This document shows, piece after piece, positions 1 to 64,000 of a DNA stretch of 64,000 nucleotides. Made by a program: the position numbers and the translations under genes. The notes below the pieces were generated by a model. The model saw only the letters and a list, made by a program, of their open reading frames with translations, did no database searches and was not told where the DNA came from. The DNA is taken from positions 806,001 through 870,000 of the forward strand of contig CP034120.1 of assembly GCA_003856375.1 (NCBI GenBank), given 5' to 3'. The DNA comes from Glaciecola amylolytica. Lineage in GTDB: Bacteria > Bacteroidota > Bacteroidia > Flavobacteriales_D > Crocinitomicaceae. The stretch's first letter is position 1; the number at the start of each line of letters is the position of its first letter.

Positions 1-710
1 TGAAAGTAATATTTCCAGATAGTGCTGCGGTTGGCGAACTCCATTACGAAAGTGGCCGGATTTGCAGGAACTTTTTCGTTGTTATCGGTGATTTGATGAG
101 TGACACCATGCATCCGGAGTACAACTACTCCCAGTAGCCCGATCTGATCTTCTCTGGAGATCCGAAGCATTTCCACCACTTCCTTAGATCTGTTGGGTTC
201 TCCGGGATTGCCGGAATAAACGAGCCTGTACGCATCAGAAATGTAGGTAGGTGTTGTTTCCTGCTCTTCAGCTGTAGGCAGAAAAGGAAAACCAGGTTCT
301 GTATCCGGAGGTAGAATGTTTGAGAAAAAGAACAGCTCATTTTTTACAAGTGTCAGATCCGTATAAATCTCAAAAGCGGGATCGTTAATCTTCACCAGAA
401 AATGCAGTTCCAGATCATTCGCCAATGGAATAAACGGTTTAGCCGGTGCTCCGGGCGCTGTTTCCTCAATCAGGGAAATAACTTTCAAGCCGTGTTTATC
501 AGCATGCAAAAGCAATTTCTGATTCTCCATGATTTTACGGGTTTGAGCCGTTGGAATAACCTGAAGAAAGCCGTTGAAAGCATAGTTTTTGAACATCAGC
601 CGCTGTTGTTGCGGATCCATGCCCCTGAAAGAATCGGGACCACTGTTCAGATAATACTCGTGAAGTACCTGCAACTCAAAAAGAGTCCGGTATGTTTGTG
701 AATAGCTCAT
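1..710 (-). CDS. Unknown protein of an eCIS-type locus, C-terminus cut by window edge
   Basis: The minus strand is open from an ATG at 710 to the window edge, giving at least 236 residues without a stop; the end of the gene lies outside. The protein starts MSYSQTYRTLFELQVLHEYY and has no signal peptide or membrane segment in the visible part, so it is probably cytosolic or part of a particle. I do not recognise a family. It begins 13 nt after the stop of the DUF4255/Pvc16-like gene on the same strand, so the two are probably co-transcribed. By position it is likely a structural or assembly protein of a contractile injection system, but that is inference from the neighbour only. Confidence 0.75.
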   Translation of the reverse strand, partial: MSYSQTYRTLFELQVLHEYYLNSGPDSFRGMDPQQQRLMFKNYAFNGFLQVIPTAQTRKIMENQKLLLHADKHGLKVISLIEETAPGAPAKPFIPLANDLELHFLVKINDPAFEIYTDLTLVKNELFFFSNILPPDTEPGFPFLPTAEEQETTPTYISDAYRLVYSGNPGEPNRSKEVVEMLRISREDQIGLLGVVVLRMHGVTHQITDNNEKVPANPATFVMEFANRSTIWKYYF

Positions 711-723
711 ATTTTAGGTTAAA

Positions 724-1317
724 TCAGGTGGTTACACTAATGTTTCCAATGTTTTCTATGATCTTCGGAGACTCATTCAATGTCGCTTCCCTGTCGATCA
801 CAACTAAACTCATTTTATAGAGTGCACTGGGTAGTTGCCGGCCGCCAAGTGTTCCCCAGATATAATTGAGGTTTTCGAAAGTCGGGGTATACAACTCCAG
901 TGTGTATCGAAAATCACCCATAGCTCCCAGAATCGGGTCGGAATGATCGAAGTTGGTGTTGGACTGAGTGAAAACACTCTTTCCCTGAAAAAATTCCAGA
1001 ATCCGTGAAAGATACTTCAAAGAGATATCGTAACCGGTTTTATTCGAACTGAACAGGATGTACAGGTTCAGGTTGATTTTATTGTTGCGGTAGGCTATCT
1101 TATTGCTTTCTATCCGATTGTTTGGAAGGTTTCGCATGGTAACTTCCTCGTTTAAATTGAGCAGGGTCAAGACAACTTTATCTGCCATTGGCTGGGTTGA
1201 ATCGGCTTCATTCTCGACAAATGCAATATTGTCAAGAACAACATCTTCTTCAAGCCCCTGGCTGGATAGGTAGCTGTTCAGTTCTCCAATCAAAATATAC
1301 AGTGCTTCGTAAATCAT
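724..1317 (-). CDS. DUF4255 / Pvc16-like tail-terminator family protein
   Basis: A 197-residue protein beginning MIYEALYILIGELNSYLSSQ, with the later segment LNLYILFSSNKTGYDISLKYLSRILEFFQ. This resembles the DUF4255 (Pvc16 N-terminal) family. Members are found in extracellular contractile injection systems, where they act near the end of the sheath-tube assembly as cap or terminator proteins. No signal peptide is present, as expected for a cytoplasmically assembled particle. The ATG at 1317 is the only good start. The downstream gene follows after 13 nt. The sheath, tube and baseplate genes are not visible and would lie to the left of the window. Family assignment is by recognition of sequence character, not by a search. 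Confidence 0.72.
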   Translation of the reverse strand: MIYEALYILIGELNSYLSSQGLEEDVVLDNIAFVENEADSTQPMADKVVLTLLNLNEEVTMRNLPNNRIESNKIAYRNNKINLNLYILFSSNKTGYDISLKYLSRILEFFQGKSVFTQSNTNFDHSDPILGAMGDFRYTLELYTPTFENLNYIWGTLGGRQLPSALYKMSLVVIDREATLNESPKIIENIGNISVTT

Positions 1318-2339
1318 GATAGTGTGTTTTGTGGTTATTAAATACGATGTCTTAAAATTGTTGGTTTGGAAACTTAAAATGACCGCTGAAATCGGTTGTT
1401 AAGGAGAAAAAGCAGGACTTTCGATGAACTTTTAATTAGCAGGAAACGTCATTGCGAAAAGAGACATGGAGATTGAGGTTTAATGTCTCAAAAACCGGAG
1501 TCGATTCTGTCAGTGAACAGTTGTCTTTTCTGCGATTAGCATCTTGCTAAAAAGCATTAATCAATAAATTCGGAACATTTCCAGATTGTCCTGAAATGAT
1601 CAATCGTTGCCGGAAACACATATTTTGTCCATATTTTCCGCAGCTTCCAGTACTGCAAAAAAATACTTTCAATACACATGCCCGAAAGTCCTTATTTTTC
1701 TCGTTTTTGTTATCAGCCCGTTCTGCAGAAACAAGCAATGGAAAAGTGAAATGAAAACACACCTGACAGTGATTCATGCGGTGCGCGAGTGCAGGTTATC
1801 TATCGATAATGTGTTCTCTCGTTTTCCATAAATGCGATAACAGTTTCTGGCAAAGAAATCCACTTGAACAATCTTAAAAAGGATCGAACATGCAAAATTC
1901 AAAACCGTCTACTTTCGTTGAATCGGAAAAACCAATTCCGCGAAAAGTAAATTTATTTTCTCTATAGCTCCTGGAAAAGCTAAGTCAGTATGTTGACTAT
2001 AAAAACTGGAAAGATGACTTTGTTTAGCCGAGTGAAAGATAAGTGGTATTTTGTTTATATCCAAATTTTTAGCGGTTTTTTTTAAAGTAATTTTTTAGGT
2101 TTTTTGTTTGTATTATTGTGTAGGTATTAAACGATGATTTAGTTGGATTATTGTTCTTTCTGAAACAAAGATAAGGGCAGAAGATCGTAAACTATTTATG
2201 TTCTTTAAAACAAAAAAACATTTTTTTTCAAGGCACCAAATCGCTTCTTTTATTCCGATTTTTACATTATCTTTAAAAATGGATTCAATATAATAAGAAT
2301 CCATTTTATCCATAACTTAAATCACAAACCAAATTCACA
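1318..2339. other. 1-kb AT-rich region between divergent eCIS-edge genes, no convincing gene
   Basis: This stretch separates the Pvc16-like gene (minus) from the AAA+ ATPase gene (plus). It is strongly AT-rich, with long T runs around 2080-2110 and 2215-2230. Short open frames exist on both strands but overlap one another and have no recognisable products. It must carry the two divergent promoters. I could not place an exact TAnnTTTG box close to either start. Confidence 0.5.
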
Positions 2340-3680
2340 ATGTTAAATAAAAAAGCAATCACTTCTGTTGCTACCTGGGAGCAGCTTTTCCTTTTTCTGA
2401 GCGAAATTGTCCATTATCGAATGAAAACCGTTCAATTTGATGAAGAAGCCGAATTTCCTGATATCAATTCATTTCTTACAGAAGAAACTTTAAAAGCAAT
2501 TCCGGTCCAGGGAGTGCTCACCGAAATAGATTTAGTAGCTCTTACATTGGCGCTTTCACCTCATATGCAGCCGGAATTATTGCCCGAACTGCTTTCTGCC
2601 TATTTGCCGCAAGGGAAGGAATTTCCTGAAATGGGACTCGTAAGAGGGAAAAACCGGGAATTGTTTTTCCCTACCGGAGATACCTTACTTTATTTACTTG
2701 CGGGAAAAGACCTGGAAACAAGAATGCGTCTTCTGCGTTATTTTCAAGTTGAGTCCCATCTGTTTAATAACGGAATCCTTTCGTTTGAAGATGTTGCTGC
2801 TTTTGAACCCCGAATGAGCGGCAGATTGGTCATTGACGAAGAATATGTAGATGTTATTACGACAGGAGCAGTGCAGAAACCACGAATGGGAGCCGGATTT
2901 CCTGCCCAACTTATTGAGACGAGCCTCGAATGGGAAAATTTGGTACTGCATAAAAAGACACTTGATCAGATCATGGAAATTCAATCCTGGCTGAAACATC
3001 AGGATCAGTTACTTAACGAATGGGGACTTGCAGGGAAAATAAAACCGGGTTATCGGGTGTTGTTTTACGGAGCTCCGGGAACGGGAAAAACGCTTACGGC
3101 AACATTGCTTGGAAAATACACCGGCCGGGATGTTTACCGGATTGATCTGTCTCTGGTAGTTTCCAAATACATCGGTGAAACAGAAAAAAACCTTTCCCGC
3201 TTGTTTGATAAGGCCGCTAATAAAGAGTGGATTCTTTTCTTCGATGAAGCTGACGCGGTATTTGGTAAGCGAACGAGTGTGCGCGATGCACATGATAAAT
3301 ATGCAAATCAGGAGGTTTCCTATTTATTGCAGCGCATTGAAAATCATCCCGGATTGGTGATTCTGGCTTCCAATTTGAAAAGTAACCTCGATACAGCATT
3401 TACACGCCGTTTCCAGTCGATGATTGAATATGATATGCCGGGAGCCGCAGAAAGATTATTGCTTTGGGACGATATTCTGCCTAAGAATCTGGCTTTGCAA
3501 AAGGAAATTTCAATTGATCAGATTGCCCGTACTTACAATCTCAGTGGGGCGAATATCGTCAATGTCGTTCAATTTGCCTGCTTGAAAACGGCTGAAGAAG
3601 GAGCTAAGGAAATCAGTCGCCGAAATCTGATCGAAGGTATCCGGAAAGAATATGTAAAAGAAGGAAAGATGTTTGCGTAA
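2340..3680 (+). CDS. AAA+ ATPase, likely eCIS-associated (Pvc15-like role)
   Basis: A 446-residue protein with an N-terminal region of about 235 residues of unknown fold followed by one AAA+ module. Visible motifs are Walker A GAPGTGKT at 244-251, Walker B ILFFDEAD at 298-305, a sensor-1 Asn near 345 and an arginine-finger pair near 356. These are the features of a classical-clade AAA+ remodelling ATPase. Contractile injection loci usually carry one such ATPase, thought to act in particle assembly or cargo handling. Here it is divergent from the Pvc16-like gene by 1 kb, so membership of the same system is likely but not proven. ATP binding and hydrolysis are well supported; the substrate is unknown. 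Confidence 0.85.
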   Translation: MLNKKAITSVATWEQLFLFLSEIVHYRMKTVQFDEEAEFPDINSFLTEETLKAIPVQGVLTEIDLVALTLALSPHMQPELLPELLSAYLPQGKEFPEMGLVRGKNRELFFPTGDTLLYLLAGKDLETRMRLLRYFQVESHLFNNGILSFEDVAAFEPRMSGRLVIDEEYVDVITTGAVQKPRMGAGFPAQLIETSLEWENLVLHKKTLDQIMEIQSWLKHQDQLLNEWGLAGKIKPGYRVLFYGAPGTGKTLTATLLGKYTGRDVYRIDLSLVVSKYIGETEKNLSRLFDKAANKEWILFFDEADAVFGKRTSVRDAHDKYANQEVSYLLQRIENHPGLVILASNLKSNLDTAFTRRFQSMIEYDMPGAAERLLLWDDILPKNLALQKEISIDQIARTYNLSGANIVNVVQFACLKTAEEGAKEISRRNLIEGIRKEYVKEGKMFA

Positions 3681-3706
3681 AAGAAAGGTTTTGAATCTTT
3701 CAAAAA

Positions 3707-3727
3707 GTTCAAATATTCAATTTGAAC
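3707..3727. terminator. Possible bidirectional terminator hairpin between convergent genes
   Basis: An inverted repeat GTTCAAAT / ATTTGAAC (8 bp, 5-nt loop) lies in the 54-nt gap between the convergent AAA+ ATPase and helix-hairpin-helix genes. It is AT-rich and lacks a strong T tract, so termination is only inferred from position and symmetry. Confidence 0.4.
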
Positions 3728-3734
3728 AAACGGA

Positions 3735-5807
3735 TTAAAAATTCACTCTCAGCTGAACTGTAATATCTGACTTTTTTGATCCTTTAATCTCTTCCGCACC
3801 GGAACTGATGGCGTTTTTGTTCGAATACAAGTAAACACCGTAACGAATCCATAAGTTGCAATGTCTCAGAAAGGTGAAACGAACAAGTGCATAAGCCCGT
3901 GATCCCTGATAATAATATGCAGGAATAGAAAACACATATTGGGCATTGTTCTCGAAAGTGTAGATGCGCGAATCATAACTGTCGGTGTCGAAAAGAGCAT
4001 AACGCAAAGTCAGATCGAAGGGCAGGTTTTTAGGTTTGAACAGAAAATCCTGCGTGAAAATCCATCCGCCTTCCGCAGGATTGCTCTTCCGGTTGATGGT
4101 CACATATTCCAATCTGCTTTTAATGGTGAAGCTTTCCAATACCTTATAAGAAAGGTTCAAGCGGTAATTATTCTGCACAACATTTTCTATCGGAGTGATT
4201 GATCCGTCGGAATCTCTGGAATTCTTTTGTCTGACCTGTTGTCTGAAACGACCGTAAATTTCCAGCACTTTATTTGGTTTGTAGGTCGGTTGAACTAAAA
4301 ATTCATATCCTTTGGATGGAGCATCAACCTGATATTTCAACCAGGGAAAACGAAAAAAATCGACGTAAGAACTTACCGACCAGGCAGGGGCCAGTTTTAG
4401 TTTGATCCCGGAGAATAAGCCCGTTTCATTTTGAGTGTTGCTTCCTTCTGAAAATCCGTTGTTGTAAAAACTGTAATATCCTTTGGAATAATTGCGGTAG
4501 ATCACAGAAATGGAAACACTTGGGTCGAGAATGGCCATCAAACCGTGAAGCTGAGCAAAAGATTTGGAGTGCGTACTGTAAGAAACTTCCCCGAAAAAGT
4601 TCAGATTTTTGATCACGAAATTGTAATCGCCGCTTATGGCAGTTGTGTTCTTTCCTCTGAAAGCGTACAAACTGTAGGGAAGTGTATCTCTCAGTAAGGG
4701 CTGATCGTATTGTTGATTGACGATTGCTATTCCTGCATTAAACCGGGTTGAATTGTAGCTCAGGTAATTTCCGATCACTTGTTCCTTCAAGCGGTTTTTC
4801 TTGGCAATCTCGCTGTTTGTACGATGCAGCCCGGAAAGATCAATGGTCGTGACAAATTCCAGATCATCCGTTAAGGAATCGGCAATTCCTGTTCCGTCGA
4901 CTTTTTTGTGGCTATAGAACGTAAGCAGATTCCATTTTTTGTATCCGATAATGGCTGCTCCACCGCGGAAAAAGCGATTTTCATCCACAGAAGTATAAGG
5001 ACGTAGAAGATTGGCCGCTTTTTTGGATGAAAAAATATCCGCACTTTTCCCGAAAGCATAACCACTCCAGGTGTTGAGTCCCTGACCAATTTGAATTTGA
5101 TAATCTCCGGCGGCTACTGCCCGAATGTATTTTCCACCTTTGTAGAACGCGTGAAACGAATAGAAATCGAAGCCGTTTTTTTGTGAACCTTTGAAAAATT
5201 CTTCGCCGGGATCTTTTTCTGCGGTGAATCCCAAACTGATATTGGTGCGATAGGTGTAGCGCAAACGCGTATAATATTTGTCAGCATTCCCGTGATAATA
5301 CCCGTTTGAATTGTTCAGAATAGAATCTGAAACAGGAGTGTAGCCTTTCTTTCGCTCCGGAGTCCGCTGATATCGTGTAAACCATTCAATGTTTCCGTTT
5401 TTTATCGCGTCTTTGAATGTAATGTGCAGATTTTCCAGACGATCGTCAACCCTAATGAAGGGAAGAACCAGAGAAATGGTGTTTAAATCCCAGTATTTGA
5501 GTGATTGCAGTTCATAAATACTGATGAATTTTCCGAATCTTTCGATGTGAAGAAGCACGTCCGTAATCTGAACTTCGGTTAAAAGTCCGAGTGATCTCAA
5601 TTCATCCGGGTTTGTATTATTCAGGTTGATCGGGTGGTCAAAGAAATAGTTGAGTTGATCAAAAATATTTGTCAGATCCAGTTCTTCAGATTCCGATTGT
5701 TCGGCGATAAACTCGACGCGCTGCTGAATAATTTCGTTTCGTTCCTGACCAAAGGACCAGAAACTGAAGAAGAAGAAAAAAATAAGTAAGAGCCTATTTT
5801 TTTTCAT
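3735..5807 (-). CDS. Helix-hairpin-helix domain protein with outer-membrane beta-barrel-like body
   Basis: A 690-residue exported protein. Residues 1-21 form a Sec signal peptide with a run of Phe. Residues about 61-105 (NLNNTNPDELRSLGLLT and following) read as a ComEA-type helix-hairpin-helix. The remaining 550 or so residues alternate aromatic and polar residues and end in VQLRVNF, which is typical of an outer-membrane barrel. Such HHH-plus-barrel proteins are common in Bacteroidota; their function is not established, and the HHH could bind DNA or act as a structural plug. Its start overlaps the stop of the preceding barrel gene by 14 nt, so it is the last gene of a three-gene operon with the genes at 5794-6618 and 6622-7071. 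Confidence 0.8.
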   Translation of the reverse strand: MKKNRLLLIFFFFFSFWSFGQERNEIIQQRVEFIAEQSESEELDLTNIFDQLNYFFDHPINLNNTNPDELRSLGLLTEVQITDVLLHIERFGKFISIYELQSLKYWDLNTISLVLPFIRVDDRLENLHITFKDAIKNGNIEWFTRYQRTPERKKGYTPVSDSILNNSNGYYHGNADKYYTRLRYTYRTNISLGFTAEKDPGEEFFKGSQKNGFDFYSFHAFYKGGKYIRAVAAGDYQIQIGQGLNTWSGYAFGKSADIFSSKKAANLLRPYTSVDENRFFRGGAAIIGYKKWNLLTFYSHKKVDGTGIADSLTDDLEFVTTIDLSGLHRTNSEIAKKNRLKEQVIGNYLSYNSTRFNAGIAIVNQQYDQPLLRDTLPYSLYAFRGKNTTAISGDYNFVIKNLNFFGEVSYSTHSKSFAQLHGLMAILDPSVSISVIYRNYSKGYYSFYNNGFSEGSNTQNETGLFSGIKLKLAPAWSVSSYVDFFRFPWLKYQVDAPSKGYEFLVQPTYKPNKVLEIYGRFRQQVRQKNSRDSDGSITPIENVVQNNYRLNLSYKVLESFTIKSRLEYVTINRKSNPAEGGWIFTQDFLFKPKNLPFDLTLRYALFDTDSYDSRIYTFENNAQYVFSIPAYYYQGSRAYALVRFTFLRHCNLWIRYGVYLYSNKNAISSGAEEIKGSKKSDITVQLRVNF

Positions 5808-6618
5808 GTTCTTTCAATTGATAATTCAACCCGATGTTTGGCGACCAGCCCAATGTTTGGTGATATTTTGAGCCGAGATCAATGGAGAATCCTGAAACTT
5901 TGTATCCGAATCCCAAAGAGAATTCCATTGGTGCACTTTGCGCTCCGATGCGAATGTACAGGGGTTTTACCGGCTGATATTCAACTGCTCCTTTGAAAGA
6001 GATTTTGGTAATGATTTGTTTTTCGACTTCGGCAAAAATGGAAACTTTTTTGGAAGGTTTGTACTGGCAACCGGCGCGCATGATTGTTGCAAACCGATCA
6101 TTAATCGGATTGATTCGCTGCCTGCCGATATTCATCACTGAAATACCAATACTCCATTTTTCGGAAACTTTGGCCAATAATCCGGCTTCAATTGTTCCGC
6201 TGATTGTTGATCCGTAATTGCCTCCAAGCCTTAGAGTTTGAATGTTTCCCTGAACGCCAAGCTGAAGAAAATCTGTAAACTTCATGCTGTAGCCTAATCC
6301 GGCGCGTGTATTCCGGTATTGCTCGTACCCGAAAAATTGTGCTCCGGCAGAAATGACCCCGACTTTCAATGGAATGGCAAAGGTCAAAGCCTGCGTTTGC
6401 AATTCTTTGGTCAAAAACCGCGTTTCGTAATATGCACCGATAGAAATTGTTCGGATTGAGGCTGCGGCTCCCGGATTGTGATGATATGCCCAAACATCGT
6501 CCAGACAAACACTGGCATTGGCAAGTGCAACAGATCTTGCTCCAACCGGATTCCATCCCTGACTGAAAGATAGCAGTCCGGAACAAGTGAATAATAGTAG
6601 TAGTAAAAGTTGTTTCAT
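5794..6618 (-). CDS. PorV-like / UPF0164-type outer-membrane beta-barrel protein
   Basis: A 274-residue protein with a signal peptide (first 20 residues, cleaved after SFSQ or SFSQG). It then has the segment GARSVALANASVCLDDVWAY, typical of the N-terminal entry of FadL/PorV-type Bacteroidota barrels with a conserved NPA-like turn (HNPGAAA). The rest is a regular barrel pattern ending NIGLNYQLKEHEKK. The gene lies 3 nt after the lipoprotein gene and overlaps the HHH-barrel gene by 14 nt, so it is translationally linked to both. Its likely location is the outer membrane; the specific role is unknown. PorV-like is used for fold similarity only, not to claim it is the T9SS shuttle PorV. Confidence 0.72.
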   Translation of the reverse strand: MKQLLLLLLFTCSGLLSFSQGWNPVGARSVALANASVCLDDVWAYHHNPGAAASIRTISIGAYYETRFLTKELQTQALTFAIPLKVGVISAGAQFFGYEQYRNTRAGLGYSMKFTDFLQLGVQGNIQTLRLGGNYGSTISGTIEAGLLAKVSEKWSIGISVMNIGRQRINPINDRFATIMRAGCQYKPSKKVSIFAEVEKQIITKISFKGAVEYQPVKPLYIRIGAQSAPMEFSLGFGYKVSGFSIDLGSKYHQTLGWSPNIGLNYQLKEHEKK

Positions 6619-6621
6619 GTC

Positions 6622-7071
6622 TTATTTTGAAAAAAGCCGCCTTTTCAGAGGAATCTTTTGTTGAAAATAATCTTCTTCATTCAGAAAAAACCAGTTTTCG
6701 CCTCCATCTGAAGAAATGGCGTACAGTTCGTATGCTTTGTTCTTCTCTTCAAATGATTCTTTGCGAACAGTGTATTTTCGTTCAATCCAGTTTCCGTCGC
6801 TCTTCATTTCACGAAATAAAACATTGCTGAAAACCACTCCGTTTTTCTCTATCTCATTGCTAAAGTGAGCAATAAAGCTCGAATCTCCAAGCGAGGTGTA
6901 ATATTTTACCACAAGCGGATGCGTTAATCCGGCATACTCGAGCGTATTATTGTCATTATGCGCCTTGATATATTTGGATAATTGTTTATTTAATCTGTTT
7001 TCCTGTTCACCCGAAAGTGTGCACGAAGCCACTAAAATAAACACAATTAAAAAAGTTGAGAATTTTAACAC
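6622..7071 (-). CDS. Small lipoprotein, first gene of envelope operon (GTG start)
   Basis: A 149-residue protein with an N-terminal hydrophobic stretch ending in a lipobox (VASC, Cys16). It is therefore predicted to be lipidated and held in an outer or inner membrane leaflet. The rest is a compact soluble domain with no family I recognise. The start codon is GTG at 7071, because no in-frame ATG precedes the lipobox. It begins the operon that continues 3 nt later with the PorV-like barrel and the HHH-barrel protein, so the three may work together at the outer membrane. It is divergent from the secreted esterase gene. Confidence 0.75.
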   Translation of the reverse strand: MLKFSTFLIVFILVASCTLSGEQENRLNKQLSKYIKAHNDNNTLEYAGLTHPLVVKYYTSLGDSSFIAHFSNEIEKNGVVFSNVLFREMKSDGNWIERKYTVRKESFEEKNKAYELYAISSDGGENWFFLNEEDYFQQKIPLKRRLFSK

Positions 7072-7084
7072 CGCTTGTCAAATT

Positions 7085-7118
7085 TTTGTTCCGACTAAAA
7101 TTAATTAATTTATTTTTG
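7085..7118 (+). promoter_or_regulatory. Bacteroidota-type promoter of the esterase gene
   Basis: A TTTG at 7085-7088 and a TATTTTTG at 7111-7118, spaced by 22 nt, match the Bacteroidota sigma-ABfr pattern (TTTG, about 19-22 nt, TAnnTTTG). The ATG is 17 nt downstream of the -7 box. Confidence 0.6.
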
Positions 7119-7134
7119 GATAAATTAATCTACT

Positions 7135-8244
7135 ATGAATAAATTCTTTACACTACTATCCTTATTGGTAGTTGGTGCCTCAACGGCATTTGCTCAGCTT
7201 ACCAATGAAACAATTTCAATTAACGGGGTAACAAGATCCTACAAATTGTACATTCCGGCAGGATTCAATGCTCAGACCGAAAGTCCGGATATGATTATCA
7301 TTCTTCATGGTTTGGGAGGAACCAGTGCGGATATGGTTTCTGCAGGATTCAATAATATTGCGGATACCGCAAGAGTTATTGCCGTATATCCTCAGGCTGT
7401 AAACAATAATTTCGGAATGGCCGGATGGAACAATGGAACTTTGCTTGGAAGTACAGCAGATGATATTGGTTTCATGCATGAACTGATCAATCGCGGGTTG
7501 ACGGATTTCAATGTGAATCCTGCACGTGTTTATGCTACCGGGTTTTCGATGGGATCAATTATGTCTCATCACATGGCTTGTTTGATGAATCAACGAATTG
7601 CTGCAATTGGAGCAATGGCGGGAACCATGCCGACTTCGGATATCTCTTCGTGTGTACCGACTTACAAAACGCCGGTAATTCATTTGCACGGAACTGCAGA
7701 CGGAACTGTTCCTTACAACGGATCGGCGCTGCCGTCTTTGAGCCTGGTTCCTCAAACAATCGATTTCTGGAGAGGAGTTCACGGTTGTGCTGCTACGGCA
7801 GATTCTACTCGTCTTCCGGATACCGGAACGGATACGATTACAATTGACCGTTTTGTTTATGATAACTGTAATCCTGTTGCTTCATTGGAATTGTGGAGAT
7901 TTAACGGAGCAGACCACGTTTACCTGTATAAACCAATGAATGACATCGAAGAAATGATTGAGGTTTGGTTGTTTTTGAGAAAATGGGATCATTCCGATCC
8001 TTCTACATTGGATGTGCAGGAAAGCTCTGAAAACCTGTTCCGGATCAGCCCGAACCCTTCGAATGGAATGATTAGTGTAACAAGTAATTTTTCCGGAACA
8101 GTGAAATTGATTGATCTGAATGGTGCTTTGGTTGCCGAAGAGCAAGTTTCTTCCGGAGTTTCTCAACTGGATTTCACTTCCGTTAAAAAAGGAATTTATC
8201 TGATTCAGATCGGATCGAAAACATCGAAGATTGTATTGAACTAA
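7135..8244 (+). CDS. Secreted feruloyl esterase / PHB-depolymerase-like alpha/beta hydrolase with T9SS type A signal
   Basis: A 369-residue protein with a Sec signal peptide (1-21), an alpha/beta-hydrolase domain (about 30-285) and a C-terminal type A T9SS sorting domain (from about 300, ISPNPSNG onward). The catalytic triad is readable: nucleophile Ser138 in GFSMG, Asp189 in HGTADGTVPY and His261 in GADHVY; HGLGG at 58-62 forms the oxyanion hole. This is the LpqC/feruloyl-esterase/polyhydroxybutyrate-depolymerase type, so it probably hydrolyses an extracellular polysaccharide-linked or polymer ester. Export would be by Sec then type IX secretion with removal of the C-terminal domain. The natural substrate cannot be told from sequence. 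Confidence 0.88.
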   Translation: MNKFFTLLSLLVVGASTAFAQLTNETISINGVTRSYKLYIPAGFNAQTESPDMIIILHGLGGTSADMVSAGFNNIADTARVIAVYPQAVNNNFGMAGWNNGTLLGSTADDIGFMHELINRGLTDFNVNPARVYATGFSMGSIMSHHMACLMNQRIAAIGAMAGTMPTSDISSCVPTYKTPVIHLHGTADGTVPYNGSALPSLSLVPQTIDFWRGVHGCAATADSTRLPDTGTDTITIDRFVYDNCNPVASLELWRFNGADHVYLYKPMNDIEEMIEVWLFLRKWDHSDPSTLDVQESSENLFRISPNPSNGMISVTSNFSGTVKLIDLNGALVAEEQVSSGVSQLDFTSVKKGIYLIQIGSKTSKIVLN

Positions 8245-8268
8245 ATAGAACGAAAACAATTACGGGAG

Positions 8269-8299
8269 ATCCATTCGTCGAGAGGCGGATGGATTTTTT
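8269..8299 (+). terminator. Rho-independent terminator of the esterase gene
   Basis: Stem ATCCATTCG / CGGATGGAT (one G-U pair) with an 8-nt loop, followed by TTTTT. It starts 25 nt after the esterase stop codon. Confidence 0.85.
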
Positions 8300-8392
8300 A
8301 TTGGAAAACTGCATACCGGGATTTTTTGAAATCAGTTCCGTTTTTTGATAAAGAAAAACGCTGAATCCCTTATGAATATTGGGCTGTTCATT

Positions 8393-8406
8393 CCGATAGC
8401 TATCGG
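8393..8406. repeat. Palindrome CCGATAGCTATCGG, interspersed-repeat type
   Basis: A perfect 14-bp palindrome, extended by TT on the left and GATC on the right, in a gene-free stretch between convergent genes. From memory this palindrome recurs between genes in many Bacteroidota genomes; it occurs once in this window. No T tract follows, so a terminator role is doubtful. Confidence 0.5.
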
Positions 8407-8473
8407 GATCGCGAACACGCAGCTTATTTGAGTACAGATCATGAATTTCATCATCTGATATTGCGAGAAAAGT

Positions 8474-8701
8474 CTATGGAAAATACGTTTCGATTTCCTC
8501 TGTACTCATTTCTTTGAAACTAAACTCACAGGAAATCATATCCTGAATGCGCAGTTTTTCGGGATACTGAATGGCTTTGATGGATTGATAATGAGGCTTT
8601 CCGTTCAGGATGGAGACTTCAATGAAAAGATCCGGGCTTTCGATTTTATAGTATCTGCCGAAACCTTCTAATTTTCTAAATACGGGGTAATTGATTTCCA
8701 T
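8474..8701 (-). CDS. Small conserved-looking hypothetical protein (75 aa)
   Basis: A 75-residue acidic, soluble protein beginning MEINYPVFRKLEGFGRYYKI and ending EEIETYFP. It has no signal peptide or membrane segment. No family is recognised. Codon usage and amino-acid composition look like the surrounding genes, and it has its own space between the esterase terminator and the OmpA-protein terminator, which supports a real gene. The upstream terminator at 8717-8746 separates it from the OmpA gene on the same strand, so it probably has its own promoter or depends on read-through. Confidence 0.55.
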   Translation of the reverse strand: MEINYPVFRKLEGFGRYYKIESPDLFIEVSILNGKPHYQSIKAIQYPEKLRIQDMISCEFSFKEMSTEEIETYFP

Positions 8702-8716
8702 TTCAGTTTAAAAAAG

Positions 8717-8746
8717 AAAACCACCCGTTGGTTTACGGATGGTTTT
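8717..8746 (-). terminator. Rho-independent terminator of the OmpA-family gene
   Basis: Arms AAAACCACCCGT and ACGGATGGTTTT (one mismatch) with a 6-nt loop. Read on the minus strand the stem is followed by CTTTTTT. It lies 30 nt past the stop codon of the OmpA-family gene. Confidence 0.85.
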
Positions 8747-8775
8747 CAAATAAGTTTATTAACTACGAACGAGTA

Positions 8776-9951
8776 TTAGTTCACTACGAAAATGACTCTT
8801 CGCCCTTTAGCAAGTTTCAGATCATCATCATCTGTTTCTTTGATCTCAGGACTTGGAACATCACTTCCTTTGCTTTCTGATCTCAATCTCGAAGCATTAA
8901 TTCCTTTCGAAATCAAGTATTCCTTCACTGCCTGATTCCGTTTCGTATCCATATCGGAGTAGAAATCTTTCTTTTCAGCAAGTTTATCCTCTTCCGCGTT
9001 ATTGTGTCCGATTACGGTGATAGTCATCGTTGGGTTTTCAGTAAGTACCTTCGCAACAATGTCAAGAGCAGCTTTTGCCTGAGGAGTCAAAAACGTTTTT
9101 CCGAATCCGAAATAAACTTCTTGTTTTTCGATACGATCTTTTGTAGACATTTTGTCGTTATCCGCAACTTGTTTCATATAAACAGTTGTAGACATTTCGT
9201 TTTTGTCTTTGTCATCCGTGTAACACTGACACTCTTCGTCTTTGTCAAGCATTGTAACTACCACATCATCGATGTAATAATAAGCTCCGACGATTTGTGT
9301 GATTTTTGAATCTTTCGGTTTCTTGTTTGTTTCGTACTTGGTATCTTCATCTTTCGTGAAGTTTCCAATCGTCAAAAATTTCTCACCACCTTCAGCTTTG
9401 TATGAAGCACATACTTTTTCCCAGCTGTAAGAAGCATTGAATACTTTATTATCCGGGTGCTGAATTTGAGTTTGATCGATCAGGTGAACTTTTTGGTCCG
9501 TACCGAATTCTTTCTTCGAAATATTTGCTCCGATTTGGTTGCAAGCGTACTTCGATGCTTCAGACATGGAAACGTAGAACGAGATACAATATGTAACATC
9601 TTTTTTCAAAGGTGTTTTTAATTTGGTCATAATGTATGTTCTCGGCATTTTGTTTCCGTAGGAGAAAGCTACAATTCCGGCATAGTTTTCACCTTCTTTC
9701 GGAGCTTCTTTTCCAAAAGCATTTTCAGGAGCACCTACCTCCGGAACTTTTGAGTCACTTAAGAAATAATCTGCTCTGGCACCTGTCGGAGATTTCCAAC
9801 CTGCAGCCAAATCGATCTGTCCCAGTTTTTTAGGTTTTCCTGCATTGGACTCAAATCCTCCATTGTCTACAAGGTTATCTCCCTTTTGTGCAGCTGCAAT
9901 AAATGGTAATCCGATTAAAGCACTTAATGCAACAAGTTGTCTTAGCTTCAT
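8776..9951 (-). CDS. OmpA-family outer-membrane protein with N-terminal exported domain
   Basis: A 391-residue protein if started at the ATG at 9951, which gives a clean signal peptide (MKLRQLVALSALIGLPFIAA, cleaved before Q). A second in-frame ATG at 9966 would add five residues and overlap hemE by 14 nt. After the signal come about 240 residues with features of a jellyroll-like binding domain (NLVDNGGFESN). A C-terminal OmpA/MotB domain follows, from EVYFGFGKTFLTPQAK to GRRVIFVVN, which normally binds peptidoglycan. Its OmpA core is disturbed by an acidic ETDDDD insertion near the C-terminus. The gene follows hemE after one base, so they are probably co-transcribed despite unrelated roles. 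Confidence 0.85.
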   Translation of the reverse strand: MKLRQLVALSALIGLPFIAAAQKGDNLVDNGGFESNAGKPKKLGQIDLAAGWKSPTGARADYFLSDSKVPEVGAPENAFGKEAPKEGENYAGIVAFSYGNKMPRTYIMTKLKTPLKKDVTYCISFYVSMSEASKYACNQIGANISKKEFGTDQKVHLIDQTQIQHPDNKVFNASYSWEKVCASYKAEGGEKFLTIGNFTKDEDTKYETNKKPKDSKITQIVGAYYYIDDVVVTMLDKDEECQCYTDDKDKNEMSTTVYMKQVADNDKMSTKDRIEKQEVYFGFGKTFLTPQAKAALDIVAKVLTENPTMTITVIGHNNAEEDKLAEKKDFYSDMDTKRNQAVKEYLISKGINASRLRSESKGSDVPSPEIKETDDDDLKLAKGRRVIFVVN

Positions 9952-9952
9952 A

Positions 9953-10990
9953 CTATTTGGTTTCATAAGATTTTACAGTTTTAATGAATGTTTTAACCTT
10001 TTCTGGGTCGACATCCGGATAAACACCGTGGCCTAAGTTAACAATATGTCTTTGATTATTGCCGAACGAATTTAACATTTTTATTGTTTCTGTTTCAATA
10101 CTTTGGTGAGAACCATACAATGCACAAGGATCTAAATTACCTTGAAGCGTTCGTGAATCTCCGATCAAAGACCTCATAGCGGGAATATCCATGTTCCAGT
10201 CGAGCCCAATCGTGTTACAATCTAATTTTGCCAAAGCAGGAATCGAAGCAAAAGCACCTTTCGAGAACAAAGTCACCGGAACATTCTCAATTGCGGATGC
10301 AATTTGAGATAAATAAGGAATCGAAAAAGTCGCGTACTGCTCCGTTCCTAAAATTCCAGCCCATGAATCGAAAACTTGTATCATACTTGCTCCGGCTTTA
10401 ACCTGCGCTTTTAAATACGCAATTGTAACATCTGTGATGTGCTGTAACAATCTATGTGCCAAAGCTGGATTTGTGTACAAAAGTTTCCGTGCTTCGCTGA
10501 ATGTTTTGGAACCGTGCCCTTCTACCATGTAACACAAAATAGTCCATGGAGCACCGGCAAATCCGATTACAGGAACACGCCCGTTCAATTGTTTGACGGT
10601 TAGTTTGATTGCTTCCAGAACATAACCCAAACGATCTTCCACATCGAAATCAAATTCGAGACGTTTTGCCTCTTCTTCCGAACGAATGGTGTGTTCAAAC
10701 CAGGGACCTCTTTTTTCGACCATCTGGTAAGGAATGTTCATCGCTTCCGGAACAACTAAAATGTCCGAAAAGATGATTGCAGCATCCACATCCAGAATAT
10801 CTACCGGCTGAATAGTTACTTCTGCCGCCAAAGCAGGAGTTTCAACCAATTCTTTGAATCCGCTGACGCTTTCTCGTACGGCACGGTATTCAGGTAAAAT
10901 TCTGCCCGCCTGACGCATTAACCAAACAGGGTATCTTTCAATATCTTCGCCTTTTGCAGCGCGTAAGATCAAATCATTTTGCAAATTCAT
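9953..10990 (-). CDS. hemE: Uroporphyrinogen decarboxylase
   Basis: A 345-residue protein of full family length. It decarboxylates the four acetate side chains of uroporphyrinogen III to give coproporphyrinogen III in haem synthesis, in the cytosol. The signature [16 protein letters not shown] lies near residue 21, with the family-conserved Arg and Asp side chains, and [17 protein letters not shown] is the second conserved block. The start is the ATG at 10990; the codon three bases upstream is TTG. The -7 box ends only 5 nt before the ATG, so the transcript is probably leaderless. The OmpA-family gene follows directly. No other haem gene is present in the window. Confidence 0.96.
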
Positions 10991-10995
10991 CAATG

Positions 10996-11003
10996 CAAAA
11001 GTA
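10996..11003 (-). promoter_or_regulatory. -7 box of hemE
   Basis: TACTTTTG on the minus strand matches TAnnTTTG. The expected transcription start falls within a few bases of the hemE ATG at 10990. The -33 element is weak: a TTTC about 21 nt upstream. Confidence 0.5.
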
Positions 11004-11045
11004 AGGTTTTATGTAAAATAAGGTGAAACGAAAGACCCGGAAAGT

Positions 11046-11438
11046 TTACTCAGAAGCAAACTCTTCTAAAACTTCTTCCAGATGTTCGTTGTCGAGTATT
11101 TCGGAACGTTTGAAGTTCTTTTGAAAAAGAGCACCTTTTCGATGATGCTTTTTATTATATGATTGGGCGTAGCTATTGAATAGATCAGACATTTTACGAC
11201 TTAAAAATTTGTTTGATTGAAAAGATTGCTTTGCCTGACCTTTTAAGATCCGAAGATCATTGAATTCAATTACGAGATGAAATTCGGTTGGTGATAATTT
11301 CAATGCGTGTAACTGTCCGATTGGATCGATGTATTTTTGAATTTTTGTTTGAAATAAGGTGTAATCTTCTGCTTGTCTGAACAGTAATTCCGGTTGAACG
11401 GAAGAATTGTGAATGTGATAGATGAATGTTGCTTCCAT
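11046..11438 (-). CDS. Degenerate REP-associated (Y1/RAYT) transposase-like protein
   Basis: A 130-residue protein with the layout of the N-terminal part of Bacteroidota RAYT/IS200-like transposases. YHIHNSSVQPELLFRQAEDY aligns by eye with the usual YHIYNRGN...F.DYxxF opening, and SYNKKHHRKGALFQKNFKR with the NK..R.GxLFQ..FK block. The HUH metal site, normally N-H-F-H, reads T-E-F-H at 51-54, so the first His is lost. The protein ends before the usual YIHxNP and tyrosine region. It therefore cannot be a normal Y1 nuclease: either a decayed element remnant or a domesticated nucleic-acid-binding protein. The frame is intact from ATG at 11438. A nested palindrome lies just upstream. Confidence 0.65.
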   Translation of the reverse strand: MEATFIYHIHNSSVQPELLFRQAEDYTLFQTKIQKYIDPIGQLHALKLSPTEFHLVIEFNDLRILKGQAKQSFQSNKFLSRKMSDLFNSYAQSYNKKHHRKGALFQKNFKRSEILDNEHLEEVLEEFASE

Positions 11439-11520
11439 GAATGTGATTTTAGAATGAAATTAAAATGAAGGATTGGGAAATCCAACAAAAAAACGTTCAT
11501 TTTAAAACCCAAAAATTGTT

Positions 11521-11539
11521 CTAGGGTTATAAACCCTAG
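11521..11539. repeat. Palindrome CTAGGGT / ACCCTAG beside the RAYT-like gene
   Basis: Perfect 7-bp arms around TATAA, 83 nt upstream of the RAYT-like start codon. A second, longer-range inverted pair, GAAGGGTG at 11539-11546 and CACCCTTC at 11599-11606, begins at its right edge and encloses a small TGAGC/GCTCA hairpin. The right copy runs over the last bases of ung. Confidence 0.6.
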
Positions 11540-11604
11540 AAGGGTGACTAACTTTTTTTGGTGTATATCCATGTGAGCGCGCGAAGCTCATCTCAGCACA
11601 CCCT

Positions 11605-12279
11605 TCAAGCCCACTTAATCGGAGTCTCTCCCCGTTGAACCAAAATCTCATTGATTCTTGAAAAGGGCTTGCTTCCGAAAAATCCGCGATAAGCCGATAG
11701 TGGAGAGGGATGAGGTGCTTTCAGAATAATATGTTTGTTGGTGTTAACCCGTGAAGCTTTCGCCTGAGCCGGAGAGCCCCATAAAACAAAAATAACACCA
11801 TCCAGTTCATTGTTGATTGTTTCAATCACTTCATCGGTGAAGCGTTCCCAACCTTGATTTGCGTGAGAAAGTGGTTGACCTTCGCGAACGGTTAATAGCG
11901 AATTTAAAAGCAAAACTCCCTGATTGGCCCAATGATTCAAATCGCCGTTTGCCGGAGCTTTGATTCCCAAATCATCTTCCAGCTCTTTGAAAATGTTCTG
12001 TAAACTTTTGGGCAATGGCCGCACATGAGAGTCGCAGCTGAAACACAACCCATGAGCATGACCTCTTGTCGGATAAGGATCCTGACCTAAAATCACAACC
12101 TTGATCTGATCGAACGGACAGCTGTCAAATGCACGGAAAATGTATTTCCCTTCCGGAAAAATCTGAGTCGGAAAACGATTGTATTCTTCTTTGACAAAAC
12201 GAACCAGATTTTCAAAGTAAGGCGAGTCAAATGACTTCTGAAGGGCCTTTTCCCACGATGAATCTATAGAAACTTTCAT
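11605..12279 (-). CDS. ung: Uracil-DNA glycosylase (family 1)
   Basis: A 224-residue protein of normal length for family-1 UNG. It removes uracil from DNA to start base-excision repair. The water-activating loop GQDPYP is at 65-70 with the catalytic Asp at 67. The Leu-intercalation loop HPSPLSAYRGFFG begins at His190. GLCFS (77-81) holds the uracil-stacking Phe80, and LLLNSLLTVR contains the conserved Asn126. The start at 12279 is the only sensible ATG. It is divergent from the PorP/SprF gene with a 37-nt gap, so the promoters overlap. The inverted-repeat arm at 11599-11606 overlaps its stop codon. Confidence 0.97.
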   Translation of the reverse strand: MKVSIDSSWEKALQKSFDSPYFENLVRFVKEEYNRFPTQIFPEGKYIFRAFDSCPFDQIKVVILGQDPYPTRGHAHGLCFSCDSHVRPLPKSLQNIFKELEDDLGIKAPANGDLNHWANQGVLLLNSLLTVREGQPLSHANQGWERFTDEVIETINNELDGVIFVLWGSPAQAKASRVNTNKHIILKAPHPSPLSAYRGFFGSKPFSRINEILVQRGETPIKWA

Positions 12280-12316
12280 TCGACGAAGATAATTAATCTG
12301 TTTTTACTATGTTCGC

Positions 12317-13234
12317 ATGCAAAATCTGAACACGATGAAATTACCTAAAAATCGGATCATTATTACACTTGTTTTAAGCTTCTCTCAAAGCGTTTTTGGG
12401 CAGCAGGAACCCCGAAGTGCATTCTTTTGGAACAATTATATGCATACCAATCCGGCAATGACGGGAGCTGTTTACAAACATCACGCAAATGCTCAGTGGA
12501 GAAATCAATGGACGAAGATTAATGGCGCTCCGACTACTTTGTGGCTGAATTATGCCATGAAACTTGATTCGATTAACAGCGGAGTAGGAGTGAGTTATGA
12601 GTACGATGTAATCGGGTTGAATAAATCGCACACGGCTCTGTTGTCATACGCTTATCATATTCCGATCAAAAAAATGTTTTTGTCTCTGGGAGCTTCGGCA
12701 GGATTGAAAACCTTAAGATTCGATGCTTCGAAATTGGTTTTTTCTACTCCGGAACCACAATACACGACACGAAATTACGATCCGGTTTTTCAATGTGATT
12801 TCGGAATTGCCCTGCACTCAGAAAAATGGAATGTCGGAGTAAGTATGACACAGCTGAACGGGGCTCAATTCGATGATGACGATTTCCCATATAAAAACAG
12901 GGCTCACCTTTGGGTATTTGCAGATTATACCTTTGGGTTGGGGGAAAACTGGAAACTGACACCAAGACTTCAATCCTACAGCGATGGAAAAACCTCTGTA
13001 TGTTCTTCACTGGCCTTATTGGCAACATGGAAAGACCGCTTGTGGTTTGGCGCAACAGCAAGTGTTCCTTCCAAAGGAGGAACTTATAATGTGGGACCAA
13101 TGATCGGTTACGATATCGCAGGGAAATTCAGACTGGCTTATGCTTATGAATTTTGGATCAGTAGTTACAATACTTCCAGTTCAATTGCGAATAACGGAAG
13201 TCATGAAATTCTTCTTTCCTATCAGTTGAAATAA
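12317..13234 (+). CDS. PorP/SprF-family type IX secretion outer-membrane protein
   Basis: A 305-residue barrel protein. After a signal peptide comes the family hallmark FFWNNYMHTNPAMTGAVYKH, then barrel strands to a C-terminal HEILLSYQLK. PorP/SprF proteins sit in the outer membrane and help type B T9SS cargo (those with gliding-associated C-terminal domains) reach or stay on the surface. Two type B cargo genes occur at 30.4 and 33.2 kb, but this PorP copy is not adjacent to them. The first ATG is at 12317; the ATG at 12335 (MKLPKNRII) gives a more usual signal peptide and may be the true start. Confidence 0.85.
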   Translation: MQNLNTMKLPKNRIIITLVLSFSQSVFGQQEPRSAFFWNNYMHTNPAMTGAVYKHHANAQWRNQWTKINGAPTTLWLNYAMKLDSINSGVGVSYEYDVIGLNKSHTALLSYAYHIPIKKMFLSLGASAGLKTLRFDASKLVFSTPEPQYTTRNYDPVFQCDFGIALHSEKWNVGVSMTQLNGAQFDDDDFPYKNRAHLWVFADYTFGLGENWKLTPRLQSYSDGKTSVCSSLALLATWKDRLWFGATASVPSKGGTYNVGPMIGYDIAGKFRLAYAYEFWISSYNTSSSIANNGSHEILLSYQLK

Positions 13235-13312
13235 TCTCCAACTGAAAGTCTTGTCTCTAACCCCCAATAGCCTTGACTCTACTTTTCACTTTTAAATTCC
13301 CACTTTTTGAAC

Positions 13313-13320
13313 TACTTTTG
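13313..13320 (+). promoter_or_regulatory. -7 box of prfC
   Basis: TACTTTTG matches TAnnTTTG, 19 nt before the prfC ATG at 13340. No clear -33 TTTG is seen. Confidence 0.45.
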
Positions 13321-13339
13321 CACCCGTAAAACAGCAATC

Positions 13340-14944
13340 ATGAGCAACGAAGTAGAAATTGAAAAGCGAAGAACCTTTGGAATTATCTCGCATCCCGATG
13401 CAGGTAAAACAACATTGACTGAAAAGCTCCTGCTTTTTGGTGGTGCAATTCAATCTGCGGGTGCTGTTAAGAACAATAAAATCAAGAAATCGGCTACTTC
13501 GGATTTCATGGAAATTGAAAAGCAACGTGGAATTTCCGTTGCAACTTCCGTAATGGCTTTTGAATATTCCGGAAAACAGATCAATATTTTGGATACTCCC
13601 GGTCACAAGGACTTTGCGGAAGATACTTACAGAACATTGACTGCGGTCGACAGTGTGATTTTGGTGATCGACTGTGCAAACGGGGTGGAGGAACAAACCA
13701 AACGTTTGATGGAAGTTTGTCGCATGCGGAAAACTCCGGTGATCATTTTTATCAATAAAATGGACCGCGACGGAAAAGATCCGTTTGAATTGCTGGATGA
13801 ATTGGAATCTTCCTTGGATATTCATGTTCGACCTTTGGCATGGCCAATCGGAATGGGAGATCGTTTCCAGGGAGTTTATAACATCTACGACAAAAATATA
13901 AACCTGTTTGCGGCAAATAAAACCAAGATCTCAACAGATATCGTGTCCCTTTCGGATATTCATTCAGCTGAATTGGATGAATTGGTTGGAGATAGTCCTG
14001 CCAATGAATTGCGGGAAGAACTGGAAACAATTGAAGGAGTTTACGATCCGTTCGACCGTGAAACATACCTTTCGGGAGATGTTGCTCCGGTGTTTTTCGG
14101 ATCGGCGGTAAATAATTTCGGGGTAAAGGAATTGTTGGACACATTTGTGCGAATTTCGCCTTCTCCGAGAGGAAGAGATACGGATACGAAACGAATCGAA
14201 CCTTCAGATAAAAAATTCTCCGGATTTGTATTTAAGATTCACGCGAATCTCGACCCGAAACACCGCGACCGTATTGCGTTTTTACGTATCGTTTCCGGAA
14301 AATTCGAACGAAATACCTTCTACAACCACGTGCGTTTGGATAAGAAATTCAAATTCGCAAACCCAACTTCATTCATGGCGCAGGATAAAAGCGTGATCGA
14401 TGAAGCGTATCCGGGAGATGTAATTGGTCTGTACGATACAGGAAACTTCAAAATTGGAGATACTTTGAGCGAAGGCGAAAACTTTATGTTCAAAGGAATT
14501 CCGAGCTTCTCTCCCGAGTTATTTCAGGAATTGGAGAATCTCGATCCGATGAAATCCAAGCAATTGGAAAAAGGAGTTTCTCAGTTAATGGATGAAGGAG
14601 TTGCTCAGTTGTTTATTCAGCAGCCCGGAAACAGAAAGATCATCGGAACGGTGGGGCAGCTTCAGTTCGAAGTAATTGCTTATCGTTTGGAGCATGAATA
14701 CGGTGCAAAATGTCGTTTTGTTCCGAGAAACTTCCACAAAGCATGTTGGATCACAACCGATAATGAAGATCAACTGAAAGATTTCATGCGGGCAAAATCG
14801 CAATACCTGGCAAAAGATAAAGACGACAATCTGGTATTCCTTGCCGAAACATCGTTCTTACTGCAAATGGCTGAAAAAGATTATCCGGATTTGACTTTCC
14901 ATACAACCAGTGAATTCAAATTAGAAGCGAAACACGCGAATTAA
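13340..14944 (+). CDS. prfC: Peptide chain release factor 3
   Basis: A 534-residue translational GTPase of full length. RF3 recycles class-I release factors from the ribosome after termination. The G1 motif reads [10 protein letters not shown]3 DTPGHKDF and G4 NKMD. The C-terminal half follows RF3 rather than EF-G or LepA order, with the RF3-like block [18 protein letters not shown]. The start is ATG at 13340 ([17 protein letters not shown]); an upstream in-frame TTG is not needed and precedes the promoter box. It converges on the HsdR_N gene, with a long palindromic terminator between them. Confidence 0.97.
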
Positions 14945-14984
14945 AGAAAGTAAGGGGTGAAAAATTTTTCGTCCCTACTTTCTT
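14944..14984. terminator. Long palindromic bidirectional terminator, GAAAAATTTTTC-core family, copy 1
   Basis: Arms AAGAAAGTAAGGGGTGAAAAA and TTTTTCGTCCCTACTTTCTT pair with one bulge and two G-U pairs. It sits exactly between the convergent prfC and HsdR_N genes. It shares its GGG-YGAAAAATTTTTC core with three other palindromes in the window. Confidence 0.75.
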
Positions 14985-14997
14985 GCATATTTCTCAG

Positions 14998-15435
14998 TTA
15001 CAAATTCGGAACATCCTCCAAAAACACATCCGGATTGCTGCATTCCACAATCACGTGGTTCAATCCGTTGGTCATCCAAAAGAAGGAAGCCTTGCTTTTC
15101 TGAATGTAATTGCTCGTTTGCAGGAAAACCTTCTCATCCAGATTGATTTCCGGAGCTTTACACTCGATGATGAGTCGGGCATTTCCGAAGGAATCCACAA
15201 CTACCACGTCACATCTTCTGTTTTGACCGTTGATCTTCAGTAAATGCTCGCTGTTAATGCGTTCAATGGGAGTTTTTTTATGATTGATGAGGTAGTGAAT
15301 CACATGTTGACGTACCCATTCTTCCGGTGTCAAAAGCAGTTTCTTTCTGCGAACAACACACCAAACGAAAAATTCATCCTTCTCTTTAGAAAGCTTCAGT
15401 TCTGCAGAAGGTAAATTCAACGACGGATAAGACAT
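14998..15435 (-). CDS. Orphan HsdR_N-type PD-(D/E)XK nuclease-fold protein
   Basis: A 145-residue protein matching the type I restriction enzyme R-protein N-terminal domain (HSDR_N_2 type) as a free-standing unit. Key residues are Asp76 in RCDVVVVD and Glu91-x-Lys93 in LIIECKAP, which make a PD-(D/E)XK metal site. There is no helicase or methylase partner nearby, so it is not a restriction system here. Such single-domain proteins are widespread in Bacteroidota near holA; their role is not established, and DNA repair is a guess. It is divergent from holA, with a mirrored -7 box on each side. ATG at 15435 is only 4 nt from its box. Confidence 0.85.
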   Translation of the reverse strand: MSYPSLNLPSAELKLSKEKDEFFVWCVVRRKKLLLTPEEWVRQHVIHYLINHKKTPIERINSEHLLKINGQNRRCDVVVVDSFGNARLIIECKAPEINLDEKVFLQTSNYIQKSKASFFWMTNGLNHVIVECSNPDVFLEDVPNL

Positions 15436-15439
15436 GTCT

Positions 15440-15447
15440 CAAAATTA
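15440..15447 (-). promoter_or_regulatory. -7 box of the HsdR_N gene
   Basis: TAATTTTG on the minus strand, 4 nt before the ATG at 15435. The expected start of transcription is at or next to the start codon. It lies in a 13-base sequence, ATTCGTAATTTTG, that is mirrored before holA. Confidence 0.5.
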
Positions 15448-15555
15448 CGAATTCCTGATTATAAACTTTAGGTTTCGATAGAGCAGAGATCAAGTATAGA
15501 TATAGTATCAAAATATTATAGGTTTGTATCCCGACAATTATCTTGTCATAATTCG

Positions 15556-15563
15556 TAATTTTG
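15556..15563 (+). promoter_or_regulatory. -7 box of holA
   Basis: TAATTTTG, 4 nt before the holA ATG at 15568, within the same ATTCGTAATTTTG as before the divergent HsdR_N gene. This implies a leaderless or near-leaderless transcript. Confidence 0.5.
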
Positions 15564-15567
15564 AAAT

Positions 15568-16566
15568 ATGGATTACAAAGCTCTTCTCAAGGACATCAAA
15601 AGCGGTTCATTTCAGCCTTTATATGTGTTGCATGGCGAAGAACCCTATTTCATCGATGTAGTTTCGGACGCCATTATTGAAAATGCGGTAGACGAATCTG
15701 AAAAGGATTTCAATCTGGCAATTTATTACGGCAGAGATATCGATGTGATGACCTTAATGAGCGAAGCACGCAGTTTTCCGTTCATGGGAACGCGAAAAGT
15801 GGTGGTGATTCGTGAAGCTCAGGATTTGAAAGATCTGTATGAGTTGGAGAAATTGCTCCCGAATCTGGTGGAAACCAACATTCTGGTCTTGTGTCATAAA
15901 TACAAAGCTCTCGACGGAAAACGAAAATTCACTAAAGATCTGGTGAAATATGGTGTCAATTTCAAATCAGAGAAAGTCAAAGACTACAACCTGACCGAAT
16001 GGATTGCAACCTATGTTCGTTCCGAAGGATATGAAATTACATCGAAAGCTGCTGCCTTGCTGGGAGAGTTCTTAGGAAATGATTTGTCGCGAATCGTGAA
16101 CGAACTTGATAAACTGGCGATTGTACTCGAAAAAGGAACCAAGATTTCGGACATTCACATCGAAGAAAATATTGGGATTTCGAAAGATTACAATGTGTTT
16201 GAGCTGGTAAATGCCGTTGCAGTCAGAGATTCTCTGAAAGCTATGCAAATTGCCGATTATTTTGAGAAAAACCCGAAAGATCATTCCATTATTGTCGTGA
16301 TTCCTTCGGTGTTCAAACTCTTCACAAACATGATGCGCGTTCATTTCGCTCCGAATAAAAGTCCGGATGCGATTGCTTCTTCTGTAGGATTGCATCCTTT
16401 TGTAGCAAAAGAATTGGTGCGCAACAGCCCGAATTATCCACCCAAGATTTTAGCAAGAAACGTAGAAATTCTTCATAATTACGACCTGAAAGCCAAAGGA
16501 GTAGGGAACAGCTCTACTTCCGACGGGCAATTACTGAAAGAAATGTTGGTTCAAATACTCAATTAA
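15568..16566 (+). CDS. holA: DNA polymerase III subunit delta
   Basis: A 332-residue protein of normal length. It opens with DIKSGSFQPLYVLHGEEPYF, the hallmark of the delta subunit N-terminus (Walker-like fold without a P-loop). The middle LLGEFLGNDLSRIVNELDKL is the conserved clamp-loader segment. It is the wrench of the clamp loader that opens the beta sliding clamp at replication forks, in the cytosol. It starts a likely operon: the rsmE ATG overlaps its stop codon by one base, and the DUF4159 gene follows rsmE after 4 nt. Confidence 0.93.
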   Translation: MDYKALLKDIKSGSFQPLYVLHGEEPYFIDVVSDAIIENAVDESEKDFNLAIYYGRDIDVMTLMSEARSFPFMGTRKVVVIREAQDLKDLYELEKLLPNLVETNILVLCHKYKALDGKRKFTKDLVKYGVNFKSEKVKDYNLTEWIATYVRSEGYEITSKAAALLGEFLGNDLSRIVNELDKLAIVLEKGTKISDIHIEENIGISKDYNVFELVNAVAVRDSLKAMQIADYFEKNPKDHSIIVVIPSVFKLFTNMMRVHFAPNKSPDAIASSVGLHPFVAKELVRNSPNYPPKILARNVEILHNYDLKAKGVGNSSTSDGQLLKEMLVQILN

Positions 16567-17246
16567 TGAGACGCTTTTTCCTCTTAGAAATCCCGGATTC
16601 GGAAACATTTCACCTTCCGGAAGAAGAATCCAAACACATTGTGCGGGTTTTACGTTACGAAAACGGAGATCAGTTACTGCTTTTGGATGGGAAAGGTTTG
16701 ATTGTTACCGCAGAAGTTGCGGATGCGCATCCGAAAAAATGTTTGGTGAAAGTGGTTTTGAAAGAACTGAAAAAACGACCGGAATCAGGCTTCCACCTGG
16801 CAATTGCCCCAACCAAGAATCTGGATCGGATGGAATGGATGGTGGAAAAGATTGTGGAGGTCGGAGCAACGAAAATTTCCTTTTTGAATTGCGAACGCTC
16901 AGAACGTGTGCAATTGAAACTTGATCGTTTGCAGCGGGTTGCCATTTCCGCAATGAAACAGGCACAGCACGATTTTTTATTGGAAATAGAAGAACTTCAG
17001 TCTTTTGCAGATTTTATCGTGAAAAACCCGAACGGAGGCATTGCTCACTGTATGGATGGAGATAAGAAACCGGTGAATCAATTGAAGAACCATTCGCGCA
17101 TTTTGATTGGTCCGGAAGGCGACTTTAGCGAAAAGGAAGTAGAACTGGCTTTGAAACATGGCTACGAAGCTGTACATTTGGGAGAATCACGCCTTAGAAC
17201 TGAAACCGCCGGAATGGTAGCTTGCGTTTTGGCAATTAATAGTTAA
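16566..17246 (+). CDS. rsmE: 16S rRNA (uracil(1498)-N(3))-methyltransferase
   Basis: A 226-residue SPOUT methyltransferase. It methylates N3 of U1498 in 16S rRNA in the small subunit decoding region. The N-terminal PUA-like part opens with RRFFLLE and HIVRVLRYENGDQLLLLDG. The C-terminal trefoil knot has ILIGPEGDFSEKEVELAL and LGESRLRTETAGMVA, the SAM-binding signature of the family. The start overlaps the holA stop (TAATG), so the two are translationally coupled. A DUF4159 gene follows after 4 nt. Confidence 0.95.
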   Translation: MRRFFLLEIPDSETFHLPEEESKHIVRVLRYENGDQLLLLDGKGLIVTAEVADAHPKKCLVKVVLKELKKRPESGFHLAIAPTKNLDRMEWMVEKIVEVGATKISFLNCERSERVQLKLDRLQRVAISAMKQAQHDFLLEIEELQSFADFIVKNPNGGIAHCMDGDKKPVNQLKNHSRILIGPEGDFSEKEVELALKHGYEAVHLGESRLRTETAGMVACVLAINS

Positions 17247-17250
17247 TGGA

Positions 17251-17910
17251 ATGAAAACAGTCATTTTTGTTTTTTCGTGTTTGTTGAGTGTTGCTTCGAT
17301 TGCACAAGGAAGTTATCAGATCGCCTTTTTGAAATACAGCGGAGGAGGAGATTATTATGCGAACCCAACTGCATTGCCGAATCTGGCTCAATTTTGCAAC
17401 ACGAATCTGGGAACAACCATTTCAAAAGAAACTCCTTATGTGGATGTCGGAAGTCCGGAATTGAGTTTGTATCCTTTTGTGCACATGACAGGGCACGGAA
17501 ACGTTGTCTTTTCATTGACTGAAGCCGAAAATCTGCGGAATTATCTGTTGGGAGGAGGATTCCTTCACATCGACGACAACTATGGAATGGATAAATACAT
17601 CCGCGAAGAATTGAAAAAAGTATTCCCGAATAATTCCCTGGTAGAACTTCCGTTTTCGCATCCTGTTTTTCATCAGAAATACGATTTCAACGGTGGCCTG
17701 CCAAAGATTCACGAACACGACGGAAAACGCCCGCAGGCATTCGGAATTATTATCGAAGGACGATTGGTTTGCATCTATACGGTAGAAACCGATTTAAGTG
17801 ACGGCTGGGAAGATCAGGCGGTTCACAATGACACGGAAGAAAAACGCAAACAGGCGCTTCAAATGGGGGCAAATATCCTGATGTATGCTTTTCTCGGAGG
17901 AGCGAAATAA
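17251..17910 (+). CDS. DUF4159 domain protein, exported
   Basis: A 219-residue protein with a signal peptide (1-19, MKTVIFVFSCLLSVASIAQ), then one DUF4159 domain. Visible conserved parts are IAFLKYSGGGDYYANPTALPN, VHMTGHGNVVFSLTEAENLR, GGGFLHIDDNYGMD and the C-terminal MGANILMYAFLG. DUF4159 resembles a glutamine-amidotransferase-like fold found with MoxR/von Willebrand-type membrane systems. Its biochemical role is unknown. It is the third gene of the holA-rsmE operon, with a 4-nt gap, although the function has no obvious link to replication or rRNA modification. Confidence 0.85.
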   Translation: MKTVIFVFSCLLSVASIAQGSYQIAFLKYSGGGDYYANPTALPNLAQFCNTNLGTTISKETPYVDVGSPELSLYPFVHMTGHGNVVFSLTEAENLRNYLLGGGFLHIDDNYGMDKYIREELKKVFPNNSLVELPFSHPVFHQKYDFNGGLPKIHEHDGKRPQAFGIIIEGRLVCIYTVETDLSDGWEDQAVHNDTEEKRKQALQMGANILMYAFLGGAK

Positions 17911-18013
17911 GCGCCTTGAACCGTGTTAACAGATACTAAAAGCTTCGGAAATTCTTTTTATCCTGACTCATTTTTTTTAAATTACCATTGGTTCATATTT
18001 AAAAATCAGAGTT

Positions 18014-18262
18014 ATGAGTTGGATCTTAGCATTAATTATAGGAGGTGTCGCCGGTTGGCTGGCAGGAGCAATTATGGATAGTTCCAGAGGAGGCGTGTTT
18101 TTTAATATCGTACTCGGAATTTTGGGAGGTGTTGTCGGAACATGGATTTTCGGACTGCTTCACATTTTTACCTCAGGAAGTATTTGGAGTGTTTTACTGA
18201 CGGCAACGGTCGGTGCGATAGTCATTATAGTCATTGCCAGGTTGTTTACCGGCAAAGTATAA
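18014..18262 (+). CDS. GlsB/YeaQ/YmgE-family stress membrane protein
   Basis: An 82-residue integral membrane protein with three hydrophobic helices (about 2-20, 28-48 and 56-76) and the family pattern GGVAGWLAGAIM followed by GILGGVVGTWIFGLL. This is the transglycosylase-associated (YeaQ) family of small inner-membrane proteins linked to stress responses; despite the family name no enzymatic activity is evident. It stands alone, with a strong palindromic terminator 20 nt after its stop codon. Confidence 0.88.
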   Translation: MSWILALIIGGVAGWLAGAIMDSSRGGVFFNIVLGILGGVVGTWIFGLLHIFTSGSIWSVLLTATVGAIVIIVIARLFTGKV

Positions 18263-18282
18263 TAAACCAGTTGAAATTAGTT

Positions 18283-18320
18283 AATCAGTCGGGGTGAAAA
18301 ATTTTTCGCCCCGACTGATT
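18283..18320. terminator. Long palindromic bidirectional terminator, GAAAAATTTTTC-core family, copy 2
   Basis: Arms AATCAGTCGGGGTGAAAAA and TTTTTCGCCCCGACTGATT form 19 pairs with one G-U, followed on the plus strand by TTGTTT. It lies between the convergent YeaQ-family gene and argS. Confidence 0.85.
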
Positions 18321-18333
18321 TTGTTTCTATAAA

Positions 18334-20229
18334 TTACATTTTATTAGGAACCTCAATTCCCAACAGGAGCATCGAGCTTTTAATCACTTTTGCCACATTT
18401 TGACTTAAAGTCAAACGCAATGCTTTTTGTTTTTCATCCGTTTCGCTCAAAATCATCACGTTTTGGTAGAACTGATTGAACAGTTTCACCAATTCATAGG
18501 TGTAATTCGCAATCGCTGACGGAGCATATTCTTTTGCTGCTTCTTCAATGACGGACGGGTACAAAACCAATTGTTTGATCACGTCTTTTTCCGCATCGCC
18601 TAATTCCGTATCTGCATCCATTTTGAATTCATAGGCTTTTCCAAGCAACGACTGAATCCGTGCGTGAGCATATTGAATGAACGGACCTGTGTGGCCATTC
18701 AATTCGATCGACTCGGAAGGATTAAACATCATGCGTTTTTTCGGATCTACTTTCAGCAAGTAATACTTCAAACCACCCATTCCGATGGTTTTGTATAATT
18801 TCTCGCGTTCTGCTTCACTCATTCCGTCCAAATGACCTCTTTCCGCTGTCATTTCCTGTGCGCTTTCAATCACTTCGTCCATCAGGTCGTCTGCGTCAAC
18901 AACCGTTCCTTCACGTGATTTCATCTTTCCGGTTGGTAAATCTACCATTCCGTAAGACAAATGAAAGCAGGATTTCGCCCACGAATAACCTAATTTATCC
19001 AAGATCAGGAACAACACTTTGAAATGGTAGTCCTGTTCGTTTCCTACAGTATAAATAATTCCTGTTAACCCCGGATAATCGTTGAAACGATCTACGGCAG
19101 TTCCCAGATCCTGCGTCATGTAAACGGAGGTTCCGTCAGAACGCAATAAGAGTTTGTGATCCAATCCTTCTCCGGTCAGATCAATCCAAACGGATCCGTC
19201 TTCTTTCTGGTAGAAAACACCTTTCTGAAGACCTTCGGTTACTAAGTCTTTTCCAAGAATAAACGTATCGGATTCATAATACAAACGATCGAATTCAACT
19301 CCCATCTTTTTGTATGTCTCATCGAATCCACTGTAAACCCAGCCGTTCATCGTTGTCCAAAGTAAAAACACTTCAGGATCTCTTCCTTCCCAGCGAACAA
19401 GCAAATCTTTGGCTTCTCTTAAGATAGAAGTTTCATTTTTAGCCAGTTCTTTGATCTTATCATCCAGACCCGCGATTGCTTTTTCGTCTTTTCCGGTTTT
19501 AGCATCCGTAAACTCACGGTATTTTGCAAGGGTAGTTTCCGGAAACCCGTCAAATTGACCCGCATTCCATTGCCCGATAATTTCTTTCGCTTCCGCGTTG
19601 AAATGCTTGTCGAATTCCACGTAGTATTTTCCAACCAGCTTGTCGCCTTTCATTCCTGTGTTATCCGGATTTTCTCTTTCTCCCTTTTCATTCAAAGGAG
19701 AAAATTTCTGCCAGGCAAGCATGCTTTTGCAAATATGAATTCCGCGGTCGTTGATGATTTGTGTTTTAATCACTTTGTGACCGTAAGCTTCCAGAATTTT
19801 TGAAACGGAATACCCCAGAAAATTATTACGTAAATGTCCTAAATGGAGCGGTTTGTTCGTGTTCGGTGAAGAATACTCGACCATGATTTCAGGTTTGGAA
19901 TCTTTTACTTCGAATCCAAAAGCTGAATCAGTACTGATCTTCTCCAATTGCTGTGTCCAATAACTATTCGGGAAACTTACATTTAAGAATCCTCCGATAA
20001 TGGAATAATCACGAATACAGCGTACGTCGTCCCTTAAAAAATCACCAAGCACTTTTCCAATTTCTTGCGGAGATTTTCCTGCAAGTTTCATCAAAGGGAA
20101 CAACACCAAAGTAGTGTCTCCTTCGAATTCTTTTTTCGTTTTTTGAAACTGAATCAGCGAGTCAGAACATTCAAATCCAAATAAGAGATTGGATTTTTCA
20201 ATGATTGCCGACTTGATTAATTTTTCCAT
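18334..20229 (-). CDS. argS: Arginine--tRNA ligase
   Basis: A 631-residue class Ia aminoacyl-tRNA synthetase that charges tRNA-Arg. The N-terminal additional domain for tRNA binding occupies about the first 110 residues. The HIGH-type motif follows in SSPNTNKPLHLGHLRNNFLG. GKMKSREGTVVDADDLMDE stands where the KMSKS loop lies in other class I enzymes, as in many ArgRS. The C-terminal anticodon-binding DALR domain ends ANYTYELVKLFNQFYQ and LLGIEVPNKM. The family length is normal. The start ATG at 20229 is clear. An arginase gene lies upstream on the same strand with a 116-nt gap; that gap has only a weak ATCAGG/CCTGAT hairpin, so read-through is possible. Confidence 0.97.
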   Translation of the reverse strand: MEKLIKSAIIEKSNLLFGFECSDSLIQFQKTKKEFEGDTTLVLFPLMKLAGKSPQEIGKVLGDFLRDDVRCIRDYSIIGGFLNVSFPNSYWTQQLEKISTDSAFGFEVKDSKPEIMVEYSSPNTNKPLHLGHLRNNFLGYSVSKILEAYGHKVIKTQIINDRGIHICKSMLAWQKFSPLNEKGERENPDNTGMKGDKLVGKYYVEFDKHFNAEAKEIIGQWNAGQFDGFPETTLAKYREFTDAKTGKDEKAIAGLDDKIKELAKNETSILREAKDLLVRWEGRDPEVFLLWTTMNGWVYSGFDETYKKMGVEFDRLYYESDTFILGKDLVTEGLQKGVFYQKEDGSVWIDLTGEGLDHKLLLRSDGTSVYMTQDLGTAVDRFNDYPGLTGIIYTVGNEQDYHFKVLFLILDKLGYSWAKSCFHLSYGMVDLPTGKMKSREGTVVDADDLMDEVIESAQEMTAERGHLDGMSEAEREKLYKTIGMGGLKYYLLKVDPKKRMMFNPSESIELNGHTGPFIQYAHARIQSLLGKAYEFKMDADTELGDAEKDVIKQLVLYPSVIEEAAKEYAPSAIANYTYELVKLFNQFYQNVMILSETDEKQKALRLTLSQNVAKVIKSSMLLLGIEVPNKM

Positions 20230-20345
20230 TCAGACTGTTTGTTTTAATTTATTAATTGAAAATGGATCATTGAAAAGTTTAAAAGATCAGGTTTCCAGTC
20301 TTGACTCTAAAATAGTCCTGATTCTGATTTTTCAATTCTCGCTTT

Positions 20346-21299
20346 TTACTTATTTAATGCGGCAGTAACGGATTCCAACAAAGAAAAGGCCGTTTCTGCC
20401 ATGGTATTAATTTTATTGTCCAAACACGGATTGACTTCTACGAATTCAATACAGACCGTTTTCGGGCTTTGAGCCAACAAAGTTAATATTTCTTCCGCTT
20501 CTTCCGGAAAAATACCATTTCCGACCGGTGTTCCGGTTCCGAAAGAAGTTACTTCCGGGTCCATGGAATCCACATCGAATGAAACATAAATCAGATCACA
20601 AGGCTCCAATTGCGCCAAAACCTGATGGATGATTTCGGAGGAACCTTCCTTGCGAAGAGATTCTACGGTATGATTGGTAATGTTATTTTCAGCGATCAAC
20701 TGGTCTTCTTCGTGCTCTGTGTCGCGAACTCCGATAAAAATCAGATCTTCCGGATTGATCTTGACACTTCCGGTATATTTAAACTTCAGTTCATCCCAGA
20801 TACTGGTCACTTCTTCGGAAGGAGTATTTCGTTGGTAGCCTTTATTGTCATTTCCCAAAGAAAGACTCAGCGGCATTCCGTGCATGTTTCCGGATGGAGT
20901 AGTGTAGGGAGAATGTAAATCTCCGTGAGCATCAATCCAAACTACCCCCAAACGTTTGTCAGGAAATGCAGCCTTGATTCCAGCGATGGTCCCTGCAGCT
21001 GATCCGTGATCTCCGGCCAGAATCAGCGGGAAAGATCCGTTCTTTAAAACAGCTTGTGTTTTTTCTGCAACTGCTTCGAAAACCTGTTTGTACGGAAGAA
21101 TGTTTTTTGCAAATTCGGTAGTGTTTGCCTGATCGAGAAAATGATTGAAATCTGGTAAAGGGTGAAGAGGTAATAGATTGAAGTAGTTATTATTTGTTTT
21201 ACGTGCTGCTGTCATAATTGCTCCCGGGCCTAATGATGCGCCCCTGGTTCCAGCCGTTAATTCTGAGTTGTTTATAATGATTTCAATTTTCCGATGCAT
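20346..21299 (-). CDS. rocF: Arginase
   Basis: A 317-residue ureohydrolase that splits arginine into ornithine and urea using two Mn ions. All six metal ligands are visible: His98 (GDHGS), Asp123, His125 and Asp127 (WIDAHGDLH), and Asp242 and Asp244 (SFDVDSMDP). TTPSGNMHGMPLS at 133-145 is the arginase form of the substrate loop, which favours arginase over agmatinase or formimidoylglutamase. It is next to argS, so arginine supply and arginine use are side by side. A TATTTTTG -7 box lies 19 nt upstream of the ATG. Confidence 0.93.
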   Translation of the reverse strand: MHRKIEIIINNSELTAGTRGASLGPGAIMTAARKTNNNYFNLLPLHPLPDFNHFLDQANTTEFAKNILPYKQVFEAVAEKTQAVLKNGSFPLILAGDHGSAAGTIAGIKAAFPDKRLGVVWIDAHGDLHSPYTTPSGNMHGMPLSLSLGNDNKGYQRNTPSEEVTSIWDELKFKYTGSVKINPEDLIFIGVRDTEHEEDQLIAENNITNHTVESLRKEGSSEIIHQVLAQLEPCDLIYVSFDVDSMDPEVTSFGTGTPVGNGIFPEEAEEILTLLAQSPKTVCIEFVEVNPCLDNKINTMAETAFSLLESVTAALNK

Positions 21300-21317
21300 A
21301 ACAAATTGTTAATACGG

Positions 21318-21325
21318 CAAAAATA
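21318..21325 (-). promoter_or_regulatory. -7 box of the arginase gene
   Basis: TATTTTTG on the minus strand matches TAnnTTTG, 18 nt before the ATG at 21299. No TTTG is seen at -33. Confidence 0.4.
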
Positions 21326-21417
21326 CATATTTGCTTTAGTCTGATTCGCTTAAGTTATTCAAGGTGCCGAAACCTTTTCAACAATTTGCCGTATCCTGTT
21401 CTTATTAAAGATCTTAT

Positions 21418-22110
21418 ATGTTTGTAAAGCATTCCACTATATTGATTGGAATTTGTTTGATTTTCCTTGCATCCTGCTCTCCCAAAAAGCCGCTTGTGAA
21501 AGAAGGAACGATCCTTTATTCCGTGGATTATCCGAATCACAGGAACAATGCTTTTCTATACAGTATTCTTCCGAAAGAAATGGAGATCAGTTTCCGGAAT
21601 GGAGTGATACGAAACGATGTCAGCCGGGCAAATCTTCAAAATGTTTTGCTGTTTGATTGTAACCAAAAAGAAATGGAGATTTATTTCCAATACGGCGAAG
21701 AGGCGTTTAAAACGAAATTAACTCCGGAGGAAACACAGGCAATGTTGAAAGGTCAGAAGGAATACGATATTGAGTTTACGGATGAGGTGGATACTTTGTC
21801 CGGCTTCAATGTGAAGAAAGCAATAGCACGTGGGAAAACGGATCAAACCGATGTGATAACACTTTGGTACACGGAGGAAATCGATATTAAGAATCCGAAT
21901 TGGTACAATACTTTTCAGGAAATTCCGGGAGTTTTATTGGCGTATTCGGTAGATCGTTTCGGAATTCGAATGGATTACAAAGCAAAAAAGTTTATCCCGA
22001 AAATGGATAAATCCAGACAGCGTTTGTTTACTTTGCCGGCGAAAGGTACGCACATCACTTATCGTGAGTACGATCAGAAAATGAACAATCTATTTGCAAC
22101 ATTTGAGTAA
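21418..22110 (+). CDS. Lipoprotein of unknown function, paired with the next gene
   Basis: A 230-residue protein with a lipoprotein signal (lipobox LASC, Cys19). Its mature part reads as a single beta-rich domain (EGTILYSVDYPNHRNN, MEISFRNGVIRNDVS, then a two-strand layout) similar in style to DUF4412/GLPGLI-type Bacteroidota periplasmic proteins. No catalytic motif is seen. The next gene starts 1 nt after its stop and has a similar opening after its own signal (GVLKYKASIMAP), so the two are probably diverged paralogues expressed together. The function is unknown; envelope location is well supported. Confidence 0.7.
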   Translation: MFVKHSTILIGICLIFLASCSPKKPLVKEGTILYSVDYPNHRNNAFLYSILPKEMEISFRNGVIRNDVSRANLQNVLLFDCNQKEMEIYFQYGEEAFKTKLTPEETQAMLKGQKEYDIEFTDEVDTLSGFNVKKAIARGKTDQTDVITLWYTEEIDIKNPNWYNTFQEIPGVLLAYSVDRFGIRMDYKAKKFIPKMDKSRQRLFTLPAKGTHITYREYDQKMNNLFATFE

Positions 22111-22111
22111 T

Positions 22112-22753
22112 ATGTACAGATTTTTATGCACCTTCTGCGTGCTTTTGGCAACTTGTTTTGCCTTCTCTCAAAAACCTTTTTCCGGAGTTCTGAAATACAA
22201 AGCCAGCATTATGGCTCCGGACACCAATGCTGTTATGAAATCCTGGATGGTGACACTTTATACCAACGATACGGTGGTGCGTCTGGAAACGGAAACGGAT
22301 CAATTCGGGGTGCAGGTGTATATCCGGAATATGAATCTCAATAAAGCATACCTCTTGTTGGCATTGGACGAAAATAAATATGCTATTCAGACAGATTTGT
22401 CAAAGAAATCCGATACGATTGTTGAAAAAGGATACACCGTGAAGAAAAAATCCGGTTCGAAAAAAATAGCCGGAATCAAAGCGAAAAAGTACTTCATTAA
22501 AGACCACAATACAGAAGGGTTTTATTGTTATTTCGCCAAAAAAATGCCCAACAAATACCTTCAGGTTTATCCGGAAGTAAGCGGTTTGGCTTTGGATTAT
22601 TACATTCCTTCTCAGGACGGATTGATTCATTATGAATTGCTTGAAAAGAGAGAGGAAAAGCTTTCAAAAGACCTTTTCGGAATTCCATCCGATTACAAGC
22701 GTATCAGCTTTGAGGAATTCATGCGTGTTTTCTATTCGAATAATGAACAGTAG
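22112..22753 (+). CDS. Exported protein of unknown function (DUF4412-like layout)
   Basis: A 213-residue protein starting at ATG 22112 (MYRFLCTFCVLLATCFAFSQ is the signal peptide); an upstream extension would overlap the previous gene and is rejected. The mature domain begins FSGVLKYKASIMAPDTNAVM and shows repeated beta-strand patterns with VRLETETDQFG and KKIAGIKAKKYFIKD. This resembles the DUF4412/GLPGLI style of small periplasmic proteins. It follows the lipoprotein gene by 1 nt and is 76 nt ahead of ftsK. No enzyme motif is visible. Confidence 0.7.
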   Translation: MYRFLCTFCVLLATCFAFSQKPFSGVLKYKASIMAPDTNAVMKSWMVTLYTNDTVVRLETETDQFGVQVYIRNMNLNKAYLLLALDENKYAIQTDLSKKSDTIVEKGYTVKKKSGSKKIAGIKAKKYFIKDHNTEGFYCYFAKKMPNKYLQVYPEVSGLALDYYIPSQDGLIHYELLEKREEKLSKDLFGIPSDYKRISFEEFMRVFYSNNEQ

Positions 22754-22829
22754 TATGTTTATAGTTAAAGCGTAACGAACTTTACAAACCTGCTTTATGT
22801 ACTTATCTTCGTAGGATACTTCGTGAAGA

Positions 22830-25370
22830 ATGGCAGTAGAAAACGAATACAGGCAAAAAGGCGAACAACAGGCGGAAGAAAAAAACAAAAAGGATTCGAA
22901 GGCGGGTGTTAAGAAAGAGCGCAAAACTTCGGATAATGCTTTGTTGGATCGTCTTTTGAGTCGTTTTGATAAAAAAAGAGTCAAAACAATCTTCGGGATT
23001 GCGATGGTGCTGTTTTCCTTTTTCACTTTTTTATCCTGCTTTTCTTACTTTTTTACCTGGAAATCGGATCAGGACCGCGTTTTGGATACTTCGCTGTTTA
23101 CCTTTTTGTTCGACGGAAGTTCATTGCCGGTTGAAAACTGGTTGGGTAAATTCGGAGCATGGATGTCGCATTTGTTCATGTACCGCTGGTTCGGAATTTC
23201 GTCTTTTGCCATTTCATTCATCATTTTCCTGATCGGATTCAAATGGACACTCAATATTTTATTACTCCCGATTCGCAGATCGATAGCTGTTGCAGCTTTA
23301 TTCATGGTTTGGAGTTCGATTTTCCTGGGTTTTTTCGTAGAACACATCGATTATCTGGGCGGAACTTTCGGATTTGCAATTAACCAATGGTTGAAACTGA
23401 CTGTTGGTGGTTTCGGAAGTTTTATTGCAATCGTCGCTTTGTTGTGGATCGTTTTGGTGGTCTTGTTCAATGCAGATATCATGTCGTGGCTGAACAAAGC
23501 CAAAGGAGCGAAAGAATCTTTCTTTGAAGACGATCAGCCGCTTCCGAATAACATGACGGATATTCATGTGGTGAATACTATTCGTGAAGATCAGATCAAA
23601 GCAGATGACGACGCTGCAGAAGTGGCTTTTGATGAAGAAGAGGAGGAAGAAGAAGATGAATCGTATGGTGATGCAGACGATGAAAGCTTTATTGTGATTC
23701 AATCCGGAGCGGAAAAGACACCGGAACCGGAAATACCTGTTCAGCAAATTATTGAAGAAGAGGAAGACGATGAAGAAAGCGATTTCAAAGTAAGTATTGC
23801 AGCTACGGATGCCACTCTTTCCGATGACGAATTCAATTCGATTCGTCAGGAATACGGAGATTACGATCCGACTTTGGATTTATCCGGTTATATGCTTCCT
23901 CCGATTGATTTGTTGAAAGAGTACGGAAACGGACAGGTTTCGATCAACAAACAGGAATTGGAAGACAACAAGAACAAGATTGTAGAAACCCTTTCGCATT
24001 ATAAAATTGACATTGCCAAGATCAAAGCAACTGTCGGACCAACGGTAACGCTCTATGAAATTGTACCGGCTCCGGGAGTTCGTATTTCGAAAATCAAGAA
24101 CCTGGAAGACGATATTGCCTTGAGTTTATCCGCTTTGGGAATTCGAATCATTGCGCCGATTCCCGGAAAGGGAACCATCGGTATCGAAGTTCCGAACAGT
24201 AGTCCGGACATGGTTTCCATGAAATCATTGATTGCTTCGGAGAAATTCCAGAATTCAGATTTTGAATTGCCGATTGTGATGGGGAAAACCATTACGAACG
24301 AAACATATACCTTCGACTTGACAAAAGCGCCTCACTTATTGGTGGCTGGAGCAACCGGACAAGGTAAATCCGTTGGTTTGAATGCCATTTTGGTTTCAAT
24401 CCTGTATAAAAAACATCCGGCGCAGGTGAAATTCGTATTGGTCGATCCGAAAAAAGTAGAATTAACGCTTTACAACCGAATCGAACGCCATTTCCTGGCA
24501 AAACTTCCGGGGGAAGAAGATGCGATTATCACCGATACATCGAAAGTGGTCAATACGCTGAATTCTTTGTGTATTGAAATGGATAACCGTTACGAATTGC
24601 TCAAAGAAGCGCAGGTTCGTACCATCAAGGAATACAACGCGAAATTTATTGCACGTAAACTGAATCCGGAAAAAGGACATCGTTATCTGCCATACATTGT
24701 CGTATTGATCGATGAGTTCGCGGATTTGATTATGACGGCAGGGAAGGAAGTAGAACACCCGATTGCCCGTTTGGCGCAGTTGGCCCGTGCAATTGGAATC
24801 CATTTGATCGTTGCAACGCAGCGTCCGTCTGTGAATGTGATTACTGGTATGATCAAAGCGAACTTCCCGGCGCGTATTGCATTCCGTGTATTGTCGAAAA
24901 TTGACTCCAGAACGATTTTGGATTCTTCCGGTGCAGATCAGTTGATTGGTCGCGGAGATATGCTGATTTCTTTGGGACAGGATTTAATCCGCGTACAGTG
25001 TGGATTTGCAGATACACCGGAAGTAGAAGACATCTGTAAGTTCATCGGTGAGCAAAGAGCCTATCCGGAAGCATTGATTTTACCTGAATACGTTGGCGCT
25101 GATGGAGGCGGAGACAGCGATGTGGATCTGGATGATATCGATTCCATGTTTGCAGATGCAGCCCGAATTGTGGTAATTAATAATCAGGGTTCCGCATCAC
25201 TTTTGCAGCGTAAACTGAAATTGGGTTACAACCGTGCTGGCCGGATCGTGGATCAATTGGAAGGATACGGAATCATCGGACCATTCCAGGGAAGTAAGGC
25301 AAGAGAAGTTCTTTTCGGTGATTTGGAAAGTCTGGAAGAGTTTCTGCGTTCAAAAGGAATCACAGATTGA
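22830..25370 (+). CDS. ftsK: DNA translocase FtsK
   Basis: An 846-residue cell-division DNA pump that clears and aligns chromosome termini at the septum. The N-terminal membrane domain shows about four helices (roughly 52-76, 121-145, 150-170, 194-214). An acidic linker rich in Glu and Asp follows (about 256-345). The motor domain has Walker A GATGQGKS at 507-514 and Walker B VVLIDEFADLIM, with the ATQRPSVNVITG block. The C-terminal gamma winged helix (VVINNQGSASLLQRKLKLGY onward) would read polarity sequences such as KOPS. The linker is short and acidic rather than Pro/Gln-rich as in E. coli. lolA follows on the same strand. Confidence 0.97.
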   Translation: MAVENEYRQKGEQQAEEKNKKDSKAGVKKERKTSDNALLDRLLSRFDKKRVKTIFGIAMVLFSFFTFLSCFSYFFTWKSDQDRVLDTSLFTFLFDGSSLPVENWLGKFGAWMSHLFMYRWFGISSFAISFIIFLIGFKWTLNILLLPIRRSIAVAALFMVWSSIFLGFFVEHIDYLGGTFGFAINQWLKLTVGGFGSFIAIVALLWIVLVVLFNADIMSWLNKAKGAKESFFEDDQPLPNNMTDIHVVNTIREDQIKADDDAAEVAFDEEEEEEEDESYGDADDESFIVIQSGAEKTPEPEIPVQQIIEEEEDDEESDFKVSIAATDATLSDDEFNSIRQEYGDYDPTLDLSGYMLPPIDLLKEYGNGQVSINKQELEDNKNKIVETLSHYKIDIAKIKATVGPTVTLYEIVPAPGVRISKIKNLEDDIALSLSALGIRIIAPIPGKGTIGIEVPNSSPDMVSMKSLIASEKFQNSDFELPIVMGKTITNETYTFDLTKAPHLLVAGATGQGKSVGLNAILVSILYKKHPAQVKFVLVDPKKVELTLYNRIERHFLAKLPGEEDAIITDTSKVVNTLNSLCIEMDNRYELLKEAQVRTIKEYNAKFIARKLNPEKGHRYLPYIVVLIDEFADLIMTAGKEVEHPIARLAQLARAIGIHLIVATQRPSVNVITGMIKANFPARIAFRVLSKIDSRTILDSSGADQLIGRGDMLISLGQDLIRVQCGFADTPEVEDICKFIGEQRAYPEALILPEYVGADGGGDSDVDLDDIDSMFADAARIVVINNQGSASLLQRKLKLGYNRAGRIVDQLEGYGIIGPFQGSKAREVLFGDLESLEEFLRSKGITD

Positions 25371-25520
25371 TTTTCAATGGACATTGTGTCATTTGAACAC
25401 TTTTTCAATTCTCCATTTTCAATTGCCGATTATCTTTTAACAGAAATCTAACAGCATTTTTTTGCTTACTACTATGAATCTTGGCACAATTTCTGATATT
25501 TGCACAGAAAATTGTGAAAC

Positions 25521-26159
25521 ATGAAATACTTAATTATTTGCTTAACTCTATTAGGAAGCACTTTGTCATACGGTCAGGACGCAAAGGCTGATGGAATTCT
25601 GGATAAAGTTTCGACGAAAATAAAAGCACTAAAAACATTTTACGTCGAATTCAGTGCGACGATCAAAAACAGCACGAACGGAACGAATTCCAATTTATCC
25701 GGAAAAGGTTGGGTAAAAGGAGACAAGTACAGCGCAACTTATGGGGAAACAACGCTTATCTCGAATGGCTTGAAAACGTGGAGTATCGTAAAAGAAGAAA
25801 AAACGGTTTACGAAACAGATGCTTCCGGAAGCGATGAGGAATCGATCAATCCGAAGAAGTTGATGACAATTTGGGAAAGCGGATTCAAAAGCAAATACGA
25901 TAAAGAAGAAACATTGAACGGAGAAAAAGTTCATGTGATCTATTTGTATCCGAAGAACCCGAAGAAAGCAAATTACCACACGATTATCATCTACATTTCG
26001 AAAGAAGATAACGAGTTGAAAAAAGCGATCATGAAATCAAACGACGGAACAGTTTCTACGTTTACGATGACGAAGTTTACTTCCAATCCGGCAATTGAAG
26101 ACAGCAAGTTTGTATTCGACAAGTCAAAATACCCTGGTTACACGGTGGTGAAAGACTAA
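25521..26159 (+). CDS. lolA: Outer-membrane lipoprotein carrier protein, LolA family
   Basis: A 212-residue periplasmic protein with a signal peptide (1-18, up to LSYGQ). The family opening is ILDKVSTKIKALKTFYVEFSA, followed by WVKGDKYSATYGETTLISNG, and a half-barrel with VFDKSKYPGYTVV at the end. LolA shuttles lipoproteins from the LolCDE transporter to the outer membrane. It is 150 nt downstream of ftsK, an arrangement common in Bacteroidota. Members in this phylum are divergent from E. coli LolA, so symbol use follows family membership. A perfect palindromic terminator lies 24 nt after the stop codon. Confidence 0.85.
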   Translation: MKYLIICLTLLGSTLSYGQDAKADGILDKVSTKIKALKTFYVEFSATIKNSTNGTNSNLSGKGWVKGDKYSATYGETTLISNGLKTWSIVKEEKTVYETDASGSDEESINPKKLMTIWESGFKSKYDKEETLNGEKVHVIYLYPKNPKKANYHTIIIYISKEDNELKKAIMKSNDGTVSTFTMTKFTSNPAIEDSKFVFDKSKYPGYTVVKD

Positions 26160-26183
26160 GAAGAAAAAGATTAATAAGAAAAC

Positions 26184-26217
26184 AAGAAAGGGACGCGATG
26201 CATCGCGTCCCTTTCTT
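26184..26217. terminator. Perfect 34-bp palindrome, bidirectional terminator between lolA and the E1 gene
   Basis: Arms AAGAAAGGGACGCGATG and CATCGCGTCCCTTTCTT pair perfectly, with centre GATGCATC and TTTA next on the plus strand. It separates convergent genes. The outer arm is similar to copy 1 of the GAAAAATTTTTC family (AAGAAAG...CTTTCTT), but the core differs. Confidence 0.85.
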
Positions 26218-26242
26218 TTATGTGTTACATTTTATGCTGTAA

Positions 26243-28249
26243 TCAGAATTCGTATAATTCAATCAATGCTTGCTTGAAACGGTCTAATGGAAGGAATTGT
26301 TTTTCCAGAGCTACAGCAAACGGCACCGGCGTATCTAATGAAGCTACGCGTTTAACCGGAGCATCCAGTGCATCGAAACAGTTTTCGTTGATCAGAGCAA
26401 CCAATTCACCGCCGATTCCACCGGTCATACAATCTTCGTGTAAAACGATTACTTTTCCTGTTTGACGAACCGCTTCATAAATTGTTTCTGTATCCAAAGG
26501 AAGCAATGTTTTCAAATCGATCAGGTTGGCAGAGATCTCAGGATGTGCATCCAAAACGTCCATTGCCCAGTGAACCCCCAATCCGTAAGTAATGATCGTT
26601 AAATCATCTCCTTTGCGAACATAACCGGCCTTTCCGATTTCAGTTGTATAATAATCGTCATGAATATCTTCACGAATACTTCTGTATAAAAACTTGTGTT
26701 CAAAGAATAAAACCGGATTCGGATCTTCAATTGCTGCATTCAACAATCCTTTTGCATCACCCGGGAAAGCCGGATAAACCACTTTCAATCCCGGAGTGTG
26801 GAAGAACCACGCTTCGTTACTTTGGCTGTGGAACGGTCCTGCTGCAGTATTCGCTCCCGTAGGCATACGAACAACGACATCGGCATTTTGTCCCCATCTC
26901 CAATGAATTTTCGCTAAATTATTGATGATCTGATTGAATCCGCAAGTCACGAAATCTGCAAACTGCATTTCAACTACTGCTTTCATTCCGGCAATAGAAA
27001 GACCTAATCCAGCTCCAACAATAGCTGATTCACAAATTGGAGTGTTGCGAACGCGTCCTTTACCGAATTGTTCTACGAAGCCTTCAGTAACTTTGAATGC
27101 ACCTCCGTATTCAGCAATATCCTGCCCCATAATCACCAGATCAGGATAGCGAACCATGCTTTCTCTCAATGAATCGGAAACTGCATCGATCAAACGTTTT
27201 TCTGTTTTAGAATCACTTACTGGCTCAATTACCGTTTGTGTAAACGGAGCGTAAACGTCGTCCAACTCACGCTGAAGATCTGCTTCGATCGGGCTTTCAG
27301 CAAACGCAACTTCCAATCCAGCCTGAATTTCATCTTTAATTTCCTGATGGATCTGAGCAACCATTTCATCCGTAAGAACTCCTTCTTCTATTAGAAAAGC
27401 TTCGTAATTCGAAACCGGATCTTTCTTTGCCCATTCATCCTGAATTCCGTCCGGATAATATTTCGTACCGGAAGCTTCTTCGTGACCACGCATTCTGAAT
27501 GTCATGCATTCCAATAAGAAAGGCCTTGGTTTCTGACGAATAGAGTCAGCGATTTTGCGAACTGTTCGGATTACATCCAAAACGTTATTTCCGTCCACCT
27601 GGAAAGCATCCATTCCGTAACCGATTCCTTTATCGATGAATTGCTTGCATCGGAATTGTTCGCTGCTTGGAGTAGATAATCCCCAGCAATTGTTTTCAAC
27701 GGCGAAAATTACGGGAAGATCCCAAACTGCAGCTACATTCAATGATTCGTGGAAATCTCCTTCAGAAGCACCACCATCGCCTGTAAATACAATCGTTGCC
27801 TGATCGTTGCCCTTTAACTTATTTGCTAAAGCGATTCCGTCTGCGATCCCCAATTGCGGACCGAGGTGAGAAATCATACCTACAATATTGTAATCTTTTG
27901 CTCCGAAGTGAAAAGAGCGGTCGCGTCCTTTGGTGAAACCCGACATTTTTCCCTGGAATTGTGCAAAAAGACGGCTCAAAGGAATTCCTCTGGTTGTAAA
28001 TACTCCCAGGTTGCGATGCATTGGAAGGATAAATTCCTCTTGTTTCATGGCATAAGCCGAACCAACAGAAATTCCTTCTTGTCCCCAGCCGGAAAACCAT
28101 TTTGAAATTTTCCCCTGACGAAGTAAAATCAGCATTTTTTCTTCAATCAAACGCGGCTTTGCTATCGCTTTATAAATGGTGACAAGTTCATCGTTGTCGA
28201 AACCATTTCGATCGAAATCAATCAATCGTTTTGTTTTTTCTTTTTCCAT
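26243..28249 (-). CDS. 2-oxoacid dehydrogenase E1 component, fused alpha and beta subunits
   Basis: A 668-residue protein starting at ATG 28249 (MEKEKTKRLIDF); the longer frame relies on a TTG inside the -7 box and is rejected. Residues about 1-330 are the E1 alpha part: the ThDP-binding GDGGASEGDFHESLNVAAVW and the VENNCWGLSTP segment. Residues about 355-668 are E1 beta (VRYPDLVIMGQDIAEYGGAF, later ITYGLGVHWAMDVL). It uses thiamine diphosphate to decarboxylate a 2-oxoacid and pass the acyl group to an E2 lipoyl protein. The order fits the branched-chain or pyruvate type; the substrate is not decided by sequence alone. E2 and E3 genes are not in the window. Confidence 0.92.
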   Translation of the reverse strand: MEKEKTKRLIDFDRNGFDNDELVTIYKAIAKPRLIEEKMLILLRQGKISKWFSGWGQEGISVGSAYAMKQEEFILPMHRNLGVFTTRGIPLSRLFAQFQGKMSGFTKGRDRSFHFGAKDYNIVGMISHLGPQLGIADGIALANKLKGNDQATIVFTGDGGASEGDFHESLNVAAVWDLPVIFAVENNCWGLSTPSSEQFRCKQFIDKGIGYGMDAFQVDGNNVLDVIRTVRKIADSIRQKPRPFLLECMTFRMRGHEEASGTKYYPDGIQDEWAKKDPVSNYEAFLIEEGVLTDEMVAQIHQEIKDEIQAGLEVAFAESPIEADLQRELDDVYAPFTQTVIEPVSDSKTEKRLIDAVSDSLRESMVRYPDLVIMGQDIAEYGGAFKVTEGFVEQFGKGRVRNTPICESAIVGAGLGLSIAGMKAVVEMQFADFVTCGFNQIINNLAKIHWRWGQNADVVVRMPTGANTAAGPFHSQSNEAWFFHTPGLKVVYPAFPGDAKGLLNAAIEDPNPVLFFEHKFLYRSIREDIHDDYYTTEIGKAGYVRKGDDLTIITYGLGVHWAMDVLDAHPEISANLIDLKTLLPLDTETIYEAVRQTGKVIVLHEDCMTGGIGGELVALINENCFDALDAPVKRVASLDTPVPFAVALEKQFLPLDRFKQALIELYEF

Positions 28250-28264
28250 ATTGAATATCGCACG

Positions 28265-28272
28265 CAAATGTA
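28265..28272 (-). promoter_or_regulatory. -7 box of the fused E1 gene
   Basis: TACATTTG on the minus strand matches TAnnTTTG, 15 nt before the ATG at 28249. Confidence 0.45.
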
Positions 28273-28320
28273 CTTTAAATTAAAAATTGAAAAGTGAAAA
28301 AAAACAAAAATTACGATGGA

Positions 28321-28358
28321 AAACAGTCGGGGCGAAAAATTTTTCGCCCCGACTGTTT
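28321..28358. repeat. Perfect 38-bp palindrome, GAAAAATTTTTC-core family, copy 3
   Basis: Arms AAACAGTCGGGGCGAAAAA and TTTTTCGCCCCGACTGTTT pair without mismatch. Unlike the other copies it lies between two co-directional genes (gdhA upstream, the E1 gene downstream, both minus). It follows a separate ordinary terminator, so it may add insulation or act only as a repeat. Confidence 0.8.
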
Positions 28359-28366
28359 GGAACATA

Positions 28367-28398
28367 AAAAAACCGCCCTGATTACTCAGAACGGTTTT
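28367..28398 (-). terminator. Rho-independent terminator of gdhA
   Basis: On the minus strand, arms AAAACCG...CTGA/TCAG...CGGTTTT form a stem with a small internal mismatch, followed by TTTTTTTATG. It lies 20 nt past the gdhA stop codon. Confidence 0.85.
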
Positions 28399-28418
28399 CG
28401 GGATTTTTATTTTTTCGA

Positions 28419-29792
<1,374 letters not shown>

Positions 29793-29802
29793 TTACGTGG
29801 AG

Positions 29803-29810
29803 CAAATGTA
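29803..29810 (-). promoter_or_regulatory. -7 box of gdhA
   Basis: TACATTTG on the minus strand matches TAnnTTTG, 28 nt before the ATG at 29774. A TTTC lies 21 nt further upstream in place of the -33 TTTG. Confidence 0.5.
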
Positions 29811-29984
29811 ATTAATTTTAAAAATGCAGCCGAAAATTTATAGAACATTAATTGGGAATTGAATTTTAATCAATGGGAACCCCATTTTGTTGGTTAGGAA
29901 ACAGTTATTGGTAATATTTCCGAAAGGAGTAGACAACCTAAAATTAATAATCCCGTCTTTTGTACAATTAAAACCCGAATTGAA

Positions 29985-30368
29985 ATGAAAAAATACATCC
30001 TACTATTCGTTTTCGGCATTGTCTTTTCAAGTACAGAATCATTTGGTCAAGTTTACGAAAAGATTTATGAATTATCCGGAACAGAAGTTCAAAACAAGAT
30101 GAATCAAAATAAAATTTCAGGCATTGATATTTTGTCTGGAGTGAGAACTCATCATGTAATTGGACTTGCCGGAATCGGCGTTTCTCAAAAAGCGTCCTTA
30201 GAAACGATATTAAACAATGACGCGAGAGTGATCTCGTTTGTTTTGAGCGAAGATGCTACATCTTTGGTTTTGGAATCACAAGCTGTTTTAACAAAAGACG
30301 AATTCAGTGCTTTGATTCAAGTGATTAATGGTGTTATCACAGGATACGCCGCAGAATATTCTATCTAA
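29985..30368 (+). CDS. Small exported protein upstream of a type B T9SS adhesin
   Basis: A 127-residue protein with a signal peptide (1-22, cleaved near SFGQ). The mature part of about 105 residues has no Cys and no recognised domain; it ends GVITGYAAEYSI. It lies 2 nt ahead of the 839-846-residue type B protein, so the two are an operon. The tight pairing suggests it helps with export or folding of the adhesin or forms part of the surface structure, but this is inference from position only. The upstream 210 nt back to gdhA contains no clear TAnnTTTG on the plus strand (a near match TCTTTTG lies at about 29956). Confidence 0.65.
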   Translation: MKKYILLFVFGIVFSSTESFGQVYEKIYELSGTEVQNKMNQNKISGIDILSGVRTHHVIGLAGIGVSQKASLETILNNDARVISFVLSEDATSLVLESQAVLTKDEFSALIQVINGVITGYAAEYSI

Positions 30369-30370
30369 CC

Positions 30371-32911
30371 ATGAACAAGAGAATTAATCGTATGAAAACA
30401 ATCAAACATATTCTATTAGGCTTGGGGTTGTTTTTGGGCTTGGGCGCTACTGCTCAGGTTTCACCGGGCGCTTCATGTGCTCAGGCGGGGTGTTCCGTTG
30501 CCGGATCATACCAAAACTTAACCGGAGTACCTAGTATGGGAACTTACTCGTGTTTGTTCTCAACACCGAATCCAAACTGGTTGGCGATCGGAATCGCTAC
30601 ATCAGGAAATATCCACTTAACGTTGACCCAAACTACAAACGGCGGAAACCCAATTGACGTAGATTTTGCGCTTTATGGGCCATATACAAGCGTTTCTGCC
30701 GGTTGTCCTATCGGTCCGAATACACCAACAGTGGACTGTTCTTATTCTGCTGCTGCAAATGAATCGGTTGATATCACCGGTGCGATTGCAGGACAGGTAT
30801 ACATCTTGTTGGTAACAAACTTCAACGGTCAGGCGGGTAGTATCAGCTTACAGCCAAATACATCGAATCCTTCTACAGGAAGTGTAAACTGTGCAATTAA
30901 CTTCAGTGCAACAACTGCACAAACGCCAGCTACTTGTAACCAACCAACAGGAACTGTTACTGCAACACCGGTTGGAGGTTTCCCTCCTTACACGTATTCA
31001 TGGAATACTCCGGGTAACCCGACAACTCAATCGGTAAGCGGTTTGCTTCCGGGAACTTACACGGTTACAATTACTTCAGGACCAAACCCAACAACAGGTC
31101 AAACAGTAAACCCGACAACTGCAACAGTTACTGTTACGAATATCAATGCAACTTACAGTGCAACATCTACTCCGGCTTCTTGTCCGATGGGACATAACGG
31201 AACTGCAACTGCGAATTATAATGTTCCGGGAAATCCACCTGGAGTAACAGCTACTTATTCGTGGAATGATCCTGCAGGGCAAACGACTCAAACTGCAACC
31301 GGACTTTTGCCTGGAACGTATGTTTGTACGGTTACTTTGTCAAGCGGATGTGTTGGAACAGCTACAACGACAGTTGGTGCGAATCCGGTTGCTTATTCAA
31401 GTTCTTCTACTTTGGTTTCTTGTCCGGGTGGGGCAGATGGTACAGCAACAGCGAATATGGCTCCTGTAGTGGGAACATTATCATATGCATGGAATGATCC
31501 TGCATCTCAAACATCTCAGACAGCAACAGGATTATCTGCAGGAAGTTATTCGTGTGTGATTACATCAAATATCGGATGTACAGGAACGGTAAACGTAACG
31601 GTTTCGGAAATTCCGGGAATGCTTGCAACTTTCTCTACAATTAGTCATGTGACTTGTAACTCGGATAACGACGGAGTTTTGACAGTTGCTGTAACTCAAG
31701 GTACTGCTCCATATTCTTATTCATGGGATCATTCAGCTTCAACAACTAATACAGCAAATGACCTTCGTGTAGGAAATAATACAGTAACGATTACAGATTC
31801 GAAAGGTTGTATCATCACGAAGAGCCAGATATTAAATGAGCCACCTCCATTGCAAATTACGTTCCTGACTCAGGATTTGATCATTTGTCCGGAATCACCT
31901 GCAACTTTGAGTGTTCAGGGAACAGGAGGTAACGGAAGCCAGTTTTACACGTTCACGTGGAAAGAAAACGGAATGGTAATCGGAACCGGAACATCTATTG
32001 TTGTTGATCCGTTAACAACTGCAACACAGTATTGTGTTGAATTAACTGAACAATGTGGTTCTCCGTCTACAGATTCTTGTATGATGATTAACTTCCCGAC
32101 ACCAATCCTTCCGGATTACCGGGCGAATAAGCCTTACTCATGTTTACCGGGAGATTTTATTTTCTACAATTATTCATCTTACAACGAAGATCAAATTGAT
32201 TCAGTAGTGGTTGATTTCGGAAACGGTGAAACGGGAACAGTTTATGGTTCAGACAGCATTCATTATGTCTACACGGCAGCGGGAATCTATACGATGACTG
32301 TGACAGTTACTTCGAATCTGGGTTGTATTACGGATAGTACTTTTGCCGGAATTGCAAATGTGATTGCAAACCCTGTCGCTGATTTCACTTTCTCTGCAAA
32401 CCCTACAACCATTTTTGAAACGGTAGTGAAAATGCAGGATAAATCAAGTCCGAATGTTGTTAACTGGACATGGTCTTCACCTGGATCGGATCCGAACAGC
32501 AGTACTTATCAGAATCCGACCTTCCATTATCCGGATGGTGTTGTAGCAACTTACCCGGTTCAATTGATCGTTGAAACGCCGGAAGGATGTGTTGATACAG
32601 CAGTGCGAATCTTGTCAGTGATCAGCGACATTATTTTCTACGCTCCGAATGCGTTCACTCCGGATGGGGATGAATTCAACCAAAGCTGGAAGTTCTTTGT
32701 TTCAGGAATCGATGAATACAATTTCGAATTGTTGATCTTCAACCGTTGGGGAGAAATCATCTGGGAAACGCATGATGTGAATTCTTCATGGGACGGAACG
32801 TATAACGGTCAGCCGGTTACAACAGGTGCTTATACCTGGATTGCCCGGGTGAAAGATGTCTACACCGACTCGAAGAAAGTGTTTAACGGCGCGATCAACG
32901 TTTTAAAGTAA
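30371..32911 (+). CDS. T9SS type B surface protein with SprB-type repeats (paralogue 1)
   Basis: An 846-residue protein from ATG 30371; the ATG at 30392 (MKTIKHILLGLGLFLGLGAT) gives the usual signal-peptide length. A Cys-rich N-terminal domain of about 150 residues follows (PGASCAQAGCSVAGSY), with the look of a pre-peptidase-type jellyroll. Then come SprB-like repeats of about 80 residues (pattern YTYSWN...TTQSVSGLLPGTYTVTIT), a PKD/Ig-like region (SCLPGDFIFYNYSS), and the gliding-associated type B C-terminal domain (IIFYAPNAFTPDGDEFNQSW to FNGAINVLK). Such proteins reach the surface by T9SS with PorP/SprF-type help and act in adhesion or gliding. The last 500 or so residues closely match the next gene. 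Confidence 0.88.
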   Translation: MNKRINRMKTIKHILLGLGLFLGLGATAQVSPGASCAQAGCSVAGSYQNLTGVPSMGTYSCLFSTPNPNWLAIGIATSGNIHLTLTQTTNGGNPIDVDFALYGPYTSVSAGCPIGPNTPTVDCSYSAAANESVDITGAIAGQVYILLVTNFNGQAGSISLQPNTSNPSTGSVNCAINFSATTAQTPATCNQPTGTVTATPVGGFPPYTYSWNTPGNPTTQSVSGLLPGTYTVTITSGPNPTTGQTVNPTTATVTVTNINATYSATSTPASCPMGHNGTATANYNVPGNPPGVTATYSWNDPAGQTTQTATGLLPGTYVCTVTLSSGCVGTATTTVGANPVAYSSSSTLVSCPGGADGTATANMAPVVGTLSYAWNDPASQTSQTATGLSAGSYSCVITSNIGCTGTVNVTVSEIPGMLATFSTISHVTCNSDNDGVLTVAVTQGTAPYSYSWDHSASTTNTANDLRVGNNTVTITDSKGCIITKSQILNEPPPLQITFLTQDLIICPESPATLSVQGTGGNGSQFYTFTWKENGMVIGTGTSIVVDPLTTATQYCVELTEQCGSPSTDSCMMINFPTPILPDYRANKPYSCLPGDFIFYNYSSYNEDQIDSVVVDFGNGETGTVYGSDSIHYVYTAAGIYTMTVTVTSNLGCITDSTFAGIANVIANPVADFTFSANPTTIFETVVKMQDKSSPNVVNWTWSSPGSDPNSSTYQNPTFHYPDGVVATYPVQLIVETPEGCVDTAVRILSVISDIIFYAPNAFTPDGDEFNQSWKFFVSGIDEYNFELLIFNRWGEIIWETHDVNSSWDGTYNGQPVTTGAYTWIARVKDVYTDSKKVFNGAINVLK

Positions 32912-33240
32912 AACTTCGACTACTTTTATATATCCAGGGAGCTCTGCAATTCAGTTTGCAGGGCTTTTTTGTTTCTTAAAAATCAGGATAAAGACTGTTT
33001 TCCAATCTTGGATTTCAGGCAAAAAACACCCTGATTTGCATTTCGAAATGAATCTTTTGATAATGAATTATTTACTGTTTTTCGCTTCATTCCTGCCTGA
33101 GAAATGTTCATTGAAAAAAGAAATGGCAGAAATGAATTAACCACTTGTTGTTGAATTGTTTAAATGTTTTTGACATTTGTTGTAATCCCAAGCAACCGAT
33201 GGCTTAAAAAAACGTTTTTAATACACCACAACAAGTAATT
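32912..33240. other. Gap between two type B adhesin genes
   Basis: 329 nt that hold the terminator of the first adhesin gene and must hold the promoter of the second. The rest is AT-rich with no coding frame. A GACATTTG near 33170 is one base off TAnnTTTG and is the best -7 candidate I can see. Confidence 0.4.
32941..32972 (+). terminator. Rho-independent terminator of adhesin paralogue 1
   Basis: Arms GCTCTGCAA and TTGCAGGGC (one G-U pair) followed by TTTTTTGTTT, about 30 nt after the stop codon. The second paralogue has a terminator with the same AGCTCTG...CAGGGCT layout. Confidence 0.85.
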
Positions 33241-35955
33241 ATGGGAAAGATTATTTTAATATTCACGTTGGTTTTGATGTCGGGAAGTATGCTAAATGCT
33301 CAGGTCACATTATGCCTGGGTCAGGACGCTACTGTTTGTGCAGGTCAAACCGTTCAGATTACAAATTGTTCAGGAGGAAATCCGGTGTTGAACGCAGGAA
33401 TTACTTTGGATAATGCTACTACGATTCCCCAATTACCGGACGATTGGTATTCTGCCATGATTCCGATCGGATTTACATTCAGTTTTTATGGAACAAATTA
33501 CACCCAGTGTGTCATCGGATCAAATGGTCTTGTAAGTTTCAGTAACGCAAATGCAAATAACTCTTGCCCATGGTCATTGGTTGGCATGGGAACTTTACCA
33601 TCAACAGCAAACCTGGCTACAACCAGAAATTCTGCCATGTTGTTCTATTCGGATATTAACCCGTCTCAGGCACCAATCGGGCCGATTAAGTATCAAACAA
33701 TCGGTACGGCCCCAAACCGTAAGTTTGTTGTTCTTTATGAAAGTGTCAATGCCTTTCAATGTCTGAATACCTGTTATTACGGAGCCTTGGTTTTTTATGA
33801 GACAACCAATGTGATCGATATGATGATCGGCCAGAAACCTAACTGTTCTACCTGGAATGGAGGATTGGCGATTCAAGGTGTTCACAATTCGGCTGGTACA
33901 ACAGCAACCATTACTCCGGGAAGAAACAATACCGTTTGGAATGCCAATCAGGACGGAAAACGTTTTACTCCTGTTGCTCCGAATAATACTTCCAATTATG
34001 CAGTTGCCACGGTTCAATATTATACCGTAACATCTACTTCGAATAACTCGATTCAATGGGCAAACACGTTGGGGGCAACCTTCCCTTATAATGGCGGAGT
34101 TTTGAATATTACAACCATTCCTCCGGGAACAACAGGGTATTATTTAACGGCCACGGCCTGTAATGCGGCTGTTGGAGGTGTAAGTGATACTTCTTTCATC
34201 ACACGACAGGTGGTGGCAGGAACTGCAACAGCCCAAACGGATTACTGTTTTGGCGGAGTTGGTTCTGCAACTGTCACCCCAACACAGGGATTAGCGCCAT
34301 TTACTTTTGTCTGGTCTCCGGGAGGACAAACGACACAAACTGCGACCAATCTGGTTGCCGGACCGTATACCGTTCAGATTACCGACGCAATGGGTTGTTC
34401 TGCGAATGTCAATGTAAACGTTCCGAATACCAATGCAACATTCACCGGTGCAGGAACATTGGTCAGTTGTCCTGGTGGGAACGATGGAACAGCCACAGCA
34501 GCGATGAATCCTTTACTTGGAACGGTTTCCTATAATTGGTACGATGCAGGAGGGCAGACAACACAAACCATTACAGGATTGACAGCCGGAATTTATCATT
34601 GCGAAGTTTCTTCCACAACAGGCTGTATTGATACGGTACAAGTCATTGTGACGGAAATTCCGGGAATGGTTGCAACGATTATCAATCAGCAGGACGTAAC
34701 CTGTAACAATGCCAACGACGGAATAATAGAAGTGAGTGTAGCAAACGGTACGGCACCTTATACATATTTCTGGAGTGCTTCGGCTTCAACCGGACCATTG
34801 GCAGATGATCTCTTTGCCGGAAATCATACGGTTACCATTACGGATGCAAACAATTGTGTGATCTCTGTTACGGCAACAATCGCTGAACCTGTTCCTTTAA
34901 AAATCGTCAGTATCACTCCGGATATAACAATTTGTCCGGAATCGTCTACAACGCTGCATGTTCAGGGAAGTGGCGGTAATGGATACCAGTATTATACTTT
35001 TACATGGAAAGAAAACGGAACAGTAATCGGAACGGGAAATTCTATTGTGGTTGATCCTGCAGCGAGTGCAACAGTTTATTGTGCAGAACTGACAGAACAA
35101 TGTGGTTCTCCGTCATCGGATTCATGTCTGACGATTAGCTTCCCGGTGAGCATTATTCCAAGCTATGTTTCAAATAAACCATATTCCTGTCTTCCGGGAG
35201 ACTTCATTTTCGAAAACACTTCAAATAACAGCAGTGAAATTGATTCTGTGGTAGCTGATTTCGGAAACGGAGACACACAAACATTTTATGGAGACAGTGA
35301 TTTAACGTATACTTACAACGCAGCGGGAATTTATACCATTACCGTTGTGACAACATCTATTCATGGATGTGTTACAACCAATACTTTCCCCGGAATTGCA
35401 ACGGTGATTGCGAATCCTGTTGCTGATTTCTCGATGTCTTCAAATCCGACAACGATTTTTGAAACCTCTGTCAAGATGCAGGATAAATCGAGCTCGGGAG
35501 TTGTAAACTGGAGCTGGTATTCTCCGGGAGCAACTCCAAACAACAGCACTGCTCAAAACCCGACCTTCAATTATCCGGAAGGTGTTGTGGGAAGTTATGA
35601 GATTCGATTGATTGTAGAAACTGCTGAAGGCTGTGTGGATACGACAGAACGCATTTTAAATGTGGTCAGCGATATCATTTTCTACGCTCCGAATAGTTTC
35701 ACACCTGATGGAGATGAATTCAATCAAAGCTGGAAATTCTATATTTCAGGAATTGATGAATACAATTTTGAACTGATGATTTTCAATCGCTGGGGAGAAA
35801 TTATTTGGGAAACACACGACATAAATGCTGCCTGGGATGGAACATATGACGGGAAACCGGTTCCTGCAGGATCTTATTCCTGGATTGCGCGGGTGAAAGA
35901 TGTTTACACGGATGTGAAGAAAACGTTTAACGGAGCAATTAATGTCTTAAAATAG
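33241..35955 (+). CDS. T9SS type B surface protein with SprB-type repeats (paralogue 2)
   Basis: A 904-residue protein with a signal peptide (about 1-20, up to LNAQ). Its N-terminal domain of about 300 residues is different from paralogue 1: LPDDWYSAMIPIGFTFSFYG, then VIGSNGLVSFS, which resembles nidogen-like or similar beta domains. SprB-type repeats follow (FTFVWSPGGQTTQTATNLVAG), then a Cys-containing PKD-like region and the type B C-terminal domain (IIFYAPNSFTPDGDEFNQSW to NGAINVLK). From about residue 400 to the end it aligns with paralogue 1 almost without gaps. It is thus a domain-shuffled duplicate: a new head on the same stalk and export signal. Confidence 0.88.
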   Translation: MGKIILIFTLVLMSGSMLNAQVTLCLGQDATVCAGQTVQITNCSGGNPVLNAGITLDNATTIPQLPDDWYSAMIPIGFTFSFYGTNYTQCVIGSNGLVSFSNANANNSCPWSLVGMGTLPSTANLATTRNSAMLFYSDINPSQAPIGPIKYQTIGTAPNRKFVVLYESVNAFQCLNTCYYGALVFYETTNVIDMMIGQKPNCSTWNGGLAIQGVHNSAGTTATITPGRNNTVWNANQDGKRFTPVAPNNTSNYAVATVQYYTVTSTSNNSIQWANTLGATFPYNGGVLNITTIPPGTTGYYLTATACNAAVGGVSDTSFITRQVVAGTATAQTDYCFGGVGSATVTPTQGLAPFTFVWSPGGQTTQTATNLVAGPYTVQITDAMGCSANVNVNVPNTNATFTGAGTLVSCPGGNDGTATAAMNPLLGTVSYNWYDAGGQTTQTITGLTAGIYHCEVSSTTGCIDTVQVIVTEIPGMVATIINQQDVTCNNANDGIIEVSVANGTAPYTYFWSASASTGPLADDLFAGNHTVTITDANNCVISVTATIAEPVPLKIVSITPDITICPESSTTLHVQGSGGNGYQYYTFTWKENGTVIGTGNSIVVDPAASATVYCAELTEQCGSPSSDSCLTISFPVSIIPSYVSNKPYSCLPGDFIFENTSNNSSEIDSVVADFGNGDTQTFYGDSDLTYTYNAAGIYTITVVTTSIHGCVTTNTFPGIATVIANPVADFSMSSNPTTIFETSVKMQDKSSSGVVNWSWYSPGATPNNSTAQNPTFNYPEGVVGSYEIRLIVETAEGCVDTTERILNVVSDIIFYAPNSFTPDGDEFNQSWKFYISGIDEYNFELMIFNRWGEIIWETHDINAAWDGTYDGKPVPAGSYSWIARVKDVYTDVKKTFNGAINVLK

Positions 35956-35985
35956 ATAAACCGACTACTTCAATTATAAATGGAA

Positions 35986-36014
35986 AGCTCTGACTTTAAT
36001 TAGTCAGGGCTTTT
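35986..36014 (+). terminator. Rho-independent terminator of adhesin paralogue 2
   Basis: Arms AGCTCTGACT and AGTCAGGGCT (one G-U pair) with a 6-nt loop, then TTTG. It lies 31 nt past the stop codon. Confidence 0.85.
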
Positions 36015-36218
36015 GTTCTTAAAAGACATTTTGACGTGTTTTTACAATGAAAACGAGTAGGGGAAGCAGAAGCCGAAATCGAATTATTTGAAAGTAAATG
36101 CCGATATGAGGCGAATGTTTTGTAATTTTTCGGCTCTCAAAAACTAGCGGCGACATATTTTTAACCTGAATTCGATTAGATCTCACGTTGGAATCAGGTG
36201 CTTTTAATGAAACGTAGT

Positions 36219-37553
36219 ATGAAAAAAACATTTTTTGTGTTGATTTTGTCAATGCAATCAATTGCAGGTTTGGCACAGGTCGCAAAGGATTCTGTAAAGG
36301 AAAGAATCACAATACCTGAGTTGAAAATCAATTTTAATAAATCGGGTACTCATTATTTCAAAGGAACATTTTTAAGTCAAACCTGGCTCAGATATTCTGA
36401 TTTCAATCCGGGAACAACTGTTGATGGAACTCCTAAATCCAATTATACAGATATCGGAATCAGAAGATGGCGTGTTCAGGCTTTCGGACAATTGACAGAC
36501 CGGATTTTCTTCTATACGCAGTTCGGACAGAACAATTTCAGTTTTTTACAGCCCAGAGGAACCGGAGCATTTTTACACGATGCGGTAACTGAATTTAAAA
36601 TCGCGAAACAAATTCATATCGGAGGAGGATTGACTGCCTGGGGAGGAATGTCGCGCTTTTCAGCACCTGCAGTAGCAAATATTATGGGATTGGATGCCCC
36701 GATTTACCAACAGGCAACGAACGGAATTGATGATCAGTTTGCCCGCAAATTATCCATTTATGCAAAAGGTGAACTGGGAGCATTGAACTACCGGGTAGCA
36801 CTCAGCCGGCCATTATCAGCCCGAAACAGCACAGTTCCGATTCCTCCGATTAATCCGGTTTCAAACTTTTCAACGGAAGCTCCGGAAATGCAAACATCCG
36901 GATATTTGTTCTGGCAGTTTTTGGATAAGGAAACAACTGCAGTTCCGTATATGAGCGGAACTTATCTGGGGAAAAAGAAAATCCTGAACCTGGGAATAGG
37001 ATGGGTACAGCAAAATAAAGCGATGTGGCATACCGGAATTGACGGAGACACTGTGCGCACGAAGATGCTTTTGTTGGGAGCCGACGTATTTGCTGATCTT
37101 CCGATCGGGAAGAAAGGAGCGGCTTTGAATGCGTATGTGGCGTACAACAACTTTGATTTCGGGAAGAACTATTTGCGTATGAATAATGGAATGAACCCGG
37201 CTAACGGAGTAAATTCAGCGGCTTCTTTGAATGGTCCGGGAGTTAATTTCCCGATGGTGGGAACCGGAAACATTCTTTTTGCTCAGGTCGGATATAAATT
37301 CAAGGATGATTTGCTTCCCGGAAACGGAACCTTATTGCCTTACGTTCAAATGCAGTATTCGCAATTTCAGGCCTTGAAAGACGCAGCGGTGATGGTTGAA
37401 GGAGGAATCAACTGGCTGATTCACGGAACACATGGAGGAAAACTCACTTTGGGACTTCAGAACAGACCGGTGTTTGCAAGTAATTCAACAGGTGAAGGAG
37501 TTCGAAGCAGTAGAAAAAACATGCTGGTGCTTCAATATCAAATTTCTTTTTAA
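36219..37553 (+). CDS. Outer-membrane porin (OprO/OprP-like beta-barrel)
   Basis: A 444-residue barrel from ATG 36219 (MKKTFFVLILSMQSIAGLAQ signal peptide); an ATG at 36207 would add four residues. The barrel pattern is regular and ends in NMLVLQYQISF, with a terminal Phe as the assembly signal. The segments YTDIGIRRWRVQAFGQLTDR and FFYTQFGQNNF resemble the phosphate-selective porin (OprO/P) type. The likely role is solute passage across the outer membrane; the substrate is unknown. It stands 263 nt after adhesin paralogue 2 and 43 nt before the next plus-strand gene, so they may be co-transcribed. Confidence 0.72.
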   Translation: MKKTFFVLILSMQSIAGLAQVAKDSVKERITIPELKINFNKSGTHYFKGTFLSQTWLRYSDFNPGTTVDGTPKSNYTDIGIRRWRVQAFGQLTDRIFFYTQFGQNNFSFLQPRGTGAFLHDAVTEFKIAKQIHIGGGLTAWGGMSRFSAPAVANIMGLDAPIYQQATNGIDDQFARKLSIYAKGELGALNYRVALSRPLSARNSTVPIPPINPVSNFSTEAPEMQTSGYLFWQFLDKETTAVPYMSGTYLGKKKILNLGIGWVQQNKAMWHTGIDGDTVRTKMLLLGADVFADLPIGKKGAALNAYVAYNNFDFGKNYLRMNNGMNPANGVNSAASLNGPGVNFPMVGTGNILFAQVGYKFKDDLLPGNGTLLPYVQMQYSQFQALKDAAVMVEGGINWLIHGTHGGKLTLGLQNRPVFASNSTGEGVRSSRKNMLVLQYQISF

Positions 37554-37596
37554 CCTTTTTCGTTTTTTGCGTTATAGCAGTAACATCACAAACAAC

Positions 37597-38085
37597 ATGA
37601 AATATTTAAGCGTTCTAGCATTCGTTCTTTCGTTTTGTTTCCATGGCAAGGCACAAAGTATTCAGCGTTGTGATTCTATTCCAAATCTGAATACGGAGAT
37701 ATTGACAGTTCTAAAACCGTACATGGGGAAGAAAATACTGAGAGGCGAATGCTGGGATGTTCTTAGTCTGGCATTGAATGAAACGCATGCAAACTGGAAT
37801 GGTTATGATGTATTCGGAACGCCGTATGATTATAAAAAGGATTGTGTTTCTCCCGGCGATCTGATTGCGTTTAAAGGAGTGAAATTTGCCGGTGCTAAAA
37901 ACGGAACGAAATACTTCGAAACGATGGAAAAACATTTTGCCGTGGTGAAAGAAGTAAAACCAAACGGAGAATTGGTTCTATGGCATCAAAACACAGGAAA
38001 TTTCGGACGGAAATTAGGCGAATCAAGTATTTTCTTAGGTGATCTGAAAAAAGGGAAAATGCAGTTTTTTCGTCCTGTGAACTAG
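37597..38085 (+). CDS. Small exported NlpC/P60-like (papain-like fold) protein
   Basis: A 162-residue protein from ATG 37597, with signal peptide MKYLSVLAFVLSFCFHGKAQ. A longer frame that runs back into the porin gene is rejected. The mature domain has Cys52 in RGECWDVLSLALNE, a CVSPGDLIAFKG segment, His113 in KHFAVVKEV, then VLWHQN, ending KGKMQFFRPVN. This order (Cys helix, PGD-I strand, His strand) is that of NlpC/P60 or BBC1/AIM3-type cysteine-peptidase folds. It could be a small cell-wall or amide hydrolase; a lipid- or peptide-binding relic is possible. Its stop TAG shares the CTAG at 38082-38085 with the stop of the convergent methyltransferase gene. Confidence 0.65.
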   Translation: MKYLSVLAFVLSFCFHGKAQSIQRCDSIPNLNTEILTVLKPYMGKKILRGECWDVLSLALNETHANWNGYDVFGTPYDYKKDCVSPGDLIAFKGVKFAGAKNGTKYFETMEKHFAVVKEVKPNGELVLWHQNTGNFGRKLGESSIFLGDLKKGKMQFFRPVN

Positions 38086-39419
38086 TCAACGCGCATTCTG
38101 ATTCTCCATTCTTTCGGATACAGATTGTTGAAACGATTTCCCAAATGTTTCATCCACCCAAGTTTGGTTCCTTCAAACGAAACTGTGTTGAATCCATGCT
38201 TTCCATCGAGATTGAAGGTTTCTCCCTTTAAATAATGCAGGGCTTCTTCCTTGCTCAATTCAATCGTGGGAATTTGAGACAAAAGCAATCCGTTGCTCAA
38301 CGCCAAAGCTTCATTGGGAATCAATCCTTTTCTGGAAATTTCTCCCAGTTCTGTTCCCATTTTGATAATCCGAAGCTTGTGATGCAGGTTTTCGATCAAA
38401 TCCAATTTTCCGTTCGGAACAGCAAAAAGGTAATTGTTCCATTGAACAAATTCCGATTCATCGGTCGAAACCCATTCGTTCATCCAGCTTTCGGTTTTGA
38501 TCCGGGTCAATGAACTTTTCTTCTTTGATTTGTTTTTTTGCGTTCGCTCTTCTCCAAGTTTCCGGATCACGACCACGTAAAATCCTTCCGTTTTCAATTC
38601 GGAGGGAAGCGCATAATGCCCGATTTCTTTTCTGCCTTTTCTGGCAAAGGGAATTTCCGGGGAAACCAATTCGGAATGTGTCTGATCAAGAATCCATTCC
38701 ACATTTTCCTCGTTTTCCTGTTCATTGAACGTACAGGTGGAATAAATCAGATAGCCGTTTGGTTTCAACGAATCCCACACATCCATCACAATTCTTTTCT
38801 GTCTTGCAGCGCATAGATTTACGGATTCGACAGACCATTCATTCCGGGCTTCGGGATCTTTTCGGAACATTCCTTCTCCGGAACAAGGTGCATCGATTAA
38901 AATGCAGTCGAAAGTATTGTTGAGTGTTTCAAAGTCCGCAGGATCGTTATTGCTGACAAGCGTGTTTTTCGCACCCCATTTGGTCAGGTTTTCTTTCAGA
39001 ATGCGGGATCTGTTTTGAATCACTTCATTAGCCACCAGCAATCCTTTTTCCTGCAAAAAATCTGCGATAAGCGTACTTTTTCCTCCCGGAGCAGCACACA
39101 AATCCAAGACAATCGGATCTTCCGGCAAGGCAATCTGACGCAAAATACAGTCGATAAATTGCGAACCTGCTTCCTGTGGATAGTATCGTCCGCCGTGAAA
39201 ATGCGGATCAAGCGTGAAAATGGGTCTTTCTTTCAGATAGAATCCGTTTTTCGACCAGGGAATTGTTTCCAGATCTGTGAAAACAGAAGGACCTTTGAGC
39301 GAATTGATCCGAATGGCAATCGGTTGTTCTTCATTCAGAGCGTTCAGCAGGGAAGTTCCCAAAAAGGCGTCTTCACTGACACGTTTCACAAATGCTTCCG
39401 GAAGTTCAATTTTTTTCAT
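38082..39419 (-). CDS. rsmF: rRNA (cytosine-C5-)-methyltransferase, RsmF-type
   Basis: A 445-residue protein of the Nol1/Nop2/Sun family. SAM motif I reads LDLCAAPGGKSTLIADFL; the two catalytic Cys motifs are DAPCSGEGMFRKDPEA and STCTFNEQENEENVEWIL. The C-terminal 150 residues match the RsmF-type PUA-like extension rather than RsmB. It methylates a cytosine C5 in 16S rRNA (C1407 in E. coli), though tRNA cannot be excluded by sequence. It overlaps the end of tsaD by 4 nt (ATGA), so the two are translationally coupled. Confidence 0.88.
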   Translation of the reverse strand: MKKIELPEAFVKRVSEDAFLGTSLLNALNEEQPIAIRINSLKGPSVFTDLETIPWSKNGFYLKERPIFTLDPHFHGGRYYPQEAGSQFIDCILRQIALPEDPIVLDLCAAPGGKSTLIADFLQEKGLLVANEVIQNRSRILKENLTKWGAKNTLVSNNDPADFETLNNTFDCILIDAPCSGEGMFRKDPEARNEWSVESVNLCAARQKRIVMDVWDSLKPNGYLIYSTCTFNEQENEENVEWILDQTHSELVSPEIPFARKGRKEIGHYALPSELKTEGFYVVVIRKLGEERTQKNKSKKKSSLTRIKTESWMNEWVSTDESEFVQWNNYLFAVPNGKLDLIENLHHKLRIIKMGTELGEISRKGLIPNEALALSNGLLLSQIPTIELSKEEALHYLKGETFNLDGKHGFNTVSFEGTKLGWMKHLGNRFNNLYPKEWRIRMRVD

Positions 39420-40444
39420 GGTTTCACAAATGGTAATCGCGCATTTGCACTGATACTCTGATCGGCAAACTGCTTATTTTCTGCCAGGAATTTTCCTGCG
39501 ATGGCAATCATTGCGGCGTTATCCGTACAATACTCGAATTTGGGAATATAGACATTCCAACCGAGTGTTTTTCCTTCTTCCGTCAACCTGTTTCTTAATC
39601 CGGAGTTTGCTGAAACACCGCCTGCAATGGCAATTTCGTTGATTCCGGTATCTTTTGAAACCTTTCGCAGCTGTTTAAACAGGATTTCTAAAATCGTATG
39701 CTGAATGGAAGCACACAAATCGGCTTTATTCTCTTCGATGAACTGCGGATTTTTAGCCACTTCTTTCTGAATAAAATAAAGAACGGAAGTTTTTAATCCG
39801 CTGAAACTGAAATTGTATCCGTCTACCTGCGGTTTGGAAAAAGAAAACGCTTTTGGATTTCCCTCTTTCGCATAGCGGTCGATTAACGGTCCGCCGGGAT
39901 AAGGAAATCCAAGAATTTTGGCCGTTTTATCAAAAGCTTCTCCGGCTGCATCGTCGATGGTAGAGCCCAAAACAATCATTTCAACAGGAGAATTAACCCG
40001 AACCAATTGCGTATGCCCTCCGGATACCGTTAGACAGATAAATGGAAATTTCGGGATCGGAGTGCCTTCATTGATGAAGTGAGCAAGAATATGCGCATGC
40101 ATGTGATGAACGGCAATCATCGGCTTATTTAACGCAAGACTCAAAGATTTGGCAAAAGCAGTTCCTACAACTAAAGAACCCATTAAACCCGGACCTTGTG
40201 TAAATGCAATTAAATCAATATCTTTCAGGGTAACGGAGGCTTTTTTTAAGGCTGCATCCACAACCGGAATAATATTTTGTTGATGAGCTCTCGATGCCAG
40301 TTCGGGAACAACACCACCATACTGTTCATGGATCGCCTGACTAGCCGTAACATTGGATAAAATGGTATCATTTTTGAGTACAGCGGCAGAAGTATCATCA
40401 CAAGATGATTCAATTCCCAGAATTACTAATGATTGTTGGCTCAA
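39416..40444 (-). CDS. tsaD: tRNA threonylcarbamoyladenosine synthase subunit TsaD
   Basis: A 342-residue protein that transfers the threonylcarbamoyl group to A37 of ANN-decoding tRNAs, with TsaB and TsaE. Motifs are ILGIESSCDDTSAAVL near the start, HHMHAH at 113-118 (metal ligands), SGGHTQLVRV and GGVSANSGLRNRL. The start codon is TTG at 40444: there is no in-frame ATG or GTG close by, and only the TTG places MSQQSLVILGIESSCDD correctly. It is divergent from tamB with a 24-nt gap and overlaps the methyltransferase gene by 4 nt at its end. Confidence 0.95.
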   Translation of the reverse strand: MSQQSLVILGIESSCDDTSAAVLKNDTILSNVTASQAIHEQYGGVVPELASRAHQQNIIPVVDAALKKASVTLKDIDLIAFTQGPGLMGSLVVGTAFAKSLSLALNKPMIAVHHMHAHILAHFINEGTPIPKFPFICLTVSGGHTQLVRVNSPVEMIVLGSTIDDAAGEAFDKTAKILGFPYPGGPLIDRYAKEGNPKAFSFSKPQVDGYNFSFSGLKTSVLYFIQKEVAKNPQFIEENKADLCASIQHTILEILFKQLRKVSKDTGINEIAIAGGVSANSGLRNRLTEEGKTLGWNVYIPKFEYCTDNAAMIAIAGKFLAENKQFADQSISANARLPFVKP

Positions 40445-40450
40445 CTTTGT

Positions 40451-40458
40451 TAATTTTG
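40451..40458 (+). promoter_or_regulatory. -7 box of tamB
   Basis: TAATTTTG, 10 nt before the tamB ATG at 40469, in the 24-nt gap between divergent tsaD and tamB. Confidence 0.45.
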
Positions 40459-40468
40459 TATGTAATAC

Positions 40469-43400
40469 ATGGCAAAAGTACTCAAAATACTAGGTAGAAT
40501 AGTAGGGATTTCTTTTGAATGGGTGCTTTTAGTACTCATTGTTTTTGCTTTTGCCATCCGTACAAGCCAATTTCAGACTTATTTGGGAACTCTGGCAACC
40601 AATTTCTTATCCAAAGAATTGGAGGCAGAATTCCGGATCGGGAAGATCGATGTGGTCTTTTTCGACAAAGTGTACCTCAAGGATGTATTTGTTCGTGATC
40701 AGCACGGCGATACGCTGGCTTCTTTAGAGCAAATCATGGTTCGTGTAAAAGATTTTGATCTGGGTGGAGATTTCATTCACCTCAAAAGCGTCGGACTTTT
40801 AAACGGAAGAGTAGGAATTGAGCGCGATACGATTACCGGAGATTACAATTACGATTTTATAGCAGATTATTTTTCAGGAAAAAAATCAAACAAGCCGAAG
40901 TCGGAGCCTCCAAGTGTGACGGTCGATAATATTGATATTGAATGGGTAACCATTTCGTATGATGATAACCGGAAAAGTCACGGAACATTCGGAATGGATT
41001 ATGACCACCTGAAATTCAACAACGTGATTCTGCATATTGCGGATTTTAAGGAAGAAAAAGGAGTTTTGTCGTTTCAGCTGAAACATCTTCAGACATGGGA
41101 GAAATCAGGCTTCTGGCTCAAACGGCTCTACGCCAATGCGGTCATTAATCCGGACAAGGGAATCTTGCTGAGTAATGTGGAAATCAACACTTCCAGGTCG
41201 GATATTTATGCTTCCAAACTGAACATGCTAATGAGCAGCCTGAAGGGATTCAATAGCTTTGAGGACAGTGTTTCTTTTGATGCGGTGATCGATTCATCCC
41301 AGGTCAGTTTCCGGGATATTGCCATTTTCGGCCATGCGCTGGAAGGAATGAATGAAGTTGTTTCGTTGAGTGCGGAAGTCACGAAGAAAATAAAGGATCT
41401 GAGAATCGATAACATGGATTTGCGCTTCGGAACCCGGAGTGTGATTCGCGGAGATTATTCCTTGCCGGATTTCAGACAAATGAGCGGTTCTTCTTTCCAT
41501 GAACAGATTGATTATGCCCTGATTGATTTTTCGGATGTAGAAGCCATCAAACTCCCCAAGGATACGGGAATCAAACGGATGAACTTTGATGAAATGGTCG
41601 ACAGACTTCAATTTGCGGAAGTTCAGAATACCTTTGTCAAAGGATCGATTGATCAGTTTTCTGTGAAAAGTGACAAGCTCCAATCTGTTTTGGGATCTGT
41701 GCAGCTCGATAACGAAATAACCTTCAACAAACTACCAGCCGGAGGATATTCTTTCAACCGTACACAAGGTGAAAATTACGATATTGCCATAGATAGTTTT
41801 AATCTGGGTAAATTCTTGAATAACACAAATTTCGGAAGTGTTTCCGGACAGGTTTATTTGAGTGGAATTGTAGGACAAAAAGACATGATTCGCCTCGAAA
41901 CACTGGAAGGTGAAGTGAGCAAGTTCATGTTCAACGATTACAGCTATTCGAATATTTCGGTGAGCAATGGCTCTTTCATCAATAATGTACTGGATGCGAA
42001 TCTGAAAGTGAATGATCCGAATCTGGAACTGGCATTCAATGGTTCTGTTGATGCATCTAAAATCCAGCATTTTGATTTCAAAGTCGGCATTAAAAAAGCC
42101 AATTTAGGAAAACTGCATTTTGATACGGATGAGGAATCTTCATTCATCGGAAATCTGGATATGGATTTGAAGGGAAATTCTCTTGAAACCTACGAAGGAT
42201 TGATTCATGCAGATAGTATTGAGTTCTTAAAGGACAAAAAGAAGGTGAACTTGCCTGAGTTGAGCCTTTACATTGAACGAAACACTGAAAGTGATCGCTT
42301 TGAGTTGAGAAGCGCTATTCTGGATGCAGATGTAAACGGAAAAATTAATTTCAATACCATTCCGATTGCGATTAACAACGGACTTTCAGATGCATTTCCA
42401 TCCTATTTTTCCCCGAAAAAATTTCCAAAAGGAACGGATTCAAAAGATCATTTTGATCTGAATGCAACGATCAAGGATTCCAAAGAATTCTTCGATATTT
42501 TTGCTCCGAAACTGGAAGTTGCTTACGGAACGATTGTCAAGGTGGAACTGGATTCCAGAGTTCACCATCAGATGCTGGATGTTAAATCCTCGAAAATCAA
42601 ATACGAGAAACTCATCAATGAGAAAAGCGATGCCTTTCTGACAAATGTGGATTTGCATCAGGAATTCTCACAGGGAGAAGGTTCCTTAATTCTGAAAGCC
42701 GATAAAACGCAGCTGCGGGATTCATTGGATATCGAAAACATTCAGTTGACGATGGATGGAACGAAGAACATCTATAAAACGGATCTGATCTGGAATAAAG
42801 ATGTGGAAAACACCTCTGATTTTGATTTCATTGTGGATGTTCGCGAAGAAGGTGAATTCGACATTCAGGTAAAACCGTCCTATTTCTCGGTGAAAAACAA
42901 CCGTTGGGAAATCATGAATACGGCACAAATGGTTTATTGTGCAAATCATTTGGAGATCAATCACCTCATGCTGGAGCGAGACAATCAGTTCCTGGCATTG
43001 AACGGAGTATTGTCTGAAGATCCGGAAGATTACCTGACGATCAACGCACATGAATTGCATGTAGAAGAGTTTTCTTCCTTGTTGGGAATCGGAATCAAAA
43101 TGCAGGGAAATCTTGATGGAACAGCCCGTTTGGCAACACCGTTTACAGATATTCGTGTGGACGGCGACATGGTGCTGAAGGATTTGTTCCTGGAAGGGCA
43201 GGAAGTTGGTGATGTTCACGTAAACGGAATTTGGATCGATTTAGAACAGAAGATCATTCTGAACGGAGATTTGAAATACAAAGACCTGCAAACCTTTGAT
43301 TTCAATGGGTATGTACTGCCATTTAAGAAAGACGATAATATCAACTTCGATTTGGAGTTCAAGGATATGAACTTGTCTTTTGCGAACGCATTCATGGACC

Positions 43401-45103
43401 CGGATGTGATATCCGATATCGCAGGAAGCATCAAAGGAGTTGTTCAGGCAACGGGAAGTATTGATGAGCCGATCATTAACGGAAATCTGCAGTTGAAAAA
43501 CGGAGGATTGAGAGTAGGGATTTTAGGAACACATTACAGCCTGAGTGGTCCGTTGAAATTTGACGGGGAAAATGACGGTATCTACGGAACCTTCCCGGTG
43601 TTGGATGATGAAGGAAACATGGCGTATGCATTGGCTACGGTCTTCCACAATAACTTCAAGGATTTCTCAGCAAGTTTTGATCTTCTTTTCGATGAATCGG
43701 TTGGTGGGTTCAGAGATCCGATCAGCAGAAGACCTTTGAGTCCGACTAAGAAATTTATGGTCTTGAATACAGCCTACAAGGAAGGAACAATTTATTACGG
43801 AAAAGCGTATGCAACCGGAAATGCGAGTATTCTTTTCGAGGAAGGAAATACGGAAATCACGGTAAATGCCAAAACGGAAAAAGGAACGCATGTTGATTTG
43901 CCGTTGTATGGTGCCAAAGAAATCAGCGAGTTTGATTTCATTGATTTCAATACCGACACGGCGAAGGTTCGAAAGAAACTGGATTTGACCGGAGTGGATC
44001 TGAAACTGAATATTAAAGCAACTCCGGATGCCAATATCCGATTGATTCTGGATAATCAGACGAATGAAGAGCTTCGTGCAACAGGTAGCGGTGATATCGG
44101 CTTAGAGGTGGATAATTTCGGTCAGATCAGAATGACCGGACAATACATGATCAACAGCGGTCAGTATGATTTCGTATTGAACCCGATTAGGAAAACCTTT
44201 GAATTGGATCAGGGAAGTAAGATTACCTGGTCGGGAAGTCCTTATGATGCGAATCTGGACATCAAAGCTTATTACAAAGTGAATGCGAGTCTGGATGAGT
44301 TGAATCGCGACCAGATCGGAGGATCTTCGACCACTAAATCAGAGGTGCGTTGTGTATTGAATATTACTCAAACCTTGTCCAGTCCGGCGATTGCTTTGGA
44401 TATTGAAGTGCCGAATGCAAGCGAATCCGGAAAAGAAGTATTGGCTAAAATCCGTTCGAACAAAGATGAGGTACAGAAACAGTTCTTCACTTTGCTGGTA
44501 TTGAATCGTTTCCAGGGAGTAGGAGGAAACAACGGAAGTTACGGTGGTGTGGCGGAAGTAATTACTCAGCAAATCAACGCGGCGCTTGATCAGTTGTCGA
44601 AAGATGTAAAAATGAATGTCGGATACAATGATAATACACTAACGGGAGATAAAAACTTCCAGTTCGGACTTCAGCGTGCTTACGGAGCGAAACAAAATAT
44701 CATCCTGAAAACTTCCCTCGGGGTTTCAAATAACACTTCTTCAGGAACACCAACCAATTCCCTGATCGGAAGCTTTAACCTGGATTACCTGATCAACGAT
44801 GACGGATCTTTCCGGATTTCGCTTTTCAATGAATCCAACGACAAAGGAATTCTGAGCAACAAGGATAAGGGGGAATTCACGCAAGGTGTCGGTTTGCACT
44901 ATGAAGAAAGCTTCAACAATATTTCCGAATCACGGATTATTGAGTTTTTCACCAACCTGTTCAGAAAGAAAAACAAGGTGAACAACTCCAAACGCAAAAA
45001 CCGCGTTCCGGTGGATTACGTTCCCGGACAACCTCAGGCGGTGAATCCTGAAAAGGAAGAAAAAACAGAACCGACTCCACAAGGAGAACAACCGATTCCG
45101 TAG
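40469..45103 (+). CDS. tamB: TamB-family translocation and assembly module protein
   Basis: A 1544-residue protein with one N-terminal membrane anchor (about 15-31, VLLVLIVFAFAIR) and a long periplasmic body of repeated amphipathic strands. The C-terminal DUF490/TamB domain is visible from LTGVDLKLNIKATPDANIRL through GQYDFVLNPIRKTFELDQGS. A low-complexity tail ends KTEPTPQGEQPIP. TamB-like proteins form a long beta-taco groove between membranes and are implicated in phospholipid transport or outer-membrane protein assembly. The tsaD-tamB divergent pair is a common Bacteroidota arrangement. No TamA gene lies in the window. Confidence 0.9.
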   Translation: MAKVLKILGRIVGISFEWVLLVLIVFAFAIRTSQFQTYLGTLATNFLSKELEAEFRIGKIDVVFFDKVYLKDVFVRDQHGDTLASLEQIMVRVKDFDLGGDFIHLKSVGLLNGRVGIERDTITGDYNYDFIADYFSGKKSNKPKSEPPSVTVDNIDIEWVTISYDDNRKSHGTFGMDYDHLKFNNVILHIADFKEEKGVLSFQLKHLQTWEKSGFWLKRLYANAVINPDKGILLSNVEINTSRSDIYASKLNMLMSSLKGFNSFEDSVSFDAVIDSSQVSFRDIAIFGHALEGMNEVVSLSAEVTKKIKDLRIDNMDLRFGTRSVIRGDYSLPDFRQMSGSSFHEQIDYALIDFSDVEAIKLPKDTGIKRMNFDEMVDRLQFAEVQNTFVKGSIDQFSVKSDKLQSVLGSVQLDNEITFNKLPAGGYSFNRTQGENYDIAIDSFNLGKFLNNTNFGSVSGQVYLSGIVGQKDMIRLETLEGEVSKFMFNDYSYSNISVSNGSFINNVLDANLKVNDPNLELAFNGSVDASKIQHFDFKVGIKKANLGKLHFDTDEESSFIGNLDMDLKGNSLETYEGLIHADSIEFLKDKKKVNLPELSLYIERNTESDRFELRSAILDADVNGKINFNTIPIAINNGLSDAFPSYFSPKKFPKGTDSKDHFDLNATIKDSKEFFDIFAPKLEVAYGTIVKVELDSRVHHQMLDVKSSKIKYEKLINEKSDAFLTNVDLHQEFSQGEGSLILKADKTQLRDSLDIENIQLTMDGTKNIYKTDLIWNKDVENTSDFDFIVDVREEGEFDIQVKPSYFSVKNNRWEIMNTAQMVYCANHLEINHLMLERDNQFLALNGVLSEDPEDYLTINAHELHVEEFSSLLGIGIKMQGNLDGTARLATPFTDIRVDGDMVLKDLFLEGQEVGDVHVNGIWIDLEQKIILNGDLKYKDLQTFDFNGYVLPFKKDDNINFDLEFKDMNLSFANAFMDPDVISDIAGSIKGVVQATGSIDEPIINGNLQLKNGGLRVGILGTHYSLSGPLKFDGENDGIYGTFPVLDDEGNMAYALATVFHNNFKDFSASFDLLFDESVGGFRDPISRRPLSPTKKFMVLNTAYKEGTIYYGKAYATGNASILFEEGNTEITVNAKTEKGTHVDLPLYGAKEISEFDFIDFNTDTAKVRKKLDLTGVDLKLNIKATPDANIRLILDNQTNEELRATGSGDIGLEVDNFGQIRMTGQYMINSGQYDFVLNPIRKTFELDQGSKITWSGSPYDANLDIKAYYKVNASLDELNRDQIGGSSTTKSEVRCVLNITQTLSSPAIALDIEVPNASESGKEVLAKIRSNKDEVQKQFFTLLVLNRFQGVGGNNGSYGGVAEVITQQINAALDQLSKDVKMNVGYNDNTLTGDKNFQFGLQRAYGAKQNIILKTSLGVSNNTSSGTPTNSLIGSFNLDYLINDDGSFRISLFNESNDKGILSNKDKGEFTQGVGLHYEESFNNISESRIIEFFTNLFRKKNKVNNSKRKNRVPVDYVPGQPQAVNPEKEEKTEPTPQGEQPIP
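40473..40480 (-). promoter_or_regulatory. Possible -7 box of tsaD inside tamB codons 2-4
   Basis: TACTTTTG on the minus strand, 28 nt before the tsaD TTG. It lies within the first codons of tamB (ATGGCAAAAGTACTC), so it may be a coincidence of Lys-Val codons. Confidence 0.3.
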
Positions 45104-45436
45104 AGATTTTTCAGGGATGTATATACTGAACACAGGTAATCTCTGAAACCTGCTTTTTTGAACATAAATTTTGCCCAAAATTCAGGTGATAGTTTACCAC
45201 AGATTAAAGCGAGCCTATCGGCCTCGTTGAAATGGAGGCTGGTAAGCACCATAAAAAATCTGCACATCTGCGGGAGAAAATCAAGAATGCTTATTATCCT
45301 TTTTGCGTTTTTCCGAACCTTCCGGAGGAGAAGAAAGCTCATTTTCAGGGCTTCTATATCAAATTGACAAAGTATCGTAGTTCTTATTAGGTGATTCGTC
45401 TCACTTTAATTATTTTTACCGCCATTGAAAGAATCT
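45104..45436. other. 333-nt gap with a weak terminator and a possible interspersed-repeat relic
   Basis: No convincing coding frame. A weak hairpin CAGGT/ACCTG followed by CTTTTTTG lies at 45133-45158 and could end tamB. From about 45194 a stretch reads CCACAGATTAAAG...AAATCTGCACATCTGCGGGAGAAA. This recalls the CACAGATTA...AATCTGCGGG type of intergenic sequence seen in many Bacteroidota (from memory). A small CGAG/CTCG hairpin sits inside it. The accC promoter should lie near 45400 but I find no exact TAnnTTTG box. Confidence 0.4.
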
Positions 45437-46921
45437 ATGAAAAAAGTTTTAATTGCAAATAGAGGAGAAATAGCGCGACGTGTCATCCGCTCATTGAAAA
45501 AAATGAACATTGCGACTGTCGCAATTTATTCAGATGCAGATGCCAATGCACCGCACGTTTATGAAGCTGATGAAGCTGTTTATGTCGGGAAATCACCGTC
45601 CTCCGAATCGTATTTGCAACAAGATGTTATTCTGAAGCATTGTAAAGAACTGGGAGTTGAAGGTATTCATCCCGGTTACGGATTTTTGTCTGAAAATGCA
45701 GGTTTTGCAAGAAAGGTAAAAGAAGCCGGAATTAAATTCATCGGCCCGTCTCCGGAAGCAATGGAGTTGATGGGAGATAAATTATCCGCAAAACAAGCCG
45801 TAAAAGGTTACAATGTGCCATTGGTTCCCGGAGTTGATGAAGCAATTACAGATGTGGAAGCAGCAAAGAAAATTGCAGCAGAAGTCGGTTTCCCGATTTT
45901 GATCAAAGCATCTGCCGGAGGAGGTGGAAAAGGAATGCGTTTGGTAAACCACATTGATGAATTTGAAGAGCAAATGAAAATGGCACAAAGTGAAGCACGT
46001 TCTTCCTTTGGAGATGACGCTGTTTTCATTGAGAAATTTGTAACAAAGCCAAGACATATTGAAATTCAGGTTTTCGCAGACCAACTGGGAAATGTGATTT
46101 ATTTGTTTGAACGTGAATGCTCCATTCAGCGTCGTCACCAAAAAGTGATTGAAGAAGCTCCTTCTGCGATTTTGTCGCCGGAATTGCGTAAGAAAATGGG
46201 AGAGGCGGCAGTAGCGGTTTGTAAAGCATGTAATTACGAAGGTGCCGGAACGGTTGAGTTCTTGTTGGATGCCGATTTGAACTTCTACTTTTTGGAAATG
46301 AACACGCGTTTGCAGGTAGAGCATCCGGTAACGGAAGAAATCACCGGAACGGATTTGGTAGAATGGCAGGTACGTGTAGCTCGCGGAGAACGTTTGCCGA
46401 AATTGCAGGATGAACTTTCCATTCACGGACATTCGATTGAAGTGCGTGTATATGCAGAAGATACATTGAACGGATTTATTCCGGATATCGGAACCTTGAA
46501 TCGTTACCGCAGACCGCGCAAAGACATGGCGCGTGTGGATGATGCATTTGAAGAAGGAATGGAAGTTCCGATCTATTACGATCCGATGATTGCCAAATTG
46601 GTTGTTTGGGGAGAAACCCGTGAAGAAGCAATTCAGAAGATGATTATTGCAATCAATAACTACGAGATTTCCGGATTGAAAACAACCCTTGATTTCGGGA
46701 AATTTGTGATGATGCACCCGGCATTTCAATCAGGTGATTTCGATACCAATTTTGTGAAGCATTACTTCGAAAATCCGAAAGTCATGTGGGAAATGTTCAA
46801 GGATGAAAACTCAGCTTTGGAAGCCGGAATCTCTCAGGTTTGGAAAGATTTGACAGATAAGACGAACAAAAATGCTGCATCCAGAGAGATTACTTCGACC
46901 TGGAAATTGCATGCACATTAA
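45437..46921 (+). CDS. accC: Biotin carboxylase subunit (acetyl-/propionyl-CoA carboxylase)
   Basis: A 494-residue protein from ATG 45437; an upstream TTG is not a likely start. It uses ATP and bicarbonate to carboxylate biotin on a carrier protein. The opening KKVLIANRGEIARRVIRSLK is diagnostic, with the ATP-grasp loop KASAGGGGKGMRLV, the EMNTRLQVEHPVTEE active-site block and EVRVYAED. The family length is about 450-500. There is no fused biotin domain. No carrier (accB) or carboxyltransferase lies next to it, so it could serve fatty-acid synthesis or propionyl-CoA carboxylation; the sequence does not decide. A palindromic terminator follows after 16 nt. Confidence 0.93.
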   Translation: MKKVLIANRGEIARRVIRSLKKMNIATVAIYSDADANAPHVYEADEAVYVGKSPSSESYLQQDVILKHCKELGVEGIHPGYGFLSENAGFARKVKEAGIKFIGPSPEAMELMGDKLSAKQAVKGYNVPLVPGVDEAITDVEAAKKIAAEVGFPILIKASAGGGGKGMRLVNHIDEFEEQMKMAQSEARSSFGDDAVFIEKFVTKPRHIEIQVFADQLGNVIYLFERECSIQRRHQKVIEEAPSAILSPELRKKMGEAAVAVCKACNYEGAGTVEFLLDADLNFYFLEMNTRLQVEHPVTEEITGTDLVEWQVRVARGERLPKLQDELSIHGHSIEVRVYAEDTLNGFIPDIGTLNRYRRPRKDMARVDDAFEEGMEVPIYYDPMIAKLVVWGETREEAIQKMIIAINNYEISGLKTTLDFGKFVMMHPAFQSGDFDTNFVKHYFENPKVMWEMFKDENSALEAGISQVWKDLTDKTNKNAASREITSTWKLHAH

Positions 46922-46936
46922 ATAATTCCAAATTAT

Positions 46937-46976
46937 AAAAAGTAAGGGGCGAAAAATTTTTCACCCCTTACTTTTT
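46937..46976. terminator. Long palindromic bidirectional terminator, GAAAAATTTTTC-core family, copy 4
   Basis: Arms AAAAAGTAAGGGGCGAAAAA and TTTTTCACCCCTTACTTTTT, 20 pairs with one C-A mismatch (a G-U on the other strand), symmetrical T tracts on both sides. It sits between convergent accC and the barrel gene and runs onto the latter's stop codon. Confidence 0.85.
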
Positions 46977-48352
46977 TAGTATAGTTTGATTTTCAGCCCC
47001 AATTGTAATCTGCTGTTGCGGTCGAAGGTCTTGTTGAAGCTGTTGTTTTTCGTAATGTCAGTAAAGCCGTAATGATATAGGGCCTGGATTGACATAAACC
47101 GGCTGAATTGATAAACATACCCGATTGATACCGAAAAATTAAAACGATTAAAGGTGCTGTAATACAACTTGCTGTTCGTTCTTTTCGGACTTTCGTCCGT
47201 GTAATTTTCAATTTCATACCGTTCACTCGGATCAACCAATAAGTATTCAATACCTAGTTCTGCTGTTACTTTGTGATGAGGCCACAACTGAAAATTCACT
47301 TGAGGGAGCAAACTGATATAATTGAGCGTGGTTTTGTTCAGAATCGTCGTTGTTTTGCTGGAATTAGTTGTGTCACCTACAATTCTTCTGTATGAAATTC
47401 TCGGTATGGAATGGTATTCCAGCCCGACACCGATCCCGATTTTACGGGAAAGCTGGTAATTGTAAGAAAGACCAATACTTTCCTTGAAGATAACACGATG
47501 TTGTAGTTCCTTCATCCCAAACATCGTGTTTACTCCAAGGTTCAGAAATAGCTGGTGTTTACGAGGTTCAACTTCTGTTTGAAGAGAACTGCTCAGGCTG
47601 TCGATTGTTTGTTTAGATATGCTGTCCCTGTTAAATGCGAGTAATGCCGGTTTTGACGGCAGATTATCCAAATCAAGGTAACGATTTGAATCAATTTCAA
47701 CCTTTTCATTCGGATTATCCGGAACCGTAGGATGAGTCGTTAAACTGGCAGAAACCGGAGAAATAGAATCTGTTTCAGTGATACGATTCATACCTTCTGT
47801 TTTGAAATCAGTGACGATTTTTGTGCGAGGGTTTTTGTTTTTAAATGAATTGCTGGATTTTCGGGAAACTTTAAACTGCGCTAGTGTTTGTTTGTGTCTA
47901 AAGCTTTGTTTTTTCTTGTTTTCAAGTACACGATCATCTTTGTTCGCAGCAGCAGATAAAAACCGGGTCGTGGTTTTCTTTTTTGAATGAAGACCGTCAT
48001 TTCCGTGGTGGTTCATGTTGCTATCCGCCGTTGTGGAAATTGTGCCACCCTGATTTTTGATTCCATTAGAAGAGATTGAATTCTTAGCAGATGAATTCTG
48101 CGCAGAGATCATTTTTTCAGTGGTTGCTTTTTTATCAGCAGAATTTGAAGCATCTCCTTTTGAAAGGAAGTAAATTCCGACCAATAGAATGGAGGCGAAG
48201 CCCAATGCAGAAGTGAGCCACCAGATCAGAATGCGTCGTCTTTGTTTTTGCTTTTCAGCGTCATACAATGCAAAGGCATCCTGCATGTAACTTTCGTTGA
48301 ATTCCAGTCCCTCGGGAATCGGATCGAATTCTATGTTGTTAAAATCTTCCAT
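46976..48352 (-). CDS. Barrel-like protein with cytosolic N-tail and one TM helix, downstream of ECF sigma (anti-sigma candidate)
   Basis: A 458-residue protein. Residues 1-40 are cytosolic in character (NIEFDPIPEGLEFNESYMQD, then a basic RRR stop). Residues 41-63 form one transmembrane helix. About 70-260 is a low-complexity, basic and Ser/Thr-rich linker. From about 265 the sequence turns into alternating strands of an outer-membrane barrel type (LFLNLGVNTMFGMKELQHRV to LQLGLKIKLY). It starts 9 nt after the ECF sigma gene, the usual place of an anti-sigma factor. An inner-membrane helix plus a barrel-like end in one protein is odd and could span the periplasm. The anti-sigma role is inference. 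Confidence 0.7.
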   Translation of the reverse strand: MEDFNNIEFDPIPEGLEFNESYMQDAFALYDAEKQKQRRRILIWWLTSALGFASILLVGIYFLSKGDASNSADKKATTEKMISAQNSSAKNSISSNGIKNQGGTISTTADSNMNHHGNDGLHSKKKTTTRFLSAAANKDDRVLENKKKQSFRHKQTLAQFKVSRKSSNSFKNKNPRTKIVTDFKTEGMNRITETDSISPVSASLTTHPTVPDNPNEKVEIDSNRYLDLDNLPSKPALLAFNRDSISKQTIDSLSSSLQTEVEPRKHQLFLNLGVNTMFGMKELQHRVIFKESIGLSYNYQLSRKIGIGVGLEYHSIPRISYRRIVGDTTNSSKTTTILNKTTLNYISLLPQVNFQLWPHHKVTAELGIEYLLVDPSERYEIENYTDESPKRTNSKLYYSTFNRFNFSVSIGYVYQFSRFMSIQALYHYGFTDITKNNSFNKTFDRNSRLQLGLKIKLY

Positions 48353-48361
48353 CGCTTTGAA

Positions 48362-48898
48362 TTAATTGATGTCTAACATTTTTCGCAATTTCTTTTTTGC
48401 ATCCGAATAGTGCCACATACTGGTGTTTTCGTTGATGTCGAGCAAACTTGCAATTTCGTGGTGCTTGTAACCATCTACGGTATAAAGATTGAATACACTT
48501 TTGGTCATCGGGGGCAAAAGCTGGGCCTTTTCCCTGATTAATTCAATCTTTTCCCGAATGATCGCGTCATCCTCATCATCCCAGGATGTTTGAGTGAATT
48601 GCGTAATATCTTCCGTAGGTCTGACACGTTCCTGTTCGCGTTTTTCCTTTTTCAGCTCGTTGAGTATTGTATTGATGAGCACGCGTTTTGCCCAGTAATC
48701 AAATGGATTGTTCTGATCATATTTTTTCAGATTCAGTAGTATTTTTACAAAACCAAGGTTGAAAAAATGCACTGCCTGTTCCTTTCCGTTTGAATAACGA
48801 TAGGCCGTGCCGATAAATTTGGCATAGCATTGCCTGTAAAAGAGTTCCTGCGCTCTTCTGTCTTCTTCAATACAACGTTTTATCAATTCGATTTCCAC
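48362..48898 (-). CDS. ECF-type RNA polymerase sigma factor
   Basis: A 178-residue sigma-70 family factor with only regions 2 and 4. Region 2 spans about 15-80 (FYRQCYAKFIGTAYRY, later NPFDYWAKRVLINTILNELK). Region 4 spans about 120-175 (LPPMTKSVFNLYTVDGYKHH, then EIASLLDINENTSMWHYSDA, the -35-reading helix-turn-helix). The start is GTG at 48898; no ATG is in frame before an upstream stop. It lies 18 nt downstream of the barrel gene and 9 nt upstream of the TM-barrel gene, so it is the middle gene of a three-gene operon. A motif shared by three nearby promoters probably marks its own regulon. Confidence 0.92.
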   Translation of the reverse strand: MEIELIKRCIEEDRRAQELFYRQCYAKFIGTAYRYSNGKEQAVHFFNLGFVKILLNLKKYDQNNPFDYWAKRVLINTILNELKKEKREQERVRPTEDITQFTQTSWDDEDDAIIREKIELIREKAQLLPPMTKSVFNLYTVDGYKHHEIASLLDINENTSMWHYSDAKKKLRKMLDIN

Positions 48899-48916
48899 AG
48901 AATGCTTTTTGTCGGA

Positions 48917-49624
48917 TTAAAACTTAGCTGTTAAACCAATCGATAGAAGCGGTCCGCCAAGTCCCACTTCCGTAAGTAAACTCATACTTTCGCTGAAGTT
49001 GTAACGCAAACCATAGCAAATCCGGCCTGTAATTGGAAATCCGCGTGAAACATCCATGCCGGAGCTGCTTGGTAGTCCTCCTTCTCCTTCCTGCTTTTCT
49101 TCCTTAAACTTGTTAAACTTCAGGTTAAATCCCAATGCCGTGTAGAAATACGTATTGACCTTTGGACGATCTACAAAAAAATGACGGGTGTAAACCACCT
49201 GAGTGCGCAAACGGTGCATGCTGTAAAACAGATTGCTGTTGGAAATCATGTAGGAACTTCCATTCCAGGTAGAATCGGTTCGCGTGCCTGATGCTTTATA
49301 ACCGTTGTAAGTAATCATCAGGCCAAGGCTGTTTTTTTTATCCCATTTGTAATCAAAACGCAGGAAAAGCGGCTTGATCTTTATATCGGTAACAACAATA
49401 TCCGTCTGAGAAGATAGAATATTGTTAATACTGTCAGCCATGTAATAAATCGTTGTTTCCTGATCGGGGGAGTAGAAATAACTCACCAATCCGTAAGCTG
49501 CGGAAAGATGAAACTTTTTATATTTCTTGTCTGCTTCCTGTTCCTGCGCGCAGCTAATCACCGGTAAAAACAGCATGATTAAAAGTGCGAATTTCCAAAA
49601 AGAACCCAGTTGTGTTGTTTTCAT
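48917..49624 (-). CDS. Outer-membrane beta-barrel protein, first gene of ECF sigma operon
   Basis: A 235-residue protein with a signal peptide (about 1-26, to SCAQ). A small barrel pattern follows, ending EVGLGGPLLSIGLTAKF. A VISCAQ segment could also be read as a lipobox, so lipidation is possible. The C-terminal two strands (YGLRYNFSESMSLLTEVGLG) match those of the neighbour at 49780-50409 (AGLRYSFSKHFGVNAELGIG), so the two are paralogues. It leads the operon with the ECF sigma factor and has a putative ECF promoter 27 nt upstream of its ATG. A role as sensor or target of that sigma factor is inferred from position. Confidence 0.75.
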   Translation of the reverse strand: MKTTQLGSFWKFALLIMLFLPVISCAQEQEADKKYKKFHLSAAYGLVSYFYSPDQETTIYYMADSINNILSSQTDIVVTDIKIKPLFLRFDYKWDKKNSLGLMITYNGYKASGTRTDSTWNGSSYMISNSNLFYSMHRLRTQVVYTRHFFVDRPKVNTYFYTALGFNLKFNKFKEEKQEGEGGLPSSSGMDVSRGFPITGRICYGLRYNFSESMSLLTEVGLGGPLLSIGLTAKF

Positions 49625-49650
49625 ATACTTTGCTCAATGATGAGATTTCA

Positions 49651-49685
49651 GTGAATAAACAATTGTCAAATAAAAAACCTTTGGT
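49651..49685 (-). promoter_or_regulatory. Putative ECF sigma promoter 1 (before the sigma operon)
   Basis: On the minus strand ACCAAAGG (49685-49678), a 15-nt spacer, then TTGTTTATTCAC (49662-49651), 26 nt before the barrel ATG. An AT-rich TTAAAAAAAATCATT block lies upstream. The same two blocks with the same spacing occur before two other minus-strand genes. Confidence 0.6.
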
Positions 49686-49779
49686 CAAAAATGATTTTTT
49701 TTAATAATTCCGCCAAAATTAGACGGAATTATTGGAATTGAACAGATTAAGTCTGAAAGCAGGACGGAAATCTAAACCA

Positions 49780-50409
49780 TTAGAAACGGAAATGAAAGCC
49801 GGCGTTCAATATAGGTCCACCGATTCCAAGTTCAGCATTCACACCAAAATGCTTGGAAAAGGAATACCGCAATCCGGCATATGTTCTCAATGAAATGGGG
49901 AAATTAATAATAAGCGGGTATTCATTTCGGGAGGTTGAAGTGCCGTTGATCAGCAATTTTCTTGTTTGGTTGTTCATCCCGACACCGCCTCCAAGGTACA
50001 CGTCCAGATTGGGATTGGAAATGGGGAAGTGGTAGGCAATACGTATTTGTGTTTTAAAACGATTGATGATGTATTCGGCTTCCTTTATAATTCCTGTGTT
50101 AAACTCGGTTACTACTCCGGTAGATTTTCGTTGCAGGTAGTAGAAATCGATTCCCAGGCTAAATGAGGGTGTCAATAAATGATCGTAACGAAGACCCAAA
50201 GACCCCAGATTATTAAAACGGTTGAAGTCGAATTGATCCTGATCACCGTTCATTGTTGACAAAGTCTGAAGATTCAAACCTGTACTCGGGCCGTAAGAAA
50301 CTTCCAGGTAATTTCTCATTTTTGAAGGGGCTTCCTGAGCTGCTGCAAATTTTCCTGCCAATAAAAGAACTCCTGTAAAGATGTACGTTTTTCTAATTAT
50401 TCGTTTCAT
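49780..50409 (-). CDS. Outer-membrane beta-barrel protein, paralogue of the sigma-operon barrel
   Basis: A 209-residue protein with a signal peptide (about 1-24, to FAAAQ) and a compact eight-strand-type barrel pattern. It includes IRIAYHFPISNPNLDVYLGG, ending LNAGFHFRF. The C-terminal strands are clearly related to those of the protein at 48917-49624. It has its own putative ECF promoter about 22 nt upstream of the ATG and is separated from the sigma operon by 155 nt that hold the second copy of the motif. It belongs to the OmpW/OMP_b-brl style of small Bacteroidota barrels; function unknown. Confidence 0.75.
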   Translation of the reverse strand: MKRIIRKTYIFTGVLLLAGKFAAAQEAPSKMRNYLEVSYGPSTGLNLQTLSTMNGDQDQFDFNRFNNLGSLGLRYDHLLTPSFSLGIDFYYLQRKSTGVVTEFNTGIIKEAEYIINRFKTQIRIAYHFPISNPNLDVYLGGGVGMNNQTRKLLINGTSTSRNEYPLIINFPISLRTYAGLRYSFSKHFGVNAELGIGGPILNAGFHFRF

Positions 50410-50431
50410 GATATTTAATTTTAATTGTTCT

Positions 50432-50467
50432 GTTTACTAGACAATTCTCACTTCAAAAATCTTGGGT
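50432..50467 (-). promoter_or_regulatory. Putative ECF sigma promoter 2 (before the 209-aa barrel)
   Basis: On the minus strand ACCCAAGA (50467-50460), a 15-nt spacer, then TTGTCTAGTAAAC (50444-50432), 22 nt before the ATG. A CATTAAAAAATGATC block lies upstream, as in the other two copies. Confidence 0.6.
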
Positions 50468-50525
50468 TGAAACGATCATTTTTTAATGAAATGTGTTTTA
50501 GGAGAATTAAGAGCCTGAATAAACG

Positions 50526-50557
50526 AAGAAAGGCATCCCCGCAGGAATGCCTTTCTT
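50526..50557 (-). terminator. Terminator of the giant repeat protein gene
   Basis: Perfect 11-bp arms AAGAAAGGCAT and ATGCCTTTCTT around a 10-nt loop that can pair a little further (CCCC/GG), 25 nt past the stop codon. The tail on the minus strand is CGTTTATT, so the T tract is mostly within the arm. Confidence 0.7.
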
Positions 50558-50582
50558 GATGATTATTGGATCGAGGTGTTTC

Positions 50583-53500
50583 TTAATTTTTTACAATCTG
50601 TATTGTAGCAGATCTGCCTTCGTTGTCGGATATCGTAAGTAAATAAACACCACGCGCATGTGTAATATCAAGATCGATCAATTGAGTTTCTTCATAGTGC
50701 TGGCTCTCAACCATTCTTCCAAGTGCATCCTGCAATGTCAGGGTGATGGCATGATGCGTTTTGCCTAAGTCAATTTTTACAAGACCCAAAGTCGGATTGG
50801 GATATGCTTTCAGTTCAGTTCCGAAAGAATGACTTTTCACTCCAACATCCGTTACACTTACGCAATCGCTGGTATCTGTACAACCATTCGCTGAGGTAAC
50901 GATCACAGCATATGTACCATTCGCTTCTGGTGTGTAGCTTTGGAAAGTTGCAGGATCAATCGGAGAGAATGAACCGTCGCATTTTACCCATTGATATGTA
51001 GCCCCGGTTTCACCAACTTTCAGCGTACCGTCGTCGAGGATAGTTACGGATACATTGACAGATAGAATGGTTAAGTTTAATGTGACTACTGAATCACAAC
51101 CTGCTGCGTTTGTTCCTGTCCATGTGTATGCCCCGGAAGTGGTATAGTTTGTTCCATGCCAGTTATAATTTCCACACGCCGTTACAGAACTATTTGAACT
51201 TGTCGGTTGCTTGATTATTAAGTTCAATGTTACTACTGAATCACAACCAACTGCATTAGTTCCAATCCATGTATAAGCTCCACTGGAAGTATAAGTTGTA
51301 CCATGCCACGAGTAAGTTCCGCATGATGCTACTGAACTGCTTGAACTTGTTGGCTGTTTGATTGTTAAGTTCAAAGTTACCACTGAATCACAACCTACGG
51401 TATTAGTTCCGATCCATGTATACGCTCCACTGGAAGTATAAGTTGTTCCGTGCCACGAGTAAGTTCCACAAGCGCTGGCACTAAGAGATGAACTTGTCGG
51501 TTGCTTGATTATTAAGTTCAATGTTACCACTGAATCACAGCCAACTGCGTTTGTTCCGATCCATGTATACGCTCCACTGGAAGTATAAGTTGTACCATGC
51601 CAAGTGTAAGTTCCGCATGATGCTACTGAGCTACTTGAACTTGTTGGCTGTTTGATTGTTAAGTTCAAAGTTACCACTGAATCACAACCAACTGCATTAG
51701 TTCCGATCCATGTGTAAGCTCCGCTGGAAGTATAAGTTGTACCATGCCAAGTGTAAGTTCCGCATGATGCTACTGAGCTACTTGAACTTGTTGGCTGTTT
51801 GATTATTAAGTTCAATGTTACCACTGAATCACAGCCAACTGCGTTTGTTCCGATCCATGTATACGCTCCACTGGAAGTGTAAGTTGTTCCGTGCCACGAG
51901 TAAGTTCCGCATGCACTTGCGCTGACGGATGAATTTGTCGGTTGCTTGATTGTTAAGTTCAAAGTTACCGTTGAATCACAACCAGCCGCATTAGTTCCGA
52001 TCCATGTATACGCTCCACTGGAAGTATAAGTTGTTCCGTGCCAAGAGTAATTTCCACAAGCACTTGCGCTGACGGATGAACTTGTCGGTTGCTTGATTGT
52101 TAAGTTCAAAGTTACTACTGAATCACAGCCAACTGCGTTTGTTCCTGTCCATGTGTAAGCTCCACTGGAAGTATAGTTTGTTCCGTGCCAGTTGTAAGTT
52201 CCACACGCACTTGCACTAACAGAAGAACTTGTCGGTTGCTTAATAATTAAATTCAAAGCTACCGTTGAATCACATCCTGCGGCATTTGTTCCTGTCCATG
52301 TGTATGACCCGGAAGTAGTGTAGTTTGTCCCATGCCAAGAGTAATTTCCACAAGCACTTGCGCTAACAGAAGAACTTGTCGATTGTTTGATTATTAAGTT
52401 CAAAGTAACTACTGAATCACAACCAGCCGCATTTATTCCAGTCCATGTGTACGACCCGGAAGTTGTATAGTTTGTTCCGTGCCATGTATAAGTTCCACAA
52501 GCACTTGCGCTGACAGAAGAACTTGTCGGTTGTTTGATTGTTAAGTTCAATGTTACCGTTGAATCACAACCAGCAGCATTCGTTCCTGTCCATGTGTACG
52601 ATCCGGAAGTAGTATAGTTTGTTCCGTGCCAGTTGTAAGTTCCACACGCACTTGCACTAAGAGATGAACTTGTCGGTTGTTTGATTATTAAGTTCAAAGT
52701 AACTACTGAATCACAACCTGCAGCATTTGTTCCAGTCCACGTATAAGCTCCGCTGGAAGTATAGTTTGTCCCATGCCAAGAGTAATTTCCGCAAGCACTT
52801 GCACTAACAGATGAACTTGTCGGTTGTTTGATTATTAAGTTCAAAGTAACTACTGAATCACAACCTGCAGCATTTGTTCCAGTCCACGTATAAGCTCCGC
52901 TGGAAGTATAGGTTGTTCCGTGCCACGAGTAAGTTCCACAAGCACTTGCACTAACAGATGAACTTGTCGGTTGTTTGATTGTTAAGTTCAAAGTAACTAC
53001 TGAATCACAACCAACTGTATTTGTTCCTGTCCAAGTGTACGACCCGGAAGTGGTATAGTTTGTTCCGTGCCAGTTGTAAGTTCCACACGCACTTGCACTA
53101 ACAGAAGAACTTGTCGGTTGTTTGATTGTTAAGTTCAAAGTAACCACTGAATCACAACCTGCTGCGTTTGTTCCAGTCCATGTATATGCTCCACTGGAAG
53201 TATAAGTTGTTCCGTGCCATGTGTAAGTTCCACATGCTGTTGCTGAACTGTTAGACGTCGTTGCTTGCTTGATGATGAGGTTCAGGGTTTCCGTCTTAAT
53301 ACAGCCTGATCCATTTGTTCCCGTCCAGGTGTATGAGCCTGAAGCTGTGTAGGTCGTTCCATGCCAGATGTAAGAAGTACAAGCTGTAACAGAACTGCTT
53401 GATGTTGTCGATTGATTGATCGTAAGATTCAATGTTACTACTGAATCACATCCTGCAGCATTTGTTCCTGTCCAGGTATACAAACCGGAAGTGGTATATG

Positions 53501-56500
53501 TCATTCCGTGCCATGTATAACTGTCACACGCAGTAGCTGTAGTAGTGGAAGTCGTTGGTTGCTTGATTGTTAAATTCAATGTTACCACTGAATCACATCC
53601 TGCAGCATTTGTTCCCGTCCAGGTATATGAACCGGAAGTAGTATAAGTTGTTCCATGCCAGGAGTAATTTCCGCACGCCGTTACTGAGCTGCTTGAACTT
53701 GTCGGTTGTTTGATCGTTAAGTTCAATGTTGCCACTGAATCACAACCCGCAGCGTTTGTTCCTGTCCAGGTATAAGTTCCGCTGGAAGAATAGTTTGTTC
53801 CATGCCATGAATAGCTCGTACAGGCACTCACCGGAGTAGTGGAAGTTGTTGGCTGCTTAATCGTCAGGTTTAATGTTGCCGTAGAGTCACATCCGTTGGC
53901 ATTCGTTCCGGACCAGGTATAAGTTCCGGAGCTTGTATAAGTTGTCCCGTTCCAGATGTAGCTGTTACAAACAGACAGGGTTGTGTTGGAACTTGTTCCG
54001 TTGTCTATTGTTAGGTTCAAAGTAACAATACTATCACAACCCGACACGTTTAATAAGGTGTCTTTGTAAATCCCGGCAACGGTTAAAATTGTTCCGTTAA
54101 ACGAATAAGAACCACCCGGACAAATAGATGCTGTAAACATCGTTTGGTTGACACATGGATCCAGCTCGTAGGCACCGATGTCAACCGTTGTGTTTTGGAT
54201 ACGTGTATTGCCGTCCAGGTCAAGAGTTACTCCAGCCGGAACATAGGTGTTGTTTCCATGATTTATGGCAATAGAGTTCGCAGCCACATGAAAATCATTT
54301 GCTGCGGTGTCTACAAAGAAAGGAGGGAGGTTGTAATTTGTTGCACCATTCGGGAAATGTTGGATAATTGAGTTGAACGGCAGGTAAGAAGCCTGTCCGA
54401 AGTAATTGTCTGTTGACTCGTTGTAGTAAACAATCGAGTTGTAAAGGCTTTTAGTGGAATTGTTGTAAACTCCGGCACCTTTGTCGTCTGCACTGACGCT
54501 GCTGGTAGATTTATTCTCAGAAATTGTAAGACTCGACATGGTTGATGTTGCTGAGTTATAGATCCCGCCTCCATAAGCTTTGTTTGGACTGATCACGCGA
54601 TTACCGGTAATCAGGCAGTTGGAAATGAATCCCGAACCGGCAGTATAGGCTCCACCTCCGAAAACATCTCCTTTATTTGCCTGTGCGGTATTCCCGGAAA
54701 TCTTCGTGCGGAAAATATGCCCGGCACTGGAAAAATAGATTCCACCACCATAGGTTGTAGGAGTATTCGGGTTACCCATTTGGGCAGCGTTGTTTGTGAT
54801 CGTACAGCCATCGATGTGAACCTGATAAGCTGCCGGTGTGGTTTCGATTGAAACACCTCCACCTCTGGTAGCACTTTGATTGATATCCGAATAGGCTGCA
54901 GAGTTTATTTGGTTTCCTGCAAATTCGCAGTTCAATAGTTTAGAAGGTCCGGTTGAAGGTGCTGATGAGATTTCGGAACAGAAACCTGCACCTTTGGTTA
55001 GTGCCTGAACAGAATAACCGGTATATGTTGCATCTGCATTCCCCTGATTGTTATTGTTGTAAAAGGAAGAGTTCCGAACATTAAAATAAGCTGTTGTATA
55101 GATTCCACCTCCATAAGCAATGGCGTTTTGCGGATTGTAGGTCATGTAATTTTCCGTGTTGTAATTCATCGAGGAACTCATCACGTTATTGTTGAACGTA
55201 CAATTGTCCGCATCAAGTACACTAACAGTAAAGAGTCCACCTCCGTATGCTCCTGCCTGTGAAGCGAAAGTTCCTGTTTGATTAACCGTAACAGTTATCG
55301 AGTTGTTATTGAAGTCAGAACCTGTTATCGTTAAAGGAGCACCTCCGTATAATCCAGCTCCTCTTCCGTTGGCAGGAGTCTTGGAAGAAAGGATCGTGTT
55401 GTTTGAAAATTCGCAGTTGTTTACTTCAAAAGGCAGCGAACCAAAAACACCTCCCAGATAAGCACCGGCACCGGAATTTGACTGACCCGAATTAAGTGCG
55501 TTATAATTAAATTGTGAAGTTGAAATATATGCTTTTTTGGTTTGTGTGGTGTAGATACCTCCACCCGATGTAGTAACTCCTCCGGTAGCGGAGTTAGTGA
55601 GAAACTCACAGTTCGAGATGCGCAAGGTATCACCGTTGAAATAAACCCCACCGCCAGATGCTTCACCATAAGTGGAGTTCAAAGCAATAGCCAGAGTTGA
55701 ATTGTTATTGATTTTTGTTCCGGTTAGTTGCAAAGTATTAGCCGTTGACCCGATACAGTAGATTCCACCTCCGTATGAATACGTATTGAGAGATCCGTTT
55801 TTTGCAATAGCATTGTTTAAAATCTGTGAATTGGTTACGATGATATTGGAGACACCTGTTCGTTTCAAACAGATTCCACCACCGTAAACATCTCCGTAGC
55901 CGCCAGATGTTACGGAATTGTTTGAAACAATTGTGCTTGTGATCTGCACAGAAGCTGAGCTGCAATAAATACCGCCACCACCAAGGAAAGCATTACTATT
56001 GTAATAGACACTTGCTTCTACGAGCTTATTGTTGCGGATGACCGAATTTGTTAAAGTCAAGGCACCGCTGTTTTCGATGTACAGACCCGCGCCTGCACCA
56101 CCTGTTGCCCCTTCTGACAAGCAGTTATTGTCTGCAATGATTAAGTTATTTAATTGAACGGTTCCTCCATCCTGAATGAAAATTCCGGCTCCTTTTCCCC
56201 TTACCACGCCTGCGCGGGAGTTACCGCCCACGATCTTGATACCGTCTATAAAAACGGAGGTAGCGTTTCCTACCAGATACATGACGCGGTAAGCATTGTC
56301 AGTATTACTTCCCAACACACCAATATCCCCCGAAAGTATTGTTTCGTTGGTGCGGTTCGCTCCGGAAGCAGCCGGTGTTAAGTTAACACGTTGGTTGATA
56401 TTCGTTTCCGTACCTGCGAAATTCCCGTAAAGTTTCACGTTGTCGCCCAAGACAAAGCTGTTATTCGGGTCATTCATATCGGATGTGTAATATGTTCCGG

Positions 56501-56696
56501 CAGCAACCCAGATTTCATCGCCGCTGGCTGCAAAAGCGAGTGCCCATTCCAGATTGGTGTAGGCATTTGTCCAGGAAGTACCATTGTTGGCTCCTGTGGC
56601 ATTTTGTTTGACGTATATCCTTGCTGCAAAAGTGTTCGCAGAACTGATAATTAAGCAAAATACAAGGAGTAGTTTAAGAAAGGATGAATGTTTCAT
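50583..56696 (-). CDS. Giant secreted protein: right-handed beta-helix head, 20 tandem 49-aa repeats, T9SS type A signal
   Basis: A 2037-residue protein from ATG 56696 (MKHSSFLKLLLVFCLIISSA signal); a 60-residue upstream extension is rejected because the promoter box lies within it. Residues about 25-890 form a pectin-lyase-like beta-helix with many Asn and GGGIY turns, beginning IYVKQNATGANNGTSWTNAY. A divergent repeat and 20 near-identical 49-residue units follow (WHGTTYTSSGAYTWTGTNAA, GCDSVVTLNLTIKQP), each with two Cys. Then comes a short Ig-like module and the type A sorting domain (LKAYPNPTLGLVKIDLGK to IVKN). It is probably a surface or released adhesin with a long stalk. The target is unknown. 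Confidence 0.9.
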   Translation of the reverse strand: MKHSSFLKLLLVFCLIISSANTFAARIYVKQNATGANNGTSWTNAYTNLEWALAFAASGDEIWVAAGTYYTSDMNDPNNSFVLGDNVKLYGNFAGTETNINQRVNLTPAASGANRTNETILSGDIGVLGSNTDNAYRVMYLVGNATSVFIDGIKIVGGNSRAGVVRGKGAGIFIQDGGTVQLNNLIIADNNCLSEGATGGAGAGLYIENSGALTLTNSVIRNNKLVEASVYYNSNAFLGGGGIYCSSASVQITSTIVSNNSVTSGGYGDVYGGGICLKRTGVSNIIVTNSQILNNAIAKNGSLNTYSYGGGIYCIGSTANTLQLTGTKINNNSTLAIALNSTYGEASGGGVYFNGDTLRISNCEFLTNSATGGVTTSGGGIYTTQTKKAYISTSQFNYNALNSGQSNSGAGAYLGGVFGSLPFEVNNCEFSNNTILSSKTPANGRGAGLYGGAPLTITGSDFNNNSITVTVNQTGTFASQAGAYGGGLFTVSVLDADNCTFNNNVMSSSMNYNTENYMTYNPQNAIAYGGGIYTTAYFNVRNSSFYNNNNQGNADATYTGYSVQALTKGAGFCSEISSAPSTGPSKLLNCEFAGNQINSAAYSDINQSATRGGGVSIETTPAAYQVHIDGCTITNNAAQMGNPNTPTTYGGGIYFSSAGHIFRTKISGNTAQANKGDVFGGGAYTAGSGFISNCLITGNRVISPNKAYGGGIYNSATSTMSSLTISENKSTSSVSADDKGAGVYNNSTKSLYNSIVYYNESTDNYFGQASYLPFNSIIQHFPNGATNYNLPPFFVDTAANDFHVAANSIAINHGNNTYVPAGVTLDLDGNTRIQNTTVDIGAYELDPCVNQTMFTASICPGGSYSFNGTILTVAGIYKDTLLNVSGCDSIVTLNLTIDNGTSSNTTLSVCNSYIWNGTTYTSSGTYTWSGTNANGCDSTATLNLTIKQPTTSTTPVSACTSYSWHGTNYSSSGTYTWTGTNAAGCDSVATLNLTIKQPTSSSSSVTACGNYSWHGTTYTTSGSYTWTGTNAAGCDSVVTLNLTIKQPTTSTTTATACDSYTWHGMTYTTSGLYTWTGTNAAGCDSVVTLNLTINQSTTSSSSVTACTSYIWHGTTYTASGSYTWTGTNGSGCIKTETLNLIIKQATTSNSSATACGTYTWHGTTYTSSGAYTWTGTNAAGCDSVVTLNLTIKQPTSSSVSASACGTYNWHGTNYTTSGSYTWTGTNTVGCDSVVTLNLTIKQPTSSSVSASACGTYSWHGTTYTSSGAYTWTGTNAAGCDSVVTLNLIIKQPTSSSVSASACGNYSWHGTNYTSSGAYTWTGTNAAGCDSVVTLNLIIKQPTSSSLSASACGTYNWHGTNYTTSGSYTWTGTNAAGCDSTVTLNLTIKQPTSSSVSASACGTYTWHGTNYTTSGSYTWTGINAAGCDSVVTLNLIIKQSTSSSVSASACGNYSWHGTNYTTSGSYTWTGTNAAGCDSTVALNLIIKQPTSSSVSASACGTYNWHGTNYTSSGAYTWTGTNAVGCDSVVTLNLTIKQPTSSSVSASACGNYSWHGTTYTSSGAYTWIGTNAAGCDSTVTLNLTIKQPTNSSVSASACGTYSWHGTTYTSSGAYTWIGTNAVGCDSVVTLNLIIKQPTSSSSSVASCGTYTWHGTTYTSSGAYTWIGTNAVGCDSVVTLNLTIKQPTSSSSSVASCGTYTWHGTTYTSSGAYTWIGTNAVGCDSVVTLNLIIKQPTSSSLSASACGTYSWHGTTYTSSGAYTWIGTNTVGCDSVVTLNLTIKQPTSSSSSVASCGTYSWHGTTYTSSGAYTWIGTNAVGCDSVVTLNLIIKQPTSSNSSVTACGNYNWHGTNYTTSGAYTWTGTNAAGCDSVVTLNLTILSVNVSVTILDDGTLKVGETGATYQWVKCDGSFSPIDPATFQSYTPEANGTYAVIVTSANGCTDTSDCVSVTDVGVKSHSFGTELKAYPNPTLGLVKIDLGKTHHAITLTLQDALGRMVESQHYEETQLIDLDITHARGVYLLTISDNEGRSATIQIVKN
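51061..54005 (-). repeat. Tandem array of 20 units of 147 bp (49 codons) within the giant protein gene
   Basis: About 2.94 kb, 20 in-frame units of 147 bp. Units near the C-terminal side are almost identical (only positions such as T/I in WTG/WIG and SVSAS/SSSVAS vary), while the first five or six toward the head are more diverged. Every unit keeps WHG (WNG in the first unit), a TN-x-x-GC turn (CDS in all but one) and two Cys. The pattern indicates expansion by unequal crossing-over or slippage toward the distal end. Confidence 0.92.
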
Positions 56697-56731
56697 CGGG
56701 TGGTAACAGTTAAATTTTAAATAAAGTTGTG

Positions 56732-56739
56732 CAAAAATA
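56732..56739 (-). promoter_or_regulatory. -7 box of the giant repeat protein gene
   Basis: TATTTTTG on the minus strand matches TAnnTTTG, 35 nt before the ATG at 56696. It supports that ATG over the longer reading frame. Confidence 0.45.
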
Positions 56740-57060
56740 CGATTCTTATAAAGAAACGGATCACCCTTTGTGGTTTTTGACCGGAAGACGATTTCTTTTT
56801 CTTCAGAGTTTATTCGTTTCAGATTCATGTTTTTATAGCGCAGATTTGTTTCTGATTTTGAACAAAAGTAAGCCATTAAAAGGGGCAGGTACTTAGGAAT
56901 ATTTACTGAATTAATATTAGGCGGGTTTTATTTTATATCCGCTGAGAAATGGAATATATTCGTTTTGAATTCTCACGGAAATTTAATTTTTTAGTTCATT
57001 ATAAATTCTGGTTATCAGATTATTGCCTCTTTTTTTTACTGAAGCTTCCGGGTAAGTACC

Positions 57061-57083
57061 AAAAAAGCCCGCTTTTGGCGGGC
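57061..57083 (-). terminator. Rho-independent terminator of the T9SS protein gene
   Basis: On the minus strand GCCCGC-CAAAA-GCGGGC followed by TTTTTT, 34 nt past the stop codon at 57118. Confidence 0.9.
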
Positions 57084-57117
57084 CTTCGTGTTTTGAGCAG
57101 GGGTGACTGGTAGAATT

Positions 57118-57999
57118 TTATTGTTTAACGAACTTTAATTGTCTGGATGAACCATTCGAAAAGTACAACTCACAGAAATAAATCCCGGATGTGAAATGGC
57201 TTGTTTCGACCTGATAGATCTCTGTATTACCGGTCATTTCAAAAAGTTGTTTCCCATGGATGTCTTTCACGGAAATACTTTGTACCGGTTGATCGCTTTT
57301 TACAGTAAGCTGATCAGCTGCCGGATTCGGGTAGATTTGAATTTGAGCTGTATTTTCCACAATTCCTGCAGCTGCATTACTTACAAAACTCAAATCATCC
57401 AGAAACAATTCGTTTGTAATCACAGATTCATCCATTGCATTGATTACGAAAATCTGAATCGAATCCGGAGTCAGACTGCTTACATAATTGATTGGAATGC
57501 TGAAACGGATATAATTTGAGCTTGCTTGTCCTTCAAAAGTTGCTACTCCTATTGTTTCCTGACTATTTGAAGTGGAGTTCCATTTGGAAGAACTGAATTC
57601 CAATTGAAACGGAACGTTGCCCGGAGAACTTAATTTGTACCACCCAACCAATGAATCAGGTCGTTGAGTGAAGGGATGCCCGATAATTTCCGTGTCGTTT
57701 ACCATATCCATCGTGCCCAGCATAATAATTGCCGGAATGGTATCCATTTCTCCGTCGCCACCGATATCACTCACACTGGTTTTTAGTTTCAATGCATATG
57801 TTCCGCTATGTGCATCTGTTGATTTAATAGCAGAAGGATCAGCACCGAACATACTTAAAGCATTCATTCCTGCCCAGTATTGAGGATCTTCATAGAGCGT
57901 ATGATTGACCCAGTTTTCAAAACCTCCGTTTGGAAATGTTTGTGCGTTCAAAGCACTTGTTGCACAAATGAATGAGATAAATAAGAATTGTTTTTTCAT
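57118..57999 (-). CDS. T9SS type A secreted protein with jellyroll-like domain, putative ECF regulon member
   Basis: A 293-residue protein with a signal peptide (1-20, to LNAQ), a beta-sandwich domain (FPNGGFENWVNHTLYEDPQY, later GTYALKLKTSVSD) typical of secreted carbohydrate-binding-like or PCMD-type modules, and a C-terminal type A sorting domain (IQIYPNPAADQLTVKSDQP to LKFVKQ). It would be carried to the surface by T9SS. No catalytic motif is visible. It has the third copy of the putative ECF promoter 24 nt upstream of its ATG, although it lies 8 kb from the sigma gene, so it is a candidate output of that sigma factor. Confidence 0.82.
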   Translation of the reverse strand: MKKQFLFISFICATSALNAQTFPNGGFENWVNHTLYEDPQYWAGMNALSMFGADPSAIKSTDAHSGTYALKLKTSVSDIGGDGEMDTIPAIIMLGTMDMVNDTEIIGHPFTQRPDSLVGWYKLSSPGNVPFQLEFSSSKWNSTSNSQETIGVATFEGQASSNYIRFSIPINYVSSLTPDSIQIFVINAMDESVITNELFLDDLSFVSNAAAGIVENTAQIQIYPNPAADQLTVKSDQPVQSISVKDIHGKQLFEMTGNTEIYQVETSHFTSGIYFCELYFSNGSSRQLKFVKQ

Positions 58000-58022
58000 A
58001 GTGATCTATTTTTCATGTTTAA

Positions 58023-58056
58023 CCACTAAACAAGAGTGAGTGAAAAAACCTTGGGT
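58023..58056 (-). promoter_or_regulatory. Putative ECF sigma promoter 3 (before the T9SS protein gene)
   Basis: On the minus strand ACCCAAGG (58056-58049), a 15-nt spacer, then TTGTTTAGTGG (58033-58023), 23 nt before the ATG. A GATTAAAAAAATATCATC block lies upstream. Both blocks and the spacing match the two copies at the sigma locus. Confidence 0.6.
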
Positions 58057-58243
58057 CGAATCAAAAAAAGTGATGATATTTTTTTAATCGGATCGAAGTT
58101 TCTCTTCCTTTCTTCCCGATATATCCCGTACATGTCAATTCGAGCAGCCAGTTTTAGTGACGTATCGAGAACAACATGCGGACACTCGAAGTGACAGGAA
58201 GAGAAAACTTCAAATCATCGAAAATTTCCAGGACTATTAAAAA

Positions 58244-58504
58244 TCAGATTCTGGCAAATGTGTGAATCTCCTGATACAATTCAGTAATGGCTTCAATAAG
58301 TTGATGATCGCGCCGGGTGATTTTATTCTGATCGTGAGAATAAACTGCGATACTCAATTCGGAGCAATGCCTGATTGTCAGATCGGGATGATGGTCCATC
58401 TGATCTGCTAGTTTTGCTATCTGAAGAACAAAATCTGCCAGTTCTTCCTGATTTTTGAAATGCACGACAGTTCTAAATTGATGTGCTATGAGGTTCCAAT
58501 GCAT
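58244..58504 (-). CDS. phhB: Pterin-4-alpha-carbinolamine dehydratase
   Basis: An 86-residue protein, slightly short for the family. It dehydrates the 4a-hydroxy-pterin made by aromatic amino-acid hydroxylases and so helps recycle the pterin cofactor. The signature is visible as MDHHPDL (36-42, His38, His39, Pro40) followed by an SIAVYSHDQNKITRRD segment with His57. The start ATG at 58504 lies 32 nt inside the end of phhA, so the two are translationally coupled and clearly act together. This pairing fixes the assignment. Confidence 0.9.
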   Translation of the reverse strand: MHWNLIAHQFRTVVHFKNQEELADFVLQIAKLADQMDHHPDLTIRHCSELSIAVYSHDQNKITRRDHQLIEAITELYQEIHTFARI

Positions 58505-59219
58505 GAGCGTATTTTTTTGAAAGGATTTGTATTGTTTGTTCTAGTTGTGCCAGATGATCGAGTACAAAATAATTTTGCTGCAGTTCGCTGGTACAGAAAT
58601 CGGTTTCAATAATTTGTTCCGCATCAAACGGATGATGAACGACTTCTCCCGAACCCGAAAGACTTGATATCGATTCATGAAAGGAAGAAATGATTCCCGC
58701 TCCGAAAATGCGCAACTCGTTACCCTCGGAAATTAATCCGAATTCAATAGTGAACCAGTACAAACGCTGTAATTGCAGTAGAATTTCCGGATTGCTCTTA
58801 TGTGCTTTACCCAAAATCCCGAATTGATGAATGAAACGTGAGTATCCGGGATTGGAAAGCAGGGGAATATGGCCGAAAATATCGTGAAACATATCAGGCT
58901 CTTCCAGGTAATCCAATTTGTCTTTTGAGCGCAGCCAGGTCGAGGACGGAAACTTTTTCTCTGAAAGTAATTCAAAGAATTCATCCACTTCGATCAATCC
59001 CGGAACACAAGCTATTTCCCAGCCCGTATGTTTCGAAAACCATTCATTGATCTTTCCGAAATGAGGAAGCTGATACGGATTCAAAACAGCATTCATCGAT
59101 TCAAGAGCTGCCAGATAATCACGGGAAGCTTTGTGTTTCAGGTTTTCAATCTGCCGCTCAAATAAGGTCGACCAAACAGCTAAATCTTCTGCTGTGTACT
59201 TTTCAAATTGTTGTTTCAT
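58473..59219 (-). CDS. phhA: Phenylalanine 4-monooxygenase (aromatic amino-acid hydroxylase)
   Basis: A 248-residue catalytic-domain-only hydroxylase of the bacterial type. It converts phenylalanine to tyrosine with tetrahydropterin and oxygen. The iron ligands are His112 and His117 in EEPDMFHDIFGHIPLL and Glu159 in YWFTIEFGLI. The W/F pocket and C-terminal helix are present (LEQTIQILSKKY). The adjacent carbinolamine dehydratase gene overlaps its end by 32 nt. An intrinsic terminator and a Tyr-rich leader ORF lie upstream, indicating attenuation by tyrosine. Phe is the expected substrate, but Tyr or Trp hydroxylase cannot be fully excluded by sequence. Confidence 0.93.
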   Translation of the reverse strand: MKQQFEKYTAEDLAVWSTLFERQIENLKHKASRDYLAALESMNAVLNPYQLPHFGKINEWFSKHTGWEIACVPGLIEVDEFFELLSEKKFPSSTWLRSKDKLDYLEEPDMFHDIFGHIPLLSNPGYSRFIHQFGILGKAHKSNPEILLQLQRLYWFTIEFGLISEGNELRIFGAGIISSFHESISSLSGSGEVVHHPFDAEQIIETDFCTSELQQNYFVLDHLAQLEQTIQILSKKYAHALEPHSTSI

Positions 59220-59247
59220 TTCAAAAAAGAAAAAATGATTAAATAAA

Positions 59248-59277
59248 AAAAGCCCGATTCGTAAGAACCGGGCTTTT
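59248..59277 (-). terminator. Attenuator terminator upstream of phhA
   Basis: On the minus strand arms AAAAGCCCGGTTC and GAATCGGGCTTTT form 13 pairs (one G-U) around a 4-nt loop, followed by TTTTTTTATTT. It lies 28 nt before the phhA ATG and 24 nt after the leader ORF stop. Its 5' arm (CGGTTCTT) can instead pair with AGGAACCG of the leader ORF at 59314-59307, an antiterminator. Confidence 0.88.
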
Positions 59278-59301
59278 CAGCTATAAAGTTTGCATAACGA
59301 C

Positions 59302-59364
59302 TTATTCGGTTCCTGGATTTAGAAACGCATAATAATAAGTACTGATGTGCATATGTTTATTCAT
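59302..59364 (-). CDS. Tyr-rich leader peptide of the phhAB attenuator (20 aa)
   Basis: A 20-codon ORF, ATG at 59364 to TAA at 59302. Codons 10-12 are three consecutive TAT (Tyr), followed by Ala and Phe. A second ATG (codon 5) is in frame. The promoter -7 box ends 4 nt before the first ATG, so the first ATG would be leaderless. The last codons, Gly-Thr-Glu, contain the antiterminator strand. A ribosome stalled at the Tyr codons would leave that strand free, while one that reaches the stop would cover it. The peptide itself is probably not functional; translation is the signal. Confidence 0.78.
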   Translation of the reverse strand: MNKHMHISTYYYAFLNPGTE

Positions 59365-59368
59365 GTTA

Positions 59369-59400
59369 CAAATGTAGGACAATGTTTTATAAATAACAAA
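59369..59400 (-). promoter_or_regulatory. Promoter of the phhAB leader transcript
   Basis: On the minus strand TTTG (59400-59397), a 20-nt spacer and TACATTTG (59376-59369): an exact Bacteroidota sigma-ABfr promoter. It places transcription start at or within a base or two of the leader ATG. Confidence 0.75.
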
Positions 59401-59460
59401 TGAAGAGTTAATTGTTTGTTTTTATTGTGAAATAAGTTCTATGAGCGAAGTCGAAGACAA

Positions 59461-62400
59461 CTATCCCGTTTTATGTTTCTTCTGTCTGCTCAAACTCACG
59501 GAGAAATTTTCTGTGTTTCCAACGATCTTCACCGTTACGAAGCGCATTTTGTCTGTTCTGTATTGAACCGCGTCTTCCTGATCGATGGAAACTTCTTCTT
59601 TTTTTCTTCCGAACAACTTCTTGAAACCGGCTTCCGTGACCATTTTCAAGGGAACACTGATGAGGTATTCCATGTTGGCTTTGGCATCCTGTTTCCCTGA
59701 AATTTCCAGATAGCCGAGGGAAGTGTTGATTCCCATTTTCGGAACGGTCAACTCTCCGTTTTTCATTTTCAGGTTGTTCTGCAAACTGTCGAAATGAATT
59801 TTTGAAAGGTTTTTATCCTGGAAATAATCGGCTAAACTCTTCATCGGAGCGTAGTTCTCCAAACGGCCTTTCAGTACTTCAATCTTCAGATCGATTTCCG
59901 AATCATCCAGTTTTGGTGTCATGTCCGCATGCATGTGGATTTTTCCGGTTAAGGATCCGGATAATTTTCCGTGCAGGTTTTCGGCAACCACATGATCCTG
60001 ACCAAAATTGTCGAATTTCAGTAAAAGCTGATCCAGCTGAATGTTTTTGATCGTCAGATTTGGCCGCAGATAAATGTGCTTTTTATCGGTTGCAGTGAAA
60101 TATCCTGTCATTCCGATTTGACCTCCTGCAGCGTGCAGATCGCATTTCGAAAAGGAAACATGATGATTGCTTTTGGTGTGGAACTGCGTATTCAATTGCG
60201 TGATATGATACTTGTGGTATTTCAGATCGTGAACCATGAAACTGAACTCCATTTCGGGAAACGGAATATCGTAGATGCTGAAAACATTGTCGTGATCTAC
60301 TTTTTGCGGAACCGCTGTTGAAGCAGCTTTCGGAGCCTGCTCGGTGTAATTGATCAATTGGTCGATATCCAGTCGATTGGATTTCAAATGAATCAGGTTG
60401 TCGCGTTTTTTCAATTCAGGATTATCTCCCAAATAGTAGTTCATATCCAGATGCAGATCCGAATTTCCTATTTTGGCATCCATTTCTTTCACGACCAAAT
60501 GTTCGTTTTCCAAATGAAATCTTCCATCCAAACGATCAATCCGCAAAGGGTGAATCTTCATTTTTGCAGTGAAATGATCGAGTTGCAGATCCGTTGATTT
60601 TAATCCGTGATCGAAATGCATCGCTACATTTCCGTGGAATTTCAATTGATCCAATTCTTCGTGGTGGTAATCTGCAGGAATGAAATTTTCACCCTTGTAA
60701 ACCAACAAATCTTCCAGTTTGAGTTTGTTGGAATTGAGTTTGAAGTCAATGGTTGTATTTCCGTTTAGTTTGTCTTCAAACCACAAATTGTAATTCAGAA
60801 TTCCACCATTGAAATGAAAATCGGATTCATCAATCTGTCCGGTGAAATCGACCACTTTGAAATTGTCCTCCCGAATAATGACGTCGGCGTGGAAATCATG
60901 CAGCACATGCGGATAATGCTTCAATTTGGCATAGAGATCATCGACATAAAATTCGCCCAAAGGAAGCGTCGGAGATTCTGTAATGGCTCTCGCACTGGTA
61001 ATGAATTTGAATTGAGCATGGAGATTCGTCAATTCTTCGTCAACGCTTGGTTTTGAAGCAGCATCAGATTTGGAAAGTTCCCCGAAATCCATGCGTTTTG
61101 CCTGTATATTTAGCTGCGTTGTTACGGGAATGTCCGTGTGATGAATAATTGCAGGAAGATCACTGATCATTCCGGAAATGGAAACATCGCTTCGACCGAC
61201 ATGCATATTAATAAAGTCGATTTTGGCCTGATGTCCGTCCATGTGCGCCATGATATCGATGTCGTGAATCTTGTAAGGCAATTTGCGCGAATTGAAAGAC
61301 AAATTCTTTACTTCCAGTTTACTTTCATACGCTTCATTGAGCTTTTCGATGCTTTTTTCAGGATGATCGAGATCAATGATATCCTTAAACTTCATCGTCA
61401 GTTTCACATTTCCTTTCAGTCCGGTGAGTTCCTGGGAATTGATGAATTTCGCCAGAAAATCCAGATTGAAATCCGAAATCAGTTTCATATCCACATTCGG
61501 TGCATTGAAATTTGAAACGGTGATTAATCCCGTGAATTTCCCTGTTTCCGGTCGTGCGCTGAAATCCGAAATCCCGAATTCCATGGTTTCCAGCGAACGT
61601 TTTTCTCCGTTGGTAAAATAACCCTTGAAGCGGATTCCGTCTACTTTTTTATGTGTCAGTTCATTGCTGAAGAAAGCGTCTTTACATCCGAAATCGGCTC
61701 TGATTGCGGGCATCATTCCATTGAGTGTTTTTCCTTTGATAGAAGCTTTGAAAAAGAGTTTTCCACGGTTTTCATATTCTTCAAATACCTTGATCAATTC
61801 TTGCGGAGCCAAGGCAATAAACAGGTTAAAGTTCGGCTTGTCTCCATGTAATTTCAGATCCAGATCCATTTCATTGGCAATATCTATTTTTCCTTCAATC
61901 CCGAAAAAAGAATTCTCCAATTGGATTTCTGTTGGACTGATGGTTAGAAAATTGCTCGCTTGATCGAAAAGAACTTCCGTTGCGAATTGCAGGTGTTTGT
62001 GCCGAATAAAAGTGGGTTTTCCATGTTGGGAAATGGAAAGTTGAAACTTGCTGTCCAGTTCCGTGTCAATCACATCATCCTTTATTTTGAATTTGCTTGT
62101 TGCCTTTTCAATATCCAGATCAATCAAAACCGCATTGGCCTCATTGTATTTCCGGATATCGATGTGATCCAACACGATCGATTTCAGGTCCAGATGCAGT
62201 TCTTCTTCAATTTCTTCTGCTTTTTTGGTCGAAGAAAGCGCGTTCAAAAGGTTTAAACTTCCGTCTAAATGCTGTGTCAGATGAATCTTTCCGTTTTTCG
62301 CTTTAATGGATTTGATTTCGGTTTTTCCGGAGATTATGGTCCACAAATCAAAACCAACATATACATCCTGAACTTTCAGGATCGGTTTGCCCTTTTGTTT

Positions 62401-62652
62401 CTTTCCTTCATAGATTTCCACGTTTTCCAGATCGATAGAAATATGCGGGAAATTGGCAAAAGGGGAAACATGGCTGCCGGAGATTTTAATTTCACCTTTG
62501 AAATCCTCGTTTAAAGTGGTGAGAAGTTCCTGAACCAAGGCGTCCTGTTTCCAGTAAACAATGAGTACAAACAGCGAAAAAAGCAGAGTTGGAGTAATGA
62601 TCAAATACATTACAAAACGCTTCCAGAATTTTTTTGTGACAAACAATTTCAT
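59461..62652 (-). CDS. AsmA-family (TamB/AsmA-like) envelope protein
   Basis: A 1063-residue protein from ATG 62652 (MKLFVTKKFWKRFVMYLIIT); a TTG-initiated extension of 12 residues is not needed. One N-terminal membrane helix lies at about 13-35. Then comes an AsmA-type N-terminal region (FKGEIKISGSHVSPFANFPHI) and a long strand-rich periplasmic body. The C-terminal AsmA_2-like region (ENYAPMKSLADYFQDKNLSK to YLISVPLKMVTEAGF) is clear. AsmA-family proteins are thought to be bridge-like lipid carriers or outer-membrane assembly factors. This is the second such giant in the window besides tamB. It is followed by phhAB, which has its own promoter. Confidence 0.85.
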   Translation of the reverse strand: MKLFVTKKFWKRFVMYLIITPTLLFSLFVLIVYWKQDALVQELLTTLNEDFKGEIKISGSHVSPFANFPHISIDLENVEIYEGKKQKGKPILKVQDVYVGFDLWTIISGKTEIKSIKAKNGKIHLTQHLDGSLNLLNALSSTKKAEEIEEELHLDLKSIVLDHIDIRKYNEANAVLIDLDIEKATSKFKIKDDVIDTELDSKFQLSISQHGKPTFIRHKHLQFATEVLFDQASNFLTISPTEIQLENSFFGIEGKIDIANEMDLDLKLHGDKPNFNLFIALAPQELIKVFEEYENRGKLFFKASIKGKTLNGMMPAIRADFGCKDAFFSNELTHKKVDGIRFKGYFTNGEKRSLETMEFGISDFSARPETGKFTGLITVSNFNAPNVDMKLISDFNLDFLAKFINSQELTGLKGNVKLTMKFKDIIDLDHPEKSIEKLNEAYESKLEVKNLSFNSRKLPYKIHDIDIMAHMDGHQAKIDFINMHVGRSDVSISGMISDLPAIIHHTDIPVTTQLNIQAKRMDFGELSKSDAASKPSVDEELTNLHAQFKFITSARAITESPTLPLGEFYVDDLYAKLKHYPHVLHDFHADVIIREDNFKVVDFTGQIDESDFHFNGGILNYNLWFEDKLNGNTTIDFKLNSNKLKLEDLLVYKGENFIPADYHHEELDQLKFHGNVAMHFDHGLKSTDLQLDHFTAKMKIHPLRIDRLDGRFHLENEHLVVKEMDAKIGNSDLHLDMNYYLGDNPELKKRDNLIHLKSNRLDIDQLINYTEQAPKAASTAVPQKVDHDNVFSIYDIPFPEMEFSFMVHDLKYHKYHITQLNTQFHTKSNHHVSFSKCDLHAAGGQIGMTGYFTATDKKHIYLRPNLTIKNIQLDQLLLKFDNFGQDHVVAENLHGKLSGSLTGKIHMHADMTPKLDDSEIDLKIEVLKGRLENYAPMKSLADYFQDKNLSKIHFDSLQNNLKMKNGELTVPKMGINTSLGYLEISGKQDAKANMEYLISVPLKMVTEAGFKKLFGRKKEEVSIDQEDAVQYRTDKMRFVTVKIVGNTENFSVSLSRQKKHKTG

Positions 62653-62887
62653 GATACGGATAAATGAACTCCGCTTAAAATTAGGCAATCTATTGTTTAG
62701 CCATGCTTTGGAGGTTAAATTCTAATCTCATTTTAATCTCGGAGACCCGTTTCGAATTCAAAGATTTTTAACGGATGAAAACCGGAACCGGAAATTTTAC
62801 AAATCCATTGAATTTTTATAGAATCCGGATTATCTCGAACCAATTTAATTACTTACCTTTAGCGCACCAAAAATTTAAAAAGTTGTC

Positions 62888-64000
62888 ATGAACTTACACG
62901 AATATCAAGGAAAATCAATTTTACAAAAATACGGGGTGGCAATCCAGCGCGGAGTTGTTGTAGAAAAAGTAGAAGATGCAATTGCTGCAGCTAAAAAATT
63001 GACAGAGGAAACAGGAACTGGTTGGTATGTGGTTAAAGCACAGATCCATGCTGGTGGACGCGGAAAAGGTGTCGTTGAAGAAACTGGTTCTCATGGTGTA
63101 GTTTTGGCAAAAGGTCTTGATCAGGTAGAGGAGAAGGTAAAAGGAATCCTTGGTGGTCATTTGGAGACAGCTCAAACAAACGGGAAAGGTAAATTGGTGA
63201 GTAAAGTATTGCTTGCTGAGGATGTTTATTACCCGGGAGAAGCTGAAGTAGAAGAGTTTTACATGTCAGTTTTGTTGGATCGCGAAAGAGGCCGCAACAC
63301 CATCATGTATTCTACAGAAGGAGGAATGGATATCGAAACTGTTGCTCACGATACTCCACATTTGATTTTCAAAGAAGAAATCGATCCGCGTGTTGGAATT
63401 CAAGGTTTCCAGGCTCGTAAAATCGCTTTCAATCTTGGTTTGTCAGGAGAAGCATTCAAGCAAATGACGAAATTCGTTGTGAACTTGTACAATGCTTATG
63501 AAGGATGTGATGCTGCGATGTTTGAGATCAATCCGGTATTGAAAACTTCAGATAACAAAATTATTGCAGTTGATGCGAAAGTAACATTGGACGGAAACGG
63601 ATTGTACCGCCATCCGGACTATGCAGCAATGCGTGATACTTCAGAAGAAGATCCGTTGGATGTTGAAGCTGATGCAGCAGGATTGAACTTCGTGAAATTG
63701 GACGGAAACGTTGCTTGTATGGTAAACGGAGCAGGTTTGGCAATGGCTACTATGGATATTATTAAGTATTCAGGTGGTAACCCGGCAAACTTCCTGGATG
63801 TTGGTGGAACTGCAGATGCTGAGCGCGTTGAAAAAGCATTCCATATCATCTTGAAAGATCCGAACGTAAAAGCAATTTTGATTAATATCTTCGGAGGAAT
63901 CGTTCGTTGTGACCGTGTTGCTCAGGGAGTTGTTGATGCTTACAAGAGCATTGGAAACATTCCAGTTCCGATCATCGTTCGTTTGCAAGGAACAAATGCA
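62888..64000 (+). CDS. sucC: Succinyl-CoA synthetase subunit beta, 3' end cut by window
   Basis: Open from ATG 62888 to the window edge, 371 codons without a stop; the family length is about 385-400, so only the last few dozen residues are missing. It forms succinyl-CoA synthetase with SucD and makes ATP or GTP in the TCA cycle. The opening [17 protein letters not shown] is diagnostic, [14 protein letters not shown] is the ATP-grasp nucleotide site, and [17 protein letters not shown] is the active-site loop. The TACCTTTA at about 62855 is one base off a -7 box. The alpha subunit gene sucD is not visible and need not be adjacent. Confidence 0.95.

Follow-up and report, generated by a model that had tools for sequence, protein, structure and literature searches.

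Features of the phhA locus

The window, by which we mean the whole 64-kb stretch of bacteroidote DNA analyzed here, encodes on its minus strand a phenylalanine 4-hydroxylase of 248 aa, phhA (58473–59219; PF00351, E 2.2e-39), which is the gene predicted to be under control, and a pterin-4a-carbinolamine dehydratase of 86 aa, phhB (58244–58504; PF01329, E 1.1e-12). The phhA product is a Biopterin_H protein whose sequence fits a phenylalanine hydroxylase, and phhB comes next; by their coordinates the start of phhB overlaps the 3' end of phhA, and the two genes presumably form one operon. Upstream, on the same strand, an AsmA-like gene ends at 59461. Toward phhA on the minus strand follow a promoter, TAAC, a short open reading frame (ORF), a 24-nt spacer, a hairpin, 28 nt, and then phhA and phhB. 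Every element that a preliminary description of this DNA had listed on the minus strand (promoter, 20-codon ORF, 8-nt segment and 13-bp terminator) was found again, and the gap it gave is exact, with 28 nt separating the hairpin from the phhA ATG at 59219. Elsewhere in the window (50583–56876) we noted by eye a protein of 2097 aa that has numerous similar repeats in tandem and ends in a tail resembling a secretion sorting tail.

TTTG at -33 belongs to the Bacteroidota promoter consensus, and the promoter (59369–59400, minus strand) is of this type, with TTTG at -33, 20 nt, and TACATTTG at -7; a scan for the sigma-70 consensus returned a chance-level site alone. The leader-peptide ORF of 20 codons, MNKHMHISTYYYAFLNPGTE (59302–59364, minus strand), is recognized from its sequence and from homologous Tyr-run ORFs. 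It contains the Tyr codons TAT TAT TAT (59329–59337, minus strand), the predicted stall site, and is the sole ATG ORF of 8–40 codons with three consecutive Tyr on either strand of the window. Its end carries the antiterminator strand, segment 2 (AGGAACCG; 59307–59314, minus strand), which can pair with the terminator 5' arm and is followed after 2 nt by the UAA stop codon. The intrinsic terminator (3:4), identified from sequence and fold, is a 13-bp hairpin, AAAAGCCCGGTTC-TTAC-GAATCGGGCTTTT (59248–59277, minus strand), with one G-U pair within its stem and a T tract of seven T, four of them within the stem, that ends at 59245. It is the one terminator-like site that the scan found (shuffles mean 0.1). 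The leader has a folding energy of -32.7 kcal/mol (z -3.76; 1 of 200 shuffles as good), and its minimum-energy fold contains a 1:2 anti-antiterminator hairpin, missing from the preliminary description, that pairs the Tyr-codon stretch with the antiterminator strand (59293–59347, minus strand, limits approximate). At this locus the 1:2 hairpin has a z of -1.43 in the shuffle test that was applied to 72 leaders (below), and the duplex of segment 2 with the terminator arm has a p of 0.020. The complementarity of 8 nt described for this duplex can be made more precise: six of the eight pairs lie in the terminator 5' arm, and the other two need loop bases, one as G-U.

Tyr leaders recur before phhA

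We compared this region with phhA loci from other Bacteroidota, drawn from a PhhA search of a named-genome collection (best 80 of at least 583 relatives), of 119 relatives (44 with a match) and of 395 class genomes (109 with a match, many of these in longer frames of about 555–655 residues). Among the best 80 of at least 583, the nearest named PhhA relatives are Fluviicola, at 71 and 69% identity, so that the window probably comes from this genus or a close one. Short-form phhA genes gave 170 upstream regions, of which 25 near-duplicates were removed and 145 kept; the short-form matches in G106, G397, G375, G429 and G175, partial or weaker, were left out. One kept locus without real upstream sequence (L014) was scored as a miss, and a few have less than 300 nt upstream. 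A Tyr leader was defined as an ATG ORF with at least three Tyr in five codons within 300 nt of phhA.

By this rule, 76 of the 145 loci have a Tyr leader, against a mean of 3.3 and a maximum of 8 in 100 shuffles and a single case on the reverse strand. The next residues under the same ATG rule are Leu, at 30 loci (16 on the reverse strand), and Ser, at 9. A looser first test found 78 of 145 for Tyr (shuffles mean 6.7, maximum 12) and 64 for Leu, the latter inside its own shuffles (mean 55, maximum 64), and permitting GTG starts under the stricter rule raised the number of Tyr leaders to 79 of 145. The peptides of the 76 leaders hold 3–7 Tyr each. Since 59 of the 280 Tyr-run codons are TAC, it is the residue that is conserved and not the letters. 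Within the 76, one ORF (L020) probably arose by chance, and at L123 the script chose the wrong one of two ORFs, a YYYYY leader lying farther upstream, so that no terminator was scored there.

Named genomes with the leader are Fluviicola chungangensis (L003), Flavobacterium gelidilacus (L011), Planktosalinus lacus (L021) and Psychroflexus salis, lacisalsi, montanilacus, tropicus and gondwanensis (L026, L030, L037, L040 and L049), and it occurs also in metagenome bins labelled Saprospiraceae, Chitinophagales, Lewinella and Vicingaceae. The 69 loci that fail the ATG rule include those of Cesiribacter andamanensis (L067), Confluentibacter flavum (L059) and Flavobacterium daejeonense (L048). Some failures are near misses, in which the ORF starts with GTG, the run has fewer Tyr, or an insertion separates the leader from phhA; other failing loci have phhA close behind another gene and no leader. 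The insertion is found in a same-genus genome (L209, reverse strand, 1501–1855, also L094), where about 235 bp of repeat-like sequence part the Tyr leader from phhA. A long-form biopterin-dependent hydroxylase, with frames of about 555–704 residues, occurs in G009 and many class genomes, and none of eight upstream regions of long-form aromatic hydroxylases has a Tyr leader.

Terminator and antiterminator across the leaders

The preliminary description had made its reading depend on whether relatives keep the terminator together with the Tyr codons and the complementary segment. These elements are kept together in the leader-bearing loci (76 of 145): 72 of the 76 have a terminator in the stretch from the Tyr run to phhA (shuffled mean 0.15, maximum 1). 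Complementarity between the ORF tail and the arm of its own terminator exceeds that of shuffles made within each locus (mean z -2.43; 48 of 72 loci at p<0.05), and in those 48 segment 2 begins 9–16 nt past the last Tyr codon, 9 being the minimum of the script. The tails also prefer their own arm, which binds at -11.33 kcal/mol versus -8.60 for permuted arms (sd 0.25; 0 of 10000 as low), in a test that ignores relatedness. Joint changes of the two strands are seen at L031 (CCGTTCCCG with CGGGAAC), L079 (CCAGCCC with GGGCTTGG) and L049 (TCCCGATTC with GAATCGG). Over the 72 leaders the 1:2 hairpin has a mean z of -2.9, and 59 of them fall below a z of -1.64.

The preliminary description had also proposed a check for co-variation, for which the count on the antiterminator at a fixed register is weak. 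In an alignment that took 57 of the 72 terminator-bearing leaders, all 9 of the terminator consensus pairs show at least one change on both sides. On a MAFFT alignment in the register of the window, antiterminator cells are paired in 65.8% of cases versus 63.9% when shuffled (28 of 500 shuffles as high), with 20 cells changed on both sides versus 9.7 when shuffled (1 of 500). Sliding the antiterminator register by one column pairs better, at 74.7%. We read the fixed-register weakness as misalignment of segment 2; these counts are no proof of antiterminator covariation.

The ribosome-masked folding suggested earlier bears out a switch. With a ribosome masked on the Tyr codons, 76–78% of the terminator arm is paired upstream, versus 10–11% with the ribosome on the stop codon, and the fold switches between these two positions in 59 of 72 loci. 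Shuffled tails still capture 44% of the arm versus 75% observed, so part of this contrast reflects the greater length of RNA left free by a stalled ribosome. At equilibrium the terminator, at a mean of -14.7 kcal/mol, is more stable than the antiterminator stretch at -11.6 kcal/mol, and the switch must therefore be kinetic.

A probably leaderless start

The leader ATG stands 4 nt after the promoter box. Among the 76 related leaders, 54 have TAnnTTTG 0–25 nt before an in-frame leader ATG (shuffles mean 1.9); the spacing is 4 nt in 21 of these 54 (shuffles mean 0.055) and 3–9 nt in 43, where the spacing shuffles cover only the stretch before the first ATG and the observed count admits any in-frame ATG before the Tyr run. 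Excerpts of PMC9723704 place TAnnTTTG at -12 to -5, and together with the 4-nt gap this would put position +1 on the A of the ATG. From these spacings, the leader mRNA is probably leaderless, with a predicted transcription start at or beside that A. Leaderless leaders would be unusual, as leaderless mRNAs make up 5.5% in Flavobacterium psychrophilum and are reported there as rare (PMC9723704).

Leaders of the same layout with other codon runs

We built a covariance model of the leader and searched with it under the stricter filters of Infernal, so that the counts from both searches are lower bounds. In the organism's own genome, under these filters, the one match at E up to 0.001 is the phhA leader itself. 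The 33 matches listed for the relatives comprise 24 before phhA, four His leaders and one Ile leader before an ilvE-type gene, and the 38 of the class set comprise 18 before phhA, two before tyrA, two before hisG and eight before ilv or aspartokinase genes; we examined 31 of the 33 and 30 of the 38. Two of the relatives' matches (L211 and L212) are terminators without a visible leader ORF and thus not leaders. Genes behind L232, L242, L241, L239, L233, L236, L213, L230, L235 and L209 were checked with Pfam; those behind L202, L208, L240, L223, L229 and L238 were named by similar N-terminal sequence alone.

Two Tyr leaders stand directly before tyrA, MIINIGTYYYEIFSSDLG and VLINNRTYYYGIFSLRKG (L232 and L242, reverse strand, 1501), in two genomes of one family that have no phhA match. 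These two cases come from the model search alone, and a Tyr leader before tyrA is no general rule: none of 40 tyrA upstream regions has one, with 29 of the 40 tyrA genes behind a long upstream frame. His leaders of the same layout precede hisG (L202:1501, L208:1501, L236:1501 and L240, reverse strand, 1501), such as MKMNNTHHHHVNAQRAW. The relatives' four His leaders carry HHHH; L202 and L208 show the hisG start, and the other two are L207 and L210. Ile, Val or Thr/Ile leaders, for example MTKLINIIIISIITIQ, MKISTKNIISVVVVVS and MIFNTSIITTIIITTG, precede ilv-type or aspartokinase genes (L213:1501 and L230:1501; L235, L238, L239 and L241, reverse strand, 1501). Parsing yielded no codon-run ORF in L223, L229 or L233. 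Where the run could be read and the next gene was known, the codon run fits the pathway in 12 non-phhA leaders (L202, L208, L213, L230, L232, L235, L236, L238, L239, L240, L241 and L242), which lends independent support to the mechanism. On balance, we favor the view that Bacteroidota hold widespread near-leaderless attenuators of a common layout with interchangeable Tyr, His, Ile, Val or Thr/Ile runs, in which the Tyr version would be tied to the tyrosine-making reaction; this version is found before phhA at roughly half of the phhA loci sampled and before tyrA in two genomes.

Tyrosine supply in leader-bearing genomes

The organism's own genome has chorismate synthase and gave no match to PF02153 (prephenate dehydrogenase, TyrA; profile matches in 13 of 14 control genomes) or to PF00800 (prephenate dehydratase; profile matches in 14 of 14 control genomes). 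Given that neither was found, PhhA is the likely source of tyrosine, and the organism probably makes its tyrosine from phenylalanine via PhhA alone. This agrees with the end-product feedback proposed earlier, in which PhhA makes tyrosine under tyrosine control. Bacterial phenylalanine hydroxylase is usually described as catabolic (PMC7311316); the genome also has a 4-hydroxyphenylpyruvate dioxygenase, so that PhhA could feed tyrosine breakdown as well. Excerpts of the GapMind article propose a biosynthetic role of a PhhA-type enzyme for Dyella, Legionella and Echinicola, in Dyella and the bacteroidote Echinicola from fitness data (PMC7311316).

Taking a strong TyrA as a PF02153 match with E below 1e-20, which is present in 75 of 395 class genomes, we compared phhA loci with and without the leader. 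In the class set (57 phhA loci), a strong TyrA accompanies 0 of 23 loci with an ATG leader versus 15 of 34 without; when GTG starts are allowed, the counts are 1 of 24 versus 14 of 33 (Fisher p 0.0017, relatedness ignored). The relatives set shows no association (1 of 25 with the leader versus 0 of 10 without, relatedness ignored). The absence of TyrA is at best a weak marker of the leader.

Proposed mechanism and alternatives

The structural features that mark an attenuator are present, at this locus or across the related leaders: a codon-run ORF, a terminator, an antiterminator pairing that would exclude the terminator, a 1:2 hairpin, and a codon that matches the predicted gene product. The 1:2, 2:3 and 3:4 pairing scheme is that of the classical attenuator, and the same pairings are predicted here. 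We consider it very likely that the region is a ribosome-mediated transcription attenuator of the trp/his/pheA layout that is specific for tyrosine and controls phhA-phhB, and this interpretation, already put forward in the preliminary description, is well supported by the comparison of related loci. Transcription would begin at or beside the leader AUG, and a ribosome would load on the (nearly) leaderless end. At low levels of charged tRNA-Tyr, the ribosome would stall on the run of three Tyr codons, and its leading edge would leave segment 2 free; segment 2 could then pair with the terminator 5' arm while the 3' arm is still to be transcribed, which would allow read-through into phhAB. When tyrosine is plentiful, the ribosome would reach the UAA and cover segment 2, and the terminator would form. 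With no ribosome on the leader, the 1:2 hairpin would sequester segment 2, and the terminator would again form. As PhhA makes tyrosine from phenylalanine, the circuit would amount to end-product control. We infer translation of the leader ORF and, in the living cell, a response of termination to tyrosine.

The alternatives that we weighed all appear improbable. The region might be an attenuator in which a nascent peptide that binds free tyrosine, or some other ligand, halts the ribosome, and not a lack of charged tRNA-Tyr, as TnaC stalls through its nascent peptide with tryptophan. The closest loci would allow for this, as they are partly conserved outside the Tyr run, with FLNxGTE or FLIQGTE endings (L001, L002, L003, L082, L083 and L086). 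Over the 76 leaders, however, the residues flanking the run show wide variation and the tail tracks the complementarity instead, and leaders of the same layout carry matching runs (HHHH before hisG, Ile or Val before ilv); we regard stalling by the nascent peptide as very unlikely. Equally unlikely is a leader that senses slow translation in general, with tyrosine as one of several inputs, and that serves mainly phenylalanine catabolism. The RNA would fold in the same way after a stall of any cause over the Tyr codons, and the presence of 4-hydroxyphenylpyruvate dioxygenase suits a catabolic role, but the 3–7 Tyr per peptide in 76 leaders argue for a specific signal, and catabolism fits poorly with a genome in which TyrA was not found and with the rarity of a strong TyrA alongside the leader (class set 1 of 24, relatives set 1 of 25). 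It is most improbable that the hairpin is the terminator of the AsmA-like gene, which ends at 59461 on the same strand, and the Tyr-run ORF a product of chance, since, although AT-rich 5' regions do hold chance short ORFs (Tyr-run shuffles mean 3.3 of 145), a Tyr-run ORF is found upstream of phhA at 76 of 145 loci, the promoter box sits between the AsmA-like gene and the ORF, TAnnTTTG lies within 25 nt before an in-frame ATG in 54 of 76 leaders, and the ORF tail complements the terminator arm.

Relation to known leaders and significance

No Rfam family matches the leader at the gathering score, and the 26 matches at E up to 10 are led by Thr_leader, at 26.5 bits versus a cut-off of 55. Neither the T-box riboswitch, which includes a tyrosine class, nor Bacteroid-trp RNA (RF01692), a Trp leader, matches at the gathering score or among those at E up to 10. 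The tyrosine-specific attenuator that we propose shares with the trp/his/pheA-type attenuators, such as E. coli trpL and pheL, a codon-run leader ORF and a terminator before a biosynthetic gene. Unlike trpL and pheL, which are described in PMC11802643, it is Tyr-specific, targets a pterin-dependent hydroxylase, is probably leaderless, and belongs to a bacteroidote host. The AroR leader of Corynebacterium glutamicum aroF is likewise a Tyr-containing aromatic leader on an aromatic amino-acid gene; according to excerpts of the same article, AroR reads Phe-Tyr-Phe and is reported to be insensitive to tyrosine (PMC11802643), whereas the phhA leader has a pure Tyr run before a tyrosine-making gene. 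Bacteroid-trp RNA is also a candidate cis-regulatory RNA in Bacteroidetes (PMC2864571), for another amino acid and another gene. For F. psychrophilum, 'strong clues' are reported that leader peptides attenuate operons of amino-acid biosynthesis, in a passage that names neither a tyrosine leader nor phhA (PMC9723704). In Rfam and in excerpts of the open-licence literature we found no classical tyrosine-specific attenuator, on phhA or otherwise. The mechanism is that of textbooks; the tyrosine specificity, the phhA target and the breadth appear to be new.

If the proposed attenuation is true, many Bacteroidota would regulate phenylalanine hydroxylase as a gene of tyrosine biosynthesis, and the leader would illustrate how a leader peptide can be leaderless in a group for which leaderless mRNAs are reported as rare. 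The Tyr leader would then also serve as a mark, readable from the genome, of a biosynthetic role of PhhA.
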